Notes under the pieces: model-generated | Seen by the model: the letters and a program-made list of their open reading frames with translations, nothing else | What the model was told of the DNA's origin: nothing | Databases searched by the model: none | Origin: Catalimonadaceae bacterium JC749 | GTDB taxonomy: Bacteria; Bacteroidota; Bacteroidia; Cytophagales; Cyclobacteriaceae | Assembly (NCBI GenBank): GCA_021730635.1 | Contig: JAJNNC010000005.1 | Span: forward strand, 186,001 to 250,000 | Reading direction: 5' to 3' | DNA length: 64,000 nt | Made by a program: the position numbers and the translations under genes | In this document: positions 1 to 64,000 of the stretch, one piece after another | How positions within the stretch are numbered: position 1 is the stretch's first letter | How the letters are laid out: each line of letters opens with the position of its first letter

Positions 1-620
1 GCTTTTTCACAACGGATACCACCCGTGCAGTACATCACAATATTCTTATCCTTGTGTGATTTCAATAGCTCCTCTACCATCGGAAGGGCCTCCCGGAAAG
101 TGTCAGCATCGGGGAGGATGGCATTTTCAAAATGACCTACCTCGCTTTCATAATGGTTTCTCATGTCCACAATCACCGTATCGGGATCAGAAGCCAACTG
201 ATTAAATGCTTCAGCGTCTACATGAACTCCTTTGTTGGTTACGTCAAACACATGATCCTCCAAACCATCAGCCACAATTTTGGGCCGCACTTTCACTTTG
301 AGCTTATAAAAAGATTTACCATTATCATCTACGGCCAGATTGAGCCGGATGCCGGATAAATAGAGACTGGCATTGACATAAGACTGTAGTATTTCAAATT
401 GAGCTTGCGGAACACTGATTTGCGCATTGATGCCTTCGTGAGCAACATAGATTCTACCAAGTACCTGTAGTGCAGATAAATCCAGATATAACTTATCTCT
501 GAATGCCTGTGGGTCTGTGATATAAATATATTTATAAAATGACAGGGTAAGGCGGGGCTCTGAACTTTGCGCTATCTGTTGTTTTAATATTCTACGATCA
601 GTGCGGTTGTGAAGTAACAT
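1..620 (-). CDS. trhO: tRNA uridine(34) hydroxylase TrhO (rhodanese family), 3' end cut by window
   Basis: This is a partial gene. It reads from an ATG at 620 leftwards and is still open at base 1. The protein has an N-terminal ferredoxin-like part (about residues 25-110, containing VAHEGINAQIS) followed by a rhodanese domain whose active-site loop reads CTGGIRCEK near the window edge. TrhO (YceA family) proteins hydroxylate U34 of certain tRNAs, and this Cys-loop is characteristic of them. The start lies 6 bases after the ribD stop, so the two are probably co-transcribed. The C-terminal part is outside the window. Confidence 0.9.
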   Translation of the reverse strand, partial: MLLHNRTDRRILKQQIAQSSEPRLTLSFYKYIYITDPQAFRDKLYLDLSALQVLGRIYVAHEGINAQISVPQAQFEILQSYVNASLYLSGIRLNLAVDDNGKSFYKLKVKVRPKIVADGLEDHVFDVTNKGVHVDAEAFNQLASDPDTVIVDMRNHYESEVGHFENAILPDADTFREALPMVEELLKSHKDKNIVMYCTGGIRCEK

Positions 621-626
621 AATAAA

Positions 627-1085
627 TCAAACTTCTATTCTTTTTTTATTCATTTGATAAAAAAAATCCTTGTTGAGTAGTTCACCTTCTTCTTGTAAGA
701 CACCTACTATCACTTCTATGCCTGCCTCTCTGAGTTTTTTGATGCCACCGCCATCTACCAGAGGATTAGGGTCTTTATTACTCACGACCACACAACCTAC
801 CTGATGCGTGATCAGCAAATCGGAGCAAGGCGGTGTTTTCCCATAATGAGAGCAGGGCTCCAAATTTACATAAACTATACTGCCTTTTAACAGATTCTTA
901 TCAGAAATGCTGTCGATAGCGTTTTTTTCAGCATGTGCCTCACCATATTTTTGATGCCAACCCTCTCCGATAATAACACCGTCTTTTACAATGACACAAC
1001 CTACCATAGGGTTTGGGCTTACTTTGCCTTGTCCTAAACGGGCAAGTTGTAAGGCACGATGCATGTATTGTTTGTCTGGATGCAT
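627..1085 (-). CDS. ribD: Riboflavin-specific deaminase domain, RibD without reductase domain
   Basis: About 152 residues, matching the N-terminal deaminase of RibD (pyrimidine deaminase step of riboflavin synthesis). The zinc-site motifs are visible: GEAHAEKNAI (His and catalytic Glu) and EPCSHYGKTPPC (two Cys). Typical RibD proteins are about 350 residues and continue into a reductase domain after a segment like FF..KKRP. Here the protein reads KDFFYQMNKKRIEV and stops at that junction. No reductase-like sequence follows in any minus-strand frame, and trhO starts 6 bases later. I chose the ATG at 1085; the longer frame opens with TTG and adds 14 residues unlike the family. Whether it is a working deaminase-only protein or a truncated gene is open. 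Confidence 0.8.
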   Translation of the reverse strand: MHPDKQYMHRALQLARLGQGKVSPNPMVGCVIVKDGVIIGEGWHQKYGEAHAEKNAIDSISDKNLLKGSIVYVNLEPCSHYGKTPPCSDLLITHQVGCVVVSNKDPNPLVDGGGIKKLREAGIEVIVGVLQEEGELLNKDFFYQMNKKRIEV

Positions 1086-1262
1086 TTTTATCAGTTTACA
1101 ATAATAGTAAGGAGCATTATTGAGCAAATAGGCGCATCATTCCATTAACTTAAATATTATTGCTAAAAGTTTCTTTTATAATCAGTTGTGAAAGGCATAA
1201 AAATTAATACGGATATCAATGGCTATGGGATCATGATCCATATTTTCAGGTAACCCCAAAAA

Positions 1263-1514
1263 TTAATGGGAATGATCGGTATGCTGGCGCTTAAGCGGTA
1301 CCGGGTCATACCCTGAAGTCCCCCAGGGATGGCATCGGGCTAATCTTTTCAGACCTATGCCAACTCCTCGCAGCAATCCCCATTCTCTGATCGCTTCTAT
1401 CATATACTGGGAGCAGGAAGGCGTATGCCGACAATGCGCCCCCAGCAGAGGGGATATTGCTACCTGATACCCTCTGATCAGAAAAATCATGATCCTTTGC
1501 AAAACGATTCTCAT
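1263..1514 (-). CDS. yidD: Membrane protein insertion efficiency factor YidD
   Basis: An 83-residue protein with the YidD signature: an amphipathic N-terminus, GYQVAISPLLGAHCRHTPSCSQY, then RLARCHPW and a short basic tail. YidD assists YidC-dependent insertion of inner-membrane proteins. Its start overlaps the dcd stop by 4 bases, so it is translationally coupled behind dcd. YidD is more often near rnpA/yidC; here it is with nucleotide and tRNA genes. Confidence 0.9.
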   Translation of the reverse strand: MRIVLQRIMIFLIRGYQVAISPLLGAHCRHTPSCSQYMIEAIREWGLLRGVGIGLKRLARCHPWGTSGYDPVPLKRQHTDHSH

Positions 1515-2032
1515 GCTTTCATCAACTCCTGAAATATTTGACTTGGCTGAATATCTTCATGATGGTATTTATCACTTATATAGCTCACATAATCACCCTT
1601 GATTTCGTGAAAATAAATCTGACAAATAGCCACATTCGGATATATTCTAACGGGTTGAACGCAGGTAATCTCCAATGTCCAGTGCCCGGTAGAGCCTATA
1701 TTTCCTAAACCTGCAGTCAGATGTACCACAATACCCAGCCGACCGATAGAAGATCTCCCTTCCAACTTTGGGACATAAAATTCAGACTTAATAGTTTCTA
1801 CGGTTCTGCCCAGGTATAGTTTATGCGGTTCTAAAACAAGACCCTCTTCCGGAATGGTAAGCTTCCGGACCGGATTATTTTTTTTCATGTCCAAAACGGC
1901 ATCTTCATAAACCAGCAGTTCATGATGAAGCTTCAGATTATAACTGTTAGGATTCAGTTGATCTGGGGAAAAAGGATTGATGAAGATTTCTTTCCCTATT
2001 AATTTTTTTATCTCAAGGCCTGATAGAATCAT
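1511..2032 (-). CDS. dcd: dCTP deaminase
   Basis: A 173-residue protein that converts dCTP to dUTP for dTTP synthesis. The trimeric dUTPase-like fold shows in EGRSSIGRLGIVVH (substrate-binding Arg/Ser), GNIGSTGHWTLEITC (catalytic Glu) and YPNVAICQIYF. The length is normal for Dcd. It starts at an ATG at 2032 and its end overlaps yidD by 4 bases. A perfect palindrome at 2056-2080 lies just upstream and may regulate the pair. Confidence 0.9.
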   Translation of the reverse strand: MILSGLEIKKLIGKEIFINPFSPDQLNPNSYNLKLHHELLVYEDAVLDMKKNNPVRKLTIPEEGLVLEPHKLYLGRTVETIKSEFYVPKLEGRSSIGRLGIVVHLTAGLGNIGSTGHWTLEITCVQPVRIYPNVAICQIYFHEIKGDYVSYISDKYHHEDIQPSQIFQELMKA

Positions 2033-2055
2033 GTCTTTTTGGGGAAAAATGTAAA

Positions 2056-2080
2056 TAAATTGTAGTGATACTACAATTTA
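2056..2080. promoter_or_regulatory. 25-bp perfect palindrome upstream of dcd
   Basis: Two 11-base arms (TAAATTGTAGT and its exact reverse complement) are separated by 3 bases. It lies 24 bp upstream of the dcd ATG and 60 bp after the cysS stop. The TGTAGT/ACTACA half-sites resemble those bound by BlaI/CopY-type repressors, but an AT-rich terminator for cysS is an alternative, since a T-rich stretch follows on the minus strand. Confidence 0.45.
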
Positions 2081-2140
2081 AAACAAAGAACAGTTTAAAA
2101 ATGTAAGGGATTTTGAAAAATAAACCACTTTCAAGGTTTA

Positions 2141-3667
2141 TTATGAAAAAGTATAAGTAGTATTGCCCGATTTTTCATCTTTTAGATGAATGCCTCTTTC
2201 TTTCAGATCATCTCTGATCTTATCGGCAGTAGCAAAATCTTTGTTCTGTCGGGCTCGTTGTCGCATGTCGATGAGTAATTGCATCAGAGAATCAATCTGG
2301 TGTTGATCTCCGGATTCCTCATTTTCCAATCCCAGTACATCTTGAACAAAATCAATATATGTCGATTTCAGGAGATGAAAGGTTTCTGATGAAATCGAAA
2401 GTAGTGGCAGTTGTTGATGATAAAATGCATTAATTTTGACACCCAGTTCAAACAAAGAAGCCATGGTCTTAGCGGTGTTAAAATCATCGCTCATATACTC
2501 ATAACAGGAAGTGGTCAGCGCATTTATCTCAGCGTCTAACGCTGTATCTAATGATGTCGTGCCTTCATACTGTAATTTCTCCAGCGTCTGCAAGGTGTTC
2601 ATTAATCTTTTATAGCCCTTTTCAGCAGCCAGCAAAGCCTCGTTAGAAAAATCAATCTGACTACCATAATGAGCCTGTAGCATAAAAAAGCGTAAGGTCA
2701 TAGGGGAGTACTCTTTCTCTAAAAGGGCATGTTTACCAGTGAACAGTTCTTCCAGTGTGATGAAGTTACCTAAGGATTTACTCATCTTCTGACCGTTGAT
2801 CGTCAGCATATTGTTGTGCATCCAATAATTGACAGGTTCACAACCAAAAGCACCTTTGCTTTGAGCGATCTCACCCTCATGATGCGGAAATTTAAGGTCC
2901 ATCCCTCCTCCATGGAGGTCAAAAGGAATACCTAAATATTTGGAACTCATAGCGGTACATTCCAGATGCCATCCTGGTACGCCCACACTCCAGGGAGAAT
3001 CCCACTTCATTATATGCTCGGGTTTTGCTTTCTTCCATAAAGCGAAATCGAAAGCGCTTTTCTTTTCCTCCTGCCCTTCCAACACACGGCTGTTTGATTG
3101 GAGTTCTTCTAAAACTTTGCCGGATAACTCGCCATAAGGATATTTTTCGGCATAGGCCTGCACATCAAAATACACCGATCCGTTCATGACATAGGCAAAA
3201 CCATTTTCAATGATTTTCTTGATCACATAGATCTGCTCAGGGATATGACCGGAGGCCGTAGGCTCGATACTGGGTGGCAGGATGTTGAGCAGATGCATAA
3301 AATGCCGGTAAGTATTGGTATACCGCTGGGCAATTTCCATAGGCTCTAGCTGTTGCAACTTGGCTTTCTTTTCAATTTTATCTTCCCCGGTTTCTGCCAC
3401 CTCGTCTTCCAGATGCCCGACATCTGTTATGTTTCTGACATACCTGACTTTATACCCTAAGTATTGTAGATACCTGAACACCACATCAAAATTAACGGCA
3501 GCCCGGGCATGCCCCAGATGTGGATCTCCATAAACGGTGGGGCCACAATTGTACAAACCCACACGAGGTGGATTAAGGGGGGTGAAAAGCTCTTTATTCC
3601 GGCTAAGACTATTGAAAATATGAATGGGAAACTGCTGAAATTTTTCTCTGTGTTCAGGTTGGGTCAT
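2141..3667 (-). CDS. cysS: Cysteinyl-tRNA synthetase
   Basis: A 508-residue class I aminoacyl-tRNA synthetase that charges tRNA-Cys. The HIGH-type motif reads PHLGHAR after YNCGPTVYGD, and the KMSKS loop is present as GQKMSKSLGN. Zinc ligands are visible as the Cys in YNCGPTVY, the Cys in WHLECTAMS and the His/Glu of HGGGMDLKFPHHEGE. The C-terminus carries the usual anticodon-binding helices. Length and order match the family. The Fur-like gene precedes it by 5 bases, so they likely share a transcript. Confidence 0.97.
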   Translation of the reverse strand: MTQPEHREKFQQFPIHIFNSLSRNKELFTPLNPPRVGLYNCGPTVYGDPHLGHARAAVNFDVVFRYLQYLGYKVRYVRNITDVGHLEDEVAETGEDKIEKKAKLQQLEPMEIAQRYTNTYRHFMHLLNILPPSIEPTASGHIPEQIYVIKKIIENGFAYVMNGSVYFDVQAYAEKYPYGELSGKVLEELQSNSRVLEGQEEKKSAFDFALWKKAKPEHIMKWDSPWSVGVPGWHLECTAMSSKYLGIPFDLHGGGMDLKFPHHEGEIAQSKGAFGCEPVNYWMHNNMLTINGQKMSKSLGNFITLEELFTGKHALLEKEYSPMTLRFFMLQAHYGSQIDFSNEALLAAEKGYKRLMNTLQTLEKLQYEGTTSLDTALDAEINALTTSCYEYMSDDFNTAKTMASLFELGVKINAFYHQQLPLLSISSETFHLLKSTYIDFVQDVLGLENEESGDQHQIDSLMQLLIDMRQRARQNKDFATADKIRDDLKERGIHLKDEKSGNTTYTFS

Positions 3668-3672
3668 AATAA

Positions 3673-4092
3673 TTATTTTTCACTGTCATTGCAGTGGTCA
3701 CATACACCTACTACGACAAAGTTAGTATAAAGTTTTTTATATCCTTCCGGTAAAATCAGATGTTGATCGGGGACATGCTCCAAACATTCTACCGTCCCAC
3801 ATTCATTGCATTTGAAATGTATATGTTCATCGTGGGGTTGGTTTGTTTCTCTGTTGAGCACATATTTGGTAGAGCCATCCGTATCGATTAATTTATGAAG
3901 AATGTCATGCTCCGACAGGGTATGAAGGGTGCGGTAGATGGTGGTACGGTCACAATCAGCCGCCAATTGTTTTTCCAAATCACCCTCCGAAAGAGCATGC
4001 TGGCTTTTCAAAAAGATATTGATAATCTTCTTTCTGCTAGGTGTTATCCGTAAGCCAGAATTTCTTATGATGGTTAAAGCATCTTTCGCCAT
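3673..4092 (-). CDS. Fur-family transcriptional regulator
   Basis: About 139 residues. The N-terminal winged helix (SGLRITPSRKKIINIFL, then DCDRTTIYRTLHTLSEHDIL) is followed by the metal-binding half with DEHIHFKCNECGTVECLE and a C-terminal CDHC pair, which form the structural zinc site. Fur-family members sense Fe, Zn, Mn or peroxide; the sequence does not say which. I chose the ATG at 4092 because homology begins there and the longer frame would overlap hisI. It sits 19 bases after hisI and 5 before cysS. Confidence 0.9.
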   Translation of the reverse strand: MAKDALTIIRNSGLRITPSRKKIINIFLKSQHALSEGDLEKQLAADCDRTTIYRTLHTLSEHDILHKLIDTDGSTKYVLNRETNQPHDEHIHFKCNECGTVECLEHVPDQHLILPEGYKKLYTNFVVVGVCDHCNDSEK

Positions 4093-4111
4093 GCCATTAA
4101 GTTGTTGAACG

Positions 4112-4519
4112 TTAAACCATTTCTTTGACTGGCGTGAGCATTTTGGAATTCCAGCTAATTTTTCTGTAGAAGCAAGAAGTCCTGGACTTACCTTCAGCAT
4201 TGCGGGTATGGCACACGCCATCGCCCAACATTTCTACCTGGTAAACAAGGGCATCCTGATCACAATCCACCAGTATTTCCATCACGCGCAGATAGTCGCC
4301 CGAGGTTTCTCCTTTTGTCCAGATCTTTTGACGGGATGTACTCCAGAAAGTAGCTTGCTTGGTGGATATAGTATGCTCTAAAGCTTCTTGATTGACATAC
4401 CCTACCATCAGAATCCTACCTGAAGTCTTTTCCTGGACCACTACCGGGAGCAACCCCTTCCTTTTACTGAACTGTAAGTTAATATCATTTCCTTCCTCCA
4501 GCACATTCTTGTCTGTCAT
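4112..4519 (-). CDS. hisI: Phosphoribosyl-AMP cyclohydrolase
   Basis: A 135-residue stand-alone HisI, the third step of histidine synthesis. Motifs: GRILMVGYVNQEAL, FWSTSRQKIWTKGETSGDYL, VDCDQDALVYQV and CHTRNAEGKSRTSCFY, covering the magnesium and zinc Asp/Cys ligands. The HisE domain, which is often fused in Bacteroidota, is absent. No other his gene is nearby, so this is a dispersed his gene. Confidence 0.93.
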   Translation of the reverse strand: MTDKNVLEEGNDINLQFSKRKGLLPVVVQEKTSGRILMVGYVNQEALEHTISTKQATFWSTSRQKIWTKGETSGDYLRVMEILVDCDQDALVYQVEMLGDGVCHTRNAEGKSRTSCFYRKISWNSKMLTPVKEMV

Positions 4520-4606
4520 AAAATCTATTTTTATGAATTCTGTGTTTGAGTAACAATAGAATTATCCGCTAAATTCTATATTTTGCCGTTATTATATTAA
4601 ATTTAT

Positions 4607-5227
4607 ATGATGAAAAATACAGGGTTGACTTTTTTTTGTTGGATTTTAGCTTCTAGTCTCTTTTGGCCCGGTATGGGTTTTACTCAGGAAGAACTGACTC
4701 CAGTGGAAGAGCAGTTGTTAACAGAAATAGATAGTGGAGTGGTTTATATGAATCAGGGAGAGTTTCTAAAGGCTGATTCCCGTTTTAAAGAGCTGCTGAG
4801 TAAGACTGAAATTGTACCCGCTGATCTTTGTTTTTACTTTGGAAAAAACTCTTATCATTTAAAGAAATACAAACAGAGCATCGACTGGCTGGGTAAATAC
4901 ATTGAATTAAAAGGACCTTCAGGACAATTCTTTGATCAGGCTGTGGAGTATCTGGACTTAGCCAAGACAGATTGGCAGGCCAGCAAAGCAACGAAAGGAA
5001 CTACGGATCAGACTAAGCCTTCGGCTGCCAAGCAAAATCAATCACTGGATTGCGAAAAAAATCCTTATGTGACCTGTCCTGTCTGTGAAGGGTCCGGCGT
5101 TCTGATTGAACAGGGGAGATTGGGGGCTTCTATTTATAAAACATGCCCATACAGTGATCAACATGGCAGAATGACCTGTGAGGATTACAAACTCTATGTG
5201 ACCGGTCAGTTGACACCCAAGCCATAA
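4607..5227 (+). CDS. Secreted protein with TPR-like region and C-terminal zinc-knuckle, function unknown
   Basis: A 206-residue protein not recognised as a named family. It has an N-terminal signal peptide (hydrophobic stretch to about residue 26, GMGFTQ) and a helical middle with TPR character (CFYFGKNSYHLKKYKQSIDWLGKYIE). After a charged linker comes a cysteine-rich end with CPVCEGSG, half of a DnaJ-type zinc finger, followed by two further Cys (KTCPYSD, MTCEDY). Start codons ATGATG at 4607 and 4610 are equivalent. It is divergent from hisI, with 87 bp between. Confidence 0.6.
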   Translation: MMKNTGLTFFCWILASSLFWPGMGFTQEELTPVEEQLLTEIDSGVVYMNQGEFLKADSRFKELLSKTEIVPADLCFYFGKNSYHLKKYKQSIDWLGKYIELKGPSGQFFDQAVEYLDLAKTDWQASKATKGTTDQTKPSAAKQNQSLDCEKNPYVTCPVCEGSGVLIEQGRLGASIYKTCPYSDQHGRMTCEDYKLYVTGQLTPKP

Positions 5228-5233
5228 GGGCAT

Positions 5234-5262
5234 AAAAAAAGTGGCGAAAGCTTCCGCCACTT
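5234..5262 (-). terminator. Intrinsic terminator for the M48 protease gene
   Basis: An 8-bp perfect stem (AAGTGGCG at 5239-5246 with CGCCACTT at 5255-5262) is followed, on the minus strand, by a run of seven T. It sits 34 bases past the 5296 stop. The + strand gene ending at 5227 may use the same hairpin without a U-tract. Confidence 0.8.
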
Positions 5263-5295
5263 CAACAATAGATCTGCTAAGCACTGTCGGTTAGA

Positions 5296-6096
5296 CTAAC
5301 CCGCCTGATTCTTATACTTCATCGCTTTAGGAATTGCTTTTTCAATATTTTTAATCCTATTTTCAGGCTCCGGGTGGGTTGATAAAAACTCAGGAGGTCT
5401 TTGTCCTCCTTTAGCGTCCATTCGCTGCCAGAAAGGAATAGCTTCTTTTGGATCATAACCCGCCATTGCCATAAAATAAATACCTAATTCATCTGCTTCC
5501 GATTCATGGGAACGGCTATAGGGCAGCAAAACTCCTACCTGTGCGCCCAATCCGAAAGCAGCCATGGCTAGTTGCTGCGTAAGTTGCGGCTGTTGATTCA
5601 GGGCCACGGAAAGAGCTGACCCTCCCAATTGCAAAGCCAGTTGCTGAGACATCCTCTCATTACCATGTTCGGCAATAGCATGGGCAATTTCGTGAGACAT
5701 CACCACGGCAACGCCTGCTTCATCTTCACAGATAGGCATGATACCGGTGTAAAAGGCTACTTTTCCACCCGGCATACACCAGGCGTTAATCATTTCATCA
5801 TCCTGGATAAGGTTGAACTCCCATTGAAATCCTTCAATATGTTCTTCTAATCCGTTTTGCTTCATGTATTTTTCTACAGCACTGGAAATGTTTTGCCCTA
5901 CTTTTTTCACCAGGTTTACCTGTTGTTTGTTGTTAGAAAGTTTACTTTCCTTGAGTACATCATCATAACTTTGAAAGGACAAAGAATTGATTTGTGAAGA
6001 AGGGATGAGGCTAAGTTGTTTTCTTCCTGTAAGAGGCACAGTAGAGCATCCCAGACAGAAGAACAACAAGAGTATAGAAAAGAGTGATTTTCTCAT
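5296..6096 (-). CDS. M48-family metalloprotease, lipoprotein
   Basis: A 266-residue LoiP/BepA-like zinc protease. A lipoprotein signal ends at LGC (Cys17), so the mature enzyme is membrane-anchored in the envelope. The zinc motif HEIAH is at about residues 135-139 (VVMSHEIAHAIAEHG), and the third-ligand motif ESEADELG is near residue 197. Family members help quality control of outer-membrane proteins. It is monocistronic, with its own terminator. Confidence 0.9.
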   Translation of the reverse strand: MRKSLFSILLLFFCLGCSTVPLTGRKQLSLIPSSQINSLSFQSYDDVLKESKLSNNKQQVNLVKKVGQNISSAVEKYMKQNGLEEHIEGFQWEFNLIQDDEMINAWCMPGGKVAFYTGIMPICEDEAGVAVVMSHEIAHAIAEHGNERMSQQLALQLGGSALSVALNQQPQLTQQLAMAAFGLGAQVGVLLPYSRSHESEADELGIYFMAMAGYDPKEAIPFWQRMDAKGGQRPPEFLSTHPEPENRIKNIEKAIPKAMKYKNQAG

Positions 6097-6311
6097 GGTT
6101 TAAGTGATTTTGTTTTATAAGCTAACCCTGGGAGGTAAACATTTTACGTTTGGTCCTGCATCAGGGTTTAGTATAATAATTCAATTTTCTTGCCATTTTG
6201 AAATGATTTTTCTTTTCCTGAAAATCCAAATTTCCGGATGAAATGAATGGGCAGTGCCCAAGAGCGGATAACTGCGAAAAGGAGGAGGGGATAGACAGAA
6301 TAGAGGGACAA

Positions 6312-6366
6312 TAAAAATGCCGGAAAAGATTCAATTTCAGCGATTGAAAAGCATCTTTTCCGGCAT
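6312..6366 (-). terminator. Strong terminator ending the exopolysaccharide operon
   Basis: A perfect 14-bp stem (ATGCCGGAAAAGAT at 6317-6330 with its complement at 6353-6366) encloses a second short stem (TTCAAT/ATTGAA). On the minus strand it is followed by TTTTTATTG. It lies 15 bases past the stop of the GT4 gene. Confidence 0.9.
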
Positions 6367-6380
6367 GGAAAGATTATATA

Positions 6381-7622
6381 TTAGTCGGTTAAGGCAGAAA
6401 CAGGGTTGACAAAGGAGCTTTCTTTCTGTGGCACTTCCAGCACCTTCTGATAAAATTTTAATAACTTTTTCCCTTCATGATGCCAAGATAAGTCTTTCAA
6501 TACCCTGTCGTAACCAAACTCTCCCATTCTTTTCCGTTCCTCTTCATTATCCAGCAGCCACATGATTTTATCAGCAAAATCCTGGGTATCATAATGTTTG
6601 GCATACAAAGAGGCTTTCTGTGCTGAGGCTCTGCCTTCTTTTAAATCAAACTGAACAATTGCCTTCTTCAAAGCCATATACTCCATGATTTTATTCATGG
6701 TAGAAAGATTATTCATTTCAGTGGGCTTATCTGGGTTGACACAAACGTCGCAGGTATTGAGAATATCAACCAATATTTCGTCGCTGACCCTTCCATAAAA
6801 ATCCACATATTCAGAAAGATTCATCTCATTTGCCAAATTTTTGATTTCCTCAAGGGAAGTGCCTCCTCCTACAATAGCAAATTGAACATCATTTCTTTTA
6901 TCGACAATAGTTTTCACGGATTGTAGCAACAGGTCCAGTCCCTCCTGTACACCAATCACTCCTACATAACCTACCAAAAAGCTGCGTCCTTTTTTATACA
7001 TAGGGTTGCCATCCGTAAGGTGAAGACGGTGCAGGCTTGGGCCACTCCTCACCACACTTACTTTATGCTGTGGCATTTCACCTCTGTTGATAGCAATCTC
7101 TTTGTAGGACTCATTGGTGGCAATGCTGTAGTCTGCTACTTTGAAATTCCATTTTTCAAATAATAGCATGCAGCGGTAAAAGATCCCCTTTTTATTGAAT
7201 TTGGCCAAATAGAGTTCCGGGTTGATATCATGGTGATCAAAAACATATTTCACACCCCACAAACGCTTGAAAGGCCATGCTGTGAGAAATATCAAATCCG
7301 GAGGGTTGCATCCCTGGATCACATGGAATCTTTTTTTGAAGAATATTTTAAAGCTCAAATAAAGCTCCCAAAAGATAGCTGCTGAATATTCCATGATATA
7401 ACCAAAAATTCCTTTTCCTTCGGTAGGAAGTGGATGGCGATAGATATCAATGCCGTCTATTTGCTCATAGCTATCGGTGTACCCCTTCATTTTAGGACAG
7501 ATAATAGACACTTCTGCGCCGTTCTCCTTCAAGGTACACGCTTCCTGCCACACCCTTCTATCGAAGGGTGCCGGAAGATTTTCAATGATTATAAGTATAT
7601 GCTTACCAACAAATTCCGACAT
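6381..7622 (-). CDS. Glycosyltransferase family 4
   Basis: A 413-residue GT-B fold transferase. N-terminal HILIIIENLPAPFDRRVWQEA is typical of WbuB/WfbB-like GT4 enzymes that act on lipid-linked sugars. The C-terminal half has the nucleotide-sugar region VGYVGVIGVQEGLDLLL, a GR..D segment and VNPDKPTEMNNLSTMNKIMEYM (the E-x7-E-like region). Its first 20 bases overlap the end of the AlgD-like gene, so it is coupled to it as the last gene of the operon. It probably adds the second sugar of an exopolysaccharide repeat unit. Confidence 0.88.
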   Translation of the reverse strand: MSEFVGKHILIIIENLPAPFDRRVWQEACTLKENGAEVSIICPKMKGYTDSYEQIDGIDIYRHPLPTEGKGIFGYIMEYSAAIFWELYLSFKIFFKKRFHVIQGCNPPDLIFLTAWPFKRLWGVKYVFDHHDINPELYLAKFNKKGIFYRCMLLFEKWNFKVADYSIATNESYKEIAINRGEMPQHKVSVVRSGPSLHRLHLTDGNPMYKKGRSFLVGYVGVIGVQEGLDLLLQSVKTIVDKRNDVQFAIVGGGTSLEEIKNLANEMNLSEYVDFYGRVSDEILVDILNTCDVCVNPDKPTEMNNLSTMNKIMEYMALKKAIVQFDLKEGRASAQKASLYAKHYDTQDFADKIMWLLDNEEERKRMGEFGYDRVLKDLSWHHEGKKLLKFYQKVLEVPQKESSFVNPVSALTD

Positions 7623-8913
7623 AATTATCTTTGGTTACGCTTTCATGATCAATTCTAACTAAATCAATGACTGTTTTGTCTTTCTGGATGTTTTTAAGAG
7701 CTTCCGCAAAATCAGGAGACTTATTACCCAGGATAATTACTTCAGATTCTTTCACAACTTCCTCGATAGAACCTTTTAAGACCTTGGTGATATGCGGTAT
7801 GTGTCCTGTCAGATAATCCTTGTTTTTACCCATCAGCTTGGATAACAGAATGTTACTGTCATACAAAGATAACTCGTATCCTTTTCCCATCAGTGTCTCG
7901 ATCAACTCAACCACCGGACTCTCTCTCAAATCATCGGTGCCGGCTTTGAAAGCAAAGCCTAATATACCTATTTTTCTTTTTCCGGTATTATACACGAGTT
8001 GCAAACCTCTTTGAATCTGGTATTCATTGCTGGGCAGTAAACTGTTGAGCATAGGAACCTTCACATCCAGCATTTTTGCCTTGTAGTTCAGCCCCCTTAC
8101 ATCTTTTGGCAGGCAGGATCCTCCAAAGGCAAATCCTGGTTTCATATAGTAAGGAGACAGGTTTAATTTGTAATCACTGGAAACCACTTCCATGACTTTG
8201 TGTCCATCAACACCCAACTCTTTACATATATTGCCAATTTCATTGGCGAAAGTGATCTTTACTGCATGAAAATTATTGTTGGCATACTTAATCATTTCTG
8301 ATTCTTCGGGTTTCAGCGTAAAGAAAGGGGCATCAATATCTTTATATAACTCTATCAGTTGTTTTTCGCTTTTCGGGCAGGTGGTGCCAATTACCGTGTA
8401 GGGAGGGTGCCAAAAATCTTCTATAGCGGTACCTTCTCTGAGAAACTCCGGGTTAGAAGCTACTCCGAAATCCTGTCCATGCACTTTGCCGGAGATGTCT
8501 TCAATAATCTGCACGCATTGTTGAATCGTGCCCGGTACAACCGTACTACGAATGACAATGGTATGAAAACTGTTTTTATGCTTTAATGCTTCCGCAATTT
8601 CATTACAGACCTTATAAATGTAAGAGAGGTTGATATTACCGTTGATCTGACTGGGTGTTCCCACACAGACTATGGAAATATCCGTTCGTGCAATGGCGTC
8701 GTTTACATGGGTAGTAGCATCTATTTTCCTTGTCTGGATTCCTTCATAGATGTACTCATCAAGATCTTTTTCTATAATAGGAGATTTACCATTTTTTATC
8801 AGGTTTACTTTTTGTTCATTAATATCCACACCCACTATTTGATGCCCCAGCTTGGCAAAACAGGCACATGATACGGCTCCGACATATCCTAATCCAAAAA
8901 TACTTATTTTCAT
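7603..8913 (-). CDS. GDP-mannose 6-dehydrogenase-like nucleotide-sugar dehydrogenase
   Basis: A 436-residue NAD-dependent four-electron dehydrogenase. The Rossmann motif GLGYVGAVSCACFAKLGH is at the N-terminus, then VGTPSQINGNINLSY and NPEFLREGTAIEDF. The catalytic cysteine (about 267) lies in FAFGGSCLPKDVRGLNY. SCLPKDVR is closer to AlgD (GDP-mannose to GDP-mannuronate) than to UDP-glucose dehydrogenases (usually SCFPKD), so an uronate-containing polysaccharide is likely. It lies between the priming transferase (53 bp upstream) and the GT4 gene. Confidence 0.85.
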   Translation of the reverse strand: MKISIFGLGYVGAVSCACFAKLGHQIVGVDINEQKVNLIKNGKSPIIEKDLDEYIYEGIQTRKIDATTHVNDAIARTDISIVCVGTPSQINGNINLSYIYKVCNEIAEALKHKNSFHTIVIRSTVVPGTIQQCVQIIEDISGKVHGQDFGVASNPEFLREGTAIEDFWHPPYTVIGTTCPKSEKQLIELYKDIDAPFFTLKPEESEMIKYANNNFHAVKITFANEIGNICKELGVDGHKVMEVVSSDYKLNLSPYYMKPGFAFGGSCLPKDVRGLNYKAKMLDVKVPMLNSLLPSNEYQIQRGLQLVYNTGKRKIGILGFAFKAGTDDLRESPVVELIETLMGKGYELSLYDSNILLSKLMGKNKDYLTGHIPHITKVLKGSIEEVVKESEVIILGNKSPDFAEALKNIQKDKTVIDLVRIDHESVTKDNYVGICW

Positions 8914-8966
8914 TTTCTACTGATTTAACTGAATAATAATTAAAAAATTATAAGGTATGGGCTTGA

Positions 8967-10379
8967 TTAATATGCATTTTCCTCGCCTCTTAATCCATTC
9001 CAAATGGTTTTAAGAATAATTTTTACATCCAACGAAAGACTCCAGTTTTCCAGGTACCAATTGTCATACATAACTCTCATTTCCATTAAAGAGTTATCTT
9101 TAGTTTCTCCTCTGAAACCGTTGACTTGTGCATAACCTGTGATACCAGAATGGATAAAATGTCTGATTTTGAAGTTGGTAATTATTTCAGAATATTCTTC
9201 CGTATGTTTTAACATATGAGGTCTGGGCCCAACCACAGACATATCGCCAATGAGTACGTTAAAAAACTGGGGTAGTTCATCCAAACTGGTTTTTCTTAAA
9301 AACTGACCCACTTTCGTTATACGGGAATCATTCTTAGCAGCTTGTTTGGAATCCGCTTCGGCATTGACATACATTGTCCGGAACTTGTAGCACCAAAACG
9401 GTTTTCCGTTTCTTCCTGACCTGAGCTGCTTAAAAAATATAGGTCCGGGAGAGTTTATTCTGATAGCAAGGGCCAGCGGCGGCAGGATAAAGGGAAAGAC
9501 AAAAAATAATACCAAAGAAGAAAAAGCTATGTCAAAAATTCGTTTAACCTGTCTGTTAAAAAAAAAACGCAGTGGCTCACGCCTTGGGGTGACGATAGGA
9601 ATTTTACCATCGTCAAATAAATGAGTGTCCAGTTTCTTTTGTTTCAGGCCACCCACATCCTGTACCATGCCAAAGTAGATATAATTGTCATCCGCAAACT
9701 TGGCGATTTCACGGACATACTCTACATTGTTGGGCAATGCATAGTACATTTCATCAATATTTTCCCGGATACAAAAGTCTTTGACATCCTGCAAGCTTCC
9801 CTGTAGTAGGGGGTTAATGTCCTGGCTATAAAACCTGTCATCGAAGAACCCCATGAACTTATACGCCAGGGATTTATTTTTATCAAAAAATTCGTACAGA
9901 TTTCTACCCGACTCCGTAAAACCAATCACAATTACTTTTTTGCGGTGGATATCCAGATTTCTGTAGTGCTGGTATAACCACAACAAGGCGATCTTAATAA
10001 AACTGACAATGGTAAGGCTGAGAAGGTAGGAATACCCTACGAAGCCTGCCGGATAGAAATAGGCTTCAAAACCATATAAATAAAGTGCGATAATGGAAAA
10101 ATGAAGGGCAAAGGCAAGGAAAGTACTGTAAAGAATCCGCCCTGCCTTTCCTAGATTTTCTGTTAGATACACTTCGCTGAAAAGAGCTGACACCACCCAG
10201 GCCAAGATAAAAATGGCCATCAACGAAATATAATGACTCTGCAAAGGTTGGTGAAAGCTAAAGCTTACTCCATATGCAACCTTGAAGGCAAAAGCGATCA
10301 AAAATGCATCAAAAAAAAGAAGAACAACAATTAGGGATTTAGAATAGCGACTTTTCTTCAATCTATTTAAAAAGTACAT
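8967..10379 (-). CDS. Polyprenyl-phosphate sugar phosphotransferase (WcaJ-like)
   Basis: A 470-residue enzyme that starts exopolysaccharide units by moving a sugar phosphate to undecaprenyl phosphate. It has four N-terminal membrane segments, a nucleotide-binding-like domain (KVIVIGFTESGRNLYEF), a re-entrant membrane helix and the catalytic bacterial sugar transferase domain (SGRNGKPFWCYKFRTMY, RKTSLDELPQFFNVLIGDMS, VGPRP). It is the first gene of the three-gene operon; 692 bp upstream are gene-poor. Confidence 0.92.
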   Translation of the reverse strand: MYFLNRLKKSRYSKSLIVVLLFFDAFLIAFAFKVAYGVSFSFHQPLQSHYISLMAIFILAWVVSALFSEVYLTENLGKAGRILYSTFLAFALHFSIIALYLYGFEAYFYPAGFVGYSYLLSLTIVSFIKIALLWLYQHYRNLDIHRKKVIVIGFTESGRNLYEFFDKNKSLAYKFMGFFDDRFYSQDINPLLQGSLQDVKDFCIRENIDEMYYALPNNVEYVREIAKFADDNYIYFGMVQDVGGLKQKKLDTHLFDDGKIPIVTPRREPLRFFFNRQVKRIFDIAFSSLVLFFVFPFILPPLALAIRINSPGPIFFKQLRSGRNGKPFWCYKFRTMYVNAEADSKQAAKNDSRITKVGQFLRKTSLDELPQFFNVLIGDMSVVGPRPHMLKHTEEYSEIITNFKIRHFIHSGITGYAQVNGFRGETKDNSLMEMRVMYDNWYLENWSLSLDVKIILKTIWNGLRGEENAY

Positions 10380-10620
10380 TGTCTGGTCAGTTTGTGTTTA
10401 CGCTATTTTGCTTTGTTCTATAAAATTTAGCTTAAAGTTAGTATGATTTTTATTTAATAACAAATAAAATTTAAAGAAAAAATCAATATAATTATATTTG
10501 TTCTTAGTGTAAGATATACTGGTATTTAATAAGGGTAATTAGCTGAAAATGAGAAATTAAAGTTGTAACACATCATTTATAGATTTTAGGTAGCAGCTTT
10601 ATCACAGAAAGCTTTAAATC

Positions 10621-11046
10621 TTACATTTCCATAACCTCAATAGAAATGCCATTTTTAGTGTTCAGCCAAAAAAAGTCAAATAAATTTCTCATTTCCATTA
10701 ATCCATTCATCAGATAATCAATTTTGAAAAGTTAGTTTTTTATCAAAAGTAAAAGGGTTCTTACGTAGGTGTGTCATGAAAGTTTACTATTCTCAAAATA
10801 GGAATTGCAAACAGCACATTTCAATAATTCTAATGCACCTGAAAAGTGCTCCAAGTCAAGAGAATTATGAGAGCCAAAATAAATTTTTGAGCTGTAGAAT
10901 CTGACTTACTGAGGAAATGATATATCATGAGTAATAGCAAGGATTAGCCTATCAATGGTGTCAATCGATATTCTGCCGAGATTTTTGAGGTTTTCTAAAA
11001 CATAAAACATAGCAGGAAGTTTTTCTTTCACTATTCTCCATTTTTT
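10621..11046 (-). pseudogene. Possible decayed coding sequence
   Basis: The 692-bp gap 10380-11071 has no convincing intact gene. One minus-strand frame across 10621-11046 has only three in-frame stops before its final stop, fewer than random sequence this AT-rich should have. Its translation looks protein-like (KLPAMFYVLENLKNLGRIS, LEHFSGALELLKCAVCNS, MEMRNLFDFFWLNTKNG). I recognise no family. Chance is possible. Confidence 0.2.
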
Positions 11047-11071
11047 AAAAACGATTCTAACTTTTAAAACT

Positions 11072-11299
11072 ATGACAAGAAAACACAAAGAAGGCAAAGT
11101 GGCCAGCATGATCGAGGATCAAACCGCAAAGATACCGTCTGACGTATTTTTATGGGCAGCCCTAGGCTCTATGGCTACCTCCCTCACCTTGAAACTTTTT
11201 GAAGAAGACGAAACAGCTTTATTCGTAGGACAATGGGCTGCTCCCTTCTTATTGTTAGGAATCTACAATAAGTTGGTGAAATTGGAAGGACATGATTGA
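11072..11299 (+). CDS. Small two-helix membrane protein
   Basis: A 75-residue protein, MTRKHKEGKVASMIEDQTAK then two hydrophobic segments (DVFLWAALGSMATSLTLKLF; FVGQWAAPFLLLGIYNKLV) joined by an acidic loop EEDETA. Small proteins of this layout are common in Cytophagales, but I know no function. The ATG at 11072 is preceded by an AT-rich leader. It could be an independent gene; no partner is obvious. Confidence 0.55.
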   Translation: MTRKHKEGKVASMIEDQTAKIPSDVFLWAALGSMATSLTLKLFEEDETALFVGQWAAPFLLLGIYNKLVKLEGHD

Positions 11300-11573
11300 T
11301 GGGTAAAGCGCCATAAAATTGAGGCGAACATAAGATTTCAGAAGAGGAGGCTTCGGCTTCCTTTTCATTTTGTGGGAAATGCCATTAATTCCAAGTAATT
11401 TTTACAGCTTGTAGACCTCAAAAGGTAATAGTTATCCCATACAAAACCGCATCCGTGCGATAGCCTGTATTGAATGGTTTTCACCACTGGTATGCCAAAA
11501 AGCCCGGAAAGATCAAACAATCAGATACTCAATCTGCTTAGTATTATTTTGGTATAAAAGTTTAACAGCTGTT

Positions 11574-12806
11574 TTGAAACTTAAAGAAAAGTTAACAAAA
11601 ATTCTGGGACTGAACAGAACCATACTGGCTCTGTCGTTTGCCCGTATGGCAGATGCCATGGGCAATAGCATACTGTTTATTCTCATTCCCTTGTATGTAG
11701 CCAAGCTGCCCAAAGAATATATTCATTTTTCTGTGCCGGTACTGATAGGTATTCTCATCTCTGTATATGGATTTATCAACTCATTTTGTCAGCCGCTGAT
11801 GGGTGCTTTGAGTGATAAACTGAACAAACGCAAGGTACTGATCCTGCTGGGTCTAGGCCTGATCGGGATAGGTACATTGTGTTTTGTCACAGCCAGCAAC
11901 TTTACTGAGCTTTTGCTATTCAGGTCTTTGCAGGGAGTCGGTGTAGCCTTGACCATCCCGGCCTCCCTTTCTATTATCACAGCCGTTACCAAACAAGAAT
12001 CGCGGGGTGGCTCTATGGGTGTATTTAGCACCTCCCGAATGGTAGGCTTTGCTATTGGCCCTTTAGTAGGTGGATATTTACAGGTACACTATGGCTTTGA
12101 TACGGCCTTTTATTTGGGCGCTGCCCTGATTTTCTCCTCCATGATTATGGTTTACGTTTGGGTGAAAGAAGTGAAAATTAGTCAGAGCGATGCCGGACAG
12201 CAAAGATTGAATGTGTTTGACCTTTCTTTATACAACACAGGTATTCTGACAGCCGCCCTGGCCACGTTCACCATGGCCTGTTGTTTTTCTATGGTCACTT
12301 CACTGGAAAATCAATTCAATGCCATGCTGAACATGACAGCCATAGGCTTTGGCTTTGCTTTCAGTATGGTCATGGTGGGGCGGCTTATTTTTCAATTGCC
12401 CCTGGGACATTTCTCCGATAGGTTTGGCAGAAAACCCTTCATCTTCTGGGGGTTGTTGCTCATGGCAGCCTCTACCATTTTATTGGGCGAAGTTCAGTCT
12501 ATGTTGCAACTGATCATTTTACGCCTCTTACAGGGTATCGCTGCGGCAGGCATAGCCGCACCAGCCTTTGCCCTGGCAGCTGATCTTTCCAGAAGGGGAG
12601 GCGAAGGACGACAGATGAGTATCATTACAATGGGTTTCGGACTGGGTATTGCCGTTGGACCCCTGCTGGCAGGCTTGCTGGTCAGTTTCTTTTTTAAACT
12701 TCCTTTTCTGGTGATAGGGCTGGCCGCGATGGCCAGCGCCCTTATCGTATACAAATATATGCCAGAGACCGTCCAAAAAGAGAGCAAAGCCTTGAGCAAG
12801 CCATAA
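11574..12806 (+). CDS. MFS transporter, drug-efflux type
   Basis: A 410-residue, 12-helix major facilitator protein. Motif A appears in loop 2-3 (MGALSDKLNKRKVL) and again in loop 8-9 (PLGHFSDRFGRKPF). The helix-5 region GFAIGPLVGGYL resembles motif C of drug:proton antiporters. The substrate cannot be told from sequence. The likely start is TTG at 11574; the first in-frame ATG (11646) would remove the beginning of helix 1. It converges on the gene ending at 12811 with only 4 bases between. Confidence 0.85.
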   Translation: MKLKEKLTKILGLNRTILALSFARMADAMGNSILFILIPLYVAKLPKEYIHFSVPVLIGILISVYGFINSFCQPLMGALSDKLNKRKVLILLGLGLIGIGTLCFVTASNFTELLLFRSLQGVGVALTIPASLSIITAVTKQESRGGSMGVFSTSRMVGFAIGPLVGGYLQVHYGFDTAFYLGAALIFSSMIMVYVWVKEVKISQSDAGQQRLNVFDLSLYNTGILTAALATFTMACCFSMVTSLENQFNAMLNMTAIGFGFAFSMVMVGRLIFQLPLGHFSDRFGRKPFIFWGLLLMAASTILLGEVQSMLQLIILRLLQGIAAAGIAAPAFALAADLSRRGGEGRQMSIITMGFGLGIAVGPLLAGLLVSFFFKLPFLVIGLAAMASALIVYKYMPETVQKESKALSKP

Positions 12807-12810
12807 GGGC

Positions 12811-13656
12811 TTATCCTTTTCCCAGATAACCAATCAACAATACCAGCAATGATATAACGATACCAGACCAGATGCCTTTTCTAAAAAAGCTTTTCAGAGG
12901 CAGAGATACTACTTTGCCTCCCTGGATCACCAGGTTACGGTAGTCGTTAAAGGCATAAGTGCCATCCGGTGCCGGCAAGCCATTGATCTGTACCCGGTCG
13001 CCTTCAGAAATGTTGTCATGGGCTTGTTGCTGCACTTCTATGACGATTCCCTGGAGTAACTGATATTCCCGTATGGTTAATATCCTGGCAATTCTGCTTT
13101 CCTTGACCTCAATCAACTCATTACTTTTTTTCAATTGATATTGACCGTCGGGCAGGGGTTGTCCTGCTACAAATACTTTATCACCCACACAAGGTGGGGC
13201 GTCATTGTAATCTCGGGCTACTTCAATATTGGTCTGATCGGCCAACTCAAGGGTGGTGATATTGTATTTCTTGTATCTAAGCTTTTCAAGATATTTCTTG
13301 GCATCCAGGTGAGGTATCACCTGCTCGTCTACTAAAACCAGGTATTGTTCATCTTTGGCATCTTTTTTCAAAATCATCACGGCCCGGTCGAGGTAACCAT
13401 GCTGATAGAAAAACTTTTCTGTTGGGGTATAGGAGATAAGCAGTGCTTTGGCACTGGGAACATACTCCCAATGACCTAGGGTCACCTCTCCTTTGCGAAC
13501 CAGCACCAAGGTATGATTCTTTTTAAAAATGAACCTGTCAAACTCAGAAGGCCCGTTCGATACTGTCCAGGTTTTTTCTGTGAGGATTGTAATGTTGTCC
13601 AACAAGGCACTATACCTTTTCAAATCAGGTAAAAAGCTTTGAAGATAATATTTCAT
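12811..13656 (-). CDS. Tail-anchored protein with a duplicated GD.V..G.P.PDG module, function unknown
   Basis: A 281-residue protein with no signal peptide and one C-terminal membrane helix (about 262-278), so probably tail-anchored and facing the cytoplasm. Residues 158-189 and 218-250 are two copies of a beta-rich module: GDKVFVAGQPLPDGQYQL and GDRVQINGLPAPDGTYAF. The N-terminal 150 residues are unrecognised. A candidate promoter lies in the AT-rich leader (TTTTG, 21-base spacer, TAATTTTA on the minus strand). Confidence 0.6.
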   Translation of the reverse strand: MKYYLQSFLPDLKRYSALLDNITILTEKTWTVSNGPSEFDRFIFKKNHTLVLVRKGEVTLGHWEYVPSAKALLISYTPTEKFFYQHGYLDRAVMILKKDAKDEQYLVLVDEQVIPHLDAKKYLEKLRYKKYNITTLELADQTNIEVARDYNDAPPCVGDKVFVAGQPLPDGQYQLKKSNELIEVKESRIARILTIREYQLLQGIVIEVQQQAHDNISEGDRVQINGLPAPDGTYAFNDYRNLVIQGGKVVSLPLKSFFRKGIWSGIVISLLVLLIGYLGKG

Positions 13657-13854
13657 TGTGGTATATGTTATGTAATAATATATACGTAAAATTAGAAAAA
13701 ATATATTGTTACAATCAAAATAATTTTATTTTTTATTTATATAATTTTATGACAATCATTATGGTCTTTCTGAGACACGAATAGCTGGGACTCAGGCAAT
13801 GGGTGGCAGCCCTGGGAAAGGGATGAACTCACTGACCATAATCATGACTCCTCC

Positions 13855-13866
13855 TGATTTATATCA
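13855..13866. promoter_or_regulatory. FNR/CRP-type binding site upstream of the flavodoxin gene
   Basis: TGATTTATATCA matches the TGAT-N4-ATCA core of FNR-family sites. Its centre (13860.5) is about 42 bases before the start point predicted from the TAGTTTTTG box at 13890-13898, the class II activator position. The same arrangement occurs at 17324-17389. Confidence 0.6.
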
Positions 13867-13889
13867 TTGAGCCTCTCAGGGATAGTGGT

Positions 13890-13898
13890 TAGTTTTTG
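13890..13898 (+). promoter_or_regulatory. Candidate -7 box for the flavodoxin operon
   Basis: TAGTTTTTG resembles the Bacteroidota -7 consensus TAnnTTTG with one extra base. It places +1 near 13903, about 14 bases before the ATG at 13917. No clear -33 TTTG is present, as expected of an activator-dependent promoter. Confidence 0.4.
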
Positions 13899-13916
13899 GC
13901 CTATCATAACTATCCT

Positions 13917-14465
13917 ATGAAAACCATTATTCTTTATTGTTCCCGGTATGGTACGACCGAAAAAGTAGCCCAAATGATTGCCGATAGGCTAAAGGAAGGG
14001 GCTATTCTCCTCAATCTTCATACACATCCCAAACCGTCTATCCACGGTTTTGACAGGGTAATTTTAGGTGGGTCTATTTATATGGGAAAGATTCAGAAAC
14101 AGATGCGACTTTTCTGTAAGGACTACCTGGCTTTACTGCTAGAAAAAGAGGTAGGATTGTTTATCTGTGGTCTATATCAGGATAAACAGCAGGAAGAATT
14201 TGACAATGCTTACCCACAAAGTTTGAGAGAACACAGCACGGCACAGGGCTTGTTGGGGGGTGCGTTGCAGTTTGCAAAAATGAATTTCCTGGAAAAATTT
14301 ATCGTCAAAAAGATCATGGATGCCAAGCAGGATCTTTCCCGCATTGATCAGAGAGCCATCGATGCTTTTGTGAAGCAGCTGACGCTCCATGAACATGCGG
14401 CAGGATACACAGCTGACAAACCGGGCCGTCATATCATCCTGCCTAAGTCTGGTCACCTCGAATAG
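13917..14465 (+). CDS. Flavodoxin-domain protein, HemG (protoporphyrinogen oxidase)-like
   Basis: About 182 residues. The FMN phosphate loop YCSRYGTTEKVAQ is at the start, with RVILGGSIYMGKIQKQMR and FICGLYQDKQQEEFDNAYP further on, as in menaquinone-dependent HemG, which oxidises protoporphyrinogen IX without oxygen. The ATG at 13917 begins right at the first beta strand; the longer frame opens with TTG and adds seven foreign residues. The 8-TM gene follows by 8 bases. The FNR-type site upstream fits expression at low oxygen. Other flavodoxin-like roles remain possible. Confidence 0.75.
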   Translation: MKTIILYCSRYGTTEKVAQMIADRLKEGAILLNLHTHPKPSIHGFDRVILGGSIYMGKIQKQMRLFCKDYLALLLEKEVGLFICGLYQDKQQEEFDNAYPQSLREHSTAQGLLGGALQFAKMNFLEKFIVKKIMDAKQDLSRIDQRAIDAFVKQLTLHEHAAGYTADKPGRHIILPKSGHLE

Positions 14466-14473
14466 CGTATTTC

Positions 14474-15373
14474 ATGAAAACCAGAAGCATCATAAGTCTG
14501 TTGGTCTTGGTTACCGCCCTATTGGCCTTTGTCGCTACTACCATAGGATTGTTTTCCAGTCAGGGTCCCGGTCCCTATCCTTATACTTCCATCCGTGACC
14601 AGACGGTGATGCTCTATGGAAAAGGCATCTATCAGCATATGTCAGCCACGGTAGCCATTCAGGGAATAGCCCAGGATTTCATTACATTGTGTGTGGGCAT
14701 CCCGTTGCTTTTCATTTCGCACTATTGGACCGGAAAAAATAAAGTAAAAGGAAGATTTTTGCTGGCTGGTACTTCCGGGTACTTTCTGGTAACTTATTTT
14801 TTTTACCTGACCATGAGTATGTACAATGTGCTCTTTCTGGTCTATGTGTCCCTGACCGCTACCAGCTTTTTCCTTTTTATACACACCCTGATGTCATTAA
14901 ACAAAAGATTTCTGAAAGCTTATTTTCATGAAAACCTGCCTGTTCGGTTTTTGGGCGGGTTTCTGATTTTCAATGCGGTAGCCATTGGTTTGTTATGGCT
15001 GAGTGTGATTGTACCTCCCTTGTTTCGGGGAACCATCATTCCCCTGGAGGTCGAGCATTATACAACCCTCATTGTACAGGGAGTGGATTTATCGCTTTTG
15101 TTGCCTGCCGCTTTTATATCAGGCTGGCTGCTGCTTAGAAGAAAGCCCTTGGGTTACCTGCTGGGGCCCGTTTATCTTATATTCTTATCCATCCTGATGA
15201 CCGCACTCACCACGAAGATAGTAGCCATGGCTTTTCTGGGATTACCGGTATTTCCAGCGGTAGTGATCATTCCTGTATTCAATCTTACCGCCATCCTCTG
15301 TGGCGTGATCATCATGAGAAACCTGAAGGAGAACGAACCCGGAGAGATACGTCAGTTGCACTCAATTGTCTAA
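14474..15373 (+). CDS. Eight-helix membrane protein, function unknown
   Basis: A 299-residue protein with about eight membrane segments (near 5-26, 60-82, 92-113, 117-139, 155-180, 195-217, 222-250 and 257-278) and no recognisable domain. A periplasmic-looking loop after helix 1 contains QGPGPYPYTSIRDQT. It follows the HemG-like gene by 8 bases, so it is almost certainly in the same operon and may share its low-oxygen control. Confidence 0.65.
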   Translation: MKTRSIISLLVLVTALLAFVATTIGLFSSQGPGPYPYTSIRDQTVMLYGKGIYQHMSATVAIQGIAQDFITLCVGIPLLFISHYWTGKNKVKGRFLLAGTSGYFLVTYFFYLTMSMYNVLFLVYVSLTATSFFLFIHTLMSLNKRFLKAYFHENLPVRFLGGFLIFNAVAIGLLWLSVIVPPLFRGTIIPLEVEHYTTLIVQGVDLSLLLPAAFISGWLLLRRKPLGYLLGPVYLIFLSILMTALTTKIVAMAFLGLPVFPAVVIIPVFNLTAILCGVIIMRNLKENEPGEIRQLHSIV

Positions 15374-15618
15374 AATACAATAAGTTTTATGGAGGAAAAT
15401 CTGACAATTAGTAGTAGTCCTGCCAATTCATTATCCATAAAATAGGGGGTGTTCTTCCTGAAAAGGTGCAAGGATATACCAGTACAGATTCACAAAATGT
15501 AAAACTATTTCAGAATGTTTAACTTTGATTCAACAAATGCTCGTAATCGTTGGTTTTGACAAGCGGATTCAGGAAATTAGAGAATCATATCAGCCTGAGT
15601 CTGTAAAAACTCAAGGAG

Positions 15619-16428
15619 ATGAAAATTGAAAAGATATTAATCCTGTCAGATTTCAGCGAGGTTTCTATTCACCTGCTGAACTATGGCCTGGTGATGGCCC
15701 GGTATCTGAATGCTCAGGTGTGGGTCCAACATGTCTACTACATTCCTCCCAATGTGGCGGGCGAATCCTTCATACCTGCCAATGCTTCGGAAGAATATGA
15801 GAACAATATCCATAAGGAATTCAAAGAGTTAAAAGAGAAGCTACCCTTGCTGAAAGAAAAGAAAGCGACGCTGGTGGTAAGCTATGGTAATTTAGTTGAT
15901 GAGATGAACAGGTGGATTGATCAGGAGCAGATAGACCTGGTGATTGTGAGCAATCATGGGGGAGATTTTCTGACCAATATTCTGGGTAGCAATACGGTGA
16001 AAGTGATACAGCATGCTCACTGCCCTGTATTGTCCGTGCCTGAGCATTCATCCTTCCATCCGTATCAGCGAATTGCCTGGGCTGTTGATCTAAAGCAAAT
16101 TCATCCGGGTACCTGGAATTACCTGACCACTTTTGTGCAATCCTTTCAGGCCCATCTGGATATAGTGCATGTGCGGGAAAAGAGTAAAAAATATGAGAGA
16201 CTTCCTGAAACCATGTATTCAGGTTGGCATGCTTTTCCACACCGTTTCTTTACCATCTTTTCATCGGACATTGAGAAAGGCATTGAAGAGCACATCGATA
16301 GTTATAAAAACGATTTACTGGTACTTTTGCCTCATGCGCATCCATTCTTTGATAGGCTATTCCAGAAGAGCATTACCCGTCGGGTGGCCTACCAGGCCAT
16401 GATTCCCCTGTTGACGATCCACGAATAG
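15619..16428 (+). CDS. Universal stress protein, two Usp domains
   Basis: A 269-residue tandem UspA protein. Domain 1 (about 1-143) has KILILSDFSEVS and the ATP-loop-like VSNHGGDFLTNILGSNTVKVI with HCPVLSVPE. Domain 2 is more diverged and has DLLVLLPHAHPFFDRLF in place of the glycine loop, so only the first half may bind nucleotide. An AAGGAG sequence lies just before the ATG. It converges with the other Usp gene, 9 bases apart. Confidence 0.85.
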   Translation: MKIEKILILSDFSEVSIHLLNYGLVMARYLNAQVWVQHVYYIPPNVAGESFIPANASEEYENNIHKEFKELKEKLPLLKEKKATLVVSYGNLVDEMNRWIDQEQIDLVIVSNHGGDFLTNILGSNTVKVIQHAHCPVLSVPEHSSFHPYQRIAWAVDLKQIHPGTWNYLTTFVQSFQAHLDIVHVREKSKKYERLPETMYSGWHAFPHRFFTIFSSDIEKGIEEHIDSYKNDLLVLLPHAHPFFDRLFQKSITRRVAYQAMIPLLTIHE

Positions 16429-16437
16429 GTTTTCAGC

Positions 16438-17283
16438 TTATTCCTGTTTTCTAAAACTCATGGTCCAGATCGGTCTTTGGGCATGGTTCACTATGTTTTC
16501 AGTGATACTGCCACTGAGAAGGTGGGCAATCCCTCTCCGGCCATGCGTAGCCAGCGCGATGAGATCCGCATCGATTTCATCAGCAAAATGAATAATGCCT
16601 TCTTCCTCTCCCACATCGCTGCAGGTGTGAATGGTATAATTTTCCAGCTGATGGGTTTCAGCAAAATGCCTTAATTCATTTTTTACATAAGGATCATCCA
16701 GAAAATTAGCCGTAGTATTCACCCGCAATAAATGCAGGTGTGCTCCATAGATTTGCTGGAAGGTTCTGAGGTGTTGGACAACATGGCTCTCTTCATTTTG
16801 TAAGGTTACCGCCCAGAGAATATGATCAATATGGCTCATATCCGTCCTCTCCTTGATCACCACTACGGGGCAATGGGCAAAACGTACCATGCGTTCCGCA
16901 TTGGACCCTATCAGAATTTCTTTCATACCACTGGCTCCTTTAGACCCCATCACTACCAGGTCTGCTTTCTGATGCATCAGTTCCCGGTTGATATGCTGAT
17001 AGGGCATTCCAATTTGGGTTGTATAGATCACAGCTACATCGTTGATGTGGTGTTTTCTTACTTCTTTTCTCATAAACTCCAGCGCTTCTTCCTTGGCTTT
17101 CTGAAGGTATTCCAAAGGTTCTGGAAAGGCTCGGGAGATAGGGTATTCCTGTAACCCCAAAGGATATTCAATCACGTGAAGCAACAGGAGGGAAGCTTTC
17201 CATTGCTTGGCAATCTGGTGAGCGGCTAGCAAAGCGTTTTCTGCCTGTGGGGAAAAATCGGTAGGAACAAGAATAGTTTTCAT
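16438..17283 (-). CDS. Universal stress protein, two Usp domains
   Basis: A 281-residue tandem UspA protein with good nucleotide loops in both halves: MGSKGASGMKEILIGSNAERMV and ATHGRRGIAHLLSGSITENIV, the G-2x-G-9x-G(S/T) pattern of ATP-binding Usp. It is transcribed from a promoter that looks FNR/CRP-controlled (17324-17389). It is a distant paralogue of the convergent gene at 15619-16428. Likely role: survival under low oxygen or energy stress. Confidence 0.9.
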   Translation of the reverse strand: MKTILVPTDFSPQAENALLAAHQIAKQWKASLLLLHVIEYPLGLQEYPISRAFPEPLEYLQKAKEEALEFMRKEVRKHHINDVAVIYTTQIGMPYQHINRELMHQKADLVVMGSKGASGMKEILIGSNAERMVRFAHCPVVVIKERTDMSHIDHILWAVTLQNEESHVVQHLRTFQQIYGAHLHLLRVNTTANFLDDPYVKNELRHFAETHQLENYTIHTCSDVGEEEGIIHFADEIDADLIALATHGRRGIAHLLSGSITENIVNHAQRPIWTMSFRKQE

Positions 17284-17323
17284 ATTTGATAAGATTAATC
17301 CTTTTAGGGGTGTGACTGGCTGT

Positions 17324-17331
17324 CAAAAGTA
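17324..17331 (-). promoter_or_regulatory. -7 box of the 17283 Usp gene
   Basis: On the minus strand this reads TACTTTTG, an exact TAnnTTTG match. It predicts +1 at about 17318 and a leader of about 35 bases. No good -33 element is visible; instead FNR/CRP-type sites lie upstream. Confidence 0.6.
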
Positions 17332-17354
17332 CGGTAGATGATACAAACCGTCAA

Positions 17355-17366
17355 TGATATAAATCA
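17355..17366. promoter_or_regulatory. FNR/CRP-type site, proximal
   Basis: TGATATAAATCA, a TGAT-N4-ATCA palindrome centred at 17360.5, about 42 bases upstream of the predicted Usp start point: the class II activator position. Confidence 0.6.
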
Positions 17367-17375
17367 CTATTGGCT

Positions 17376-17389
17376 CTGATTTTTATCAG
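17376..17389. promoter_or_regulatory. FNR/CRP-type site, distal
   Basis: CTGATTTTTATCAG, again TGAT-N4-ATCA, with an added C/G pair. Its centre is exactly 22 bp (two helical turns) from the proximal site. The rest of 17284-17655 shows no gene. Confidence 0.55.
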
Positions 17390-17655
17390 TACGCTCTGAG
17401 CAAACATTTTGATCGGTGTAGGGAAGAAATTTCTATTACCTCACAGGTATCGTTGGATCAATTCATAAATGTTCTTATTTTCGGGCTTTTGTAAAGTTGG
17501 AAGGGGGCTCAGAATGGTTCTTGTATCGCTCATACTATTTTTCTCTTTAGAAGGTTTTAAGAATACAAGGACATCAAACGTTGGCGCTATATATTCACAT
17601 ACTGATAAAAATTACACCTCATTGTTTAATTCTATTACTTATCTAACCTAAATGA

Positions 17656-19581
17656 ATGGAAAAACCTGTAAATTTTAATGGCTTCTTTTTTTCTCCCATC
17701 AGCAACCTCATCTCGACAATTTTTAAAAAGAACAGTACAAATGTTCCACGTCAGTTTCTGAGCGTGTTGTTGTGTACTGTAGGCTGGATGCTGTGGAACC
17801 CGTCCTTTGGGCAGACGACGGTAACGCTCGATAACCTTTCTTCCTTTGAGGACCCGGGGAAAACCTGGAAGATTGTAGGAAATGTGACGGCAGACCTGCA
17901 ACAAGGCAACCAACTCCAAACCACCAAAGGAAAAGGAGTCTTGGTGAACCTGCCGGATGACAAGACGCATGGCAAGGACCTGTACACTAATTTTGAACAT
18001 AGTGATATGGACCTGGAGCTGGACTATATGATGGCCAAAGGTTCTAACTCAGGCATTTACCTGCAAGGGCAATATGAACTGCAACTACTGGATAGCTGGG
18101 GCGTTTCTACCCCCACTTCCGGTGATAATGGTGGGATCTACGAACGTTGGGACGACAGCCGTCCGGATGGGCAACAGGGCTATCAGGGGTATGCACCCCG
18201 TCAGAATGTAAGCCGGGCACCCGGTTTGTGGCAGCACCTGAAAGTGTCGTTTCAGGCACCCCGGTTCGATGCGCAGGGGAAGAAAATAGAAAATGCCAAA
18301 ATCCTCCTGGTAGAACTCAACGGAGTGGCCATACACGAGGATGTAGAGCTGCTAGGGCCTACCCGGGGAGCCATGAGTGCCGATGAAAAAACGGCTGGCC
18401 CTCTTCGCTTTCAGGGCGATCATGGTGCCGTTGCCTTCCGAAATATCCAGGTGACTCACTACGATAAACCGCGTCCCGAACTCACAGACATCCATTATAG
18501 CATTTACGCCGGCAGGTATGAGGCAGAACCCGACTTTAGCCAGTTACCTCCCGAAGCGGAAGGTTCTTCCGTGATCCTGACGTCTGATCTTAGTCCCAAA
18601 TCTCAGCAGTTCCTGATCAAATATACGGGTACACTGAACGTCAAAGAAGCTGGTAATTATACTTTCAATATGAATTTTCCCGGCGGCTCCGGTTTGTTGA
18701 GAATCAATAAACAAGAGGTCATCCCGATCAGTGGATGGAACGGACAAGGCGAGGTAACCCTTCCCGTAGGAGAAATGCCTTTTGAAATGCTGTATTCCAA
18801 GCATGTAGATTGGGTAGAACCTTCCCTAGGACTGGCGGTGGCCGGCCCCGGAATCAGAGAATATCTGATCACCAATGAAAATGATATGCGCACAGGCAAT
18901 CCGGTAGATCCTATTCTGGTCGCTTCCACTGATAAAAAAATCATGAGAAGTTTTATGGACCTGCCTACGCCGGAAAATGAAGAGGAGGGTGGTATTCGTG
19001 TGGTGCACGCCGTATCCGTGAGCAGCCCTCACCAATTGCATTATACCTATGACATGGATCATGGCAACTGGGTACAGCTGTGGCGGGGAAGATTTTTAGA
19101 TGCGACGCCCATGTGGCACGACCGGGGTGATGGCTCTTCTCGCCCTACCGGGTCTGTGCTTCATTTTGGCAAGCCTGCGTTGGCTGTCGCTAAACTTTCT
19201 TCCAACCAGGCCGAATGGGTGGCCGATACCACAGGCAGTGGCTATAGGGCCAAAGGATATACGGTAGATACAAACGATGCACCCACTTTCCGCTATCAGA
19301 TTTATGGTACCCAGGTAGAAGATGCGATCCGGGTGCTGGAAAATGGACAGGGTTTCCAAAGAAAGTTAGCGGTTACGCAACCAGTAGAAGCGCTCTATGT
19401 TCGCCTGGCTGTAGGAGATAAGATTGAATCATTGTCCGATCAGATGTATCTGGTAGATGACAAATCTTACTATTTGCGCATAGAAGATGGGGGCGCCAAG
19501 CCCGTTGTCAGAGACATGAAGGGCAAAAAAGAACTGATTGTTCCTATCAAAGAGACCTTAACTTATTCTATTCTTTTCTAA
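17656..19581 (+). CDS. Secreted DUF1080 (3-keto-disaccharide hydrolase-like) protein with PA14-like domain
   Basis: A 641-residue protein. A hydrophobic export segment at about residues 33-52 ends in NPSFGQ after an unusually long N-terminus; a later start is possible. Residues about 55-275 form a DUF1080/concanavalin-like domain (GSNSGIYLQGQYELQLLDSWG, GGIYERWDD, GPLRFQGDHGAVAFRNIQV). Residues about 282-400 resemble PA14 (AGNYTFNMNFPGGSGLLRIN). The C-terminal 240 residues are unrecognised. DUF1080 proteins act on oxidised sugars. The cytochrome/propeller gene follows by 20 bases. Confidence 0.75.
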   Translation: MEKPVNFNGFFFSPISNLISTIFKKNSTNVPRQFLSVLLCTVGWMLWNPSFGQTTVTLDNLSSFEDPGKTWKIVGNVTADLQQGNQLQTTKGKGVLVNLPDDKTHGKDLYTNFEHSDMDLELDYMMAKGSNSGIYLQGQYELQLLDSWGVSTPTSGDNGGIYERWDDSRPDGQQGYQGYAPRQNVSRAPGLWQHLKVSFQAPRFDAQGKKIENAKILLVELNGVAIHEDVELLGPTRGAMSADEKTAGPLRFQGDHGAVAFRNIQVTHYDKPRPELTDIHYSIYAGRYEAEPDFSQLPPEAEGSSVILTSDLSPKSQQFLIKYTGTLNVKEAGNYTFNMNFPGGSGLLRINKQEVIPISGWNGQGEVTLPVGEMPFEMLYSKHVDWVEPSLGLAVAGPGIREYLITNENDMRTGNPVDPILVASTDKKIMRSFMDLPTPENEEEGGIRVVHAVSVSSPHQLHYTYDMDHGNWVQLWRGRFLDATPMWHDRGDGSSRPTGSVLHFGKPALAVAKLSSNQAEWVADTTGSGYRAKGYTVDTNDAPTFRYQIYGTQVEDAIRVLENGQGFQRKLAVTQPVEALYVRLAVGDKIESLSDQMYLVDDKSYYLRIEDGGAKPVVRDMKGKKELIVPIKETLTYSILF

Positions 19582-19601
19582 AATCATTTTCAAGATAGAT
19601 C

Positions 19602-21578
19602 ATGCATTATAAAAAATCATTCCTATCAGTTGCGCTTTCATGCTGCGCCGTGTTCGCTCTGATGGCTTTTAACTTTACCGCAATAGCCCAGGAAACACCA
19701 AAGGAAGAGGATTATTTCAAAATATTTAAAGTCAGTGCCCCGGAGGGATTATTGCTGGAAGTAGGTGGTTTGGCCGTATTACCGAATGGTGATTTAGGTG
19801 TATCTACCCGCCGAGGCGATATTTTTATTGTGGAAAATCCGTCAAGCCGCCAGCCATTCTTCAGGCTGTTTGCCTCCGGATTGCATGAGGTGCTGGGTTT
19901 GGCTTACAAAGAGGGTGCCCTGTATTGTGCCCAGCGTGGAGAGCTTACCAAATTGGTGGATACCAATATGGACGGTAAAGCGGATGTCTACGAAACGATT
20001 TACTCCTGGCCACTGTCAGGTCATTATCATGAGTATAGTTATGGTCCGAAAATAGCATCAGACGGCTCTTTTTTCGTCTCTGGCAATGTGGCTTTTGGCG
20101 ATGAGGAGTGGTGGCGCGGAGAAAGCCGGGTGCCGTGGCGGGGTTGGATCATGCGTATTACGGAAGAAGGCACTATGGAACCCTGGGCTACCGGCATGCG
20201 CTCTCCCTGTGGATTGGGCCTGGTAGATGGCGAGCTTTTTTATGCCGACAACCAGGGCGACTGGATGGGGTCCGGGGGTATCTGGCACATTACAAAAGGG
20301 GCTTTCACCGGCCATCCGGCAGGGCTGCGTTGGACCGGCGAAGCTAACTCCCCGGTAGAACTTACTACCGAACAACTTTACGCACTGGTAGATCCCCGGC
20401 AGACAAAAAACGAGCATGGACGGTATGTGAAACCTGAAAATGTAGAAAGTGAAGAATTTGTTTCCCTGTACGAAATGAAAGAAGATGTGCCTCCGCTGCG
20501 TTTGCCGGCCGCCTGGTTGCCTCATGGTATTTTAGGGATATCCACTTCTGAAATAACACAGATTCCGGAAGGAAATTTTGGCCCTTTTGAGGGACAGTTG
20601 TTGGTAGGTGATCAGGGACAAAGCAAAATTACGCGTGTATTTTTGGAAAAGGTGAAAGGAGAATACCAGGGAGCGGCCTTCGATTTTCGCAGTGGGTTCC
20701 GCTCCGGCGTATTGCGGATGGCTTGGGCACCCGATGGCTCCCTCTTTGTAGGAGAAACCAACCGCGGATGGGGTTCTGCCGGAGATGCCAATGAAGGTCT
20801 GGAGCGACTGGTGTGGAATGAAAAAGTACCCTTTGAAATGCGTGCCGTGCGGGCGATGCCTGATGGTTTTGAGATAGAATTTACCCATCCTGTAGACAAA
20901 AAGTCGGCGGAAGATATGGCCTCCTATGAAGTGGAAAGCTTTATTTATAAATATCATCCTGTGTATGGGAGTCCTCCTGTGAATTCAGAGCAAAGGATGG
21001 TGAAAGGGGTGAAGCTCTCAGAAGACGGGATGAAAGCCCGGATCATAGTGGACAACCTCCGCCAGTATCATGTCCACCGGCTGACCCTGAAAGGTATCCG
21101 GTCTAAAGATAATTTTTACTCCCTAGTGCATCCTACTGCCTATTATACCCTGAACAACATTCCGGAGGGACCTAAGTTGACTCTGGCTGAGGTGAGCACT
21201 CAAAATTCGGCTAGCCAGCTCAATAAGAAACAGACTACGGCTTCTGCCGAAAAGAATGCCGGCGGACAAAAGGCTGCTACGCAGGGCAATGGTGGGGGTC
21301 AGGCAGCAACCGAACAAGCGCTTACTTTTGCTGACATAGAACCGCTTTTGCAGAAAAATACCTGTACTGCCTGCCACAATAAAGACAAACGTCAGGTAGG
21401 ACCTGCCTTTGTGGAAGTAGCCAAACGCCAGTATTCTGAGGATGAAATTGTAGAACTTATTTATAATCCAAAACCCCAGAACTGGCCGGATTATGCCACT
21501 GAAATGCCGCCGATGCCACAGGTGCCTAAAGAAGAGGCACTGAAAATTGCCCGGTGGATCAATTCCTTAAAGGAATAA
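19602..21578 (+). CDS. Secreted beta-propeller dehydrogenase-like protein with C-terminal cytochrome c domain
   Basis: A 658-residue protein with a signal peptide ending near FTAIAQ. The body is a sorbosone-dehydrogenase/PQQ-like propeller (PNGDLGVSTRRGDIFIVEN, DTNMDGKADVYETIY, GMRSPCGLGLVDGELFYADN). A low-complexity Gln/Ala/Gly linker leads to a class I cytochrome c domain with haem motif CTACH (588-592) and a distal Met in EMPPMPQ. It probably oxidises a carbohydrate in the periplasm and passes electrons to haem. Its pairing with the DUF1080 gene suggests one oxidise-then-cleave sugar pathway; the substrate is unknown. Confidence 0.78.
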   Translation: MHYKKSFLSVALSCCAVFALMAFNFTAIAQETPKEEDYFKIFKVSAPEGLLLEVGGLAVLPNGDLGVSTRRGDIFIVENPSSRQPFFRLFASGLHEVLGLAYKEGALYCAQRGELTKLVDTNMDGKADVYETIYSWPLSGHYHEYSYGPKIASDGSFFVSGNVAFGDEEWWRGESRVPWRGWIMRITEEGTMEPWATGMRSPCGLGLVDGELFYADNQGDWMGSGGIWHITKGAFTGHPAGLRWTGEANSPVELTTEQLYALVDPRQTKNEHGRYVKPENVESEEFVSLYEMKEDVPPLRLPAAWLPHGILGISTSEITQIPEGNFGPFEGQLLVGDQGQSKITRVFLEKVKGEYQGAAFDFRSGFRSGVLRMAWAPDGSLFVGETNRGWGSAGDANEGLERLVWNEKVPFEMRAVRAMPDGFEIEFTHPVDKKSAEDMASYEVESFIYKYHPVYGSPPVNSEQRMVKGVKLSEDGMKARIIVDNLRQYHVHRLTLKGIRSKDNFYSLVHPTAYYTLNNIPEGPKLTLAEVSTQNSASQLNKKQTTASAEKNAGGQKAATQGNGGGQAATEQALTFADIEPLLQKNTCTACHNKDKRQVGPAFVEVAKRQYSEDEIVELIYNPKPQNWPDYATEMPPMPQVPKEEALKIARWINSLKE

Positions 21579-21820
21579 CCGATTTTATTAAGAGACTGGG
21601 AACGCAACGCTTTATGGACTACCCTTTGGTGTTGTAGTTCCCTGTTTCTTAAGCAATCACCAGACTGACAGGTACTTTGGCAAGATACAAGGCTTTTTGT
21701 CAGCCTGATACCCTAATTTTGCATGGAGAGCCTGGCCATTGATAAAAATGCCCAATTCGGTTGAAGGTATAAACAAATTTGATATATTGGCCGGCAGCCA
21801 TTGACCATTTAAGTAAATTT

Positions 21821-24397
21821 ATGGATAGTTCTACCAGCAGTATACTACAAACCTATAATAAACAAGTAGGGCTTAAGTTTCAATTGTATAACAGCCTCTT
21901 CACAGCACTTCCCTTTCATCGAGTGGAAAGAACCGGCGTACTATTGTCCATCTTTCATTTGCATTGTGAAGAAGGTTTCGCCAAGAACCAAAGTCCTGTA
22001 GACATCATCAACACTTTCTTCCGGCAACATACTTCCGACCGGAATGAGCAGGAGCAACTGGACCTGTTGTTCAGATTTGTGCAATATGCCGAAAGGCAGG
22101 TGGTGTTATTTGATGCTTTAGAAGACGCTGCCTTTCGCGACATTCACGATATGCATGGCACCGGCACCCTCAAACATCTGCAGTCTGAAGTGCTGCACGA
22201 CCGTTCGCAGGAGCAGTTGGCGAAAAAACTAGAAGATTTCTCCGTACGCCTGGTCCTCACCGCGCATCCTACACAGTTTTATCCCAGTGAAGTGCTGGTC
22301 ATTATCAACGATCTGGCCAAGGCTATCATCAATGATAATACGGACCTGGTGAATACCTATTTGCAGCAACTTGGAAAAACCCCATTTTTCAAGAACCAGA
22401 AACCGACACCCTACGATGAGGCCACGAATCTGATATGGTATCTGGAGAATGTGTTCTATTTTGCGGCAGGGCATATCCTCTCTTATCTGAAAGATCAGTT
22501 TCCGCATGAAGTGTATGGCCGGAATCCTTTGGTGCGTTTTGGTTTCTGGCCGGGAGGAGACCGGGACGGTAATCCCTTTGTGAAAGCAGATACAACCTTG
22601 AAGGTAGCCAAAGCGTTGCAGGGTGCTATCATCAAGTCTTATTACACCGATGTTCGTAAGCTTAAACGCCGCCTTACTTTCAAAGGCGTAGCGCATGTGA
22701 TACAATCCCTGGAAGAAAAGCTCTATAAGCACCTCTTTCTGCCAGATTATCAGAATGGTTTGTCCAAAGGCGAGATCATTCAGGCGCTGGAGGAGATCAG
22801 ACATACACTGATTGAGCAGCATAACGGCTTGTTTCAGAACATGGTGGAAAACCTGTTGAGCAAGGTAGAGTTGTTCGGACTATTTTTTGCCTCCCTGGAT
22901 ATCCGTCAGGATAGCTCTGTGCATGCTGAGCTGCTGGAAACCCTGGTGGCTCAAACAGATGTCTTGCCCGGTCATTTTCCACAGCTTTCGGAGCAGGAAA
23001 AAATAGCGGCCTTGTTAAAAATACAATCGACCGTTGATCCTGCTACACTGGACAATGAACTGTTTCGTGATACTTTAACAAGTATGGCTGTGATGAAGAC
23101 GATTCAGCAGCAAAACGGAGAAGAAGGGTGTCATCGCTATATCATCAGCCACACGACCAGTGCATTGGATGTGATGAGCGTCTATGGCCTGTTGTTGATA
23201 AGCGGGTGGCAGCGTGAGGAGATGAAAGTGGATATTGTACCGCTTTTCGAAACCATCGATGATCTGCGCAATGCTGGGGATGTAATGAAAGCCCTGTATG
23301 AAAATGAAGATTACCGTAAGCACCTGGAGAGAAGGAATAATACGCAGACCATTATGCTGGGCTTTTCCGACGGCACCAAAGACGGAGGCTATCTGATGGC
23401 CAACTGGAGTATTTATAAGGCCAAGGAAGCATTGAGCCAACTGTCAAAACAATATGAGGTACAGGTTATCTTTTTTGATGGCCGGGGAGGTCCACCCGCC
23501 AGGGGAGGGGGTAGAACACATCAGTTTTATGCTTCTATGGGGCAAAATATTGCCAACAAAGAAATTCAGCTTACCATCCAGGGGCAGACCATCAGCTCCA
23601 ACTTCGGTACTATCGATGCGGCACAGTTTAATATTGAACAGTTGATGCACGCAGGCATCAGTAATGCCCTTACCACCACTCGTGCCAATACGATGACCGC
23701 AGAAGAAGAAGCACTGCTTCAGCGGTTGGCGAATGAGAGTTATGACGCTTATAATACCTTAAAAAACCTTCCTAATTTTCTGGAATACCTTAACAGCGTG
23801 AGCCCCCTACGCTATTACGGGGAAGCTAATATCGGCAGTAGGCCTTCCAAGCGCAAACCAGGAAAACTCAATCTGAATGATCTGCGGGCAGTGCCTTATG
23901 TGGGTTCCTGGAGTCAGTTAAAACAGAATTTGCCCGGCTATTACGGTGTGGGCACTGCCTTTCAAAAGCTGGAAGCTGCCGGACAATGGGAAGCCCTTCA
24001 GCAACTGTATCAGCGATCTCTGTTCTTCAAAACGTTGATGGACAACTGTGAGATGGCCATGAGCAAATGCTTTTTCCCTTTAACCGCTTTTCTGGCCGAT
24101 CACCCTCAATATGGGGATTTATGGAAGATGTTTTACGAAGAGTTTGAGCGAACTCATGCTTATATTTTACGGCTTTCAGATACCCAATCGCTGATGGAAG
24201 ATAAGCCCGTCAACCGGCTTTCTATTCAGATGCGCCAGCGTATTGAATTACCCCTGCTTACCATTCAACAATATGCCCTGACGAAGATCAGAGAAATGGA
24301 TGAGCAAGGCATGGATACGCCTCAGAAAAAGGTGTTTGAGAAACTGGTCGTCCGCTGCTCTTTCGGTATCATCAATGCCGAAAGAAATTCTGCCTGA
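21821..24397 (+). CDS. ppc: Phosphoenolpyruvate carboxylase
   Basis: About 858 residues; makes oxaloacetate from PEP and bicarbonate. Catalytic and allosteric segments are present: LTAHPTQFYPSEVL (the usual TAHPTE with Gln for Glu), GFWPGGDRDGNPFV, FFDGRGGPPARGGGRTHQF and IGSRPSKR, and the C-terminus ends in N-A-E-R-N-S-A rather than the canonical NTG. It is the divergent Bacteroidota-type sequence, with YVGSWSQLKQNLPGYYGVG. I chose the ATG at 21821; the TTG at 21779 adds 14 implausible residues. A possible -7 box TAATTTTG lies at 21714-21721. Confidence 0.92.
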   Translation: MDSSTSSILQTYNKQVGLKFQLYNSLFTALPFHRVERTGVLLSIFHLHCEEGFAKNQSPVDIINTFFRQHTSDRNEQEQLDLLFRFVQYAERQVVLFDALEDAAFRDIHDMHGTGTLKHLQSEVLHDRSQEQLAKKLEDFSVRLVLTAHPTQFYPSEVLVIINDLAKAIINDNTDLVNTYLQQLGKTPFFKNQKPTPYDEATNLIWYLENVFYFAAGHILSYLKDQFPHEVYGRNPLVRFGFWPGGDRDGNPFVKADTTLKVAKALQGAIIKSYYTDVRKLKRRLTFKGVAHVIQSLEEKLYKHLFLPDYQNGLSKGEIIQALEEIRHTLIEQHNGLFQNMVENLLSKVELFGLFFASLDIRQDSSVHAELLETLVAQTDVLPGHFPQLSEQEKIAALLKIQSTVDPATLDNELFRDTLTSMAVMKTIQQQNGEEGCHRYIISHTTSALDVMSVYGLLLISGWQREEMKVDIVPLFETIDDLRNAGDVMKALYENEDYRKHLERRNNTQTIMLGFSDGTKDGGYLMANWSIYKAKEALSQLSKQYEVQVIFFDGRGGPPARGGGRTHQFYASMGQNIANKEIQLTIQGQTISSNFGTIDAAQFNIEQLMHAGISNALTTTRANTMTAEEEALLQRLANESYDAYNTLKNLPNFLEYLNSVSPLRYYGEANIGSRPSKRKPGKLNLNDLRAVPYVGSWSQLKQNLPGYYGVGTAFQKLEAAGQWEALQQLYQRSLFFKTLMDNCEMAMSKCFFPLTAFLADHPQYGDLWKMFYEEFERTHAYILRLSDTQSLMEDKPVNRLSIQMRQRIELPLLTIQQYALTKIREMDEQGMDTPQKKVFEKLVVRCSFGIINAERNSA

Positions 24398-24464
24398 CCG
24401 GGTGGTTGCACAGAAGCTTCTGAATCAATAGCCTGCCTGTATAAAAACATGGCCCGAAAGTAGG

Positions 24465-24493
24465 AGGGTGAGGTAGTATATTTACCTCACTCT
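24465..24493. terminator. Hairpin between convergent ppc and serine hydrolase genes
   Basis: An 11-bp stem with one G-T pair (arms 24465-24475 and 24483-24493), whose right arm covers the last codons of the minus-strand gene. On the + strand it is followed by a short T run only, so its strength is uncertain. Confidence 0.4.
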
Positions 24494-25942
24494 TTGCAAT
24501 TGATACTCCCCGTCCACGGTGAGGGTAGAAGGTTTGTTTTCAGCATTGTTAGCAAAGGTAAAGGTCATCCCATTATCCCTTTTGAAGAAACTGGAGTCGG
24601 ATTCAGGAAGGACAATAAAAGCGGTGTTATCCCATAACTGCTTCACCCATAAAGCTGTATCTCTGGCGTATACCTGAACGGCAAACCCTGGGTTCAACTG
24701 ATATTGATATTTGCCGTTATAGGAGGTTAATATTTCTGTAGGTACCGACACGATTTTCTTTCTGGTAGGTAAAAAAGTATTCCACTGATATACTTCAGAA
24801 ATACTTCTCAGGATTTCGTTGATCAGGTCACTGCCATTGTCGGAATTGGTCATAATGACTGCTCCCTTTCCCTGGTGGACAAAGGCTACCATCTGGCAGC
24901 GGTATCCTTCATTGGCGCCGCCATGACCAAACCGCAAAGAATCATTGTCTCCCATGAGGCCTGGCCCTAATCCCCAGTCTTTCATGTGCTTGGTCAGCAT
25001 ACGCTCGGTCATGGCCTGAGATATAACTAGGTTGGATTGCCCCGCAATGGATTGTTGTACTTCTATCAGATATTTGGCCAGGTCAGTAGGCGTGGTCCAC
25101 AAACCTGCTGCGGCCATTTCCGGATAGGTATGCCAGTTGCCGGCTACTTTTTCACCGTTGGCTCTATGCCCTATGCTGGCATGGTTATGATATTCATTGG
25201 GCAAGGGTTGCTGATAGGTACTGTGTTCCATGCCTAAAGGAGACAGCACAAGCGAATCCATAATCTCAGGAAACGGCTTTCCTGTTACATCTTCCATCAT
25301 TTTCTGTAGAACGGTATAACCTCCACCCGAATATCGCCAGAGAGTACCCGGTAGGGTATCGGTCATGATCTCTGCCGAATTAGCAGGTTTTTCACCCTGT
25401 AAAATGTTAATCACTGTGGGTAGAGAATCTCCGCTGGCGTAGCCGCCAAAGCCATGCACGGTTAGTCCGGCTGTATGGGTCAGCAGGTGTTCCAGGGTGA
25501 CCGGTTGCTCAGCCGTAAAAGGAGATGCTTTGATTTTCCAATCCAGTAAAACCTCATTCACATCCTGGTCGAGCCGGAGCTTGCTTTGTTCCACCAATTT
25601 TAAAGCTGCCAGGGCGGCAACCGGTTTGCTGATAGAAGCAGCCTGGAACATAGTCAAGGAGTCTACCGCCTGCTGGCTATCCGCACTGGTAAATCCATAC
25701 CCTTTGGCCCAGGCAATTTTGCCTCCATCAATCAGGGCAATGCTTACTCCCGGTACTTTGTAATGCTTCATGCGCTCTTCCAGCGAAAAGTAGGAGTCTC
25801 CTGCCTCCTCAATCAGGATAGAGGGCATCAGATGCTGTTCGACTTGTGCTACGGTCGACTGAGCATTGGCCGACTCCTGCTGATTTTGGCAGGAAAAACA
25901 GACGATTAACGCGAGCCATGAGAGGGAAAATAGCAGTTTCAT
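24482..25942 (-). CDS. Serine hydrolase, class C beta-lactamase/esterase family, lipoprotein
   Basis: About 486 residues with a lipoprotein signal (LIVCFSC). The beta-lactamase-related fold shows SxxK (SISK, Ser103 and Lys106 from this start), a YSG motif in WRYSGGGYTVLQKM and a C-terminal HGG (RFGHGGANEGYRC). These enzymes are usually esterases or peptidases rather than resistance enzymes. The C-terminal 100 residues are a lipocalin-like beta domain. The ATG at 25942 is used; an upstream TTG frame overlaps the LemA-like gene. Third gene after pfkA. Confidence 0.85.
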   Translation of the reverse strand: MKLLFSLSWLALIVCFSCQNQQESANAQSTVAQVEQHLMPSILIEEAGDSYFSLEERMKHYKVPGVSIALIDGGKIAWAKGYGFTSADSQQAVDSLTMFQAASISKPVAALAALKLVEQSKLRLDQDVNEVLLDWKIKASPFTAEQPVTLEHLLTHTAGLTVHGFGGYASGDSLPTVINILQGEKPANSAEIMTDTLPGTLWRYSGGGYTVLQKMMEDVTGKPFPEIMDSLVLSPLGMEHSTYQQPLPNEYHNHASIGHRANGEKVAGNWHTYPEMAAAGLWTTPTDLAKYLIEVQQSIAGQSNLVISQAMTERMLTKHMKDWGLGPGLMGDNDSLRFGHGGANEGYRCQMVAFVHQGKGAVIMTNSDNGSDLINEILRSISEVYQWNTFLPTRKKIVSVPTEILTSYNGKYQYQLNPGFAVQVYARDTALWVKQLWDNTAFIVLPESDSSFFKRDNGMTFTFANNAENKPSTLTVDGEYQLQRVR

Positions 25943-25979
25943 GCTTATGTCAATGTTATAAGTCCGGGGATAGATTTTT

Positions 25980-26471
25980 TTAAAGTGTTTCAATGGGCCG
26001 GAAACCTGTGAGTTTAGCTATTTGCTTGGATGGATTTCTGGTCACCAGCTCATTGTATTGATGCAGGCGGATTCTATATAAGGTAGCTGCTTTGCGGTAG
26101 TGGTTATCCGCCACGAGCAGCTGTCGGTAAGTGTTGTCGTAGCTGCCTTCCCCCACAAACGCTGTAGGTATTTTCTCAATCAGGGAAGTGATTTCTGTTT
26201 CTTTCTCCGTTTTCTCCTGAACGCTGATCTCCTCCCGGGTTTGGTCATTCAGTTGGGATTGGATCTGTTCAACAATGGTATGAATGGTAGGATCGACCTC
26301 CGTAATTTGATTCATTTGCCTTAAAATCGTATTGCGGAGTGCAGCGTATTTAAATAACAAGGAAGCCGCTTCTTCTGCCTCCTTTTTTTTTCTTTTAAGG
26401 CTATTGAAGTTAACAATTCCCCACAAAAAGATAAAGCCAGCCAATGCCACTATAATTGGCAGATAACCCAT
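25980..26471 (-). CDS. LemA-like membrane protein
   Basis: A 163-residue protein: an N-terminal membrane helix (LPIIVALAGFIFLWGIVNF), a basic stretch KRKKKEAEEA, then long helices with coiled-coil character, ending in YNELVTRNPSKQIAKLTGFRP, which matches the C-terminal signature of LemA-family proteins. The function of LemA is poorly known. It begins 1 base after the pfkA stop, so the two are co-transcribed. Confidence 0.7.
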   Translation of the reverse strand: MGYLPIIVALAGFIFLWGIVNFNSLKRKKKEAEEAASLLFKYAALRNTILRQMNQITEVDPTIHTIVEQIQSQLNDQTREEISVQEKTEKETEITSLIEKIPTAFVGEGSYDNTYRQLLVADNHYRKAATLYRIRLHQYNELVTRNPSKQIAKLTGFRPIETL

Positions 26472-26472
26472 A

Positions 26473-27444
26473 TCAGATGCTCAGAATTTTCACCATCCGC
26501 AGCAGATCCTGGTCCAGGGGTTTGGTCGTATTAATGCATTCCTTGAAGCTGGTAAACACTACCCGGTTGTTGACGATACCAGCCATCATATTTTTTTTGC
26601 CGCTCAACAAGCCTTCCAGGGCAGCCAATCCCAGTCGGCTGGCCAGAATCCGGTCTATGGCGGTAGGCGCTCCTCCACGCTGAATATGACCCAGAATGGA
26701 TACTTTCAGATCTTTGCCTTTCAGGCGATCTCTCACTTTGGCAACGACTTCCATCGCTCCCCCTTCTTCGTCTCCTTCGGCCACCACCACAATGGAAGAG
26801 GTTTTTTCACTGTTTCTTCCCTGCATCAGGGTGTGAATGACGTCATCCACTGTGATACTGGTTTCCGGAACCATGATCAACTCCGCTCCACCACCAATGC
26901 CGGAGGAGATGGCAATATAACCTGCATCACGCCCCATGACTTCAATAAAGAAAATTCGGTCGTGAGAATTGGCAGTATCCCGGATTTTGTCAATGGCTTC
27001 CAGCGCTGTATTCACTGCCGTGTCAAACCCAATGGTGTAATCGGTGCCATACAGGTCATTATCAATAGTGCCGGGAGCCCCTACAATAGGCACGCCATAT
27101 TCTTCGTAAAAGAGACTGGCACCGGTGAAAGTACCGTTACCCCCAATAACCACCAGACCTTCGATACCCCGCCTTTCCAACTGGTGAAAAGCTTTTTTGC
27201 GTCCTTCTTTGGTTCTGAACTCTTCACTACGGGCTGATTTAAGAATGGTTCCTCCTTTTTGGATAATATTACTGACGGAGTAAGATTTCATTTTATAGAT
27301 ATCGCCGTCGATCATACCATTGTAACCATACTTAATCCCATAGGCTTCTACTCCATGGTAGATAGCGCCACGAATGACCGCCCTAATGCAAGCATTCATA
27401 CCCGGTGCATCACCTCCGGAAGTTAAAACCGCGATTTTTTTCAT
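26473..27444 (-). CDS. pfkA: 6-phosphofructokinase, PfkA type
   Basis: A 323-residue glycolytic enzyme. Motifs: TSGGDAPGMNA, SARSEEFRT, GAPGTIDNDLYGTDYTIGFDTA (catalytic Asp), VEVMGRDAGYIA-like segment EVMGRDAGYIAI and LGHIQRGGAPTAIDRI. The nucleotide/Mg loop reads IGGNGTFTGA, with Asn103 where the ATP-dependent family usually has Asp (GGDG). The Gly after it favours ATP rather than pyrophosphate. It is first in an operon with the LemA-like and serine hydrolase genes. Confidence 0.93.
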   Translation of the reverse strand: MKKIAVLTSGGDAPGMNACIRAVIRGAIYHGVEAYGIKYGYNGMIDGDIYKMKSYSVSNIIQKGGTILKSARSEEFRTKEGRKKAFHQLERRGIEGLVVIGGNGTFTGASLFYEEYGVPIVGAPGTIDNDLYGTDYTIGFDTAVNTALEAIDKIRDTANSHDRIFFIEVMGRDAGYIAISSGIGGGAELIMVPETSITVDDVIHTLMQGRNSEKTSSIVVVAEGDEEGGAMEVVAKVRDRLKGKDLKVSILGHIQRGGAPTAIDRILASRLGLAALEGLLSGKKNMMAGIVNNRVVFTSFKECINTTKPLDQDLLRMVKILSI

Positions 27445-27607
27445 AAAACCGTAAAATCCAATGAGTTAATAAGAAATTATATTTTGTTGACGTTAAAAAA
27501 CAAAAATAATTCTTTTGTAAATGTATTATTAAAAATCTTTTTCTCTTATATAACGCAGGAGAGCCTCCTAATCATATTCAAATTTGACTGTAAAGATTTA
27601 AGATTTT

Positions 27608-27625
27608 TTGATAAAATAAAATCAA
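27608..27625. promoter_or_regulatory. Inverted repeat upstream of the DegT gene
   Basis: TTGAT and ATCAA separated by 8 bases, 15 bp before the ATG at 27641. The spacing does not fit FNR (4 bases); possibly an operator for another regulator, possibly chance in AT-rich DNA. Confidence 0.25.
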
Positions 27626-27640
27626 CTTTGACATTTTTAT

Positions 27641-28747
27641 ATGAATATTCCTTTTGTGAATCTGAGACGGCAGCACGCCAGCCTGCAACCTTATCTGAAT
27701 GAAGCCCTGCAGGCAGTGGTAGACAGCAACCAGGTCATGGGAGGCGACAGGCTGTTGCAGTTTGAATCAGCTTTTGCCAAAAAGGTGGGTGTACAGCATG
27801 GTGTGGCCTGTGGCAATGGGACGGATGCGCTGGAATTAATCCTGAGAGCATTGGATATTAAAGCAGGCGATGAGGTCATTGTACCGGCCAACGGATGGAT
27901 GTCAGCAGCGGAGGTTGTCCTGTTGGTGGGAGCCAAGCCCGTATTTGTAGAATCTCATCCGCTTTATTACACCCTGGACCCCGCACAGATAGAAAAAAAG
28001 ATTACCGCTAAAACCAAAGCTATCATTCCTATTCACCTTTATGGGCTGGCGGCTGCCATGGATCAGATTCTGGAGATAGCGAAGCATTATCACCTGAAAG
28101 TCATAGAAGATTGTGCGCAGGCGCATGGAGCCAGTATTGGCCATCAAAAAGCTGGAAGCTTTGGAGAGGCGGCTGCTTTTAGTTTTTATCCTACCAAAAA
28201 TCTGGGTGCCCTGGGCGATGGAGGCATGGTAGTGACCCAGGATAAAACACTGGCGGAAAAGGTGCGGACCCTAGCCAATCATGGGCAAAGTGCTAAACAT
28301 CATCATACCAGCCTGGGGCGCAATAGCCGCTTGGATACCTTACAGGCCGCTGTGTTACAGGTAAAACTCCCCTTCCTGGAGGCATGGAATAACCGTAGAA
28401 GAGCCATCGCCCAGTATTATCAGGAGCAATGGCAAGGGCTGGATTTGGTTTTACCGGAAGTGCCTTCCGGGTATCAGTCTGTCTTTCACCTGTTCGTCAT
28501 ACGGCATACATACAGAGACAAGCTTGCTGAATTTTTGCTATCCTGCGGCATTGCTACGGAAATTCACTACCCTCACGCACTGCCTGCCATGCCTGTGTTT
28601 CGCCCTCTTGTGCCCGACTCACAAGCCTTTCCCATCGCAATGAGCCAGGCCAAGCAGTTGCTTTCCATCCCTATTTATCCGGAACTCACTGATGAAGAGG
28701 TTGACTATATTGTGCATAAGGTGAAGAAAGGATGTCGCAGGTTGTGA
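27641..28747 (+). CDS. DegT/DnrJ/EryC1/StrS-family aminotransferase
   Basis: A 368-residue PLP enzyme. The cofactor lysine is about residue 186 in FSFYPTKNLGALGDGG. Other family motifs are VACGNGTDALELILRALDI, EDCAQAHGA and NHGQSAKHHHTSLGRNSRLD. Such enzymes make amino sugars from keto sugars for surface glycans or secondary metabolites. No glycan gene adjoins, so its pathway is not shown by context. It converges with the DUF4249 gene. Confidence 0.9.
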   Translation: MNIPFVNLRRQHASLQPYLNEALQAVVDSNQVMGGDRLLQFESAFAKKVGVQHGVACGNGTDALELILRALDIKAGDEVIVPANGWMSAAEVVLLVGAKPVFVESHPLYYTLDPAQIEKKITAKTKAIIPIHLYGLAAAMDQILEIAKHYHLKVIEDCAQAHGASIGHQKAGSFGEAAAFSFYPTKNLGALGDGGMVVTQDKTLAEKVRTLANHGQSAKHHHTSLGRNSRLDTLQAAVLQVKLPFLEAWNNRRRAIAQYYQEQWQGLDLVLPEVPSGYQSVFHLFVIRHTYRDKLAEFLLSCGIATEIHYPHALPAMPVFRPLVPDSQAFPIAMSQAKQLLSIPIYPELTDEEVDYIVHKVKKGCRRL

Positions 28748-28773
28748 GTCGTTGCGGTAGCTAACAGTATAGG

Positions 28774-29865
28774 TTAATCCTGTCCCCAATAGGCCGGGCG
28801 GGCAATGGGTTGGTCGTTTACCTCCAATAAGTTGCAAAAGCAACATCCGACAGGGTCATCCCCATGGGGCGCACCGAAGGTTTTTCCCAGGCAGAAATCT
28901 CTGAAATTGAAATAGGGGCGTATGTCTGTCGGCAGTGTAAAAAAACGGATGGTATCAACAGAGGCAGCCCCTACATAGCCCAGCACCAGTTCACTATCAT
29001 CAGCTGTGTTGTAAATATTCCCCTGAATGCCCGCCGGTGGGGGATCGAAGAGCGTTCCTCCAATTGAAAGAACCTGTTCTACGTCCTTCCAATATTGAAA
29101 AGCCTGCTGGGTGATGGCATACTGGTGAACATTGAAATAATGGCGGCCTTCATATTCAAGGGTGGGAAACAACACCTGGGATATCAACGGAAATTTAGTG
29201 AGATAATGGGCATCCGTATCTTCATTGGAAAATAGAAGCAGATTTTGCGGTTCGCTGATGCCCTTGTCAAAGTAACAGGTTTCACTGTTGTCCAGCGGAT
29301 GACAGGTGAGGTCCATAAAAGAGTAGGCTTCACTGACCTGCCATCTCAAATACACCGCTTCGCTGGTGGACGGCAAGGGCGAATGCACATACATATTGAT
29401 AAAGTTTCTTTCCTGAACTGCCCCTGTAGGATCAGTGACCACTTCGGTGGTAATATCATAAGAAAGGCTGTCGGGCGATAGAAGGGGAGGCACTATCTCC
29501 AGCATAGAGCGATATACGCTTTCATCTTTCAGGATGATCTCTATAAAATAGCCGGAACCGGTTTCTACGGTAATCAAAGCAGGCTGCAGATGATACAAAC
29601 CCGGTTCTGTTTCCACTTCTTCATAACATTCATACTGACCTGCTTCATCATACAGCATTAGCTGTGCTCCGGTGACAGGCTGGCGAAAAGTACCGAAAGC
29701 ACTGCTCCTGGTGAGCCTGACCGATAGGGGGGAAGTACCCGGCAGAATCAATCCGTCAACCACCAGATAGGAAGCGGCTTCTTCCTGATCAAAAGTAATA
29801 GGTTCTACACAAGCCGTAAGCCCTAGGAAAAGCAGCAGGAAAGAGGAAACCCGGGAGATACACAT
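28774..29865 (-). CDS. DUF4249 lipoprotein
   Basis: About 363 residues. A lipobox at GLTAC is followed by CVEPITFDQEEAASYLVVDG, the typical DUF4249 opening. The rest is an Ig-like beta-rich N-terminal domain and a longer unknown part with several Cys near the C-terminus (GDDPVGCCFCNLLEV). DUF4249 genes normally sit directly after a TonB-dependent receptor; none is here. I use the ATG at 29865; the frame's TTG at 29874 adds only three residues. Confidence 0.8.
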   Translation of the reverse strand: MCISRVSSFLLLFLGLTACVEPITFDQEEAASYLVVDGLILPGTSPLSVRLTRSSAFGTFRQPVTGAQLMLYDEAGQYECYEEVETEPGLYHLQPALITVETGSGYFIEIILKDESVYRSMLEIVPPLLSPDSLSYDITTEVVTDPTGAVQERNFINMYVHSPLPSTSEAVYLRWQVSEAYSFMDLTCHPLDNSETCYFDKGISEPQNLLLFSNEDTDAHYLTKFPLISQVLFPTLEYEGRHYFNVHQYAITQQAFQYWKDVEQVLSIGGTLFDPPPAGIQGNIYNTADDSELVLGYVGAASVDTIRFFTLPTDIRPYFNFRDFCLGKTFGAPHGDDPVGCCFCNLLEVNDQPIARPAYWGQD

Positions 29866-29993
29866 ACTTCCCAAGTTAATAAAATTTCTTCAAGCGGATG
29901 AACCCTGAGGGCTGAAACAAACAAGGGAGAGACCGTAAAATATCATTTCTCTATTCCCACGCTACCGGGAAGAGTCCACACAGTTGAAAATTG

Positions 29994-30347
29994 TCAGTAC
30001 TCTCTTTTTTTTCCTGCCTTATCTGTCAGGGTAAGGCTGGTACCTTTCTTTTGGGCAAGAACATGAACGCCAGGGTTGGTAGTATCATCGAGTAGCACCA
30101 GACCGGAGCCTTCTTCATTGGCACCTAACTTTACTCTGATCGTTCCTGTGGCATCCATCATTCTAAAAACAACATCTCCTGTAGATTCCACTTTGATAGA
30201 AGCACGGCGCTTACCGCTAGTGTCTAACAGTTCGAATTCTCGAACGCTGATTTTATCAAAGGTTTGCTGTTGGGGTCTTGCTGCAATGAATAGCATGACT
30301 GCCAGATTGAGTAACAGTATCAAAGACAATAATTGCTGGGTTTTCAT
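29994..30347 (-). CDS. Small membrane-anchored beta-repeat protein, function unknown
   Basis: About 117 residues: an N-terminal hydrophobic segment (LLSLILLLNLAVMLFIA), then short beta repeats of the type REFELLDTSGKRRASIKV, FRMMDATGTIRVKLGA and LTLTDKAGKKREY. The pattern 'L.D..G+.R..+' recurs three times and is seen in uncharacterised envelope proteins. The ATG at 30347 gives a proper signal anchor. It is part of a minus-strand run of secreted proteins. Confidence 0.6.
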   Translation of the reverse strand: MKTQQLLSLILLLNLAVMLFIAARPQQQTFDKISVREFELLDTSGKRRASIKVESTGDVVFRMMDATGTIRVKLGANEEGSGLVLLDDTTNPGVHVLAQKKGTSLTLTDKAGKKREY

Positions 30348-30439
30348 CACCGTATTTTTTTTTAAGAATGCGTAGTTTGAATTCAATTTATTTCTGTTTT
30401 CCAGCTTTCAGAGAAAACAGACTGGACTATCAGTTACTA

Positions 30440-30931
30440 TCAGGGTGCTACCCTGTTCAAAGTATAACTGAAATTAGCATTTCCAACCAGGAGGTTTCTG
30501 TTTTTATCCAGAAAGAACAGAACATTGTCATCGGCTTTTAGAAAGAACTGAGTGCTTTGAGGCCGGTCCGGGTCCAGTTGGTAGACAATTGCTTCCGGAT
30601 CAGTTTTCGTCCCTTTTATGATTGTCCATCTGCCTTCCCGGGTCTGTCTTCTGTAAAAAGTGCCTTCCATGGTGTAGGTCGTTGGAGTCAGGGTGTGGGC
30701 ATCTTGGTATAAGGTAAGCCTCCATTTTAACTTGAAACAATCTTTTTTAACGGCCCTGTGTAGGTCTTTGGCAATCTCCTGACAAGGACTTTTGCCATCA
30801 AAAACACCTACCACTAATGAATCACTGACTGCCGCTGTGATATTGCTGGCGGTAGTAGCCAATGGAAGGGTAGTAGGCTTCACAGGTAGCAGAAAACAAC
30901 CTGCTACCAGGAGTATAAGGATACTTTTCAT
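30440..30931 (-). CDS. Secreted NlpE-like protein, paralogue of the next gene
   Basis: A 163-residue protein with a signal peptide (ILILLVAGCFLLPVKP). The mature part resembles the N-terminal domain of NlpE-type lipoproteins: FDGKSPCQEI, LKWRLTLYQD, EGRWTIIKGTK, AIVYQLDPD and FFLDKNRNLLVGNANFSYTL. The alignment with the neighbour at 30974-31492 is obvious along the whole length, so they are tandem duplicates. Role unknown; NlpE relatives sense or bind envelope components. Confidence 0.65.
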   Translation of the reverse strand: MKSILILLVAGCFLLPVKPTTLPLATTASNITAAVSDSLVVGVFDGKSPCQEIAKDLHRAVKKDCFKLKWRLTLYQDAHTLTPTTYTMEGTFYRRQTREGRWTIIKGTKTDPEAIVYQLDPDRPQSTQFFLKADDNVLFFLDKNRNLLVGNANFSYTLNRVAP

Positions 30932-30973
30932 TTTTTGCTGTAAGCGGTTTGTTCCATCTAAAATATTGCATCC

Positions 30974-31492
30974 TCAGGGCTGAGTCTGGTTGAAGGTATA
31001 ACTCCAGGCCGCATTGCCTATCATCAGCCTTTTCTCAGGGGATAATACATGGAGAAGACGATCATCCACTTTCAGAAAAGAAACAGCGTGCTGCGCATGA
31101 TCCGGCTTCAGTTGGTATACAGTTGCTTCCTGATCAATTTTCGTCCCTTTCATGATAACCCACCTTCCGGCGACTTCTACCTGAGTGCCTCCCTGGATGA
31201 ATCCATTGGTTCCCTGTTGGGGTAAGCCATAGACACTCACTATGTGGAAAGTAGTGGGTGCCTGGGTTTGTGGATTCTGGTAAAGTGACAGCTGCCAACG
31301 TATGAATTCGCAGTCAGCATGGGCAGGTATCTGCAGTAAGGATCTTACCCATGCATCACAGGGTGTGCTGGCCTCAAACACCTTTAATTTGTAGGTGCTA
31401 TCGGCTGCGATAGCGGTTTGGGCTTCCGCAGGAGGGGCTATCATAGCGCCAGCCAGCACAAGGAGAGCAAAGTAAAACAATGCCCGTTTCAT
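30974..31492 (-). CDS. Secreted NlpE-like protein, paralogue of the previous gene
   Basis: A 172-residue protein with a cleavable signal peptide ending PPAEAQ. It shares with its downstream paralogue a Cys pair region (STPCDAWV, HADCEFIRWQLSLYQN), PTTFHIVSVYG, GRWVIMKGTKIDQEATVYQL and LMIGNAAWSYTFNQTQP. The two genes are 42 bases apart and probably arose by duplication. It sits 10 bases after the Kelch gene in the same direction. Confidence 0.65.
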   Translation of the reverse strand: MKRALFYFALLVLAGAMIAPPAEAQTAIAADSTYKLKVFEASTPCDAWVRSLLQIPAHADCEFIRWQLSLYQNPQTQAPTTFHIVSVYGLPQQGTNGFIQGGTQVEVAGRWVIMKGTKIDQEATVYQLKPDHAQHAVSFLKVDDRLLHVLSPEKRLMIGNAAWSYTFNQTQP

Positions 31493-31502
31493 AAACGTAC
31501 TG

Positions 31503-32633
31503 CTATGGATGATATAAACGAGGGCGATACAGCCAGGATTCGTTTGAGCAGATAATATTCATTTCGTACCCCCCGGTGATCAATACCTGTCCATCTTTTA
31601 GCAGGGTGGCCGTGGCAAATTGTAAGGTTTTATGAAAACTACCGGGAATCTGGTCAAACTCACCAGAGAGGGGATTATACAATTCCGCAAATGCACCACC
31701 TCCCGCTACCAGCACATTGCCATTGTCTAACAGCACGACTGCATTTCCGTGTTTAAAACGAGGTAGGTGCATATTATCCGTAGGGGTGCAGGTGCCTTTC
31801 TTTAGATCGTACACCATGGCTGTGGCAAACTTTCCCTCCCAGTCTCTTGCATCCGAGCCTCCGGTCAGCAGCACTTTTTCATCGGGGAGTAAGGTAGCCG
31901 CATATTTATGTTTTACCTGGCTGGGCGGGTTAATCTCCACTGCCTGAGACTTTCCATCAGCCGGATCATAGCGTTCAGCCGCAAAGTCACTTCCCAGGAA
32001 GAGTATCTGACCATTTTTCAAGGGCAAAGCGATATGGGTTCCTTTAATGACCTCCAACTCATCGGAGGGAGTAAAGCTTCCGGTCGCAGGGTCATAGCGT
32101 TCCATAGAGGTAAGGGGCTTGTTGCCGTCGAGTCCTCCGGCTACCAAAACCTTTCCATCGGGCAATACAGTGGCCGAACAACTCATCCGTGCCGTGTGCA
32201 TGGAGCCGCTGAGGGTAAAGGTGCCGGTAGATGGATCATAGAGTTCAGCCGTTCTGCTGTGTGGATCGGTGTCACCCACGGTGCCGCCCAGAACCAACAC
32301 CTGCCCTGTTTTCAGCAGTACCGCCTGGTGACCGGCTCTGGGAACATGCATCTCCCCTGTCAGAGTGAAAGTACGGGTTGCAGGATCAAATATTTCCGCG
32401 CTACGCTTGAATATTTCTCCTTTGCCGAAACCTCCGGTGATCAGTACCCTTCCGTCGGGTAGTAGTGTGGAGGCATGCACAGCCCTTTCTTCCTGCATAG
32501 GATGGGTGGTGGTGATGCTTCCGGGCGATAACAATTCTTCCTCATCGGTCTGCCTGCAGGCAAAAGAGACCATGACACACAACGCAATGACTGTCAAAAA
32601 CAGTAAGCCAAAGAATAATTTTAATGTTTTCAT
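31503..32633 (-). CDS. Kelch-repeat lipoprotein
   Basis: About 376 residues. A lipoprotein signal (VIALCVMVSFAC) is followed by six to seven Kelch-type repeats, each with LLPDG.VLITGG and a Y/F-DP-TG-F turn (AEIFDPATRTFTLTG, AELYDPSTGTFTLSG, MERYDPATGSFTPSD). These build a beta-propeller, usually for binding glycans or proteins. I use the ATG at 32633; the longer frame adds 27 residues before the signal. It is first in a run of secreted genes, divergent from the LytTR regulator. Confidence 0.85.
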   Translation of the reverse strand: MKTLKLFFGLLFLTVIALCVMVSFACRQTDEEELLSPGSITTTHPMQEERAVHASTLLPDGRVLITGGFGKGEIFKRSAEIFDPATRTFTLTGEMHVPRAGHQAVLLKTGQVLVLGGTVGDTDPHSRTAELYDPSTGTFTLSGSMHTARMSCSATVLPDGKVLVAGGLDGNKPLTSMERYDPATGSFTPSDELEVIKGTHIALPLKNGQILFLGSDFAAERYDPADGKSQAVEINPPSQVKHKYAATLLPDEKVLLTGGSDARDWEGKFATAMVYDLKKGTCTPTDNMHLPRFKHGNAVVLLDNGNVLVAGGGAFAELYNPLSGEFDQIPGSFHKTLQFATATLLKDGQVLITGGYEMNIICSNESWLYRPRLYHP

Positions 32634-32847
32634 AAGATTCGGATTAATGGTGGATATCTCTGAGGCTAGTAATGTTAAGGCAAAACCGGGAAGGTCAAAA
32701 AAATAGTATACCAACCACTGGCATTATAGATAAATGCGTCAGCCATGCATGCAAATCCGAAAGTTCTTTCATATATTAATTAGGTCGTTGATCTACCCGA
32801 TTCGACATTTGTCATGCATTATCCGGTAATTAGCAGAAAAGGTGATT

Positions 32848-33675
32848 ATGAAATGGGTTATTACCAACAGCAATAAGAAGATTATTCACCTGCTTTTTTG
32901 GTTAGTGGTTACCTTGGTTTTTTTGTATGACCGGCGTTACCTGATACAGAAAGCGGGACTTGACCATTTCGCGGCTTGTGTGGTGGTCAGGGTGTTGCTG
33001 ATTGTTTCTCTCATCTATCTGAACCTCTACTATCTGATACCTAAGTTTTTTTCTCAGAAAAAGTACTATACCTACTTTCTGCTCCTGCTCGCCTCCGTTT
33101 TACTCTATGTGACGCTGCAAAACCTGTATGATATTTATCTGTTTGGGTACGTGATAGGGGATATCAACAGCCGGGACTTCTTTCATGCTTTTCCTTATAA
33201 TTTCATCACAACGGCCTGGTATGTATTGCTTACCGTAGCCTTGCAGGTGAGCCTGGAGCGTCTGGAATCCAGACGGGCAGGCAGTAGGGCAGCATCTGCT
33301 CCGGAAAAATCTTTGAACGGTCAGGAAAATCATGCCGGCCAGTCTATCTTTCTAAAGAGCGGTACCAAACAGATCAAAACCAAGTTGAGTACTATCATTT
33401 ATATACAGGGACTCAAGGATTATTCGGTGGTGGTGACCGACCAGGAAAAAATCATTATCAAAGGTTCTTTAAAGACCGTGGAGCAACAGCTGTCAGGCAT
33501 CAAAAAACTGATCAGGGTGCATAAGTCTTATCTGGTGGCTGAGGATAGAATTAATGTCCTGAAAGGCGGACAAATTATCATTGGAGAACACGCTATTCCT
33601 ATCGGACGAATGTATAAAAAAGACCTGGAAGCTTTTCTCTTCAGAACGACCCTTCAGAAAGGGAGCAATGTGTAG
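32848..33675 (+). CDS. Membrane-bound LytTR-family transcriptional regulator
   Basis: About 275 residues. Four N-terminal membrane helices (about 12-30, 42-65, 76-100, 118-136) resemble the input part of LytS/YpdA-like histidine kinases, but a linker then leads straight to a LytTR DNA-binding domain (about 166-270: FLKSGTKQIKTKL, IYIQGLKDYSVV, VHKSYLVAEDRI, IPIGRMYKK). There is no receiver or kinase domain, so this is a one-component membrane regulator. The ATG at 32848 follows AAAAGG. It is divergent from the Kelch gene, a natural candidate target. Confidence 0.85.
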   Translation: MKWVITNSNKKIIHLLFWLVVTLVFLYDRRYLIQKAGLDHFAACVVVRVLLIVSLIYLNLYYLIPKFFSQKKYYTYFLLLLASVLLYVTLQNLYDIYLFGYVIGDINSRDFFHAFPYNFITTAWYVLLTVALQVSLERLESRRAGSRAASAPEKSLNGQENHAGQSIFLKSGTKQIKTKLSTIIYIQGLKDYSVVVTDQEKIIIKGSLKTVEQQLSGIKKLIRVHKSYLVAEDRINVLKGGQIIIGEHAIPIGRMYKKDLEAFLFRTTLQKGSNV

Positions 33676-33704
33676 CCAGGCTCCCGGGTATTCGTCAGTC
33701 CTCA

Positions 33705-33747
33705 TAAAAAAACGTAACGTCTGCCATGGGGTGCGCAAACGTTACGT
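33705..33747 (-). terminator. Intrinsic terminator for the 33794 gene
   Basis: A 9-bp perfect stem (ACGTAACGT at 33712-33720 with ACGTTACGT at 33739-33747), followed on the minus strand by TTTTTTT. It lies 47 bases past the stop of the minus-strand gene. Confidence 0.75.
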
Positions 33748-33793
33748 GGTACTCAGGCTTATTCGTTTGGATGACAATTATGAGCAGCAGGGA

Positions 33794-34444
33794 TTAAATT
33801 TCAGCGTATGGAAATTTCCTGGATGCTTTCCGCATCATGGTATTGATGATGGTGTTGGTATCGCTGCCTAAACTTCTGGACAGTGTTTTTTCATATTTCC
33901 ACAGCAGATCACCGGTAGTTCCGTTGTTGACATTGATCGTACATTTACCGGAGTTGGTGGGGCCATAGACACCTACCAGCACACCTAATGCGACAGAAGC
34001 TCCTTCAGACATGGGTTTATCCGTATTCAGGGTTCCGGAGATGATGCCGTCTACCTCTAGCAGCTGGGCCAGCTCTTCTGCGGTATAACTTTCAATATTT
34101 TCCTGGTTGATGCCGTTTTTGGCTAACAGCGCATTGGTTTTGCTAATGTCCTGGAAGTTGACGGTGAATCCTTTTTGTCCTTTTTTCTTAAGAAAATAAC
34201 TTTGCAGGGCACTTTGTACTCCTTTTCCTTCCTCTTCCTGAAGCCGCTGGTATTCTTCGGGTGTGAGTTTCTCCATTTGTTTGGGACGCAGCTTGACAAC
34301 TGCTTTAAAAGGTAGAATTGCCAGTACTTTGTGATCTTTGGCCAGGGTGTTAAAATCAGGATGCGTGTAGATTTCTCTGTCCTGGGCAAAAGCCTGGCTC
34401 ATGCCGATCAGCATCATGACAACTAATAAAGCTTTCATTTTCAT
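33794..34444 (-). CDS. Secreted protein, possible CsgG/TolB-like envelope protein
   Basis: A 216-residue protein with a signal peptide ending SQAFAQ. The mature part starts DREIYTHPDFNTLAKDHKVLAILPFKAVV. The 'LAILPF' strand, the later region LAQLLEVDGIISGTL and a C-terminal beta stretch GDLLWKYEK recall proteins of the CsgG/GNA1162 type that target the outer membrane. I cannot assign a family firmly. It has a long AT-rich leader of 252 bp to the sigma factor gene. Confidence 0.6.
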   Translation of the reverse strand: MKMKALLVVMMLIGMSQAFAQDREIYTHPDFNTLAKDHKVLAILPFKAVVKLRPKQMEKLTPEEYQRLQEEEGKGVQSALQSYFLKKKGQKGFTVNFQDISKTNALLAKNGINQENIESYTAEELAQLLEVDGIISGTLNTDKPMSEGASVALGVLVGVYGPTNSGKCTINVNNGTTGDLLWKYEKTLSRSLGSDTNTIINTMMRKASRKFPYAEI

Positions 34445-34696
34445 TGAATTCAGGTTTAATGTTTTTATTATTTTTTTGGTTTTTATAGATTTTTACTAGG
34501 CAGAGATAAAGATGATGATAGGCAGCTTCTCTCTGAATGTTTTAGCAAAGTAAGAGAAAACCTAATCAGGAACCAATACCCACTATATGGTATTTTTGGG
34601 AGAATAGATACCATTTACAGGGTATTTTCTTGTCGAAATGAAAGTTTAGAATATGTTTGATGCAGTTTGCCGGGGGTTAGATAGATGAACGAGCCG

Positions 34697-35266
34697 CTAT
34701 AAAAGCTTTTTCAGGTTACTTTTGATAGAAACCTTCTTTATCTGCTGTATGCACTTGTACTTGATATTGCTGGCCGTGTGAGGGTTGTTGTATCCCATTT
34801 TCAAAGCCACCTTGTCTACAGGTTCATTCTGATAGAACACATAGCGGATAATCTTTTGGCAGTGCAGGGGAATCCTGGCCAAAAGCTGCTGGACAAAATG
34901 GGTGGTCCGGTCATCATTATCCTGTGGCTGATCCACATAGGCGGATTGAGTTGGGTCGTCACTCTCCTGGTTTTCCAGCGATGTCATCAGTTTTCTTTGA
35001 CGAAGCGTTTTCAGCCATAGATTTTTGCTGATGGCGTACAAATACGTTTTTAAAGAGGAAGTCAGTTGAAAGTCTTCTCTGGCAATATTTTTATGCAGGA
35101 TGAGTAAGGCCTCCTGGAAGATATCCTGTGCATCTTCCCGTGCGCCCTGGTTGGAAAGAATGTATTTTTCAATACTGGGATAATAAGTGGTATACAGCAA
35201 ATCAAAAGCACAGGGTTGGCTCTCTCTCAGTTGATTGACTACATCGGCATCGTGGACCATACGCAT
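34697..35266 (-). CDS. ECF-type RNA polymerase sigma factor
   Basis: A 189-residue sigma-70 family member with region 2 (FDLLYTTYYPSIEKYI, DAQDIFQEALLILHKNI) and region 4 (LLARIPLHCQKIIRYVFYQNEPVDKVALKMGY, then a helix with NIKYKCIQQIKK). No anti-sigma gene adjoins: the next gene downstream is the unrelated 33794 gene and thioredoxin lies divergently. Its regulon is unknown. Confidence 0.85.
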   Translation of the reverse strand: MRMVHDADVVNQLRESQPCAFDLLYTTYYPSIEKYILSNQGAREDAQDIFQEALLILHKNIAREDFQLTSSLKTYLYAISKNLWLKTLRQRKLMTSLENQESDDPTQSAYVDQPQDNDDRTTHFVQQLLARIPLHCQKIIRYVFYQNEPVDKVALKMGYNNPHTASNIKYKCIQQIKKVSIKSNLKKLL

Positions 35267-35430
35267 ACTTTTTATCCGTTAATTCCCATAACCCTGGCAC
35301 CATCACCCGGACCGGGTCACTTTTTTACATTAGCGTAAACTTTTTAAGAAAGGTTGTATCATTTGAAAAAAAAAGAGAAAATTGGGTGATGCAGACTTGC
35401 TTTCCGGTATGAAAGAGAAAAAACAATATC

Positions 35431-35766
35431 ATGGAACAAGTTATAGAACATCTTGCCTTAACAGATCAGAATTTTCAGTCAGAAGTTTTGTTGTCCGATC
35501 AGCCTGTGCTGGTAGATTTCACGGCAGCGTGGTGTGGCCCCTGTAGAATGATTGGCCCGGCTGTAGATCAACTGACTGCCGAATTTGAAGGAAAAGCGAA
35601 AGTGGTAAAGCTGGATGTGGATACCAATCCGCTAACTACAGCGCAGTATGGGATCAGAAGTTTGCCCACACTGTTGATCTTTAAGCATGGAATAGTGGTG
35701 GATAAAATTGTAGGGGCTGTGGCTAAGCATGTCATCCAGGAAAGACTGGCCCAACATACCGTGTAG
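35431..35766 (+). CDS. trxA: Thioredoxin
   Basis: A 111-residue thioredoxin with the classic active site AAWCGPCRM (Cys35, Cys38) and the cis-proline segment RSLPTLLIFKHG. There is no signal peptide, so it is cytoplasmic. The normal length and motifs make the assignment secure, but genomes often hold several copies, so it may not be the main TrxA. It is divergent from the sigma factor gene. Confidence 0.93.
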   Translation: MEQVIEHLALTDQNFQSEVLLSDQPVLVDFTAAWCGPCRMIGPAVDQLTAEFEGKAKVVKLDVDTNPLTTAQYGIRSLPTLLIFKHGIVVDKIVGAVAKHVIQERLAQHTV

Positions 35767-35924
35767 TATACAATTAAGCATAGGCTGGTCAGGTTGGTGA
35801 TGGGTGCAGCGGTTAGTGTGTTCTTCGCAACACATGATACTACAAACCGCTACGCAGCATCAACCCAACGGCCTATATCTTTCTCTATATTCATTTGATC
35901 CATGCTTCTCTGGATTTCCTTTAA

Positions 35925-36527
35925 TCAGATAGCATGCTGATAGCTTTGTATTATTTTCCATCGCCTCTCCAGGATAACAATGGTGAAAACATAAAGAGCT
36001 ACAATGATGAATGGGATCACAACAAATCGTTTTTCCGGGTATACATACCAGGCACCTACAACCAGTATGGTTCGGCTGATGCTATGAAAGATACCTATCC
36101 AATGTTGTATGATCCAGGAGAGTGGCATCCACATCAGCCCTGTTAATATACCCACCGTTAAAGGCAGCGAGCTGTATTCTATCATGAAAAAAGGAATGGC
36201 AATGGCAAATACCAGCAAAGACATGCCGACGGTGAGGAAGAACAAAGTGTCAAAAGGGTTTTTTGGTTTTGACCTGCCAAGAAAGTTCTCTCCCGTAAAT
36301 CGGGACAAGAACATGCCCAGGTACACTATCAGGCCAGTCCCGATAAACAGTACCCAAACGGTTTGTCTGGCCGGCAGTAACACACCGGCGATACCGATCA
36401 GCGTCCAGATGATGAGGCCTGAAAGGGGCATGGCCAGGAAACGCCTTTGAGCAAATGCTTCTCTTTGTCGCGCAAGGCTTGTACTTTTCATCTTGGAGAA
36501 TGGGGGTTCCTGTGAATGATTGGTCAT
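35925..36527 (-). CDS. Conserved inner-membrane protein, function unknown
   Basis: About 200 residues with five or six membrane helices after an N-terminal segment LARQREAFAQRRFLAMPLSG, which looks like DUF7010-type proteins (recollection, not verified). The longest frame opens with GTG; I take the ATG at 36527, and the ATG at 36491 is equally possible since conservation seems to begin just after it. The small lipoprotein gene at 36585-36959 lies 57 bases upstream on the same strand. Confidence 0.6.
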   Translation of the reverse strand: MTNHSQEPPFSKMKSTSLARQREAFAQRRFLAMPLSGLIIWTLIGIAGVLLPARQTVWVLFIGTGLIVYLGMFLSRFTGENFLGRSKPKNPFDTLFFLTVGMSLLVFAIAIPFFMIEYSSLPLTVGILTGLMWMPLSWIIQHWIGIFHSISRTILVVGAWYVYPEKRFVVIPFIIVALYVFTIVILERRWKIIQSYQHAI

Positions 36528-36584
36528 AGGATACACTGCTTGTCGGGTGGTAAAGGTCCTGGCTGACCCTATACTCCGGGTTTT

Positions 36585-36959
36585 CTAGTCAAACTCACTG
36601 TCAGTCACCGTGGTGGAATAGAGTCCGTTGTTGTAGGTCCAGCTTTCGTTGCGTAGATAATCTCTGTGAGACAGCAGGGTATCGTATTGATAGACCTTCA
36701 TCGCATGGAGATCTTTGTTGACATCATCAAAATAAGGACCTCCGGCGTCTTCGCCTCCATGATTGGTTTCCAGGATTACAGCAGTAGAATCTCTTTTGAT
36801 GGTTTTGGTATAGTCGCCGTAAGAAACTTCATAGACTACTGTAATATCGGCATCACTTTGGTTCGTGACCTGATAGGTGTAGTCATAAGGATAGGTGCAG
36901 GAAGCGGAAAAGAAAAGCAGCCATGTGCTTGTCTTTGGACTGATCGATATTTTTTTCAT
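36585..36959 (-). CDS. Small lipoprotein, function unknown
   Basis: A 124-residue protein with a short hydrophobic N-terminus and a probable lipobox at FFSASC. The mature part is a single beta domain (YTYQVTNQSDADITVVYEV, TAVILETNHGG, MKVYQYDTLLSHRDYLRNESWTY). It resembles small Bacteroidota lipoproteins of unknown role. It is in line with the 36527 membrane-protein gene. Confidence 0.55.
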   Translation of the reverse strand: MKKISISPKTSTWLLFFSASCTYPYDYTYQVTNQSDADITVVYEVSYGDYTKTIKRDSTAVILETNHGGEDAGGPYFDDVNKDLHAMKVYQYDTLLSHRDYLRNESWTYNNGLYSTTVTDSEFD

Positions 36960-37110
36960 AGTAACTGGCTTACATCTACTTTTGCTCGCTCATTGCGCCA
37001 TTGTCAGTAGGTGCCATCTTAAATATAAAAAAAAAGCCATAGGTTTCCTATCGGTATGGGCTACTATACTCGCTTTTTTCCGGGCCATACGAATCCTATA
37101 GCGGTAGAAA

Positions 37111-37139
37111 AAAGAAAAAACCATCACTGAGGGTGATGG
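37111..37139 (-). terminator. Intrinsic terminator for the aminotransferase gene
   Basis: A 7-bp stem (CCATCAC at 37121-37127 with GTGATGG at 37133-37139), followed on the minus strand by TTTTTTCTTTTTTC. It lies 63 bases past the stop at 37203. Confidence 0.75.
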
Positions 37140-37202
37140 CATTTCTGTAAAACAAAATGGCTATTAGCATATTTGGACAAGTATTCAAACAATCAAAATG
37201 CC

Positions 37203-38357
37203 TTAAGAAATCTGCTGGAAAGCGTCGGCAAAGAGTTCCATATCTTTTTTAGTGCCGATACTGACCCTGCAGTAGTGCTGGTCGCGGTAGAAAATCCGCT
37301 TTAAACCCACGCCCCGCTTCATCATCTCCATCACAAAGCGGTCACCCTCCATACGAATGGGGAACAGCACAAAATTGGTATCTGAGGGAATATATTCGTA
37401 TCCGTTATCCGAAAGAATGCTATAGAGCATCTCTTTGGATTCCTTGTTCATCTTCCGGCTATACTGCATAAATTCAGGGTCTTCCAGGGTAGCAATAGCG
37501 CCAACCACGCCGGGGCGGCTCATACCGTTGCCGTCGGTGCCGTACTTTTTCAAGGCTTTGATATTGTCCGGATGGGCAATACAATACCCGATTCGCATAC
37601 CGGCCATGGCATGCACTTTAGAGAAAGTACGAGCCACCATCACGTTTTTGCCCTGTTTGACCAGGCCGATCATGGTTTCCGTTTCCGGTTTTTCCTGATA
37701 ATCCAGGTAAGCTTCATCCACAAACACCGGCTTTTTGGCAGAAGCTGCTTCACAAAACGCTTTAATCTGAGAAGTCTTGGCTTTGACACCGGTAGGGTTA
37801 TTCGGATTGCACAGGTAAATCAGATTGATATCTGCCTTTACGGCTTCCAGCATACGGTCAAAATCATAGTCATACTGCGGGGTAAGCGGCACGGTGACCA
37901 GTGTAGCCCCATAATCTTCACAGGCCCGCCGGATCAAAGACATATAGGTAAGGTCTGCCGACAGGATCTGGTGTCCCTTCTGGCCGAAATGCTGGGCAGC
38001 GGCCATCAGCAGTTCGGTAGAACCGGCTCCCAGCATCACATGGTCTTCCGGCACTTCCCACTGGTTGGCAATCATCTTTCTGAGCTGATCGCTGCTTAAT
38101 TTAGGATACATCCAACTATCCTTGATGGCCTCGCACATGGCTTGCTGTGCTTTGGGAGAGGGTCCGAAAGGATTTTCGTTGGAGGTAAGCCGGGCTTTCA
38201 TATTGGTGAAATCCCAGGGTGATTTTTCCATCGGGGTAAAGGTCGTACTGATCAGGTCAGGGGTATATTCGGCATACACTTTTTGCCCCATGACCAGGGC
38301 ACCTGCCATCAGGGCAGATGACTTGAACCAGGTTCGGCGGTTGATAGATTTGTTCAT
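37203..38357 (-). CDS. Exported class I/II aminotransferase (HisC-like) with Tat signal
   Basis: A 384-residue PLP enzyme of the histidinol-phosphate aminotransferase type: SNENPFGPSPKA, LGAGSTELL, CNPNNPTGVK, FVDEAYLDY, the cofactor Lys (about 247) in ARTFSKVHAMAGMRIGY, and CRVSIGTKKDM. Unusually it begins NRRTWFKSSALMAGALVMG, a twin-arginine-type signal, so it is probably exported after folding with PLP. True HisC is cytoplasmic. Its substrate in the periplasm is unknown. It is single, with its own terminator. Confidence 0.85.
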   Translation of the reverse strand: MNKSINRRTWFKSSALMAGALVMGQKVYAEYTPDLISTTFTPMEKSPWDFTNMKARLTSNENPFGPSPKAQQAMCEAIKDSWMYPKLSSDQLRKMIANQWEVPEDHVMLGAGSTELLMAAAQHFGQKGHQILSADLTYMSLIRRACEDYGATLVTVPLTPQYDYDFDRMLEAVKADINLIYLCNPNNPTGVKAKTSQIKAFCEAASAKKPVFVDEAYLDYQEKPETETMIGLVKQGKNVMVARTFSKVHAMAGMRIGYCIAHPDNIKALKKYGTDGNGMSRPGVVGAIATLEDPEFMQYSRKMNKESKEMLYSILSDNGYEYIPSDTNFVLFPIRMEGDRFVMEMMKRGVGLKRIFYRDQHYCRVSIGTKKDMELFADAFQQIS

Positions 38358-38643
38358 AGCGATCAGGGTTGATAGAAAAAAAATACTGATCGCTAATTAA
38401 CAAAATAATATTTTAAAAAATCAAATTTTATCAGAATAAATTAATAATAATATAGATAAAGATAGGAAGAAAGGGGAAGTATAAGCCTGAAAAACAAATA
38501 TTTATAGATTTTGGGATTTGTAAATGATTGCTACTTTAAAAAGTAACTTTTATATGTATTCTGTAATTGGAGCTCATTTAAATATTTTGTTTTACAAACC
38601 TTAGCTTATGGGTAATATCCTTAGGCTATGTCACCTTTTGTTC

Positions 38644-38749
38644 TTGTTCATTTTTTTCTTGACAAAAAAACGAACCAAAAAAGTCAAGAAAATTTAAAGC
38701 TTCTTCACGCAAGGCCAGCGCACCCTCGCTAAATTTTCGGCCAACACAC
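38644..38749 (+). repeat. Left 106-bp inverted repeat flanking the AlbA_2 gene
   Basis: This copy is the reverse complement of 39824-39929 with about six mismatches. The outer 69 bases (38644-38712) are identical. Inside it, TTTTCTTGAC and GTCAAGAAAA form an imperfectly looped hairpin around CGAACC. The rest of 38358-38825 is AT-rich with no gene seen. Confidence 0.9.
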
Positions 38750-38825
38750 ATAAAACGTATACATCAAAATTAATACAAGCTAATGTCTTAATGATTTGCA
38801 TAAAATTATTAAAAGGTTGAGAAGA

Positions 38826-39770
38826 CTACCATTTTGATTGTTTAATTAATTCGGAAGTTATTACTTCACCATTTGCTAATCTAAACTCAATTGGTTTGTG
38901 CATAAGGTTATTTTTTTCGCGAGCTAACTCTTGTTTCTTCTCTGCTATATCAATTCCTTCAAAAGGAATTGAAAACAAAGTGACTGACCCATTCCATATT
39001 TCACCGCTCTTGATTAAGATGTTTCTTGCATGTAAACTATTCAAAGTATTTAGGTATATTATGTCATGATTGTCTGGATTATGATCAAAATGTATCTTCA
39101 GCCTAATGGAATTAATGGCTACTGGCCTTCTGCCAACGTTTTCTAGAGTTAAATGAAAAGTGAGGATGATTCTACTCTTACTATCAACATTGAAGGCAAC
39201 AGAATTTATGTGGTAATTGGAGTAGATTTTATACTCTGGTATAACATTTTTTCTGTCATAATACATTAATTCCAGATCATGTTTAGAAGCAGGAAAGGTC
39301 CCGGAGATTTTGCGAACAAAAACTCTATTTTGCTCATCGCGCAAAGTTCCATCCTTATTTAATGTCTGGTAAAGTTTAATGACATGTGGTTTGTCAATGG
39401 AGGGTGGTATATGTAGTACACTTAATGAATGGTTATCAATTTGAATGTCATAATAATTTATATGAAATAAACTGTCTACTTTTTTTATTATAAGGTTCAT
39501 CAAATCTGATGAATCCCGCAAACCACATTCTGAAAAGAAAGTATCTCTAAAAGATTTATCTTTTTCATCATATCCGATAATTATATAGCCATCCAGGCCA
39601 AAACTATTGGCAATAGCAGAGGTGTCCTTTAGAAACTCATTAATGCCAGAAGTCGTTTTAAGGTCATACCAGTTTCTTTTAAAATCAAGTTTAGGGTTTT
39701 CCTTCTCTAATCCTTCGATGGATTGTTTGATATATGAATTTACGATTTGTTTTATTTGGTCTTCTGTCAT
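38826..39770 (-). CDS. Schlafen/AlbA_2-domain protein with novel C-terminal beta domain
   Basis: A 314-residue protein. The N-terminal half matches the AlbA_2 (Schlafen) fold: LDFKRNW (usually ELKR), FLKDTSAIANSFGLDGYIIIGYDE, then the RVFVRKISGTFPAS segment near residue 155. Such domains bind or cut nucleic acids and are frequent in phage-defence genes. Residues about 171-314 are a beta-rich unknown domain (AFNVDSKSRIILTFHLTLENVGRRPVAINSIRL). The gene is AT-rich, uses rarer codons than its neighbours, and lies alone between 106-bp inverted repeats, suggesting a transferred cassette. Confidence 0.75.
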   Translation of the reverse strand: MTEDQIKQIVNSYIKQSIEGLEKENPKLDFKRNWYDLKTTSGINEFLKDTSAIANSFGLDGYIIIGYDEKDKSFRDTFFSECGLRDSSDLMNLIIKKVDSLFHINYYDIQIDNHSLSVLHIPPSIDKPHVIKLYQTLNKDGTLRDEQNRVFVRKISGTFPASKHDLELMYYDRKNVIPEYKIYSNYHINSVAFNVDSKSRIILTFHLTLENVGRRPVAINSIRLKIHFDHNPDNHDIIYLNTLNSLHARNILIKSGEIWNGSVTLFSIPFEGIDIAEKKQELAREKNNLMHKPIEFRLANGEVITSELIKQSKW

Positions 39771-39823
39771 TTTAAAATGCCAATGTTGAGGTTGCTTTAA
39801 TTTTTAAAATAGTCACTTTTACA

Positions 39824-39929
39824 GTGCGTGGGGCGAAAATTTAGCGAGGGTGTGGTGGCTTTGCGTGAAGAAGCTTTAAATTTTCTTGACTTTTTTGGTT
39901 CGTTTTTTTGTCAAGAAAAAAATGAACAA
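39824..39929 (-). repeat. Right 106-bp inverted repeat flanking the AlbA_2 gene
   Basis: Reverse complement of 38644-38749, ending 54 bp upstream of the AlbA_2 start. The whole unit is 1286 bp. No target duplication outside the repeats was found. The rest of 39771-40319 has no gene; it holds one 26-bp direct repeat (40107-40132). Confidence 0.9.
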
Positions 39930-40106
39930 AGCAGTAAGGCAATATTAAACTATAACCTTTCATATGGGCTAGGATGTTTATTTCCAAATTTTTAAAGATG
40001 CTATATAGCCATTTTAGCATACCATAAAATATAGTGAAAATACATCAGAATAGGTGAGATGTTGGATTAAACTCAGTATGAGGCTGGATTCTTCCTGTGG
40101 CATTGG

Positions 40107-40132
40107 GGTTTCTTTTGATTTCTGACGTGGGT
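40107..40132. repeat. 26-bp direct repeat, copy 1
   Basis: Starts GGTTTCTTTT and ends GACGTGGGT; identical over 26 bases to 43017-43042 and in the same orientation. The match stops at both ends. The two copies bracket the T9SS propeller gene. Confidence 0.85.
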
Positions 40133-40319
40133 GTGGAAACTACTTAGAAATTTATGTTTATTTGATTTTGCAAATAGTTAATAATCAATTTGGTATTTTA
40201 ACATGCTATGGATTTGTAGATAAATATGACAAATTATCACAAATCCACAGCCTACTAAAAGCAATTTTCCAAGATTATTTAACAAGAACTATTGAAGTGT
40301 ATTGCTTTACCTTCACATT

Positions 40320-42644
40320 TTACTCTATAATCAAACGTTTGATCTCTATAGCATCCGGGTAAACAATCTTTAAGTAGTAGAATCCTTTTTTATAGTGACT
40401 CAAATCCAGTTGTTCTACAGCATGTTCACTTACCTTTTGGGATAAAAGTACCTGACCTGTAAAATCCAGTAAAATCATTTCAGCATCTTTGAGTGTAGCC
40501 TTGTACCTGATGTTGACAATATCTTTGCTAGGTACCGGAAAAACCTCTACAGTAGATGTCTCTTTAGAAGTATCTCCTACGATAGAGAAATGGATGAATG
40601 AAGGCGTACCAATCTTGTTTCTGAGTAAAGGGTAAACACTAAGCAAATAGTTTCCTGGTTCAAAATGTTCTCCCACATAATCTTTGGTAGTACTATTTGC
40701 TATAGGATTATCACCAAATAAAGCGTAAGGCTTATGCTTTTCTACAAGAAGATGCTCAAATGGACCAACAAGATCAAACTCTACAGCTCCCAAATTTGGA
40801 GGTGTAGTATTGGCTCTGATGCTAAGCGTTGGATTGCCCAGGGTTGTAAGATCAATGATATCTCCATCTTTTAAAGTGGCTATGTCTGTATCAGTATCAG
40901 CATTTACCAGCGTAAAGCTTTTAATTGCTAAATTATAGACAATACTAAAAGAAATTTTATAAGTGGCGCCAGTTTTACCATTCAGATAAGGAGTAGCATG
41001 CATGCTATAACTCCCTATTGGCCATTGTTTTCCTGTATAGTCTCTTTTATTGCTACCAGCTTTTAATGCATCTCCAAATAAAGTATAAGGTTTAAAATTC
41101 TCCAGTTGCGTATGGCTGACAGGACCCTGGATCTCCAGTTTTATACTATCTACTGTTGTTGGCACGGTAGTAGCCCTCACAGAAAGTCTGGGATTTCCAA
41201 TTTCAGAAAGTTTAACGATGGATTCGTCACTGAGTAGGCCTATATCCTGATCAGTATTTGCATTGACCAAAATCAGACTTTTGGTATAAAAAGCATCTTC
41301 ATGAATGGAGACTATCCAATAATCTCGGTCACCTTTGCTGTTTTCTGATTTATCCCCTGAGGCAGGTGAATTAGACCATCCGGTAAGTAAGTAATTACCA
41401 TTAGGAGCAAGCAATAAACTGTAGGGACTATCAAAATCAGTACCTCCCAAAGTCTTATCCCAAAGTTTATTGCCATTGGTATCTACTTTAACTATCCAGA
41501 AATCAGCGCTGCCTTTACTATCTTCACTTTTGTCTCCTGAGACATTAGAGTCAGAATATCCGGCTAGCATATAAGCACCATCTTTAGTCGCTATGATACC
41601 AGTTCGAGGTATGTCATTGACCAGGCCTCCCAAAGTTTTATCCCATATCTTATTTCCATTTGAGTCTACTTTGACAATCCAATAATCTGGACCACCTACG
41701 CTATAGCTATCCTCACTTTTGTCGCCTGAAGCATCTGAGATTGACTCACCAGCCAAGAGGTAGGCTCCATCAATTGTGGAGATTGCATTGATCAGATAAT
41801 CAGACCAGCTACCACCCAGTGTTTTATCCCATATTTTATTACCAAGGGAATCTGTTTTTACTAGCCAATAATCAGAGTCACCTTTACTGTCTTCACTTTT
41901 ATCTCCGGAGGTGTTGGATGTGGACCAGCCTGTAATAAGATAGCCGCCATCAATAGATAGAATAACGTCAGTGGCCACATCGAAGTTACTGCCTCCAAAA
42001 GTCTTATCCCATAGTTTATTGCCATTAGCATCTATCTTCACCAACCAATAATCAGTGAAACCTCTATTGATCTCTGTTTTATCACCTGATGCAGTAGAAT
42101 AAGAATTTCCTACCAGTAGATAGCCTCCATCTGCAGTAGGGGTTATCCTATTAACGCCGTCATTACTGTTACCACCTATAGTTTTATCCCAAAGTTTGTT
42201 ACCAACGGAATCAATCTTAATAATCCATATATCAGTTTCTCCTTTGCTGTTTTCACTTTTATCTCCGGAAGCGTTAGAACTAGAATACCCTGCTAATATA
42301 TAGCCCCCATCTGCAGTAGTAGTGATATCTGATAGGTAATCCTCAACGTTGCTGCCAAAGGTTTTATCCCAAAGTTTATTGCCGAGAGAATCAATTTTAA
42401 TGATCCAATAATCATAGTTTCCTTTGCTATCCTCACTTTTATCAGAAGAGGAGTTTGAGAGAGAAATACCAGCGACTAAGAAACCTCCATCACTAGTAGC
42501 AATGGCATCAATAGGTTCATCAGAGGAATCACCTCCATAAGTCTTATCCCATTGGACAGATACTTGTGCAGTAGCATAGAAGTTATTAACCTGGAGGCAA
42601 TAGATCCCTAACAGTGATATAACGATGCAAAATGAGTGTTTCAT
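40320..42644 (-). CDS. T9SS-secreted seven-bladed propeller protein
   Basis: A 774-residue protein with a signal peptide (to about residue 27). Residues about 30-458 hold seven near-identical repeats of about 61 residues: WDKT.GG, then DGGY-L-G, SGDKSE.SKG and DYWI-K-D-GNK, one per propeller blade. Two further copies of a roughly 115-residue module follow (LVNANTDQDI ... PYTLFGD and LVNADTDTDI ... PYALFGD). The last 75 residues are a type A T9SS sorting domain (VFPVPSKDIVNIRY, LLDFTGQVLLS, GFYYLKI). It is therefore exported to the cell surface or medium; probably a binding or adhesion protein. Confidence 0.88.
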   Translation of the reverse strand: MKHSFCIVISLLGIYCLQVNNFYATAQVSVQWDKTYGGDSSDEPIDAIATSDGGFLVAGISLSNSSSDKSEDSKGNYDYWIIKIDSLGNKLWDKTFGSNVEDYLSDITTTADGGYILAGYSSSNASGDKSENSKGETDIWIIKIDSVGNKLWDKTIGGNSNDGVNRITPTADGGYLLVGNSYSTASGDKTEINRGFTDYWLVKIDANGNKLWDKTFGGSNFDVATDVILSIDGGYLITGWSTSNTSGDKSEDSKGDSDYWLVKTDSLGNKIWDKTLGGSWSDYLINAISTIDGAYLLAGESISDASGDKSEDSYSVGGPDYWIVKVDSNGNKIWDKTLGGLVNDIPRTGIIATKDGAYMLAGYSDSNVSGDKSEDSKGSADFWIVKVDTNGNKLWDKTLGGTDFDSPYSLLLAPNGNYLLTGWSNSPASGDKSENSKGDRDYWIVSIHEDAFYTKSLILVNANTDQDIGLLSDESIVKLSEIGNPRLSVRATTVPTTVDSIKLEIQGPVSHTQLENFKPYTLFGDALKAGSNKRDYTGKQWPIGSYSMHATPYLNGKTGATYKISFSIVYNLAIKSFTLVNADTDTDIATLKDGDIIDLTTLGNPTLSIRANTTPPNLGAVEFDLVGPFEHLLVEKHKPYALFGDNPIANSTTKDYVGEHFEPGNYLLSVYPLLRNKIGTPSFIHFSIVGDTSKETSTVEVFPVPSKDIVNIRYKATLKDAEMILLDFTGQVLLSQKVSEHAVEQLDLSHYKKGFYYLKIVYPDAIEIKRLIIE

Positions 42645-43016
42645 GAGGTTGTTGTTTAGATTGTAAAGTTTTTGAATAGAGATAATGAATAATCTTCTTG
42701 AATAGAATAATATTCAGGCTTAGAAAAGTAGATGAAAGTTCATCCTGCTATCAAGAAAAAAATAGTATCAGAGATCGTCAGAGATGGTAATTAGTAACAA
42801 ATAAATCTATCTAAGAAAATATAGATATACAAGCAGTCATGAAAGATTATTTTAGAGATAATGGAGATCATTATGGATAATTAGAATAGGCAGTCATGTT
42901 ACATTAATAAATTATTTCTTTTATGTCTAAAAGAAAAGATAGATAAATAAGAAGGTACTCCTTTTAAGCCGCAAGGCGGAAGTAACTTCCGCTTTAGTAG
43001 TAGGTATTGTAGGGTT

Positions 43017-43042
43017 GGTTTCTTTTGATTTCTGACGTGGGT
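43017..43042. repeat. 26-bp direct repeat, copy 2
   Basis: Second copy of the 40107-40132 repeat, 2910 bp away, upstream of the propeller gene. Apart from this repeat and a candidate small RNA, 42645-43462 holds no gene I can support; a GCGGAAG-TAA-CTTCCGC hairpin lies near 42976. Confidence 0.85.
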
Positions 43043-43085
43043 AAGGGATCGGCTTTTTCCAGTTTTCTGCCAAGCCTTCTCTTAT

Positions 43086-43204
43086 TATCTTTGAATAGTG
43101 TTAGTCAACTGTTCTCTATACGAAGTATTGTCTACGAGACCGTTTGAAGGATGGCATTAGAAAATTGGGTTTAAGCCTGTTGCTTCGGTGGCAGGCTTTT
43201 TTTT
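43086..43204 (+). ncRNA. Candidate small RNA (promoter box to terminator, no ORF)
   Basis: A TATCTTTG box (exact TAnnTTTG) at 43086-43093 is followed about 80 bases later by a good intrinsic terminator: AAGCCTG (43173-43179), loop region with TTCG, CAGGCTT (43192-43198) and a run of T to 43204. No start codon or frame explains it. The predicted transcript is about 105 nt. The -33 element is weak, so the call is tentative; the hairpin could also be a relic. Confidence 0.3.
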
Positions 43205-43462
43205 GTGTGAATAATCCCTGAAAACGCCCCGTATTATGAGCGAAAAAGCTCAAGAGAAAGATAAAATTCCTCAAGAACTTTTTTAAAAAGCTTTAGACCG
43301 TTCCAAAAAATTCTTTTGAGCTTTTGGAAAAAGGTGCTTATTCTTTTATCATCTTCCTTCTGGCCTGTTGCCTAATGGTTTGCTTTCAGGGTGACCGTTA
43401 GGCTGGTATGCCTGCTGGCTTTCTCCTCATGTGAGATTGTACATCAACTTTTCAGAAAAAAA

Positions 43463-44089
43463 CTATTGCGCTTCGCTTTTAAACTCGTTCAAAATCTCCT
43501 GAAGCTGATGGAGCGGCTGTTCAAAGTTTTTCCTGTTCTCTGATCGCAGAGCTAGCAGACAGGATATCAGGGTGATCACCAAGGTGATGCCAGCGCCCCA
43601 AGGGTGGGCTGCAACGCCTCCCGGTACATACAATTTGAACACAAGGAAAACACCGATGACAGCACTCAGAGGTATCAGCATCAGCTCATAACGTTTTTTG
43701 AACCGGTAAAAGCTGTCTAACAGGGTATAACGCCGCGACACATATTGATACAGGGATGTGCCTGTACTGTCGGTAGGTCTTGTTTTGGCGATGCTTTTAA
43801 ACTTCCTCATGAGCATCACCGTAAAGGGAAGATACAGCAAAATACCGACTAGGCTAAACCTCAGTATCTCCGGATCAGACCAGTACTTAACGATCACATG
43901 ACTTAACAAGGCGTACACTATGAGTTGAAGCGTAAAAGACGCCCAGAAATAGCGCATGGCCATATTAGTTGGCTTCTTCACTCTGGCTTTAATGATTTTC
44001 TCCAGCGATGCCTGGTCATAACCTGGTGGGGGGATAAGCGTTTTCTGGCCTTCTTCCCACTTATTCTTTAATTCTTCAAGTATTGTCAT
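43463..44089 (-). CDS. Membrane protein coupled to an ECF sigma factor, putative anti-sigma partner
   Basis: A 208-residue protein with an N-terminal cytoplasmic segment (LEELKNKWEEGQKTLI), four membrane helices arranged in two pairs (about 46-66 and 77-93; 135-153 and 163-180) and a charged tail. It overlaps the sigma gene by 14 bases. Position and layout suggest an anti-sigma or sensor partner, but there is no zinc-finger anti-sigma motif, so this is inference from context. Confidence 0.65.
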   Translation of the reverse strand: MTILEELKNKWEEGQKTLIPPPGYDQASLEKIIKARVKKPTNMAMRYFWASFTLQLIVYALLSHVIVKYWSDPEILRFSLVGILLYLPFTVMLMRKFKSIAKTRPTDSTGTSLYQYVSRRYTLLDSFYRFKKRYELMLIPLSAVIGVFLVFKLYVPGGVAAHPWGAGITLVITLISCLLALRSENRKNFEQPLHQLQEILNEFKSEAQ

Positions 44090-44594
44090 AGGTAATGGAT
44101 TTATATTTGTTTTTCAAAAGTATTTCAAGCTCCTTTTTTATTCTCACCAGCCGGACACTCACATTGGATGTAGAAAGCCCCACTATGGCTGCGATCTCCT
44201 CATAACGCATGTTCTCCAGGTACAATAGCACGATGGCTTTGTTCACAGGAGACAAGGTGGCAATGGCATCAAAAAGCAGGGTGATGGCTTCCTGTTTGTT
44301 CTCAGAAGGTTGCTCCGGAATTTGAAGATGCCCCGTCGATAGCGATTCTATTTTTGTTTTCCGATGCTTTCTCCTATAGGTGAGCGCTGTATTCAGGCAA
44401 ACGCTGTACATCCAGGTAGAAAATTTGGAGCGCCCATCAAAATGAGGGTATGACCGCCAGAGCTGGTACATCATCTCCTGCAACACATCTTCTTGGTCCG
44501 TAGCATCCGGGAAATAAACCCTACACACCTTGTGCGCAATGCCCATGTTTTCATTGATGAGCTGTAGGAAAGGGCCATTGATAGGATCAGACAT
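44076..44594 (-). CDS. ECF-type RNA polymerase sigma factor
   Basis: A 172-residue sigma factor: region 2 DQEDVLQEMMYQLWRSYPHFDGRSKFSTWMYSVCLNTAL and region 4 LSPVNKAIVLLYLENMRYEEIAAIVGLSTSNVSVRLVRIKK. It is a SigW/RpoE-like ECF protein. It is translationally coupled to the membrane protein gene at 43463-44089, the usual sigma/regulator order. The target genes are unknown. Confidence 0.92.
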   Translation of the reverse strand: MSDPINGPFLQLINENMGIAHKVCRVYFPDATDQEDVLQEMMYQLWRSYPHFDGRSKFSTWMYSVCLNTALTYRRKHRKTKIESLSTGHLQIPEQPSENKQEAITLLFDAIATLSPVNKAIVLLYLENMRYEEIAAIVGLSTSNVSVRLVRIKKELEILLKNKYKSITYDNT

Positions 44595-44669
44595 CTTAAT
44601 AATTTTTATTACAATCTATTGTATTAGTAACAGGCAAGGCTGAATCACTACATTTTTTTTATATTTTTT

Positions 44670-44733
44670 GAAGGATTGAAGGAGAGAAGGACTGAAGGGG
44701 TGAAGGACAGAAGGAGTGAGGGGTTGAGGGAGA
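44670..44733. repeat. Degenerate 8-bp tandem repeat (GAAGGANT), eight units
   Basis: Eight consecutive 8-base units (GAAGGATT, GAAGGAGA, GAAGGACT, GAAGGGGT and so on), purine-rich, upstream of the sigma gene. The rest of 44595-44961 shows no gene. Confidence 0.8.
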
Positions 44734-44961
44734 CTAAGCATGTTGGTTTGGCAGCGGTGACGTTACCTGGTATTGCTTATTCATTTTCATGGATGTAACT
44801 CAAGATATCAGGGTTTAAGTGGTCATCTCTGAGATACAGCATATGCTGAACTTGCTTTGGGGCTTGATCCTAAGAGGTACGTTCTACTAATGGATAAAAT
44901 GTTGGTGATCTGCTTGATGGGATTCAGGTATTCTGTATGTGTCGTTTTTTTATCCGACTGC

Positions 44962-45186
44962 CTAGGAAGGTACTTTTTGTCTTCTTCCGATCGTCAGATA
45001 AAGAACAGGACCTAGAAACGGAACAAAAATAATGACCAATGCCCAAATTAGTTTATTGATGCTTTCGGTAAACCTGCTTTGTAACAAGTCGATGAGTGCC
45101 CAAATCCATAATACAGCGGGAAGTAGGAGTAGTAAGATTTCCCATCCGCCCAATCCGCCGATAAACAGTAAAATATTGCTTTTCAT
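44962..45186 (-). CDS. PLDc_N-domain small membrane protein
   Basis: A 74-residue protein with two membrane helices and the PLDc_N pattern: W-x-L-I-D-L (WIWALIDLLQSRF), then KLIWALVIIFVPFLGPVLYLTIGRR. Free-standing PLDc_N proteins are common and of unknown function, perhaps membrane stress. Monocistronic. Confidence 0.8.
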   Translation of the reverse strand: MKSNILLFIGGLGGWEILLLLLPAVLWIWALIDLLQSRFTESINKLIWALVIIFVPFLGPVLYLTIGRRQKVPS

Positions 45187-45295
45187 GTGAGTCGTTTATG
45201 TTAATGATTAGTGGTTAGTATTATATTATATTTTTAGGGCTTGCATCAATACCTGTTTTTTAAAGGATAATAGTTTAGCCTTCCCTTTAATACTG

Positions 45296-46189
45296 TTATT
45301 TGATTCGGTTGGTGAGCTTCATGCGGCTGAGCCAGTCCCAGCATAGGATGGTCCAGGCGTTGAGGGTGCGATCATCGGGAGCCATGCCATAGCCATGTCC
45401 GCCATATTCAAAGATATGCATTTCCGTCGGCACCTTGTGTTCCTGTAATTTCAGATAGAAGTGGATACTGTTTTCCGGTGGCACGACAGTATCATCCGAC
45501 GAATGCACCAGAAAGGTAGGCGGGGTCATACTATTGATCTGGGATTCATTGGAAAGAGAATCTACCAATGCTTTTGCAGGATTAGGTCCTAACAGATGCA
45601 GGCGGGAACCTCTGTGGGTAAACTTGGAATTGAGAGAAATGACCGGATAGACCAGGATCATAAAATTTGGCCGGCTATTGGTTTGGTCAATGGCATTGTC
45701 AGCGTCTGTTATCCCACTATCGTAGTGTGTGCCTAAAGTGGAAGCCAGATGTCCGCCTGCTGAGAATCCTATCACACCGATCTGATCAGGATTGATCCCA
45801 TAGGTACCGGCCTGATGGCGGATCATGCGCATAGCCCGTTTGGCATCGTTTAGCTGTATGGGATGATGATAGCCTTCGGCTTGTGGAGAACCCAGCCGGT
45901 ATTTGAGTACAAAGGCAGTGATGCCCATACTATTGAACCAACGGGCAATGGCATGCCCTTCATGGTCTATAGCCAGGTTGGCATAGCCGCCTCCCGGACA
46001 AACCAACACGGCTGCACCGGTGGCTGAGTCTTTCGGTGCCTGGTAAATCATAAGAGAGGGTTTGTCTTTTGGCGTGCTTCCTAAAGCGCCGGGAGCACCT
46101 TCCGGCCAGAGCAGAACTTCTTCCTGGGCGAATACGGTATGTAGCGAAATAAGCAGGAGCAAAGTAGTATAGTAAAAAAGAGTCTTCAT
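45296..46189 (-). CDS. Secreted alpha/beta hydrolase, acetylesterase-like
   Basis: A 297-residue hydrolase with a signal peptide (to HTVFAQ). The oxyanion region CPGGGYANLA, nucleophile GFSAGG (Ser143), Asp in HSSDDTVVPP and His in EYGGHGYG complete the triad. It resembles BD-FAE/acetyl-xylan esterase-like enzymes that remove acyl groups from plant glycans. The trehalase gene lies 91 bp upstream on the same strand. Confidence 0.83.
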   Translation of the reverse strand: MKTLFYYTTLLLLISLHTVFAQEEVLLWPEGAPGALGSTPKDKPSLMIYQAPKDSATGAAVLVCPGGGYANLAIDHEGHAIARWFNSMGITAFVLKYRLGSPQAEGYHHPIQLNDAKRAMRMIRHQAGTYGINPDQIGVIGFSAGGHLASTLGTHYDSGITDADNAIDQTNSRPNFMILVYPVISLNSKFTHRGSRLHLLGPNPAKALVDSLSNESQINSMTPPTFLVHSSDDTVVPPENSIHFYLKLQEHKVPTEMHIFEYGGHGYGMAPDDRTLNAWTILCWDWLSRMKLTNRIK

Positions 46190-46216
46190 AGGTTAATGGG
46201 GGAATGTTAAAATGAT

Positions 46217-46266
46217 GAATGTTGAATGAAAGAATCATTGAATGCTTGAATGAGAGAATACGAATG
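46217..46266. repeat. Degenerate 8-bp tandem repeat (TTGAATGN)
   Basis: GAAT cores occur at 46217, 46224, 46232, 46240, 46248, 46256 and 46262, an 8-base period for most of the run. It lies in the 91-bp gap between the trehalase stop and the esterase start. An open + frame here is a by-product of the repeat. Confidence 0.7.
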
Positions 46267-46280
46267 GTTCACTTTCTTTT

Positions 46281-47855
46281 TTACTGCACCTGGTTGATGA
46301 GTTTTAACAAAACACCATTAGACCAGCCGAAGCCATCCTGTACGGGATATTCTCCACCGCCGGCTTCCAGGGTAATATCATATACATTGTATTTTTCTAC
46401 CAGTTTCCCGGTGTTTTCATAGACTCTGATATTGTTTTCAATCCATTTGTCTTTGATATCTCCGGCCAGTTTGTCAAACCCATAATGATAAAGTCCCTGG
46501 ATAGCAATCCATTGCAGAGGAGCCCATCCGTTGGGGGCATCCCACTGTTGTCCGGTAGTAACAGTAGTAGTAGGTAGTCCGCCTGGCTGAAGGAAATCCT
46601 TTTCTAACCTACGGGCTACCATACGGGACTCCCGGGCACTGCTGATCTGGAAGAACAAAGGATAGGCAGCCGCCAGCGAAGGTCTCCACGGATTTTCTTG
46701 GGTCACAAAATCATAGTCAAGGAAGAATTTTTTCTGAGAGTCCCAGCAATACTTACGGATAGCCTCTTTTCTGTCAGTCGCTTTTTGCTCGTAAGCGCGC
46801 TGATTGACCGAATCGCCAGCCAGTCCATACGCTTCGGCTATGGTTTGTTCCAGGTGGTACAGCAGACAGTTAAGGTCAACCGGTATCAACTCAGTGGTAT
46901 GGATGGTACTTAAATCTTGCGGGTCGCGCAACCATCGGCTGCTGAAATCCCAACCAGACTCGCAGGCAGCACGGATATTCCTGTAAAACTGTTCCTGATC
47001 CTGTTTCGTCTTTTGCGCGAGGCTGTAGTCTTCCTTATAAGCCTCTGCCCGTGGAGAAGGACGGTCGTCCCAGTAACGATTCAGGATGGTCTGCTCATCC
47101 AGTTTCACCACTCTCCGGAAGGCAGGGCGATCGGTAGTGAGCTGTTCCGAGCCATCCATCCAGAAAAGATATTCCTTTTCCAGGTAGGGAAGATACTTCA
47201 CCAGCAGAGAGTCACCTTTTATATCGGCCAGGAGTTGTACCATCAAGGAATAGAATGGAGGCTGAGCACGGCTTAAGTAGTAGGTCCGGTTGCCATTAGG
47301 GATAAAGCCTCCCTGTTCTATCAGGAAAGAAAAATTATCCACCATGTTTTCAATCATATCATAGCGTTGGGAAACCTCTAGTCCGAGCATGGTAAAGTAA
47401 CTATCCCAGTAGTAAATCTCCCGGAAACGGCCCCCCGGAACGATGTAGGCATTGGGCAGGCTGATCAATGAGCCATTGGGTTCTTCCGTGGGCTGTCGGG
47501 TCAATACCGGCCATAAGGCCTGAATATGTTCTTGAATAGTTTGGGCGGTATCACTAAGAAAACCGGAGGAGGGACTGACCGGAAGCTGGAAATGCTCCAT
47601 TACAAAGGCTTTCAGGTCAAAGTCAGCCTGATCTTTCTGGGCCTTGTATTGCTGGACAATAGTTTCTGGGGGTGAAAGAGGGATACAATCGGGAAATGTT
47701 TTGGAGTCTTCAAAGACAGGTTCCAACTGCACAGCCTTAAAAAGTTCACCATACTTCACATCGGGTGCCACCTGGGCCCATGCATGGGAAAGTACGGTTA
47801 GCAGGAAAGTAAGTGAGAAAAATAGGGGTTGTGCTATAGCGATGAGAAGCCTCAT
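46281..47855 (-). CDS. treA: Periplasmic alpha,alpha-trehalase (GH37)
   Basis: A 524-residue enzyme with a signal peptide (to SHAWAQ). GH37 signatures are both present: PGGRFREIYYWDSYF and QWDAPNGWAPLQWIAI. Other conserved segments are PNGNRTYYLSRAQPP and SGWDFSSRW. It splits trehalose to two glucose units in the periplasm. Length is normal for TreA. It heads a pair with the esterase gene, separated by the 46217 repeat. Confidence 0.95.
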   Translation of the reverse strand: MRLLIAIAQPLFFSLTFLLTVLSHAWAQVAPDVKYGELFKAVQLEPVFEDSKTFPDCIPLSPPETIVQQYKAQKDQADFDLKAFVMEHFQLPVSPSSGFLSDTAQTIQEHIQALWPVLTRQPTEEPNGSLISLPNAYIVPGGRFREIYYWDSYFTMLGLEVSQRYDMIENMVDNFSFLIEQGGFIPNGNRTYYLSRAQPPFYSLMVQLLADIKGDSLLVKYLPYLEKEYLFWMDGSEQLTTDRPAFRRVVKLDEQTILNRYWDDRPSPRAEAYKEDYSLAQKTKQDQEQFYRNIRAACESGWDFSSRWLRDPQDLSTIHTTELIPVDLNCLLYHLEQTIAEAYGLAGDSVNQRAYEQKATDRKEAIRKYCWDSQKKFFLDYDFVTQENPWRPSLAAAYPLFFQISSARESRMVARRLEKDFLQPGGLPTTTVTTGQQWDAPNGWAPLQWIAIQGLYHYGFDKLAGDIKDKWIENNIRVYENTGKLVEKYNVYDITLEAGGGEYPVQDGFGWSNGVLLKLINQVQ

Positions 47856-47949
47856 TGTATAAAAAGTTATGTGGATACCATGTATAATACCAAATTAGTT
47901 CAACAGTAGTGCACAAGTAAATTTTACAAAAAGTCTATTTATAGCCAAA

Positions 47950-48130
47950 CCAAAAACCCAAAAAGAGCCTGTTTTATGATTGTTTTGATACTTTTCCAAT
48001 CGATGAAAAGTATCGCAGTGGCGGGGCCACCCTGGCGAACCACCCAAAACTCTTGGGCAAAATATCATTCCACCCACATAACCTTCACACCCTCAACTCC
48101 GTTGCGGCCACGATTTTGCCCATCCTTACA
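47950..48130. repeat. Repeat-like intergenic element with a 10-bp hairpin
   Basis: A perfect hairpin (GATACTTTTC at 47987-47996, GAAAAGTATC at 48005-48014, 8-base loop) is followed by a G+C-rich tail CGCAGTGGCGGGGCCACCC. I recall sequences of this kind scattered between genes of Cytophagales, but only one copy is here. Its hairpin-plus-GC-tail layout parallels the 106-bp repeats at 38644 and 39824 without sequence identity. 48130-48820 holds nothing I can name. Confidence 0.4.
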
Positions 48131-48821
48131 CTCCTTGATTTATGCACTTCGGTTAAACCTAAATGGTATAATTAAAGAAAAAAAGCGTTTTCTCCCAAAT
48201 TATAAAAGGTATTCTTTTGCCAGGAAAAAAGGGTCGCGATCGTTGCGAACAGAGGGCAAGTACTTGTGAAAAAGGGATGCTATATCTATCAAGAGAAAGA
48301 AATTTCTGCCAGATTTTTTGAAGAAGCGACGAAAAGGGGTTGGTAAAAACTATGGATTTGGCAAGGGGTGGCTGCTCACCAGCGTATGTTGATAAAAGGA
48401 AAAGGCTGTTCGTTTACCTGGCCAATTCCAACGACCCGGCAAGTTGAAAAGGAGGCCATACAACCGTACTGGTGGGAATAGTTCTAAAAACATAAGTTCT
48501 ATTCTTTGGAACTCAGATAGAGAAGGGATAGATTTGAATGAACAATGCAGAAAACTAAAATATAGTCCAAAGAACAGTACAAGGTAGGATAGCGAGTAAA
48601 AAGTCAGTAGTCTCTAATGAGTAGTACAGGCTTGTTGGGGTATAATTTTTCAGCGCTTCTTACAACAAAACAAATATACCATGTTGATTTTCAATTTTTT
48701 AAGGAATCGTAAAGTGACAGAAGATTTTTGTTTTCGCTAAGAGTTTATCAAGGTAGCGTTTACATTCATTTTTCTGAATACTACATTTTTTCCTTTTTAC
48801 TAAAAAAATTATCACATAATA

Positions 48822-48854
48822 TTTGACTTTATCCATTATTTTATTGTAAATTTG
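48822..48854 (+). promoter_or_regulatory. Bacteroidota-type promoter of the decayed PorP/SprF gene
   Basis: TTTG at 48822-48825, a 21-base spacer and TAAATTTG at 48847-48854 give a textbook -33/-7 pair (TTTG and TAnnTTTG). Predicted +1 is near 48861, about 125 bases before the pseudogene's homology begins. Confidence 0.7.
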
Positions 48855-48984
48855 TAATGAAATATTACATAAGTTATATAATTATACTTGTGTGTTTGTC
48901 CATACAGTTTTCAGAGTAAATAAAATAAGTTGGTTGGTATCCTGGAATTACTAGGATAATACACAGAGGAGAAGGGCAGTAGAC

Positions 48985-49465
48985 CATGGTGTATCCTTAG
49001 TATATGTTGAACCGGTTAGCCCACAATCCGGGCTATACCGGGAACCAGGGTCCGTTCAAGATTGCCACTGCCACAGAAAAGACCATAAGAAAACAGAAAT
49101 GATGAGCTTCCTCCCTTTTGGCAGTATAGGTCTATCATACTGAAATAAGTACAAGTACACTATCAGCAGGATATTAAAATCATGCCCACCGCCATGGAGA
49201 GGGAACAGGAAGGAAATGCTATCGGTGTGGATTTAGGTGTCAGTTTTATCATACAAGAAATATTCACAGCAGGAGCCAGGATGCGCTTGTCGGGCTGATG
49301 TAACTGGCAGAGCCAACAGCTACAACTGGGTTACTTCTATGACTTTACAATCTCAGCTATGGGACAGTATTTTGATGTTCCCATGAGTTTGTCATCAGCT
49401 TTAGGGTTCCTTACACCCAACGGTGCCATTCATACTTTTAACTTAGTAAAATTCCAACTCGTTAA
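48985..49465 (+). pseudogene. Decayed PorP/SprF-family outer-membrane protein gene
   Basis: Fragments in different frames match the PorP/SprF family, which works with type IX secretion and gliding. The N-terminal part reads YMLNRLAHNPGYTGNQGPFK (family: QYMFNPL..NPAYAG) near 49003-49064. Later come PFGSIGLSY, GVDLGVSFIIQE, DALVGLM and, near 49310-49380, LQLGYFYDFTISAMGQYF, the family's C-terminal strand. Stops and frameshifts interrupt them, and the full family length (about 300 residues) is not reached, so there are also deletions. Confidence 0.75.
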
Positions 49466-49478
49466 CAAAGTCGTAAAG

Positions 49479-49511
49479 TTACCAGCTTCTGGCTGGTAAT
49501 TTTATTTTATT
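49479..49511 (+). terminator. Intrinsic terminator after the PorP/SprF pseudogene
   Basis: An 8-bp stem (TTACCAGC at 49479-49486, GCTGGTAA at 49492-49499, 5-base loop) followed by TTTTATTTTATTG. It shows that the pseudogene was once a separate transcription unit. Confidence 0.75.
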
Positions 49512-49607
49512 GAAAACAGCGCGGGTTTTAAAACATTTTTTTTATTCTCATGATTTTAATATGTGTATTATTTTTTCATTAGTTGGTAAGTTCTTAATTT
49601 TTAAGTC

Positions 49608-50324
49608 ATGGGAATAATCAGAGGAAGTAAAGGAGTTTTGATTTTCACTATATTTTTCATCAGCTCTATATTTTTGGCAAATCTTGATCTAAACGCGCAA
49701 AGTAGCAGTGGGGAATCCGGAACCGAAAATGTCCAACAAGGACAGAATACCCAGGAAATTCCTACGGATGAAACTGCTGTTGCAAAAGGGAGGCAGTTGT
49801 TTGGTCAGCATTGTACTATTTGTCACCAGATTGATAAGCAGGTAATTGGTCCGGCACTAGCCAGTGTCCATCAGCGTCGTCCAATACCCTGGCTACTTGC
49901 CTTTATTAAGAATTCTCAGAATGTGATTAGCAATCAGGAAGATGAGTACGCACAGCAACTGTTTCAACAGTACAACCGGATGGTAATGCCACCCTTTGAG
50001 TTTTTATCGGATGACGACATTATGTCTGTTCTGGCCTATATTCAAGCAGAATCTTCTTCTCCTACTTCGGAAGGAGGTGTCAATGGTGCCAGTAGTGCAC
50101 AAACGGAGTCATTCAATGAGCAAGAAAATCAAGACGTTCAGGACAATATGAGCACGGAAGATGCTGCCCCAGCAGATGATGATCAGAGCCAGAATCCGGA
50201 GGAAGTTTCTACCGGTATCTCGACAGGCTTGGTTTTAGGTATATTAGCAGGAATGTTTATTCTGATAGGGATTATCTTTGCAGTGGCCAGATCATCTACC
50301 AAATCTGCCAGAAAGGTAAAATAA
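49608..50324 (+). CDS. Membrane-anchored c-type cytochrome
   Basis: A 238-residue protein: signal peptide (to NLDLNAQ), a class I cytochrome c domain with haem motif CTICH (69-73) and a distal Met in NRMVMPPFEF, then an acidic, Gln/Asn-rich linker of about 60 residues and one C-terminal membrane helix (about 206-230). It is thus held on the periplasmic face. Likely an electron carrier to a terminal oxidase or other redox enzyme; no partner enzyme adjoins. Confidence 0.85.
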   Translation: MGIIRGSKGVLIFTIFFISSIFLANLDLNAQSSSGESGTENVQQGQNTQEIPTDETAVAKGRQLFGQHCTICHQIDKQVIGPALASVHQRRPIPWLLAFIKNSQNVISNQEDEYAQQLFQQYNRMVMPPFEFLSDDDIMSVLAYIQAESSSPTSEGGVNGASSAQTESFNEQENQDVQDNMSTEDAAPADDDQSQNPEEVSTGISTGLVLGILAGMFILIGIIFAVARSSTKSARKVK

Positions 50325-50391
50325 AAGTGTAGAAACTATACAATGATAAATGGGTAAGCAGAAGGATTGCTTCTCTTACCCTACTTAATTG

Positions 50392-50595
50392 ATGAAAAAA
50401 GCCATAGGAGTTATACTTACACTTATCGGACTCATTGCATCTGTCTTCACTGGTATGCAGGTGATCAGTGATTCTGACAGCTTCACTTTTTTCGGGATGG
50501 ATGTGGTAGTGAGTAAAGCAGACTATACGCCTTTTATTATTAGTGTTGTTATTTTAATTATCGGCCTTATTCTGTGGTCCAGCGCCAGAAGATGA
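50392..50595 (+). CDS. Small two-helix membrane protein
   Basis: About 67 residues: helix 1 (AIGVILTLIGLIASVFTGMQVI), a short loop with FGMDVVVSKADYTPF, helix 2 (IISVVILIIGLILWS) and a basic end SARR. Such proteins are common in Bacteroidota with no known role. The ATG at 50392 is used in place of an adjoining TTG. It follows the cytochrome gene by 67 bases and may be co-transcribed. Confidence 0.6.
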   Translation: MKKAIGVILTLIGLIASVFTGMQVISDSDSFTFFGMDVVVSKADYTPFIISVVILIIGLILWSSARR

Positions 50596-50605
50596 AGCGT
50601 CTGGA

Positions 50606-50639
50606 AAATAAAAAAGCGATGGGAACTTGTCCATCGCTT
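50606..50639 (-). terminator. Terminator between convergent genes
   Basis: A 9-bp stem (AAGCGATGG at 50614-50622, CCATCGCTT at 50631-50639). On the minus strand it is followed by TTTTATTTTCC and so serves the beta-barrel gene ending at 50696; it may also stop + strand transcripts. Confidence 0.75.
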
Positions 50640-50695
50640 AGGTATTGAAATATGTGTCGTTCTACGAAAACGTAAGTATTTTAAGCGCGGATCCG

Positions 50696-51298
50696 TTAGA
50701 AATGAACGGCGAGACCGAGGGTAGCCACACTCAAGGCGCCACGCCCTGCTTCAAAATAGGCTCCAAACTTATCATTGAATTTATATTTGAAACCCAATAC
50801 CGGGCTTAAACGAAGAACTGTGTTATTGCTGTATACATCAGTGCTACCAAATCCTGTGTCTCCACTAAATGACTGAAACTCCAGACCAAGAAAAAGTGAA
50901 ATATAAAAATCTAGTTTTTCCTCATTAAGGTTCAGATCCAGGGCTTCATTGGCTAAAGGAACATAGTGGAAAGAACCACGGGCACCTACAGCCAGAAAAT
51001 CCCATCCGTAATCATATGAAGTGAAATTATAATCCCAGCTGGCATAGCCCACATAAGGACCTACACTGAAGTTTTCATGAAAACCAAATTCTAAAGAAGC
51101 TGTTAAGGGAGGAATGCTGACGGATCTTGTCCCGGTGAAACCATAACCATAATAACCAAAGCCGACACCAAACTGGAATATTTTGTCCCCTTCATTATAA
51201 GCCCTGTCTCCTGAAGGGTCTACATTAACAGTATTTTGGGCCAATGCCATAGAAGCAGCGGTAAATAGCAGCATCACTAATGTTGTAATCTTTTTCAT
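50696..51298 (-). CDS. Outer-membrane beta-barrel protein
   Basis: A 200-residue protein with a signal peptide (to MALAQ). It has alternating aromatic strands (FQFGVGFGYYGYGF, FYISLFLGLEFQSF, LGFKYKFNDKFGAYFEAG) and a C-terminal Phe (LGLAVHF), as expected of an eight-stranded barrel of the OmpA/OmpX-like type. Function unknown. The 5' region reads TTGGAGG near the start, an unusually good Shine-Dalgarno for this window. Confidence 0.8.
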   Translation of the reverse strand: MKKITTLVMLLFTAASMALAQNTVNVDPSGDRAYNEGDKIFQFGVGFGYYGYGFTGTRSVSIPPLTASLEFGFHENFSVGPYVGYASWDYNFTSYDYGWDFLAVGARGSFHYVPLANEALDLNLNEEKLDFYISLFLGLEFQSFSGDTGFGSTDVYSNNTVLRLSPVLGFKYKFNDKFGAYFEAGRGALSVATLGLAVHF

Positions 51299-51759
51299 AA
51301 TTTTGGAGGTTAGTTAAACTTCGATTAAGAAATTCGTAAGAGTCATACTATTTAGTAAATCATTTTGTATATAAAGTAACTACATTCTGTCTGCAAGTAA
51401 GGAGTAAAATTGAAATCGAACAAATGAAATTGTACAAATATTTAAAGAAATAAGGCAAGGTAAACAGAATGTCTACCTTACCTCTACCAAACTTAATTAA
51501 TTAGTGATCCATAAACGCACTTACTCTTACACTTTTTCCAGGTATTCCCTATCCTGAAAATTGCTTCTGTGGCCTATAAGGAATTGGTTTCACCAGGCCA
51601 ATTCCCTCACCTTTGCTGTTATTTCAATATTCAGGCAAGTCAAGGTCAGAAAGATCAGACTGAACAGTTGTTTTTATCATCTTTATCACGGTAAAAAGTA
51701 TAATGATCAGTGTTATGAGTTCCTGGTTATTTGACTGCTTTATCCGGTGAAGTGAAAAG

Positions 51760-51797
51760 AGGTAAACAAAAAAAATAAATTTTAAATTTGTTTACCT
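51760..51797. promoter_or_regulatory. Inverted repeat overlapping a -7 box
   Basis: AGGTAAACAAA (51760-51770) and its reverse complement (51787-51797) flank an AT core holding TAAATTTG (51783-51790), a -7 consensus on the + strand. This may be an operator over a promoter for the 51967 operon, though the leader would be about 170 bases. The rest of 51299-51966 has no gene; another hairpin (GGAATTGG/CCAATTCC) is at 51580-51605. Confidence 0.35.
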
Positions 51798-51966
51798 ATC
51801 CTGGAAAAATGCTATTAAGAGATAAATTGATTGATGCCAGATAAAGTCAGACTTATCAGTCAGTATCATAGGAGAGGCGCTATGGGGCTGGTGCTGGTAT
51901 TAGGCAGCAGAACAAATCAGTGGTCAGAATGCGTCAATGTTTATTTTACCTTTATTACATGCTGCC

Positions 51967-52734
51967 ATGAGCAGGGAACAGGCTAATACAGAATGGATTG
52001 AGAAATATCTGGACGGGACGCTGTCGGCAGAGGAGAAAAAACTTTTTGAAGCACAGTTAAAGCAGGATGAGGAACTGACCGAAGAAGTAAAACTGCATCA
52101 GGATATCCGTTTGGGTATTCAATTGTTTGCTTCCTCCACCCTGAAAGAAACCTTGGGACTGTCTGACCAGGATGCTGTACTATTCAAAAACAGCGCAGAA
52201 CCCAAGCCATCCAATGCGAATGATGGACAGAGATTGTATACCTGGATGGTTGTGGCAGCTTCTCTCAGTACAATTCTTTTTCTTGGATATCTTTTGTTAG
52301 AGAATACTTCTTCCGATCAGGCCTTAGTCTCTTCCTATTATCAGTCATATCCTAATATATTAAATCCGGTGAATCGCTCTGCTATAGCAGCAGAGGATGT
52401 ATTGACACATGCATTGCATGCTTACGAAGAAAGGCAGTTTCAGGAAGCTATTACCTTGTTTGAAAAGCATGAGGGTAATATGCAGGGAGGGTATCGCTTC
52501 TATTACGCCCTAAGTTTTCTTGAAACAGATCAGCCGGAACAGGCAATAGAGATATTGGAAACTGTTGTGGAAGAAAGAGTTCCTTTATTTTATCATCCTG
52601 CCCTGTGGTATCAGGCACTGGCTTATCTTAAGATTAATCAGAAAAGTAAAGCCAGAGAAAAACTGAACATACTGGCTGAAGTAGAAAACAGTTATCAGCA
52701 AAATGCGAACGCTCTGTTGGAGGCCCTGGATTGA
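51967..52734 (+). CDS. Anti-sigma-like membrane protein with C-terminal TPR
   Basis: About 255 residues. The N-terminal cytoplasmic part (WIEKYLDGTLSAEEKKLFEAQL...DEELTEEVKLHQDI) is the helical pattern of Bacteroidota anti-sigma/zf-HC2-like proteins but lacks the zinc Cys/His. One membrane helix (about 93-113) is followed by an extracytoplasmic TPR region (AYEERQFQEAITLFEKH, FLETDQPEQAIEILETV). The ATG at 51967 is preferred to that at 51937 because the family pattern begins there. The CHAT gene follows by 206 bp. No sigma factor gene adjoins. Confidence 0.7.
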   Translation: MSREQANTEWIEKYLDGTLSAEEKKLFEAQLKQDEELTEEVKLHQDIRLGIQLFASSTLKETLGLSDQDAVLFKNSAEPKPSNANDGQRLYTWMVVAASLSTILFLGYLLLENTSSDQALVSSYYQSYPNILNPVNRSAIAAEDVLTHALHAYEERQFQEAITLFEKHEGNMQGGYRFYYALSFLETDQPEQAIEILETVVEERVPLFYHPALWYQALAYLKINQKSKAREKLNILAEVENSYQQNANALLEALD

Positions 52735-52754
52735 ATGTGTTTTTTTTGTTTTAA

Positions 52755-52782
52755 GTTCTGGGTTCTAAGTTCTGAGTTTAGA
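52755..52782. repeat. Degenerate 7-bp tandem repeat (GTTCTGA)
   Basis: Four units GTTCTGG, GTTCTAA, GTTCTGA, GTTTAGA in the gap between the anti-sigma-like and CHAT genes. It has the same style as the 8-bp repeats at 44670 and 46217. Confidence 0.6.
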
Positions 52783-52940
52783 GTGAGCGTTTCATGATTT
52801 TGCCTTTACGGTTGAGGTTTCTGCGGAAAATGATGCTGTTTTGTCTGTAGAATTACTGTTGGGACCTATCTTCCCGTTCTATTATTTTATGTCAGTTGAA
52901 TTATCCCTAACTTAGCCTGTCATTTATAAGATCATGTGGC

Positions 52941-55900
52941 ATGGTTTGGCACCAATTGCGTTTTTGCTTCTCTCTTGTATTTTTATTATGCCTTACAGAG
53001 ATACTTGCTCAGTCCTCTGTCAGCCAGCATGTTAAAACAGGGATGCAATGGTATGCGCAAGGCTATTATGACAGTGCTGCTACTTATTTGATGGAAGACT
53101 TCTCTACGGCAGATTCGCTGAATCCTGTCTTGACCTCACTCCTGGGAGAAGCGCTAGCACAAGCCGGCAAGGTAAAGGAAGCCCAGCAGGTGATCGATAC
53201 GCTCAGCCAATGGGCAGCCGTACATCAGGATGTTTATTATCAAACCAAAGCCTTACAGCTTACCGGAGATCTCCATTTAAGAACAGGGCAGCTGCCACTG
53301 GCACAGGAAGCTTATCAAAAAGCGGAGCAAACCTATACAGTACATGAACCTGATTCTATGAGTGCCAGCCTACGGCGCCGCCTCGGATTTACCTTGTTTT
53401 CTATGGGACAATACGATGAAGCCCGGCAATATGCACAACAAGCCTATGCTACGATGGTGACTGTGCTACCCGGCAGGCATCAGGATTGGGCCGACTATTA
53501 TAAACTGCTGGGGGCTATTCACGACCGTCAGGCCCAATTCGACAGTGCTTTATCTTATTATCATAAGAGTTTGGAAGTATACCTGGAAAAGTATGGAGAG
53601 CAACATCCTGAAACTGCTAAACTGTGGGTCAATCTGGCCAATGTTTATCATGTGCGGGGGGCAAATGTAAAAGCTTCTCAGCTTTTTAACCGTGCTTTGG
53701 AAACGCTACAGACATTCTTCGGAAAAGACCATATGCTGATCGCCGTGATTTATAACAATATGGGCATCATTGATTTCGATATGGGAAATTTTGAGAAAGC
53801 CATTATTTATTACCAGCATGCCCTCAATATTTTTCAGCAAAAGACAGGCAGGCAGAGCTTACAGGTCGCTCAGATTCAGAATAATATTGCCTCTGCCTAT
53901 CTGGAAATGAACAATCCTGAAAAAGCATTGCCCTTTGCCTTTCAATCCCTAGAGATTCGTAAACGGCAGCTCGAAGATGACAATCCCATGCTGGCCCCTG
54001 TGTATGTCAATCTGGCCGGTGCCTATATTCAACAGCATGCGTTTGCCAAAGCCAACCGGTATTCCAACCAGGCTATACAGATTTTTGAAAGGCAGGGAGC
54101 AACAGACCACCCCGTTTTGGCTGAATCATACACAGGTTTGGGTGAAAGTTACCTCTCCCAGCAGCAGTTGAACAAAGCCTTGTCTTTTCTTTTCAAAGCC
54201 AAAAAAATTTCTTTGCGCCTGTATGGAGCCCAACATGCCAAGTTGGCTTACATTGAGAATAAGATAGGAGAGGCCTTTCAGCAAATGCAGCAATGGGACA
54301 GTGCCCTCTATCATTACGATCTGGCAATACAAGCGGTATGGCCGGCCTACCAGTCAGCGCAGATTGCCACTCTTCCCAAGATCAATGAAAATTCTTATAT
54401 CGCCCAGCATTTCCTTTTTGATGCCCTGGGTGGTAGAGCCGCTACTTTGTTTATGCAATACCAGGCGCATCCGGAAGAAGGCGAGGCAGGGCTGCTTAAG
54501 GCCTATGAACTGTACAACTATCTTTCCAGGCTGATCGATGGCATGCGGAACGCTTACCAGCGGGAAGAATCTAAATTGTTCTTATCTAAAATGGCTACTC
54601 CTGTGTATGACAAAGCCCTGGAGGTTGCCTGGATGTTGTACAAGGAAACTGGACAGTCTCGTTATGCAGCCCAGGCATTTAGTTTTTCAGAGAAGAGTAA
54701 ATATGCCTTGTTATCCGATTTTCTGAATGACATTGCGGCCAAATATACAGCAGCTATTCCCAAAGCAATACTGGAACAGGAGCAGCATTTGAAAAGCCAG
54801 ATAAGTTATTATGAAAAACAGTTGCTGGAAACAACCAACGATTCCCTTAAAAAGCAATATGAACCCCAACTGGCAGCGCTCAAAAAAGAATACCTTGATT
54901 TTGCCACTTCTTTGGAAAAAGAGTATCCTCAATATTACCAGCTGAAATATAATCCTAAAACAGCTACCGTAGAGGAAGTACAACGTATCCTCCAAGAGGA
55001 CGAGCAATTGATAGAGTATGCATTAGCAGACAGTAGCCTTTATGTTTTTGCTATTCGAAAGGATAGTATACGCTTACGACAAATAATTGTGGAAGAACCG
55101 CTGGAAGAAACGGTCATGCAAATGCGTCAGGGGTTGCTGAGTCATGACTTTGGCTTATATACGCAGTATGCCTGGCAACTGTACGAGATGCTGGCAGAGG
55201 AATGGAAAGAACAGGGTCAGAAAATGATTATCATTCCTGATGGAGTGTTGGGGTATATTCCCTTTGAGATTCTTTTAACCAAAAAGGTAGATCGCAAGGC
55301 TGCTAACTATTGGCAATTGCCTTTCCTGATCAAAGACCATGTGATTAGCTATAATTTTTCTGCGACCCTGTATCTCTCAGAGGTCAGCAAAGCCAAATCC
55401 TTTTCTTTTCAAAGTTTTATGGTTGGGTTTGCCCCTGCTTTTTCATCCGATAGCAGTATGTTAGCGGATGCTGATACCCTGAAAATATCCCGCAACAAAC
55501 TGTTACATCTTCAGGGAGCCCAACGGGAGTTGAGAAAAATTGCAGAAATCTTTCAGGGTAAATTTTACTTTGATCAGGAGGCCACAGAAGCCAATTTTAA
55601 AAAAGCTACCCACGATAGCCGACTGATCCATCTGGGCACACATGGTATCCTGAATGACGACAATCCTGACCTGTCATATCTGGTATTTAGCCACACCAAA
55701 GAGGACAGTCTAGAGGACAACCTGCTGCATACTTACGAAATTTACAACCTGAACCTCAATGCTGAACTTGTGACCCTCAGTGCCTGTAATACCGGTACGG
55801 GGCAGTTGCGGGAGGGAGAGGGTGTGATGAGTCTGGCCAGAGGGTTTGCCTATGCAGGTTGCCCAAATGTGGTAACTAGCCTGTGGGCTGCTCCTGACCA

Positions 55901-56177
55901 GGCTACGGCGCAACTTATGCAAAGTTTTTACTATTACCTGAAAAATGGATGGGAGAAGGATGAAGCACTACACCAGGCCAAACTGGATTTCCTGGCCAAT
56001 GCTGATGAAAACCTGGCCAATCCCTACTATTGGGGTAGCTTTATTCTGGTAGGCGATGCGCAACCCTTACAGCTAACCAACTACAGGTGGCTGGTATGGC
56101 TGTTGTCGTTGGTGTCTGTGCTGATACTGGTCTGGTTGTTTTATAGAAAATATACGCGCATACAAAGTCGCTTGTAG
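52941..56177 (+). CDS. Exported TPR-CHAT protein (caspase-like protease domain)
   Basis: A 1078-residue protein. A signal peptide (to TEILAQ) is followed by about ten TPRs (residues about 30-470; e.g. YYHKSLEVYLEKYGEQHPETAKLWVNLANVY), a helical linker, and a CHAT domain (about 690-1038). The caspase-like dyad is visible: His901 in HLGTHGIL and Cys949 in TLSACNTGTG. One membrane helix (about 1047-1066) ends in a basic tail, so the domains face the periplasm. Some CHAT proteins are proteases in defence or cell death. The anti-sigma-like gene upstream is a likely partner. Confidence 0.85.
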   Translation: MVWHQLRFCFSLVFLLCLTEILAQSSVSQHVKTGMQWYAQGYYDSAATYLMEDFSTADSLNPVLTSLLGEALAQAGKVKEAQQVIDTLSQWAAVHQDVYYQTKALQLTGDLHLRTGQLPLAQEAYQKAEQTYTVHEPDSMSASLRRRLGFTLFSMGQYDEARQYAQQAYATMVTVLPGRHQDWADYYKLLGAIHDRQAQFDSALSYYHKSLEVYLEKYGEQHPETAKLWVNLANVYHVRGANVKASQLFNRALETLQTFFGKDHMLIAVIYNNMGIIDFDMGNFEKAIIYYQHALNIFQQKTGRQSLQVAQIQNNIASAYLEMNNPEKALPFAFQSLEIRKRQLEDDNPMLAPVYVNLAGAYIQQHAFAKANRYSNQAIQIFERQGATDHPVLAESYTGLGESYLSQQQLNKALSFLFKAKKISLRLYGAQHAKLAYIENKIGEAFQQMQQWDSALYHYDLAIQAVWPAYQSAQIATLPKINENSYIAQHFLFDALGGRAATLFMQYQAHPEEGEAGLLKAYELYNYLSRLIDGMRNAYQREESKLFLSKMATPVYDKALEVAWMLYKETGQSRYAAQAFSFSEKSKYALLSDFLNDIAAKYTAAIPKAILEQEQHLKSQISYYEKQLLETTNDSLKKQYEPQLAALKKEYLDFATSLEKEYPQYYQLKYNPKTATVEEVQRILQEDEQLIEYALADSSLYVFAIRKDSIRLRQIIVEEPLEETVMQMRQGLLSHDFGLYTQYAWQLYEMLAEEWKEQGQKMIIIPDGVLGYIPFEILLTKKVDRKAANYWQLPFLIKDHVISYNFSATLYLSEVSKAKSFSFQSFMVGFAPAFSSDSSMLADADTLKISRNKLLHLQGAQRELRKIAEIFQGKFYFDQEATEANFKKATHDSRLIHLGTHGILNDDNPDLSYLVFSHTKEDSLEDNLLHTYEIYNLNLNAELVTLSACNTGTGQLREGEGVMSLARGFAYAGCPNVVTSLWAAPDQATAQLMQSFYYYLKNGWEKDEALHQAKLDFLANADENLANPYYWGSFILVGDAQPLQLTNYRWLVWLLSLVSVLILVWLFYRKYTRIQSRL

Positions 56178-56189
56178 GCTATATCACAA

Positions 56190-56219
56190 AAAAAGCAATG
56201 CTTTCAAACATTGCTTTTT
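56190..56219. terminator. Bidirectional terminator between convergent CHAT and FAS1 genes
   Basis: The stem AAAAAGCAATG (56190-56200) pairs with CATTGCTTTTT (56209-56219) across an 8-base loop. A-tract and T-tract make it work both ways. Confidence 0.85.
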
Positions 56220-56238
56220 GTTCAGGAAAGAATAGCGG

Positions 56239-57633
56239 TTAGGGTAGCAATACTTTGCTGATAAAATGAACGGCCCCATGATCGCTCAATTCGTTGAAGA
56301 GAACAAACTGAGCATCTGTGGTAGTAGGGCTTCTGACAGTGACACTACCTCCTTCAGTAGTTTCAGTATAGGTAAGGGTCAGGGAAGCTTCATTCAATGC
56401 ATTGGCCTGAATGGATTCAGCCGCCACAATATCAGAGGAGAAAGTAACGCCGTTGATCACATGGGTTTGCAGAATATTTGTCAGCACAGCTGGATCGATT
56501 CTGCCTCCTTCAATGTCGGCACTGTCGATGGAGGAAATGAGCCCCGCTGCTTCAAAAGCAGCATCCGTAGGAACAAAGAGCGTTTTATCGGTACCTAACG
56601 CAAGATTGGTTTCCCGCAGCGCTGCCCGGAATATACTGAATGTCTGACCGGTAAGCACTTCGGCATTGGCAAGTACATCGGCCAAAGGTTCAGCAGGTTT
56701 CAGCACGCCTGCCATGACCAGCACCTTACCGTTGTCTGCGGTGAGGCCGAAGTCTCCAACGAATTTTCCATTTAGAAAAATATCGTTTCCATCCTTGGTA
56801 ACATACAGCGGGGTGCCCGCTCTGGTGGTGATAGTCCGTTCGGCTTCTGCCAAGTTCACATTACCGTCTAAAATATGGTAATTCGCCACTTCGGCTACCG
56901 TACTGGAATTAGAATAAAAGCTATTAAAGAAAGCATCCAGTGGACCCAGGATGGTAAAGGGGCCTGTTCCGGCCAGGGTTTGTATTAAACTGGCACTGTT
57001 AAAATAATTGGTGATGGTGTTGAAACCGCCTAGCTGGTTGGAGAAATTAAAAGTGGTGGTGAGTCCGATGACTGTGCCGAAATACTGGCTGAGTGAACGC
57101 AAACTACCGGGTAGAATGACTTCATTGACGACATGTACCACACCATTTTTAGCCCGTAGATCAGCCGAAACAATCGTAGTGGCGGTGGGCTGTTTTTCTG
57201 AATTTATCAGGATGCTATCAGTAGAAGAGAAGGTAAGCTCCTCAGTGGTGAGCGTGGTCGCGATGGTGTCTAACTGGGTAGAGATCAGGGTGGAGTTAGG
57301 GACGACATGATACAAAATAATATCCTGCAACAGGCTGATGTTCAGATCAGACATACTTTGCAGCCCAATAGATTCTAATAATTTGACAAAAGCAGCATTG
57401 GTAGGGGCAAATACGGTATGCTCGCTGGAAGAAAGCCGGCTTTTCAGGGTGGTGAAACTGTTCAGGAGAAGCGCCAGGCTGTCCAGCCCTTCCGTTGACT
57501 CAATAATGGAGGCTATTGACTCAGTGGGTTGAGGTGCTTCCTCATCATCCTTATTACAACCACTGAGCACCAGGACAACTGCTAACAACACAGGTAAGCA
57601 GGTCGACTGCATCAATAGTAAAAAATTTTTCAT
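56239..57633 (-). CDS. Lipoprotein with three fasciclin (FAS1) domains
   Basis: A 464-residue protein with a lipobox at VLSGC (Cys26). Three FAS1 domains follow at about 40-175, 180-313 and 315-464, each with the H1/H2 signature: HTVFAPTNAAFVKLL and LQDIILYHVVP; FTILGPLDAFFNSF and VANYHIL; KTLFVPTDAAFEAAG and LQTHVINGV. FAS1 proteins mediate adhesion or ligand binding. It lies 125 bp after the DUF4302 gene, the last of the SusC/SusD locus. Confidence 0.9.
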   Translation of the reverse strand: MKNFLLLMQSTCLPVLLAVVLVLSGCNKDDEEAPQPTESIASIIESTEGLDSLALLLNSFTTLKSRLSSSEHTVFAPTNAAFVKLLESIGLQSMSDLNISLLQDIILYHVVPNSTLISTQLDTIATTLTTEELTFSSTDSILINSEKQPTATTIVSADLRAKNGVVHVVNEVILPGSLRSLSQYFGTVIGLTTTFNFSNQLGGFNTITNYFNSASLIQTLAGTGPFTILGPLDAFFNSFYSNSSTVAEVANYHILDGNVNLAEAERTITTRAGTPLYVTKDGNDIFLNGKFVGDFGLTADNGKVLVMAGVLKPAEPLADVLANAEVLTGQTFSIFRAALRETNLALGTDKTLFVPTDAAFEAAGLISSIDSADIEGGRIDPAVLTNILQTHVINGVTFSSDIVAAESIQANALNEASLTLTYTETTEGGSVTVRSPTTTDAQFVLFNELSDHGAVHFISKVLLP

Positions 57634-57758
57634 AGGTAGGTGATTACAAAATAGTTAATAGATCATAAGAAGCCTTAATATACACTTTTGTTTGTATTTG
57701 AGAGTATTATCAGTAGAAATTATATTAAAATAATATTCTTCATTATCCTTTTACTCCA

Positions 57759-59108
57759 TCAATTAGGGGCTATAAATACAAAGCTCCACCCGTTGCAGGG
57801 GTTGTAGAATTCAAAGATGGTTTCTGAGAACTTAAAAATGTAGGTACTGCCCCCTTCTGTCAGTGTGTTAAGATAGATATTCATTTTCTCTTCATCTACT
57901 GTGACTGTTGTATCCCCATACAGGGTATAATTGGGTGCAAACTCAAACTGAATCTGGTTGCCAACAATCACAGGGCTAAAATCTCTGAGAGCCCAGGTGT
58001 TGGTTGCGTTGTCGTTCTGAATTCTGAAACCAAGTGCCAGGAAAGGGTCTTCCAGATTATCATCATAGTATAATTGCATATCCAGCGCACCGGTAATGTC
58101 CTGCTCAATCTGTTCGCCCGCTGAAGTGCCATTATTGAAAATAAGTTGCACAGGGCTATAAAAAAAATTGGAAGCTTCCTGAAAGTCTGCACCAGTAGGG
58201 TCAAAAAGGGTAGTTTCCAGCGCCACGGCATCGTTGGAAGAGGGAATCATGCCTTTGATGCTGTTGATGACAATAGGTTCGCCGCAAGCATCGAGAGAGG
58301 AATTGGTCAGTTCATTGAGTTGAATACTAGAGATAGATACCTGCTGGCCCAAAATATTGCCGGAAAAGGGTGTATTAAATATCATGGAGTCGCCCTGGAT
58401 AAGATACCCTGTAGAAAAATTAAGCGACTGGCCATTTCCCAAACCGGAAGCAGGACCCGCATAATTGAAATTGATGGTTCGGCGAAATTCATCAAAGGAT
58501 ATATAGAAGGCGAGATCTTTATTAGTATAACTTAACTTAAACACGGAAGTAACCTTATCCAGATTGTCTGCCAACGTGTTCAGATTACTGGCCAGAGTAA
58601 TGCCTAACATATTTTCATCATTTTCGGCAGCGGGCTGGAATACAAGGGTAGTAGGGGAAGAATAATCCGTTTTACTTCTAAAGATGAGGGCTCCATTGGT
58701 TTCATTCACGTAATTGAATTCATATTCGGCCAGGTAGGTGGCATCCTCCTGCTCAAATAAATAACTAAAAAAAGAGTAATTCTCCAATATGAGTTCCAGT
58801 CCAAGAGAGTTGTCTATCCGGTAGGTGATGGTCTGATCATAAAACTCTCCATCATTGACGCCAAAATCTGTTCTGATATTCACATTGTTGTCCTCATCAA
58901 ATTTGAGCAAAACGATAAAGGAACCGGAGGCCTGTTCAGGCCGGTATTGGAGAACCCAACCGTTGGGGGGGGCAATTAACTTGCTTTTCAGCGAGTCAAT
59001 AGCTTCTGCCACACGTTGATCGGCACTTTTTTCAAAGACACTGTTATCTTCCTGGCAGGAGACATACAGCATAACCATAACCAATATCGGTAATAATCTA
59101 ATCTTCAT
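57759..59108 (-). CDS. DUF4302 lipoprotein
   Basis: A 449-residue lipoprotein (lipobox LYVSC). Opening RVAEAIDSLKSKLIAPPNGWVLQYRPEQASGSFIVLLKFDED... is typical of DUF4302, which is found after SusC/SusD/zinc-metallohydrolase genes. It is beta-rich and ends FYNPCNGWSFVF. It probably binds or processes the imported nutrient at the cell surface. Only 1 base separates it from the metallohydrolase stop. Confidence 0.8.
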   Translation of the reverse strand: MKIRLLPILVMVMLYVSCQEDNSVFEKSADQRVAEAIDSLKSKLIAPPNGWVLQYRPEQASGSFIVLLKFDEDNNVNIRTDFGVNDGEFYDQTITYRIDNSLGLELILENYSFFSYLFEQEDATYLAEYEFNYVNETNGALIFRSKTDYSSPTTLVFQPAAENDENMLGITLASNLNTLADNLDKVTSVFKLSYTNKDLAFYISFDEFRRTINFNYAGPASGLGNGQSLNFSTGYLIQGDSMIFNTPFSGNILGQQVSISSIQLNELTNSSLDACGEPIVINSIKGMIPSSNDAVALETTLFDPTGADFQEASNFFYSPVQLIFNNGTSAGEQIEQDITGALDMQLYYDDNLEDPFLALGFRIQNDNATNTWALRDFSPVIVGNQIQFEFAPNYTLYGDTTVTVDEEKMNIYLNTLTEGGSTYIFKFSETIFEFYNPCNGWSFVFIAPN

Positions 59109-59109
59109 G

Positions 59110-59979
59110 TCAATATTTTGCCTGTATGATTGCTCTAATCTCTAATAAATCTACGCCGGTACTCTGTTCATAATGGGCCAGAATCGCATTAAACTTTCTC
59201 CTAATCAGGGCACGCCCTTCGTTGCGTGCGAGGCAGTCCTGGGTGGTACAGTCTGTTTCATCATTGATGTAAGTCTTATAAAAGTTTGGGTCGTACAAGG
59301 CGGAAGCGACCGTTTCGGCAAAGTCTTCATCAAAGGAACTGGTAGCATAAGGGGTGACAAAACCTCTTTGCAGCGCTTCTTCGTCTGTTACATTGAACCA
59401 GGATCCGGAAGAGGTGTAACCTTCCGGGGAAATTTGCTGAAAGTTGGCAGGCAGGTTGTAGCGCTGATGCACAATATGGGAAAACTCATGATAGATAATG
59501 CGCAACTGCAGGAAAACCCAATCTTCATCCGCTTCATCAAAGGCATTGACCTCGGTCAGGGTAATCCGTGCGCCTGCATCGGCTGTACCCAGCGTGATCG
59601 TGCCATCTGAATTGTAAATAGGAGAGCCGATGAGAATAATTTCTGCCGGAACATGGTTTTTAAAAAACGTTTCTCCATTTTCTACCTCCATAAAAGGCTC
59701 AATCCAAAATTCTGTTAAAAAGCCGAGCATGGGCTCTACCAATTCTTTTCTGGGAGGGGTTACCCGTTTGGTAGGATCTACAAATCGATCTACATAACGA
59801 TATCTTACAGCCACCCCAAAGGCTTCCAGAAAATTGGTTCTGATATATTGATCCAGAGGATCTTCCGAAGGCTCAACCTGTGGAATCTCACTCACTATCT
59901 TTTCTTCCTTGTAGCAAGACGAAAACAAGATCAACAGTCCTATCAGGAGAATATAATATTTTTTGGTGTTCGTTTTCAT
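59110..59979 (-). CDS. Substrate-import-associated zinc metallohydrolase lipoprotein
   Basis: A 289-residue lipoprotein (lipobox LFSSC). It has a zinc-binding HExxH (IIYHEFSHIVHQ, His164, Glu165, His168) and a downstream acidic segment SFDEDFAETVASAL that may supply a third ligand. This matches the lipoprotein class (TIGR04549 type) encoded next to SusC/SusD. It may trim a peptide or other ligand before import. It is coupled between SusD (9 bases) and the DUF4302 gene. Confidence 0.85.
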   Translation of the reverse strand: MKTNTKKYYILLIGLLILFSSCYKEEKIVSEIPQVEPSEDPLDQYIRTNFLEAFGVAVRYRYVDRFVDPTKRVTPPRKELVEPMLGFLTEFWIEPFMEVENGETFFKNHVPAEIILIGSPIYNSDGTITLGTADAGARITLTEVNAFDEADEDWVFLQLRIIYHEFSHIVHQRYNLPANFQQISPEGYTSSGSWFNVTDEEALQRGFVTPYATSSFDEDFAETVASALYDPNFYKTYINDETDCTTQDCLARNEGRALIRRKFNAILAHYEQSTGVDLLEIRAIIQAKY

Positions 59980-59988
59980 GGTCAGTAT

Positions 59989-61449
59989 TTATCGCGGATT
60001 AGGTTCTAAGCCACCAACATCCTGAGCAGCTTTTGGTATCTGTAATACTTTTCTGTTATCGTCACTTTGCAGGGTAATGGTAGAGCCATCTTCCAAGAGG
60101 TGCCGTACAGTAAACTCATATCGTTTGATGTCAAACCAGCGGAGACCCTCATGGAAAAATTCTTTGGCTCTTTCATCCAGAACATAGATCAAGACAGCAA
60201 TCTGCGGATCGGAAGTGATGGGAGAATAGTAATTTTGCAAAGTGGCCAGGTCCAGCACGACATCGTTGCCATACCGTTTTCTGGCTAATACCTGCAGATC
60301 GGCAATGGCTTCTTCCAGGCGGTTTTGCCTTACATAACTTTCTGCCCTGTTGAGTATTACCTCTTCGCCACGAAAAGCCAAGACAATGGTATAGTTGAGG
60401 CCCACATTGGAGGTAAGGCTGGATCTTTCAAACAAAAACTCAAATTTAGCAGCACCGACGCCATTTTCCCCTCTGACATATAAGGGATATTCCCGACTGG
60501 CCCGTATATCTTCCGCTCCGAAAGGGTTACTCTGAAATAAGCTACTATAAAGTTCAAAATCCGGCCAGTAAGCTATACTTACATGAAAATTGGTAACCTG
60601 ACGGATCAACAGTAAGTTACTTTGATCATCCGGAGAGGTGTACAGTCTGACATAATCTTCCGTATTGACTCTTTCTTGCAACAGGGCTGCAATATCCTTG
60701 ACAAAACCATCAGGTGAATTTCCCAGCATCTGACTGCTGTATTTGATACAGTTTTCTGCATCTCCTTTAAAAAGATAATATCTGGAAGCAAAGGCCAGGG
60801 CAGCGTTTTTTGTAAAGTGGTATTTCCCTGAGTTGGCATAAAAAGCATCATTGACCAGCTCCAATCCGGCCAGCATATCTTCTTCAATGCGATTGTATAC
60901 CGTTTCTACGTAGTTTCTTCGGTATTCCTTCAGGAATTCGGTTTCAGGCTCGGCTACAAAGGGCACGCCCAGATCGCTGGTGGCTGTTTCCGGGTCATAG
61001 TGTTTGGCGAAAAGGTTGACCAGCATAAAGTGTCCGTAGGCACGGGTGAGCAATGCTTCTGCTTTGACCGCTCTTCTTCTGGCCTCGTCTCCAGGCAGCT
61101 GGTCTACTACGGCCAGTACTTCATTGGCATGAGCGATAGCCTGATAGGTACTGTTCCAGAAATTGGTAGGGGTATCCTGATCTATCCCAATGACTTCCTC
61201 CCATTGGTAAGCCTGATTATGTTCCGGACGTTTGGTAGTGCCCACCGTGTAAGTGACCAGATCGCCCATCCATTCTGTAAACGTATAGCCTGCATCCGCA
61301 TAGGCATTAGTCAGCAACTGGGAGGCTTTCTGTAAATTGTTAAGGTCTACCCGGTTGTCGGGAGTCTCTTCCAGGTAATCATTACAGGCCGTCAGGAATA
61401 TCATACTGACCAGTAGCCTGAACATATTTTTAGATAAAAAATTATTCAT
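59989..61449 (-). CDS. RagB/SusD-family outer-membrane nutrient-binding lipoprotein
   Basis: About 486 residues. A lipoprotein signal (LVSMIFLTAC) is followed by NDYLEETPDNRVDL. The SusD TPR-like helices show in AIAHANEVLAVVDQL, AEALLTRAYGHFMLVNLFA and LNRAESYVRQNRLEEAI. The C-terminal ERAKEFFHEGLRWFDIKRYEFT is the SusD signature. It is the lid over the SusC channel. I use the ATG at 61449; 34 upstream residues of the open frame overlap the end of susC. Confidence 0.93.
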   Translation of the reverse strand: MNNFLSKNMFRLLVSMIFLTACNDYLEETPDNRVDLNNLQKASQLLTNAYADAGYTFTEWMGDLVTYTVGTTKRPEHNQAYQWEEVIGIDQDTPTNFWNSTYQAIAHANEVLAVVDQLPGDEARRRAVKAEALLTRAYGHFMLVNLFAKHYDPETATSDLGVPFVAEPETEFLKEYRRNYVETVYNRIEEDMLAGLELVNDAFYANSGKYHFTKNAALAFASRYYLFKGDAENCIKYSSQMLGNSPDGFVKDIAALLQERVNTEDYVRLYTSPDDQSNLLLIRQVTNFHVSIAYWPDFELYSSLFQSNPFGAEDIRASREYPLYVRGENGVGAAKFEFLFERSSLTSNVGLNYTIVLAFRGEEVILNRAESYVRQNRLEEAIADLQVLARKRYGNDVVLDLATLQNYYSPITSDPQIAVLIYVLDERAKEFFHEGLRWFDIKRYEFTVRHLLEDGSTITLQSDDNRKVLQIPKAAQDVGGLEPNPR

Positions 61450-61462
61450 AGTAGGTTCATTG

Positions 61463-64000
61463 CTAAAATCCAACACTGAGTGAAACGGTGACCTGCCGGG
61501 GCTGTGGTAAAGCCACTCCTCCGGATGAGAAGAATTCCGGATCCTGCCCATTCAGCTCTGGTGAGGAATACAGCAGGAGCAGGTTCTGTCCTTCTATCGA
61601 TAAAGAAGCCGTGCTGGCTCCAATCCTTTCAAGTATCTGGTCTGAAAAGTTATAACTGAATCGTACTGTTTTCAGTCTCACATGGTCTCCATCGGCGACC
61701 CGTACCGTACTTTTGTTGTACAAATCGTAAGCGTAGAGTAATTCAGGGTCATTGCCCCTCACAATTTGATTGTCGAGAATGACAGGTATGTCAGTGAAGG
61801 CTTCATCACCCGTCACTACCCAACGGTCGATAAAACTTTTGGAAAATGAACTGAAATCGGTATAAAAGGGGGAAAAGGCGTCATTGAGCCTGATCTTGTA
61901 GTCGAATTTGTAAGACAGCAAAATGTTCAAAGAGAAATTTTTGTAGGTGAACATGTTGGTCAGACCACCAGCTCCCCGGGGTTCTGAAGGTCCTTCAAAT
62001 TGCAGGATGTTGGTCAGGCTGTCTCTTTCCTGTAAATCATAATAATACACTTCTTCGCCCGACAGATTATAAAAGGTAGGAATGCCCCGGCTGTCCAGTC
62101 CGGCAAATTTAGTAGAGTAGATACCTCTTCTGGGGCCACCCAGCACAGCGGCTCCCTCCGGTGTGAGGGCATTGGCGATGATCGGGCCAAAATCCAGGCG
62201 GGTAATCCGGTCTTTGGTGTATCCTATATTAAAGTTGGTGGTCCAGGAGAAATTCTTGGAATAGTAATTCAGGGTGTTGACAGATACTTCAAACCCATCG
62301 GATTCCATATCGGCATAGTTGCCAAATTTGTAGGCAATACCCCCCACGCCGCTGGTTTGTATCAGCCCTATCAGGTCAAAAGAGTTTCTCTTGTAATAGT
62401 CAATGGTACCGGTAATCCGTTCATTCAGGATACCATAATCTAACCCCACGTTCATTTCTTTCAGCTTTTCCCAGGTAAGGTCCTGGTTTTCCAGATCTGC
62501 TATATACAGAAAAGATTCGGTATCGGTAGGGCGCAGGGTTACATCGGCCTGCAGATTCAGCAAGGCACTGGTGCTGGGTCCCAAATTCGCTGAAAGCCCA
62601 TATGTTCCTCTCAATTTCAGGTAATTGATCAAAGGCACGTTGAAAAATGATTCCCGGTCCACATTCCAGGCACCACTCACGTTCCAGGTAGGCAGGTAAC
62701 GGGCATTTTTGCTTTTGCCCAGGCGGTTGGAACCATCATACCGGACTGTACCATTCACAATATACCTTTCCTGAAAGGCATAAGCACCGTTCAGAAACAA
62801 ACCGGCAAAGCGCTCACGGTCTTCAGAAAGTGAATAAAATTCTACCCCTTGACGATTCAAAAACTCAATGATGTCCGGGTCCGTATTGACTACGCCTCCA
62901 TTTTCATAAACCACCCCGATCCCAGACGCACTGCGGGCCGAACGGTCGGTAAACTTGATTTCCTGACCAGCCAACAGGTTGACATTATGGATCTGGCTGA
63001 ATTTTTTAGACCACTCCAGACTGTTTCTCACATAAAAATTTTTCAGGTCACTTTCATCCAGATAATTGAAACCTCCTTCAGGCAATACCACTTTGGGTTG
63101 AGAACCCGGATCGTCAGGATCTCTAAACAAGAGCGGGTTAGCATTCTGGATGTATTGAGTATCATCGGCCCGGTAGGCTTCTGCCTGATTGGAATTTTCA
63201 TGGATGATGTGTTCCCGGTTGGTGGTGGCAAAACGACCTTGTAATGTACTTTTAAAAGACAGGTTCTCTATCAATTCAAAACTAAGATCGGCCTGGGCGG
63301 ATATGTCCGCTACCTTGACGTCAATATAATTGTATCTTAGTTCTTCCAGAATATTGAAAGGAGCGTAGTTTCTTCGGAAAAACTCCAAGTTACCCTCATT
63401 GTCGTAGGGCCGGATAGAGCGGCTGGTGTTGATGGAATAACTGAAAGGGTTGATGTCAAAATCTCTTTTGTACCGGCCGGTAATCGGATCAAAATCCCGG
63501 TCGGTGGTACCTGGCAATTGCTGCTGCCGGTAGCTGGCCATCATTTTTAAATCCAGGGCAAACCTGTCAGAAAAGAAAAAGCTGTTTTTGGCAGTCCCGG
63601 CAAATCGCTGTACGCCGTCTGCTACCGTCTGCCCATTGTCGTTCAGAAAGCTAAGCGAATAATAGCTATTATATTTTTCGTTACCGGAGGTCAGACTCAC
63701 AGAGTGTTGCTGTTGCAGGGAATAATCCCTGAACAATACATCGAACCAATCGGTATTGGCGGTTTCATACTGGTTTAAGAATTCTTCATTAAGGGTCCCA
63801 TCTGTGCCCCAGGGGATTTTATGTTCGGATATGAGCGTAAACATTTTCCCTAAAGAGCCATAATTCTGTGCAGTTACAGAGGTGGAAATGTTGATCAGCC
63901 CTTTTTCATACATTTCCCGGTAGATAGACATCTCGTCTTTGGAATTGAGAATATCAAACTGATCGTAACTGGGCCTTAAATGAAAAGAATAGTTTCCGGA
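61463..64000 (-). CDS. SusC/RagA-family TonB-linked outer-membrane protein, 5' end cut by window
   Basis: An open frame from the window edge to a stop at 61463. The first visible residues (YDQFDILNSKDEMSIYREMYEKG) match the 'LNS..E..IY...Y..G' part of SusC, so plug and signal lie outside. The barrel strands follow, including LRGTYGLSANLG and DLTWEKLKEMNVGLDYGI, and the protein ends QVTVSLSVGF with a terminal Phe. The SusD gene lies just downstream, giving a complete importer core. Substrate unknown; no glycoside hydrolase lies in the visible part. Confidence 0.93.
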   Translation of the reverse strand, partial: SGNYSFHLRPSYDQFDILNSKDEMSIYREMYEKGLINISTSVTAQNYGSLGKMFTLISEHKIPWGTDGTLNEEFLNQYETANTDWFDVLFRDYSLQQQHSVSLTSGNEKYNSYYSLSFLNDNGQTVADGVQRFAGTAKNSFFFSDRFALDLKMMASYRQQQLPGTTDRDFDPITGRYKRDFDINPFSYSINTSRSIRPYDNEGNLEFFRRNYAPFNILEELRYNYIDVKVADISAQADLSFELIENLSFKSTLQGRFATTNREHIIHENSNQAEAYRADDTQYIQNANPLLFRDPDDPGSQPKVVLPEGGFNYLDESDLKNFYVRNSLEWSKKFSQIHNVNLLAGQEIKFTDRSARSASGIGVVYENGGVVNTDPDIIEFLNRQGVEFYSLSEDRERFAGLFLNGAYAFQERYIVNGTVRYDGSNRLGKSKNARYLPTWNVSGAWNVDRESFFNVPLINYLKLRGTYGLSANLGPSTSALLNLQADVTLRPTDTESFLYIADLENQDLTWEKLKEMNVGLDYGILNERITGTIDYYKRNSFDLIGLIQTSGVGGIAYKFGNYADMESDGFEVSVNTLNYYSKNFSWTTNFNIGYTKDRITRLDFGPIIANALTPEGAAVLGGPRRGIYSTKFAGLDSRGIPTFYNLSGEEVYYYDLQERDSLTNILQFEGPSEPRGAGGLTNMFTYKNFSLNILLSYKFDYKIRLNDAFSPFYTDFSSFSKSFIDRWVVTGDEAFTDIPVILDNQIVRGNDPELLYAYDLYNKSTVRVADGDHVRLKTVRFSYNFSDQILERIGASTASLSIEGQNLLLLYSSPELNGQDPEFFSSGGVALPQPRQVTVSLSVGF

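What the first reader, a model, noticed from the sequence alone, without database searches (positions are those of the whole stretch)
38644..39929. Schlafen/AlbA_2 gene boxed by 106-bp inverted repeats: candidate mobile defence cassette
Sequence: a single 314-residue gene sits between two inverted repeats of 106 bp with about six mismatches and a 69-base identical outer part. Each repeat carries its own internal hairpin. The unit is 1286 bp, AT-rich, with no transposase. Knowledge: AlbA_2/Schlafen domains act on nucleic acids and recur in phage-defence loci. Inference: a non-autonomous cassette mobilised in trans, or a defence gene captured between dispersed repeats. The C-terminal beta domain is unknown to me.
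Basis: partly seen in the sequence, partly recalled or inferred. Interest (0 to 1): 0.62.

Follow-up and report, generated by a model that had tools for sequence, protein, structure and literature searches.

The report
Schlafen gene between two dispersed repeats
A bacterial gene of a family linked to virus defence lies between two mirror-image copies of a scattered, knot-forming DNA repeat; the pair is probably not a mobile cassette, but the repeat looks like a widespread structured element that is worth following.

Summary
In detail: inverted arms 38644-38749 / 39824-39929, 106 bp, 6 mismatches, 69 identical outer bases, boxing one 314-aa SLFN_AlbA_2 gene. The cassette reading is not supported. 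The arms are copies of a dispersed intergenic repeat: model R2 finds 9 copies in the own genome at E<=1 and copies in 23 of 41 family and 32 of 296 phylum genomes, up to 57 in one. Beyond the shared core the arms carry different leaders. Of 99 SLFN_AlbA_2 hits in 41 genomes only this one is boxed by R2 hits; one other has a repeat within 5 kb. No target duplication was found; no empty-site test was possible. The repeat is the more interesting object: helices S1 and S2 interleave as in a pseudoknot and both covary. It matches no Rfam family where searched, lies without regard to gene direction (42 co-directional, 24 convergent, 23 divergent), and is absent at E<=0.5 from 80 Y1_Tnp loci. Mobiliser and function are unknown.

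The parts
38568..38641 (+). leader of the left element (resembles copies on contig C8 of the own genome)
   Evidence: leader alignment z 12.4 and 9.5 to the two C8 copies, 3.1 to the right arm, 0.4 to C18; start judged by eye
38642..38738 (+). left structured element, core: S1 38646-38657/38664-38675, S2 38658-38663/38683-38688 (interleaved, pseudoknot topology), S3 38689-38696/38730-38737
   Evidence: R2 match 102 bits; covariation
38826..39770 (-). 314-aa protein, SLFN_AlbA_2 domain residues 24-156; C-terminal part without a family above cut-off
39835..39931 (-). right structured element, core, inverted with respect to the left one (S1 39916-39927/39898-39909, S2 39910-39915/39885-39890)
   Evidence: R2 match 98.4 bits
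39932..40012 (-). leader of the right element (resembles the copy on contig C18)
   Evidence: z 13.4 to C18, 3.4 and 1.7 to the C8 copies; end judged by eye

Best explanation
Two separate copies of an interspersed, intergenic, structured repeat of Bacteroidota lie in opposite orientation on either side of a single SLFN_AlbA_2 gene; the box is a chance or cluster arrangement of repeats and not a cassette that moves as a unit. Shown: the repeat is dispersed; its fold (two interleaved helices plus a stem) is kept by compensatory changes; it sits between genes without regard to their direction; the two arms here have different leaders. Inferred: the repeat spreads as a non-autonomous element recognised in folded single-stranded form (DNA, or possibly RNA) by an enzyme supplied in trans that was not found; the cores of the two arms (93 of 96 aligned positions alike, against 90-94% to the C8 and C18 copies when inserted bases are left out) were kept or made alike by gene conversion between close inverted copies. 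The boxed gene is most likely an independently acquired, low-GC Schlafen-type RNase gene, possibly acting in phage defence; that function is inferred from the domain family alone.
For: Dispersal (own genome counted in each tally): 6 places in the own genome by sequence, 9 by R2 at E<=1; 30 of 98 genomes by sequence with at most 9 places scored in each relative; 23 of 41 family genomes and 32 of 296 phylum genomes by R2. Structure: 15 of 28 pairs with both-side changes, covariation score 0.245 against 0.078 shuffled and at most 0.046 slid; in a 62-copy alignment made without structure, S1 and S2 give 86.6% paired cells, 12 of 18 pairs with both-side changes, score 0.263 against 0.106 shuffled and at most 0.079 slid; alignment-free, 55 of 62 copies have S1>=8 and S2>=5 bp against 3 of 310 shuffled sequences. 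Placement: co 42, convergent 24, divergent 23 of 89 elements with ORFs on both sides; 18 of 107 at edges dropped. Different leaders of the two arms. Clustering: 3 pairs within 2 kb among 98 hits against 0.21 expected, one of the 3 being the window pair itself. Gene and repeat look independent: 99 SLFN hits in 41 genomes, 2 with an R2 hit within 5 kb, 1 boxed; in 30 fetched SLFN loci the best R2 match is E 0.23.
Against: No empty/filled site pair was obtained (no synteny in the one congener), so insertion is not shown for any copy. The target-duplication scan of G172 copies was uninformative: 19 of 28 copies got boundaries and most left boundaries were mis-set. C8a and C18 leaders also resemble each other (z 6.6), so the two leader types are not sharply separate. 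Convergent pairs of 323-392 bp recur in six loci of five genomes, which could be read as a two-ended unit. No mobiliser was found. The core likeness of the arms could mean that the pair arose together.
Confidence: 0.68

Rival explanations
1. A non-autonomous mobile cassette: the two 106-bp arms are terminal inverted repeats and the SLFN gene travels between them when a transposase acts in trans.
For: Identical outer 69 nt of the arms and low GC of the gene; gene rare (2 of 98; 5 of 395; own genome included in both); short convergent pairs of the repeat recur.
Against: Leaders of the arms resemble different copies; no target duplication; 77 of 107 listed copies without a second within 2 kb; no other boxed SLFN hit among 99; SLFN relatives in G018, G103, G398 lack the repeat.
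Confidence: 0.08
2. The repeat is a REP-like sequence moved by a Y1 (HUH) transposase of the TnpA_REP/RAYT kind, for which Bacteroidetes members (subclass 2.6) are reported to be flanked by atypical structures with copies elsewhere in the genome.
For: PMC6006769 section 25 describes such atypical structures in Bacteroidetes; Y1_Tnp hits occur in 35 of 41 family genomes, the own genome included, and once in G172, the genome with 57 copies. I did not see the published structures themselves, so identity with them is not excluded.
Against: No R2 match at E<=0.5 in 80 Y1_Tnp loci with up to about 1.5-2.5 kb on each side (30, 20, 30; best E 0.59; two genes are in twice; 67 of the 80 come from genomes that have R2 hits). 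The own-genome gene on C11 is flanked by a different inverted repeat, that of G172 by other repeats. G004, G012 and G347 have R2 hits but no Y1_Tnp hit.
Confidence: 0.13
3. The element is a transcribed structured RNA (a small RNA gene, attenuator or bidirectional terminator) present in many copies.
For: Covarying interleaved helices, long extended hairpin in G707, copies in G172 followed by a hairpin with a T-run, seen by eye.
Against: Position and orientation look random with respect to genes, unlike terminators or leaders; wobble counts do not choose a strand (G-U against A-C: S1 10 to 42, S2 13 to 8, S3 1 to 6); no terminator-like site was called in window 38400-40330.
Confidence: 0.2

Closest known systems
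REP / REPIN sequences with TnpA_REP (RAYT), in particular Bacteroidetes subclass 2.6 of PMC6006769
   Same: Intergenic, dispersed, structured; single, paired and clustered copies; no coding capacity.
   Different: Interleaved helices plus stem of about 95 nt instead of a small palindrome (20-40 bp by the abstract of PMC3733652) with a GTAG/GTGG foot; no R2 match beside Y1_Tnp genes; own RAYT-like gene has another repeat. The atypical structures of subclass 2.6 were not seen, so they may or may not be the same thing.
Bacterial MITEs
   Same: Non-coding; convergent inverted pairs of 323-392 bp in several genomes.
   Different: 77 of 107 listed copies without a partner within 2 kb; no target duplication found; some pairs with arms that do not align with each other; no parental transposase known.
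Integron attC sites (features from recall)
   Same: Folded repeats, direct-orientation arrays in some genomes.
   Different: The G223 array repeats the same non-coding unit of about 300 bp instead of different cassettes; integrase not searched.
Schlafen-type proteins of prokaryotes, e.g. 'CbCash' (PDB 9ylu)
   Same: SLFN_AlbA_2 region; phmmer E 1.1e-5 over residues 23-169.
   Different: C-terminal part has no family match above cut-off; no PADLOC model matched convincingly.

Membership tests
SLFN_AlbA_2 (PF04326) | Pfam gathering score | tested here: met
   43.4 bits against cut-off 25.3
SLFN_AlbA_2 (PF04326) | catalytic residues of Schlafen RNases | not tested
   -
Known anti-phage defence system | match to a PADLOC-DB model | tested here: not met
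   only Csx19 at E 0.018, 13.5 bits
Non-autonomous transposon cassette | both ends derived from one element end (same sequence beyond the core) | tested here: not met
   leaders resemble different own-genome copies
Non-autonomous transposon cassette | target-site duplication | tested here: not met
   longest shared word in 40-nt flanks 6 nt for the bare arms (23% of shuffles as long) and 5 nt outside the leaders (92%)
Non-autonomous transposon cassette | empty site in a relative | tested here: inconclusive
   no synteny in congener G001
REP with TnpA_REP (RAYT) | copies flank the Y1_Tnp gene | tested here: not met
   0 of 80 loci at E<=0.5
REP with TnpA_REP (RAYT) | dispersed, intergenic, structured repeat | tested here: met
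Rfam RNA family | match to any of 4227 models | tested here: not met
   window 38000-40600 and six loci (60 kb) searched: nothing near a gathering score, none on the element in the window
Integron attC array | folded sites separating different gene cassettes | tested here: not met
   G223 array only: tandem non-coding units
Integron attC array | nearby integrase | not tested
   -

The most novel reading that the evidence does not exclude
A phylum-wide (Bacteroidota) family of interspersed elements whose conserved part is a covarying pseudoknot followed by a stem, spread by an unidentified enzyme that recognises the folded single strand; it would be a new class of bacterial interspersed repeat, distinct from REP, ERIC and MITE, and the window shows two of its subfamilies with homogenised cores around a gene.
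Probability: 0.35. Interest if true: 0.7.

Novelty: new variant of a known kind. Interest (0 to 1): 0.42.

Why it matters
The 'boxed defence gene' looks ordinary, but the box is made of a repeat that recurs across Bacteroidota, keeps interleaved helices by compensatory change and matched no Rfam model. Selection on the fold of scattered, orientation-neutral repeats suggests a structure-recognising mobiliser or binding partner still to be found, which is testable in genomes with tens of copies.

Tried and rejected
Mobile cassette: not supported, on leaders, lack of target duplication and lack of any second boxed SLFN hit. Terminator or leader role: set aside as the main reading because placement is 2:1:1 with respect to ORF directions (ORFs of 80 aa or more by script, not annotated genes; both members of a pair count). 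RAYT neighbourhood: no copies. A GAGTAT word 69-79 nt before the core in five copies of G002, G022, G039 and near the start of many G172 copies was tested as a RAYT tag; the flanks of 20 RAYT-like loci do not share it consistently. Integron-like array: G223 units are tandem copies of one non-coding unit. Strand of a possible RNA: inconclusive. Empty site: flanks not syntenic in G001. Structure of the protein: single-sequence AlphaFold, mean pLDDT 38, not usable, so no fold search was made. Relatives of the protein: none in viral contigs or plasmids. An exact 31-nt GTAAC-type core is not in viral contigs. Literature: six core strings, 0 papers; of the listings only REP/RAYT papers were of use. 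Papers seen: PMC6006769 (section 25 in full, other passages), PMC12839542 (passages), PMC3733652 (abstract start and one passage), PMC12851939 (reference-list passages only; of no use). These searches cover open-licence PubMed Central only, so I do not claim that the repeat is not in print. Model R1 was built with a mis-set stem and was not used in any search; all model counts are from R2. R2 was built from copies found by sequence, so its hits are not independent of them; searches used stricter filters and scored 101 and 14 candidates per genome, so copy numbers there are lower bounds. No other-phylum control of R2 was obtained.

Full report
Observation. No comparable inverted pair was listed in the window. 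Between them lies one minus-strand gene, 38826-39770, with an SLFN_AlbA_2 domain, E 5.7e-11. The best solved relative by sequence is 'CbCash' (9ylu), E 1.1e-5 over residues 23-169; PADLOC and NCBIfam give only weak matches. Neighbours are an aminotransferase (37203-38357) and a protein with a Por_Secre_tail sorting domain (40320-42644), the latter typical of Bacteroidota by recall.

The arms are a dispersed repeat. In the own genome (8.0 Mb, 86 contigs) 6 places match the arm by sequence and 9 match the covariance model R2 at E<=1 (5 of them at E<=0.001). By sequence 30 of 98 genomes match, own included, with at most 9 places scored in each. By R2, 23 of 41 genomes of the family and 32 of 296 of the phylum match, own included in both. 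A deeper search of ten chosen, repeat-bearing genomes gives 57 copies in G172, 16 in G020, 13 in G002, 11 in G223 at E<=0.01. An exact 36-nt core occurs in three named contigs: Winogradskyella tangerina, an Algicola MAG and Paenimyroides baculatum, all Bacteroidota by recall. A Haliscomenobacter hydrossis plasmid has a weak match (46 nt, 82.6%, E 4e-3).

Anatomy. Read from the outside of the left arm: helix S1 (GTTCATTTTTTT with AAAAAAACGAAC), whose loop CTTGAC pairs with GTCAAG downstream (S2), then a stem S3 that encloses about 30 nt. S1 and S2 interleave, which is the topology of a pseudoknot; two alternative hairpins are not excluded by counting alone, and with no linker between S1 and S2 a full pseudoknot would be tight. 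On 20 copies, 15 of 28 pairs show changes on both sides and the covariation score is 0.245 against 0.078 in shuffles and at most 0.046 in slid controls. On a larger alignment of 62 copies (61 distinct), made by MAFFT without structure, S1 and S2 give 86.6% paired cells, 12 of 18 pairs with changes on both sides and 0.263 against 0.106 (shuffled) and at most 0.079 (slid). Against it: only 3 of 6 S2 pairs change on both sides, 31 of 60 rows lack a standard pair at S1 columns 9/31, and the number of further pair types is not exceptional (28 of 500 shuffles reach it). Alignment-free, 55 of 62 copies form S1>=8 and S2>=5 pairs against 3 of 310 shuffled sequences; a handful of those S2 helices are not of the CTTGAC type. 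Rfam has no match on the element in the window and none of note in six other loci. Distant copies in G707 carry a much longer hairpin after the S1/S2 part.

Placement. Of 107 elements listed, 89 had an ORF of 80 aa or more on both sides: 42 between co-directional, 24 between convergent, 23 between divergent ORFs, the 2:1:1 of random placement; 18 at edges were dropped, and members of one pair count twice. Element direction relative to co-directional ORFs was 22 against 20. 77 of the 107 have no second listed copy within 2 kb in the stretch held. Copies cluster more than random placement would give: 3 pairs within 2 kb among 98 hits against 0.21 expected, one of them the window pair that brought me here. 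Convergent pairs spanning 323-392 bp occur in six loci of five genomes (L079, L117, L196, L230, L231, L232; L196 and L231 touch a contig end and the left copy of L196 is weak, E 0.14); in L230 the arms do not align with each other at all, in L196 only out of register, in the others at 73-76% over 37-145 nt. Two further convergent pairs, L229 (span 1932 bp) and L173 (552 bp, weak), have arms that do not align. Direct pairs and one array of about 300-bp non-coding units (G223) occur too.

The pair in the window. Outside the core, each arm has a leader of about 75-80 nt that resembles other own-genome copies. The left leader matches the two C8 copies (z 12.4, 9.5) and the right leader the C18 copy (z 13.4); left against right is z 3.1; C8a against C18 is z 6.6. 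Most simply, the two arms are two elements of two subfamilies, while their cores agree at 93 of 96 aligned positions, against 90-94% to C8 and C18 copies with inserted bases left out. The C8 and C18 copies carry GC-rich insertions in the loops of the core, which the window arms lack. Gene conversion between close inverted copies is my explanation of the similar cores; it is inferred.

Gene against repeat. The protein has matches at E<=0.001 in 2 of 98 and 5 of 395 genomes, own included in both; the best is 33% identical over 253 aligned positions (37% over residues 2-233). Three relatives fetched with about 3.5 kb of flank show no R2 hit at E<=1. SLFN_AlbA_2 domains are common: 99 hits in 40 of 41 family genomes. 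Two have an R2 hit (E<=0.001) within 5 kb: the window gene, and one in G002 with a single copy 1.8 kb away. In 30 fetched SLFN loci, the window's not among them, the best R2 match is E 0.23. So neither needs the other.

Mobiliser. Y1_Tnp genes, the transposases behind REP sequences, were the best candidate, since PMC6006769 (section 25 in full, other passages) reports that Bacteroidetes subclass 2.6 genes are flanked by atypical structures with copies elsewhere. R2 finds no copy at E<=0.5 in 80 Y1_Tnp loci, 67 of them from repeat-bearing genomes, and the own-genome gene on C11 and that of G172 have other repeats at their sides. Three genomes with R2 hits have no Y1_Tnp hit (G004, G012; G347). 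The mobiliser, if any, is unknown; other transposase families were not tested.

Function of the gene. PMC12839542 (passages) states that several Schlafen-linked prokaryotic systems can act against phages and cites a 2025 preprint on bacterial Schlafens, which I did not see. A single-gene tRNA/rRNA-cleaving effector is a fair guess for this protein; it is not tested here, and catalytic residues were not assigned.

Verdict. Observation confirmed; mobile defence cassette not supported; the repeat family is the finding worth following.

Noticed in passing
L028 5610-5735, 14510-14662; L029 4775-4931 (own genome C8, C18): Copies of the repeat carry GC-rich, hairpin-like insertions in the loops and junctions of the core; several G002 copies (L074, L145-L148) carry other hairpin-like insertions at similar points.
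   Followed up: partly
L241 11903-14718 (G223:C6): Runs of about 300-bp non-coding, multi-hairpin units each holding the core, all in one direction.
   Followed up: partly
L244, L245 (G707:C1:597286-628722): All 6 copies found at E<=0.01 in this 3.7-Mb genome lie in one 31-kb stretch, same direction, among genes that by eye look like a variable region with a Vsr-type nuclease and a cytosine methylase.
   Followed up: no
L281-L300 and L248 (G172): 57 copies at E<=0.01, at least about 250 nt long, many with a 5' box like GAGTATCCGCTT and a terminator-like hairpin plus T-run at the 3' side.
   Followed up: partly
L120 1507-1547 and 2230-2270 (G000:C11): An own-genome Y1_Tnp gene is boxed by a different 41-nt inverted repeat with a GC-rich hairpin.
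   Followed up: no
L121 22-1120 (G000:C1): Six tandem repeats of 180 nt beside an own-genome Y1_Tnp gene; by eye their coding sense resembles the repeats of the window protein 40320-42644.
   Followed up: no
L225 2586-4569 (G018): The closest SLFN relative lies after a thioesterase-family gene and an unmatched 124-aa ORF and before an H+-pyrophosphatase gene.
   Followed up: no
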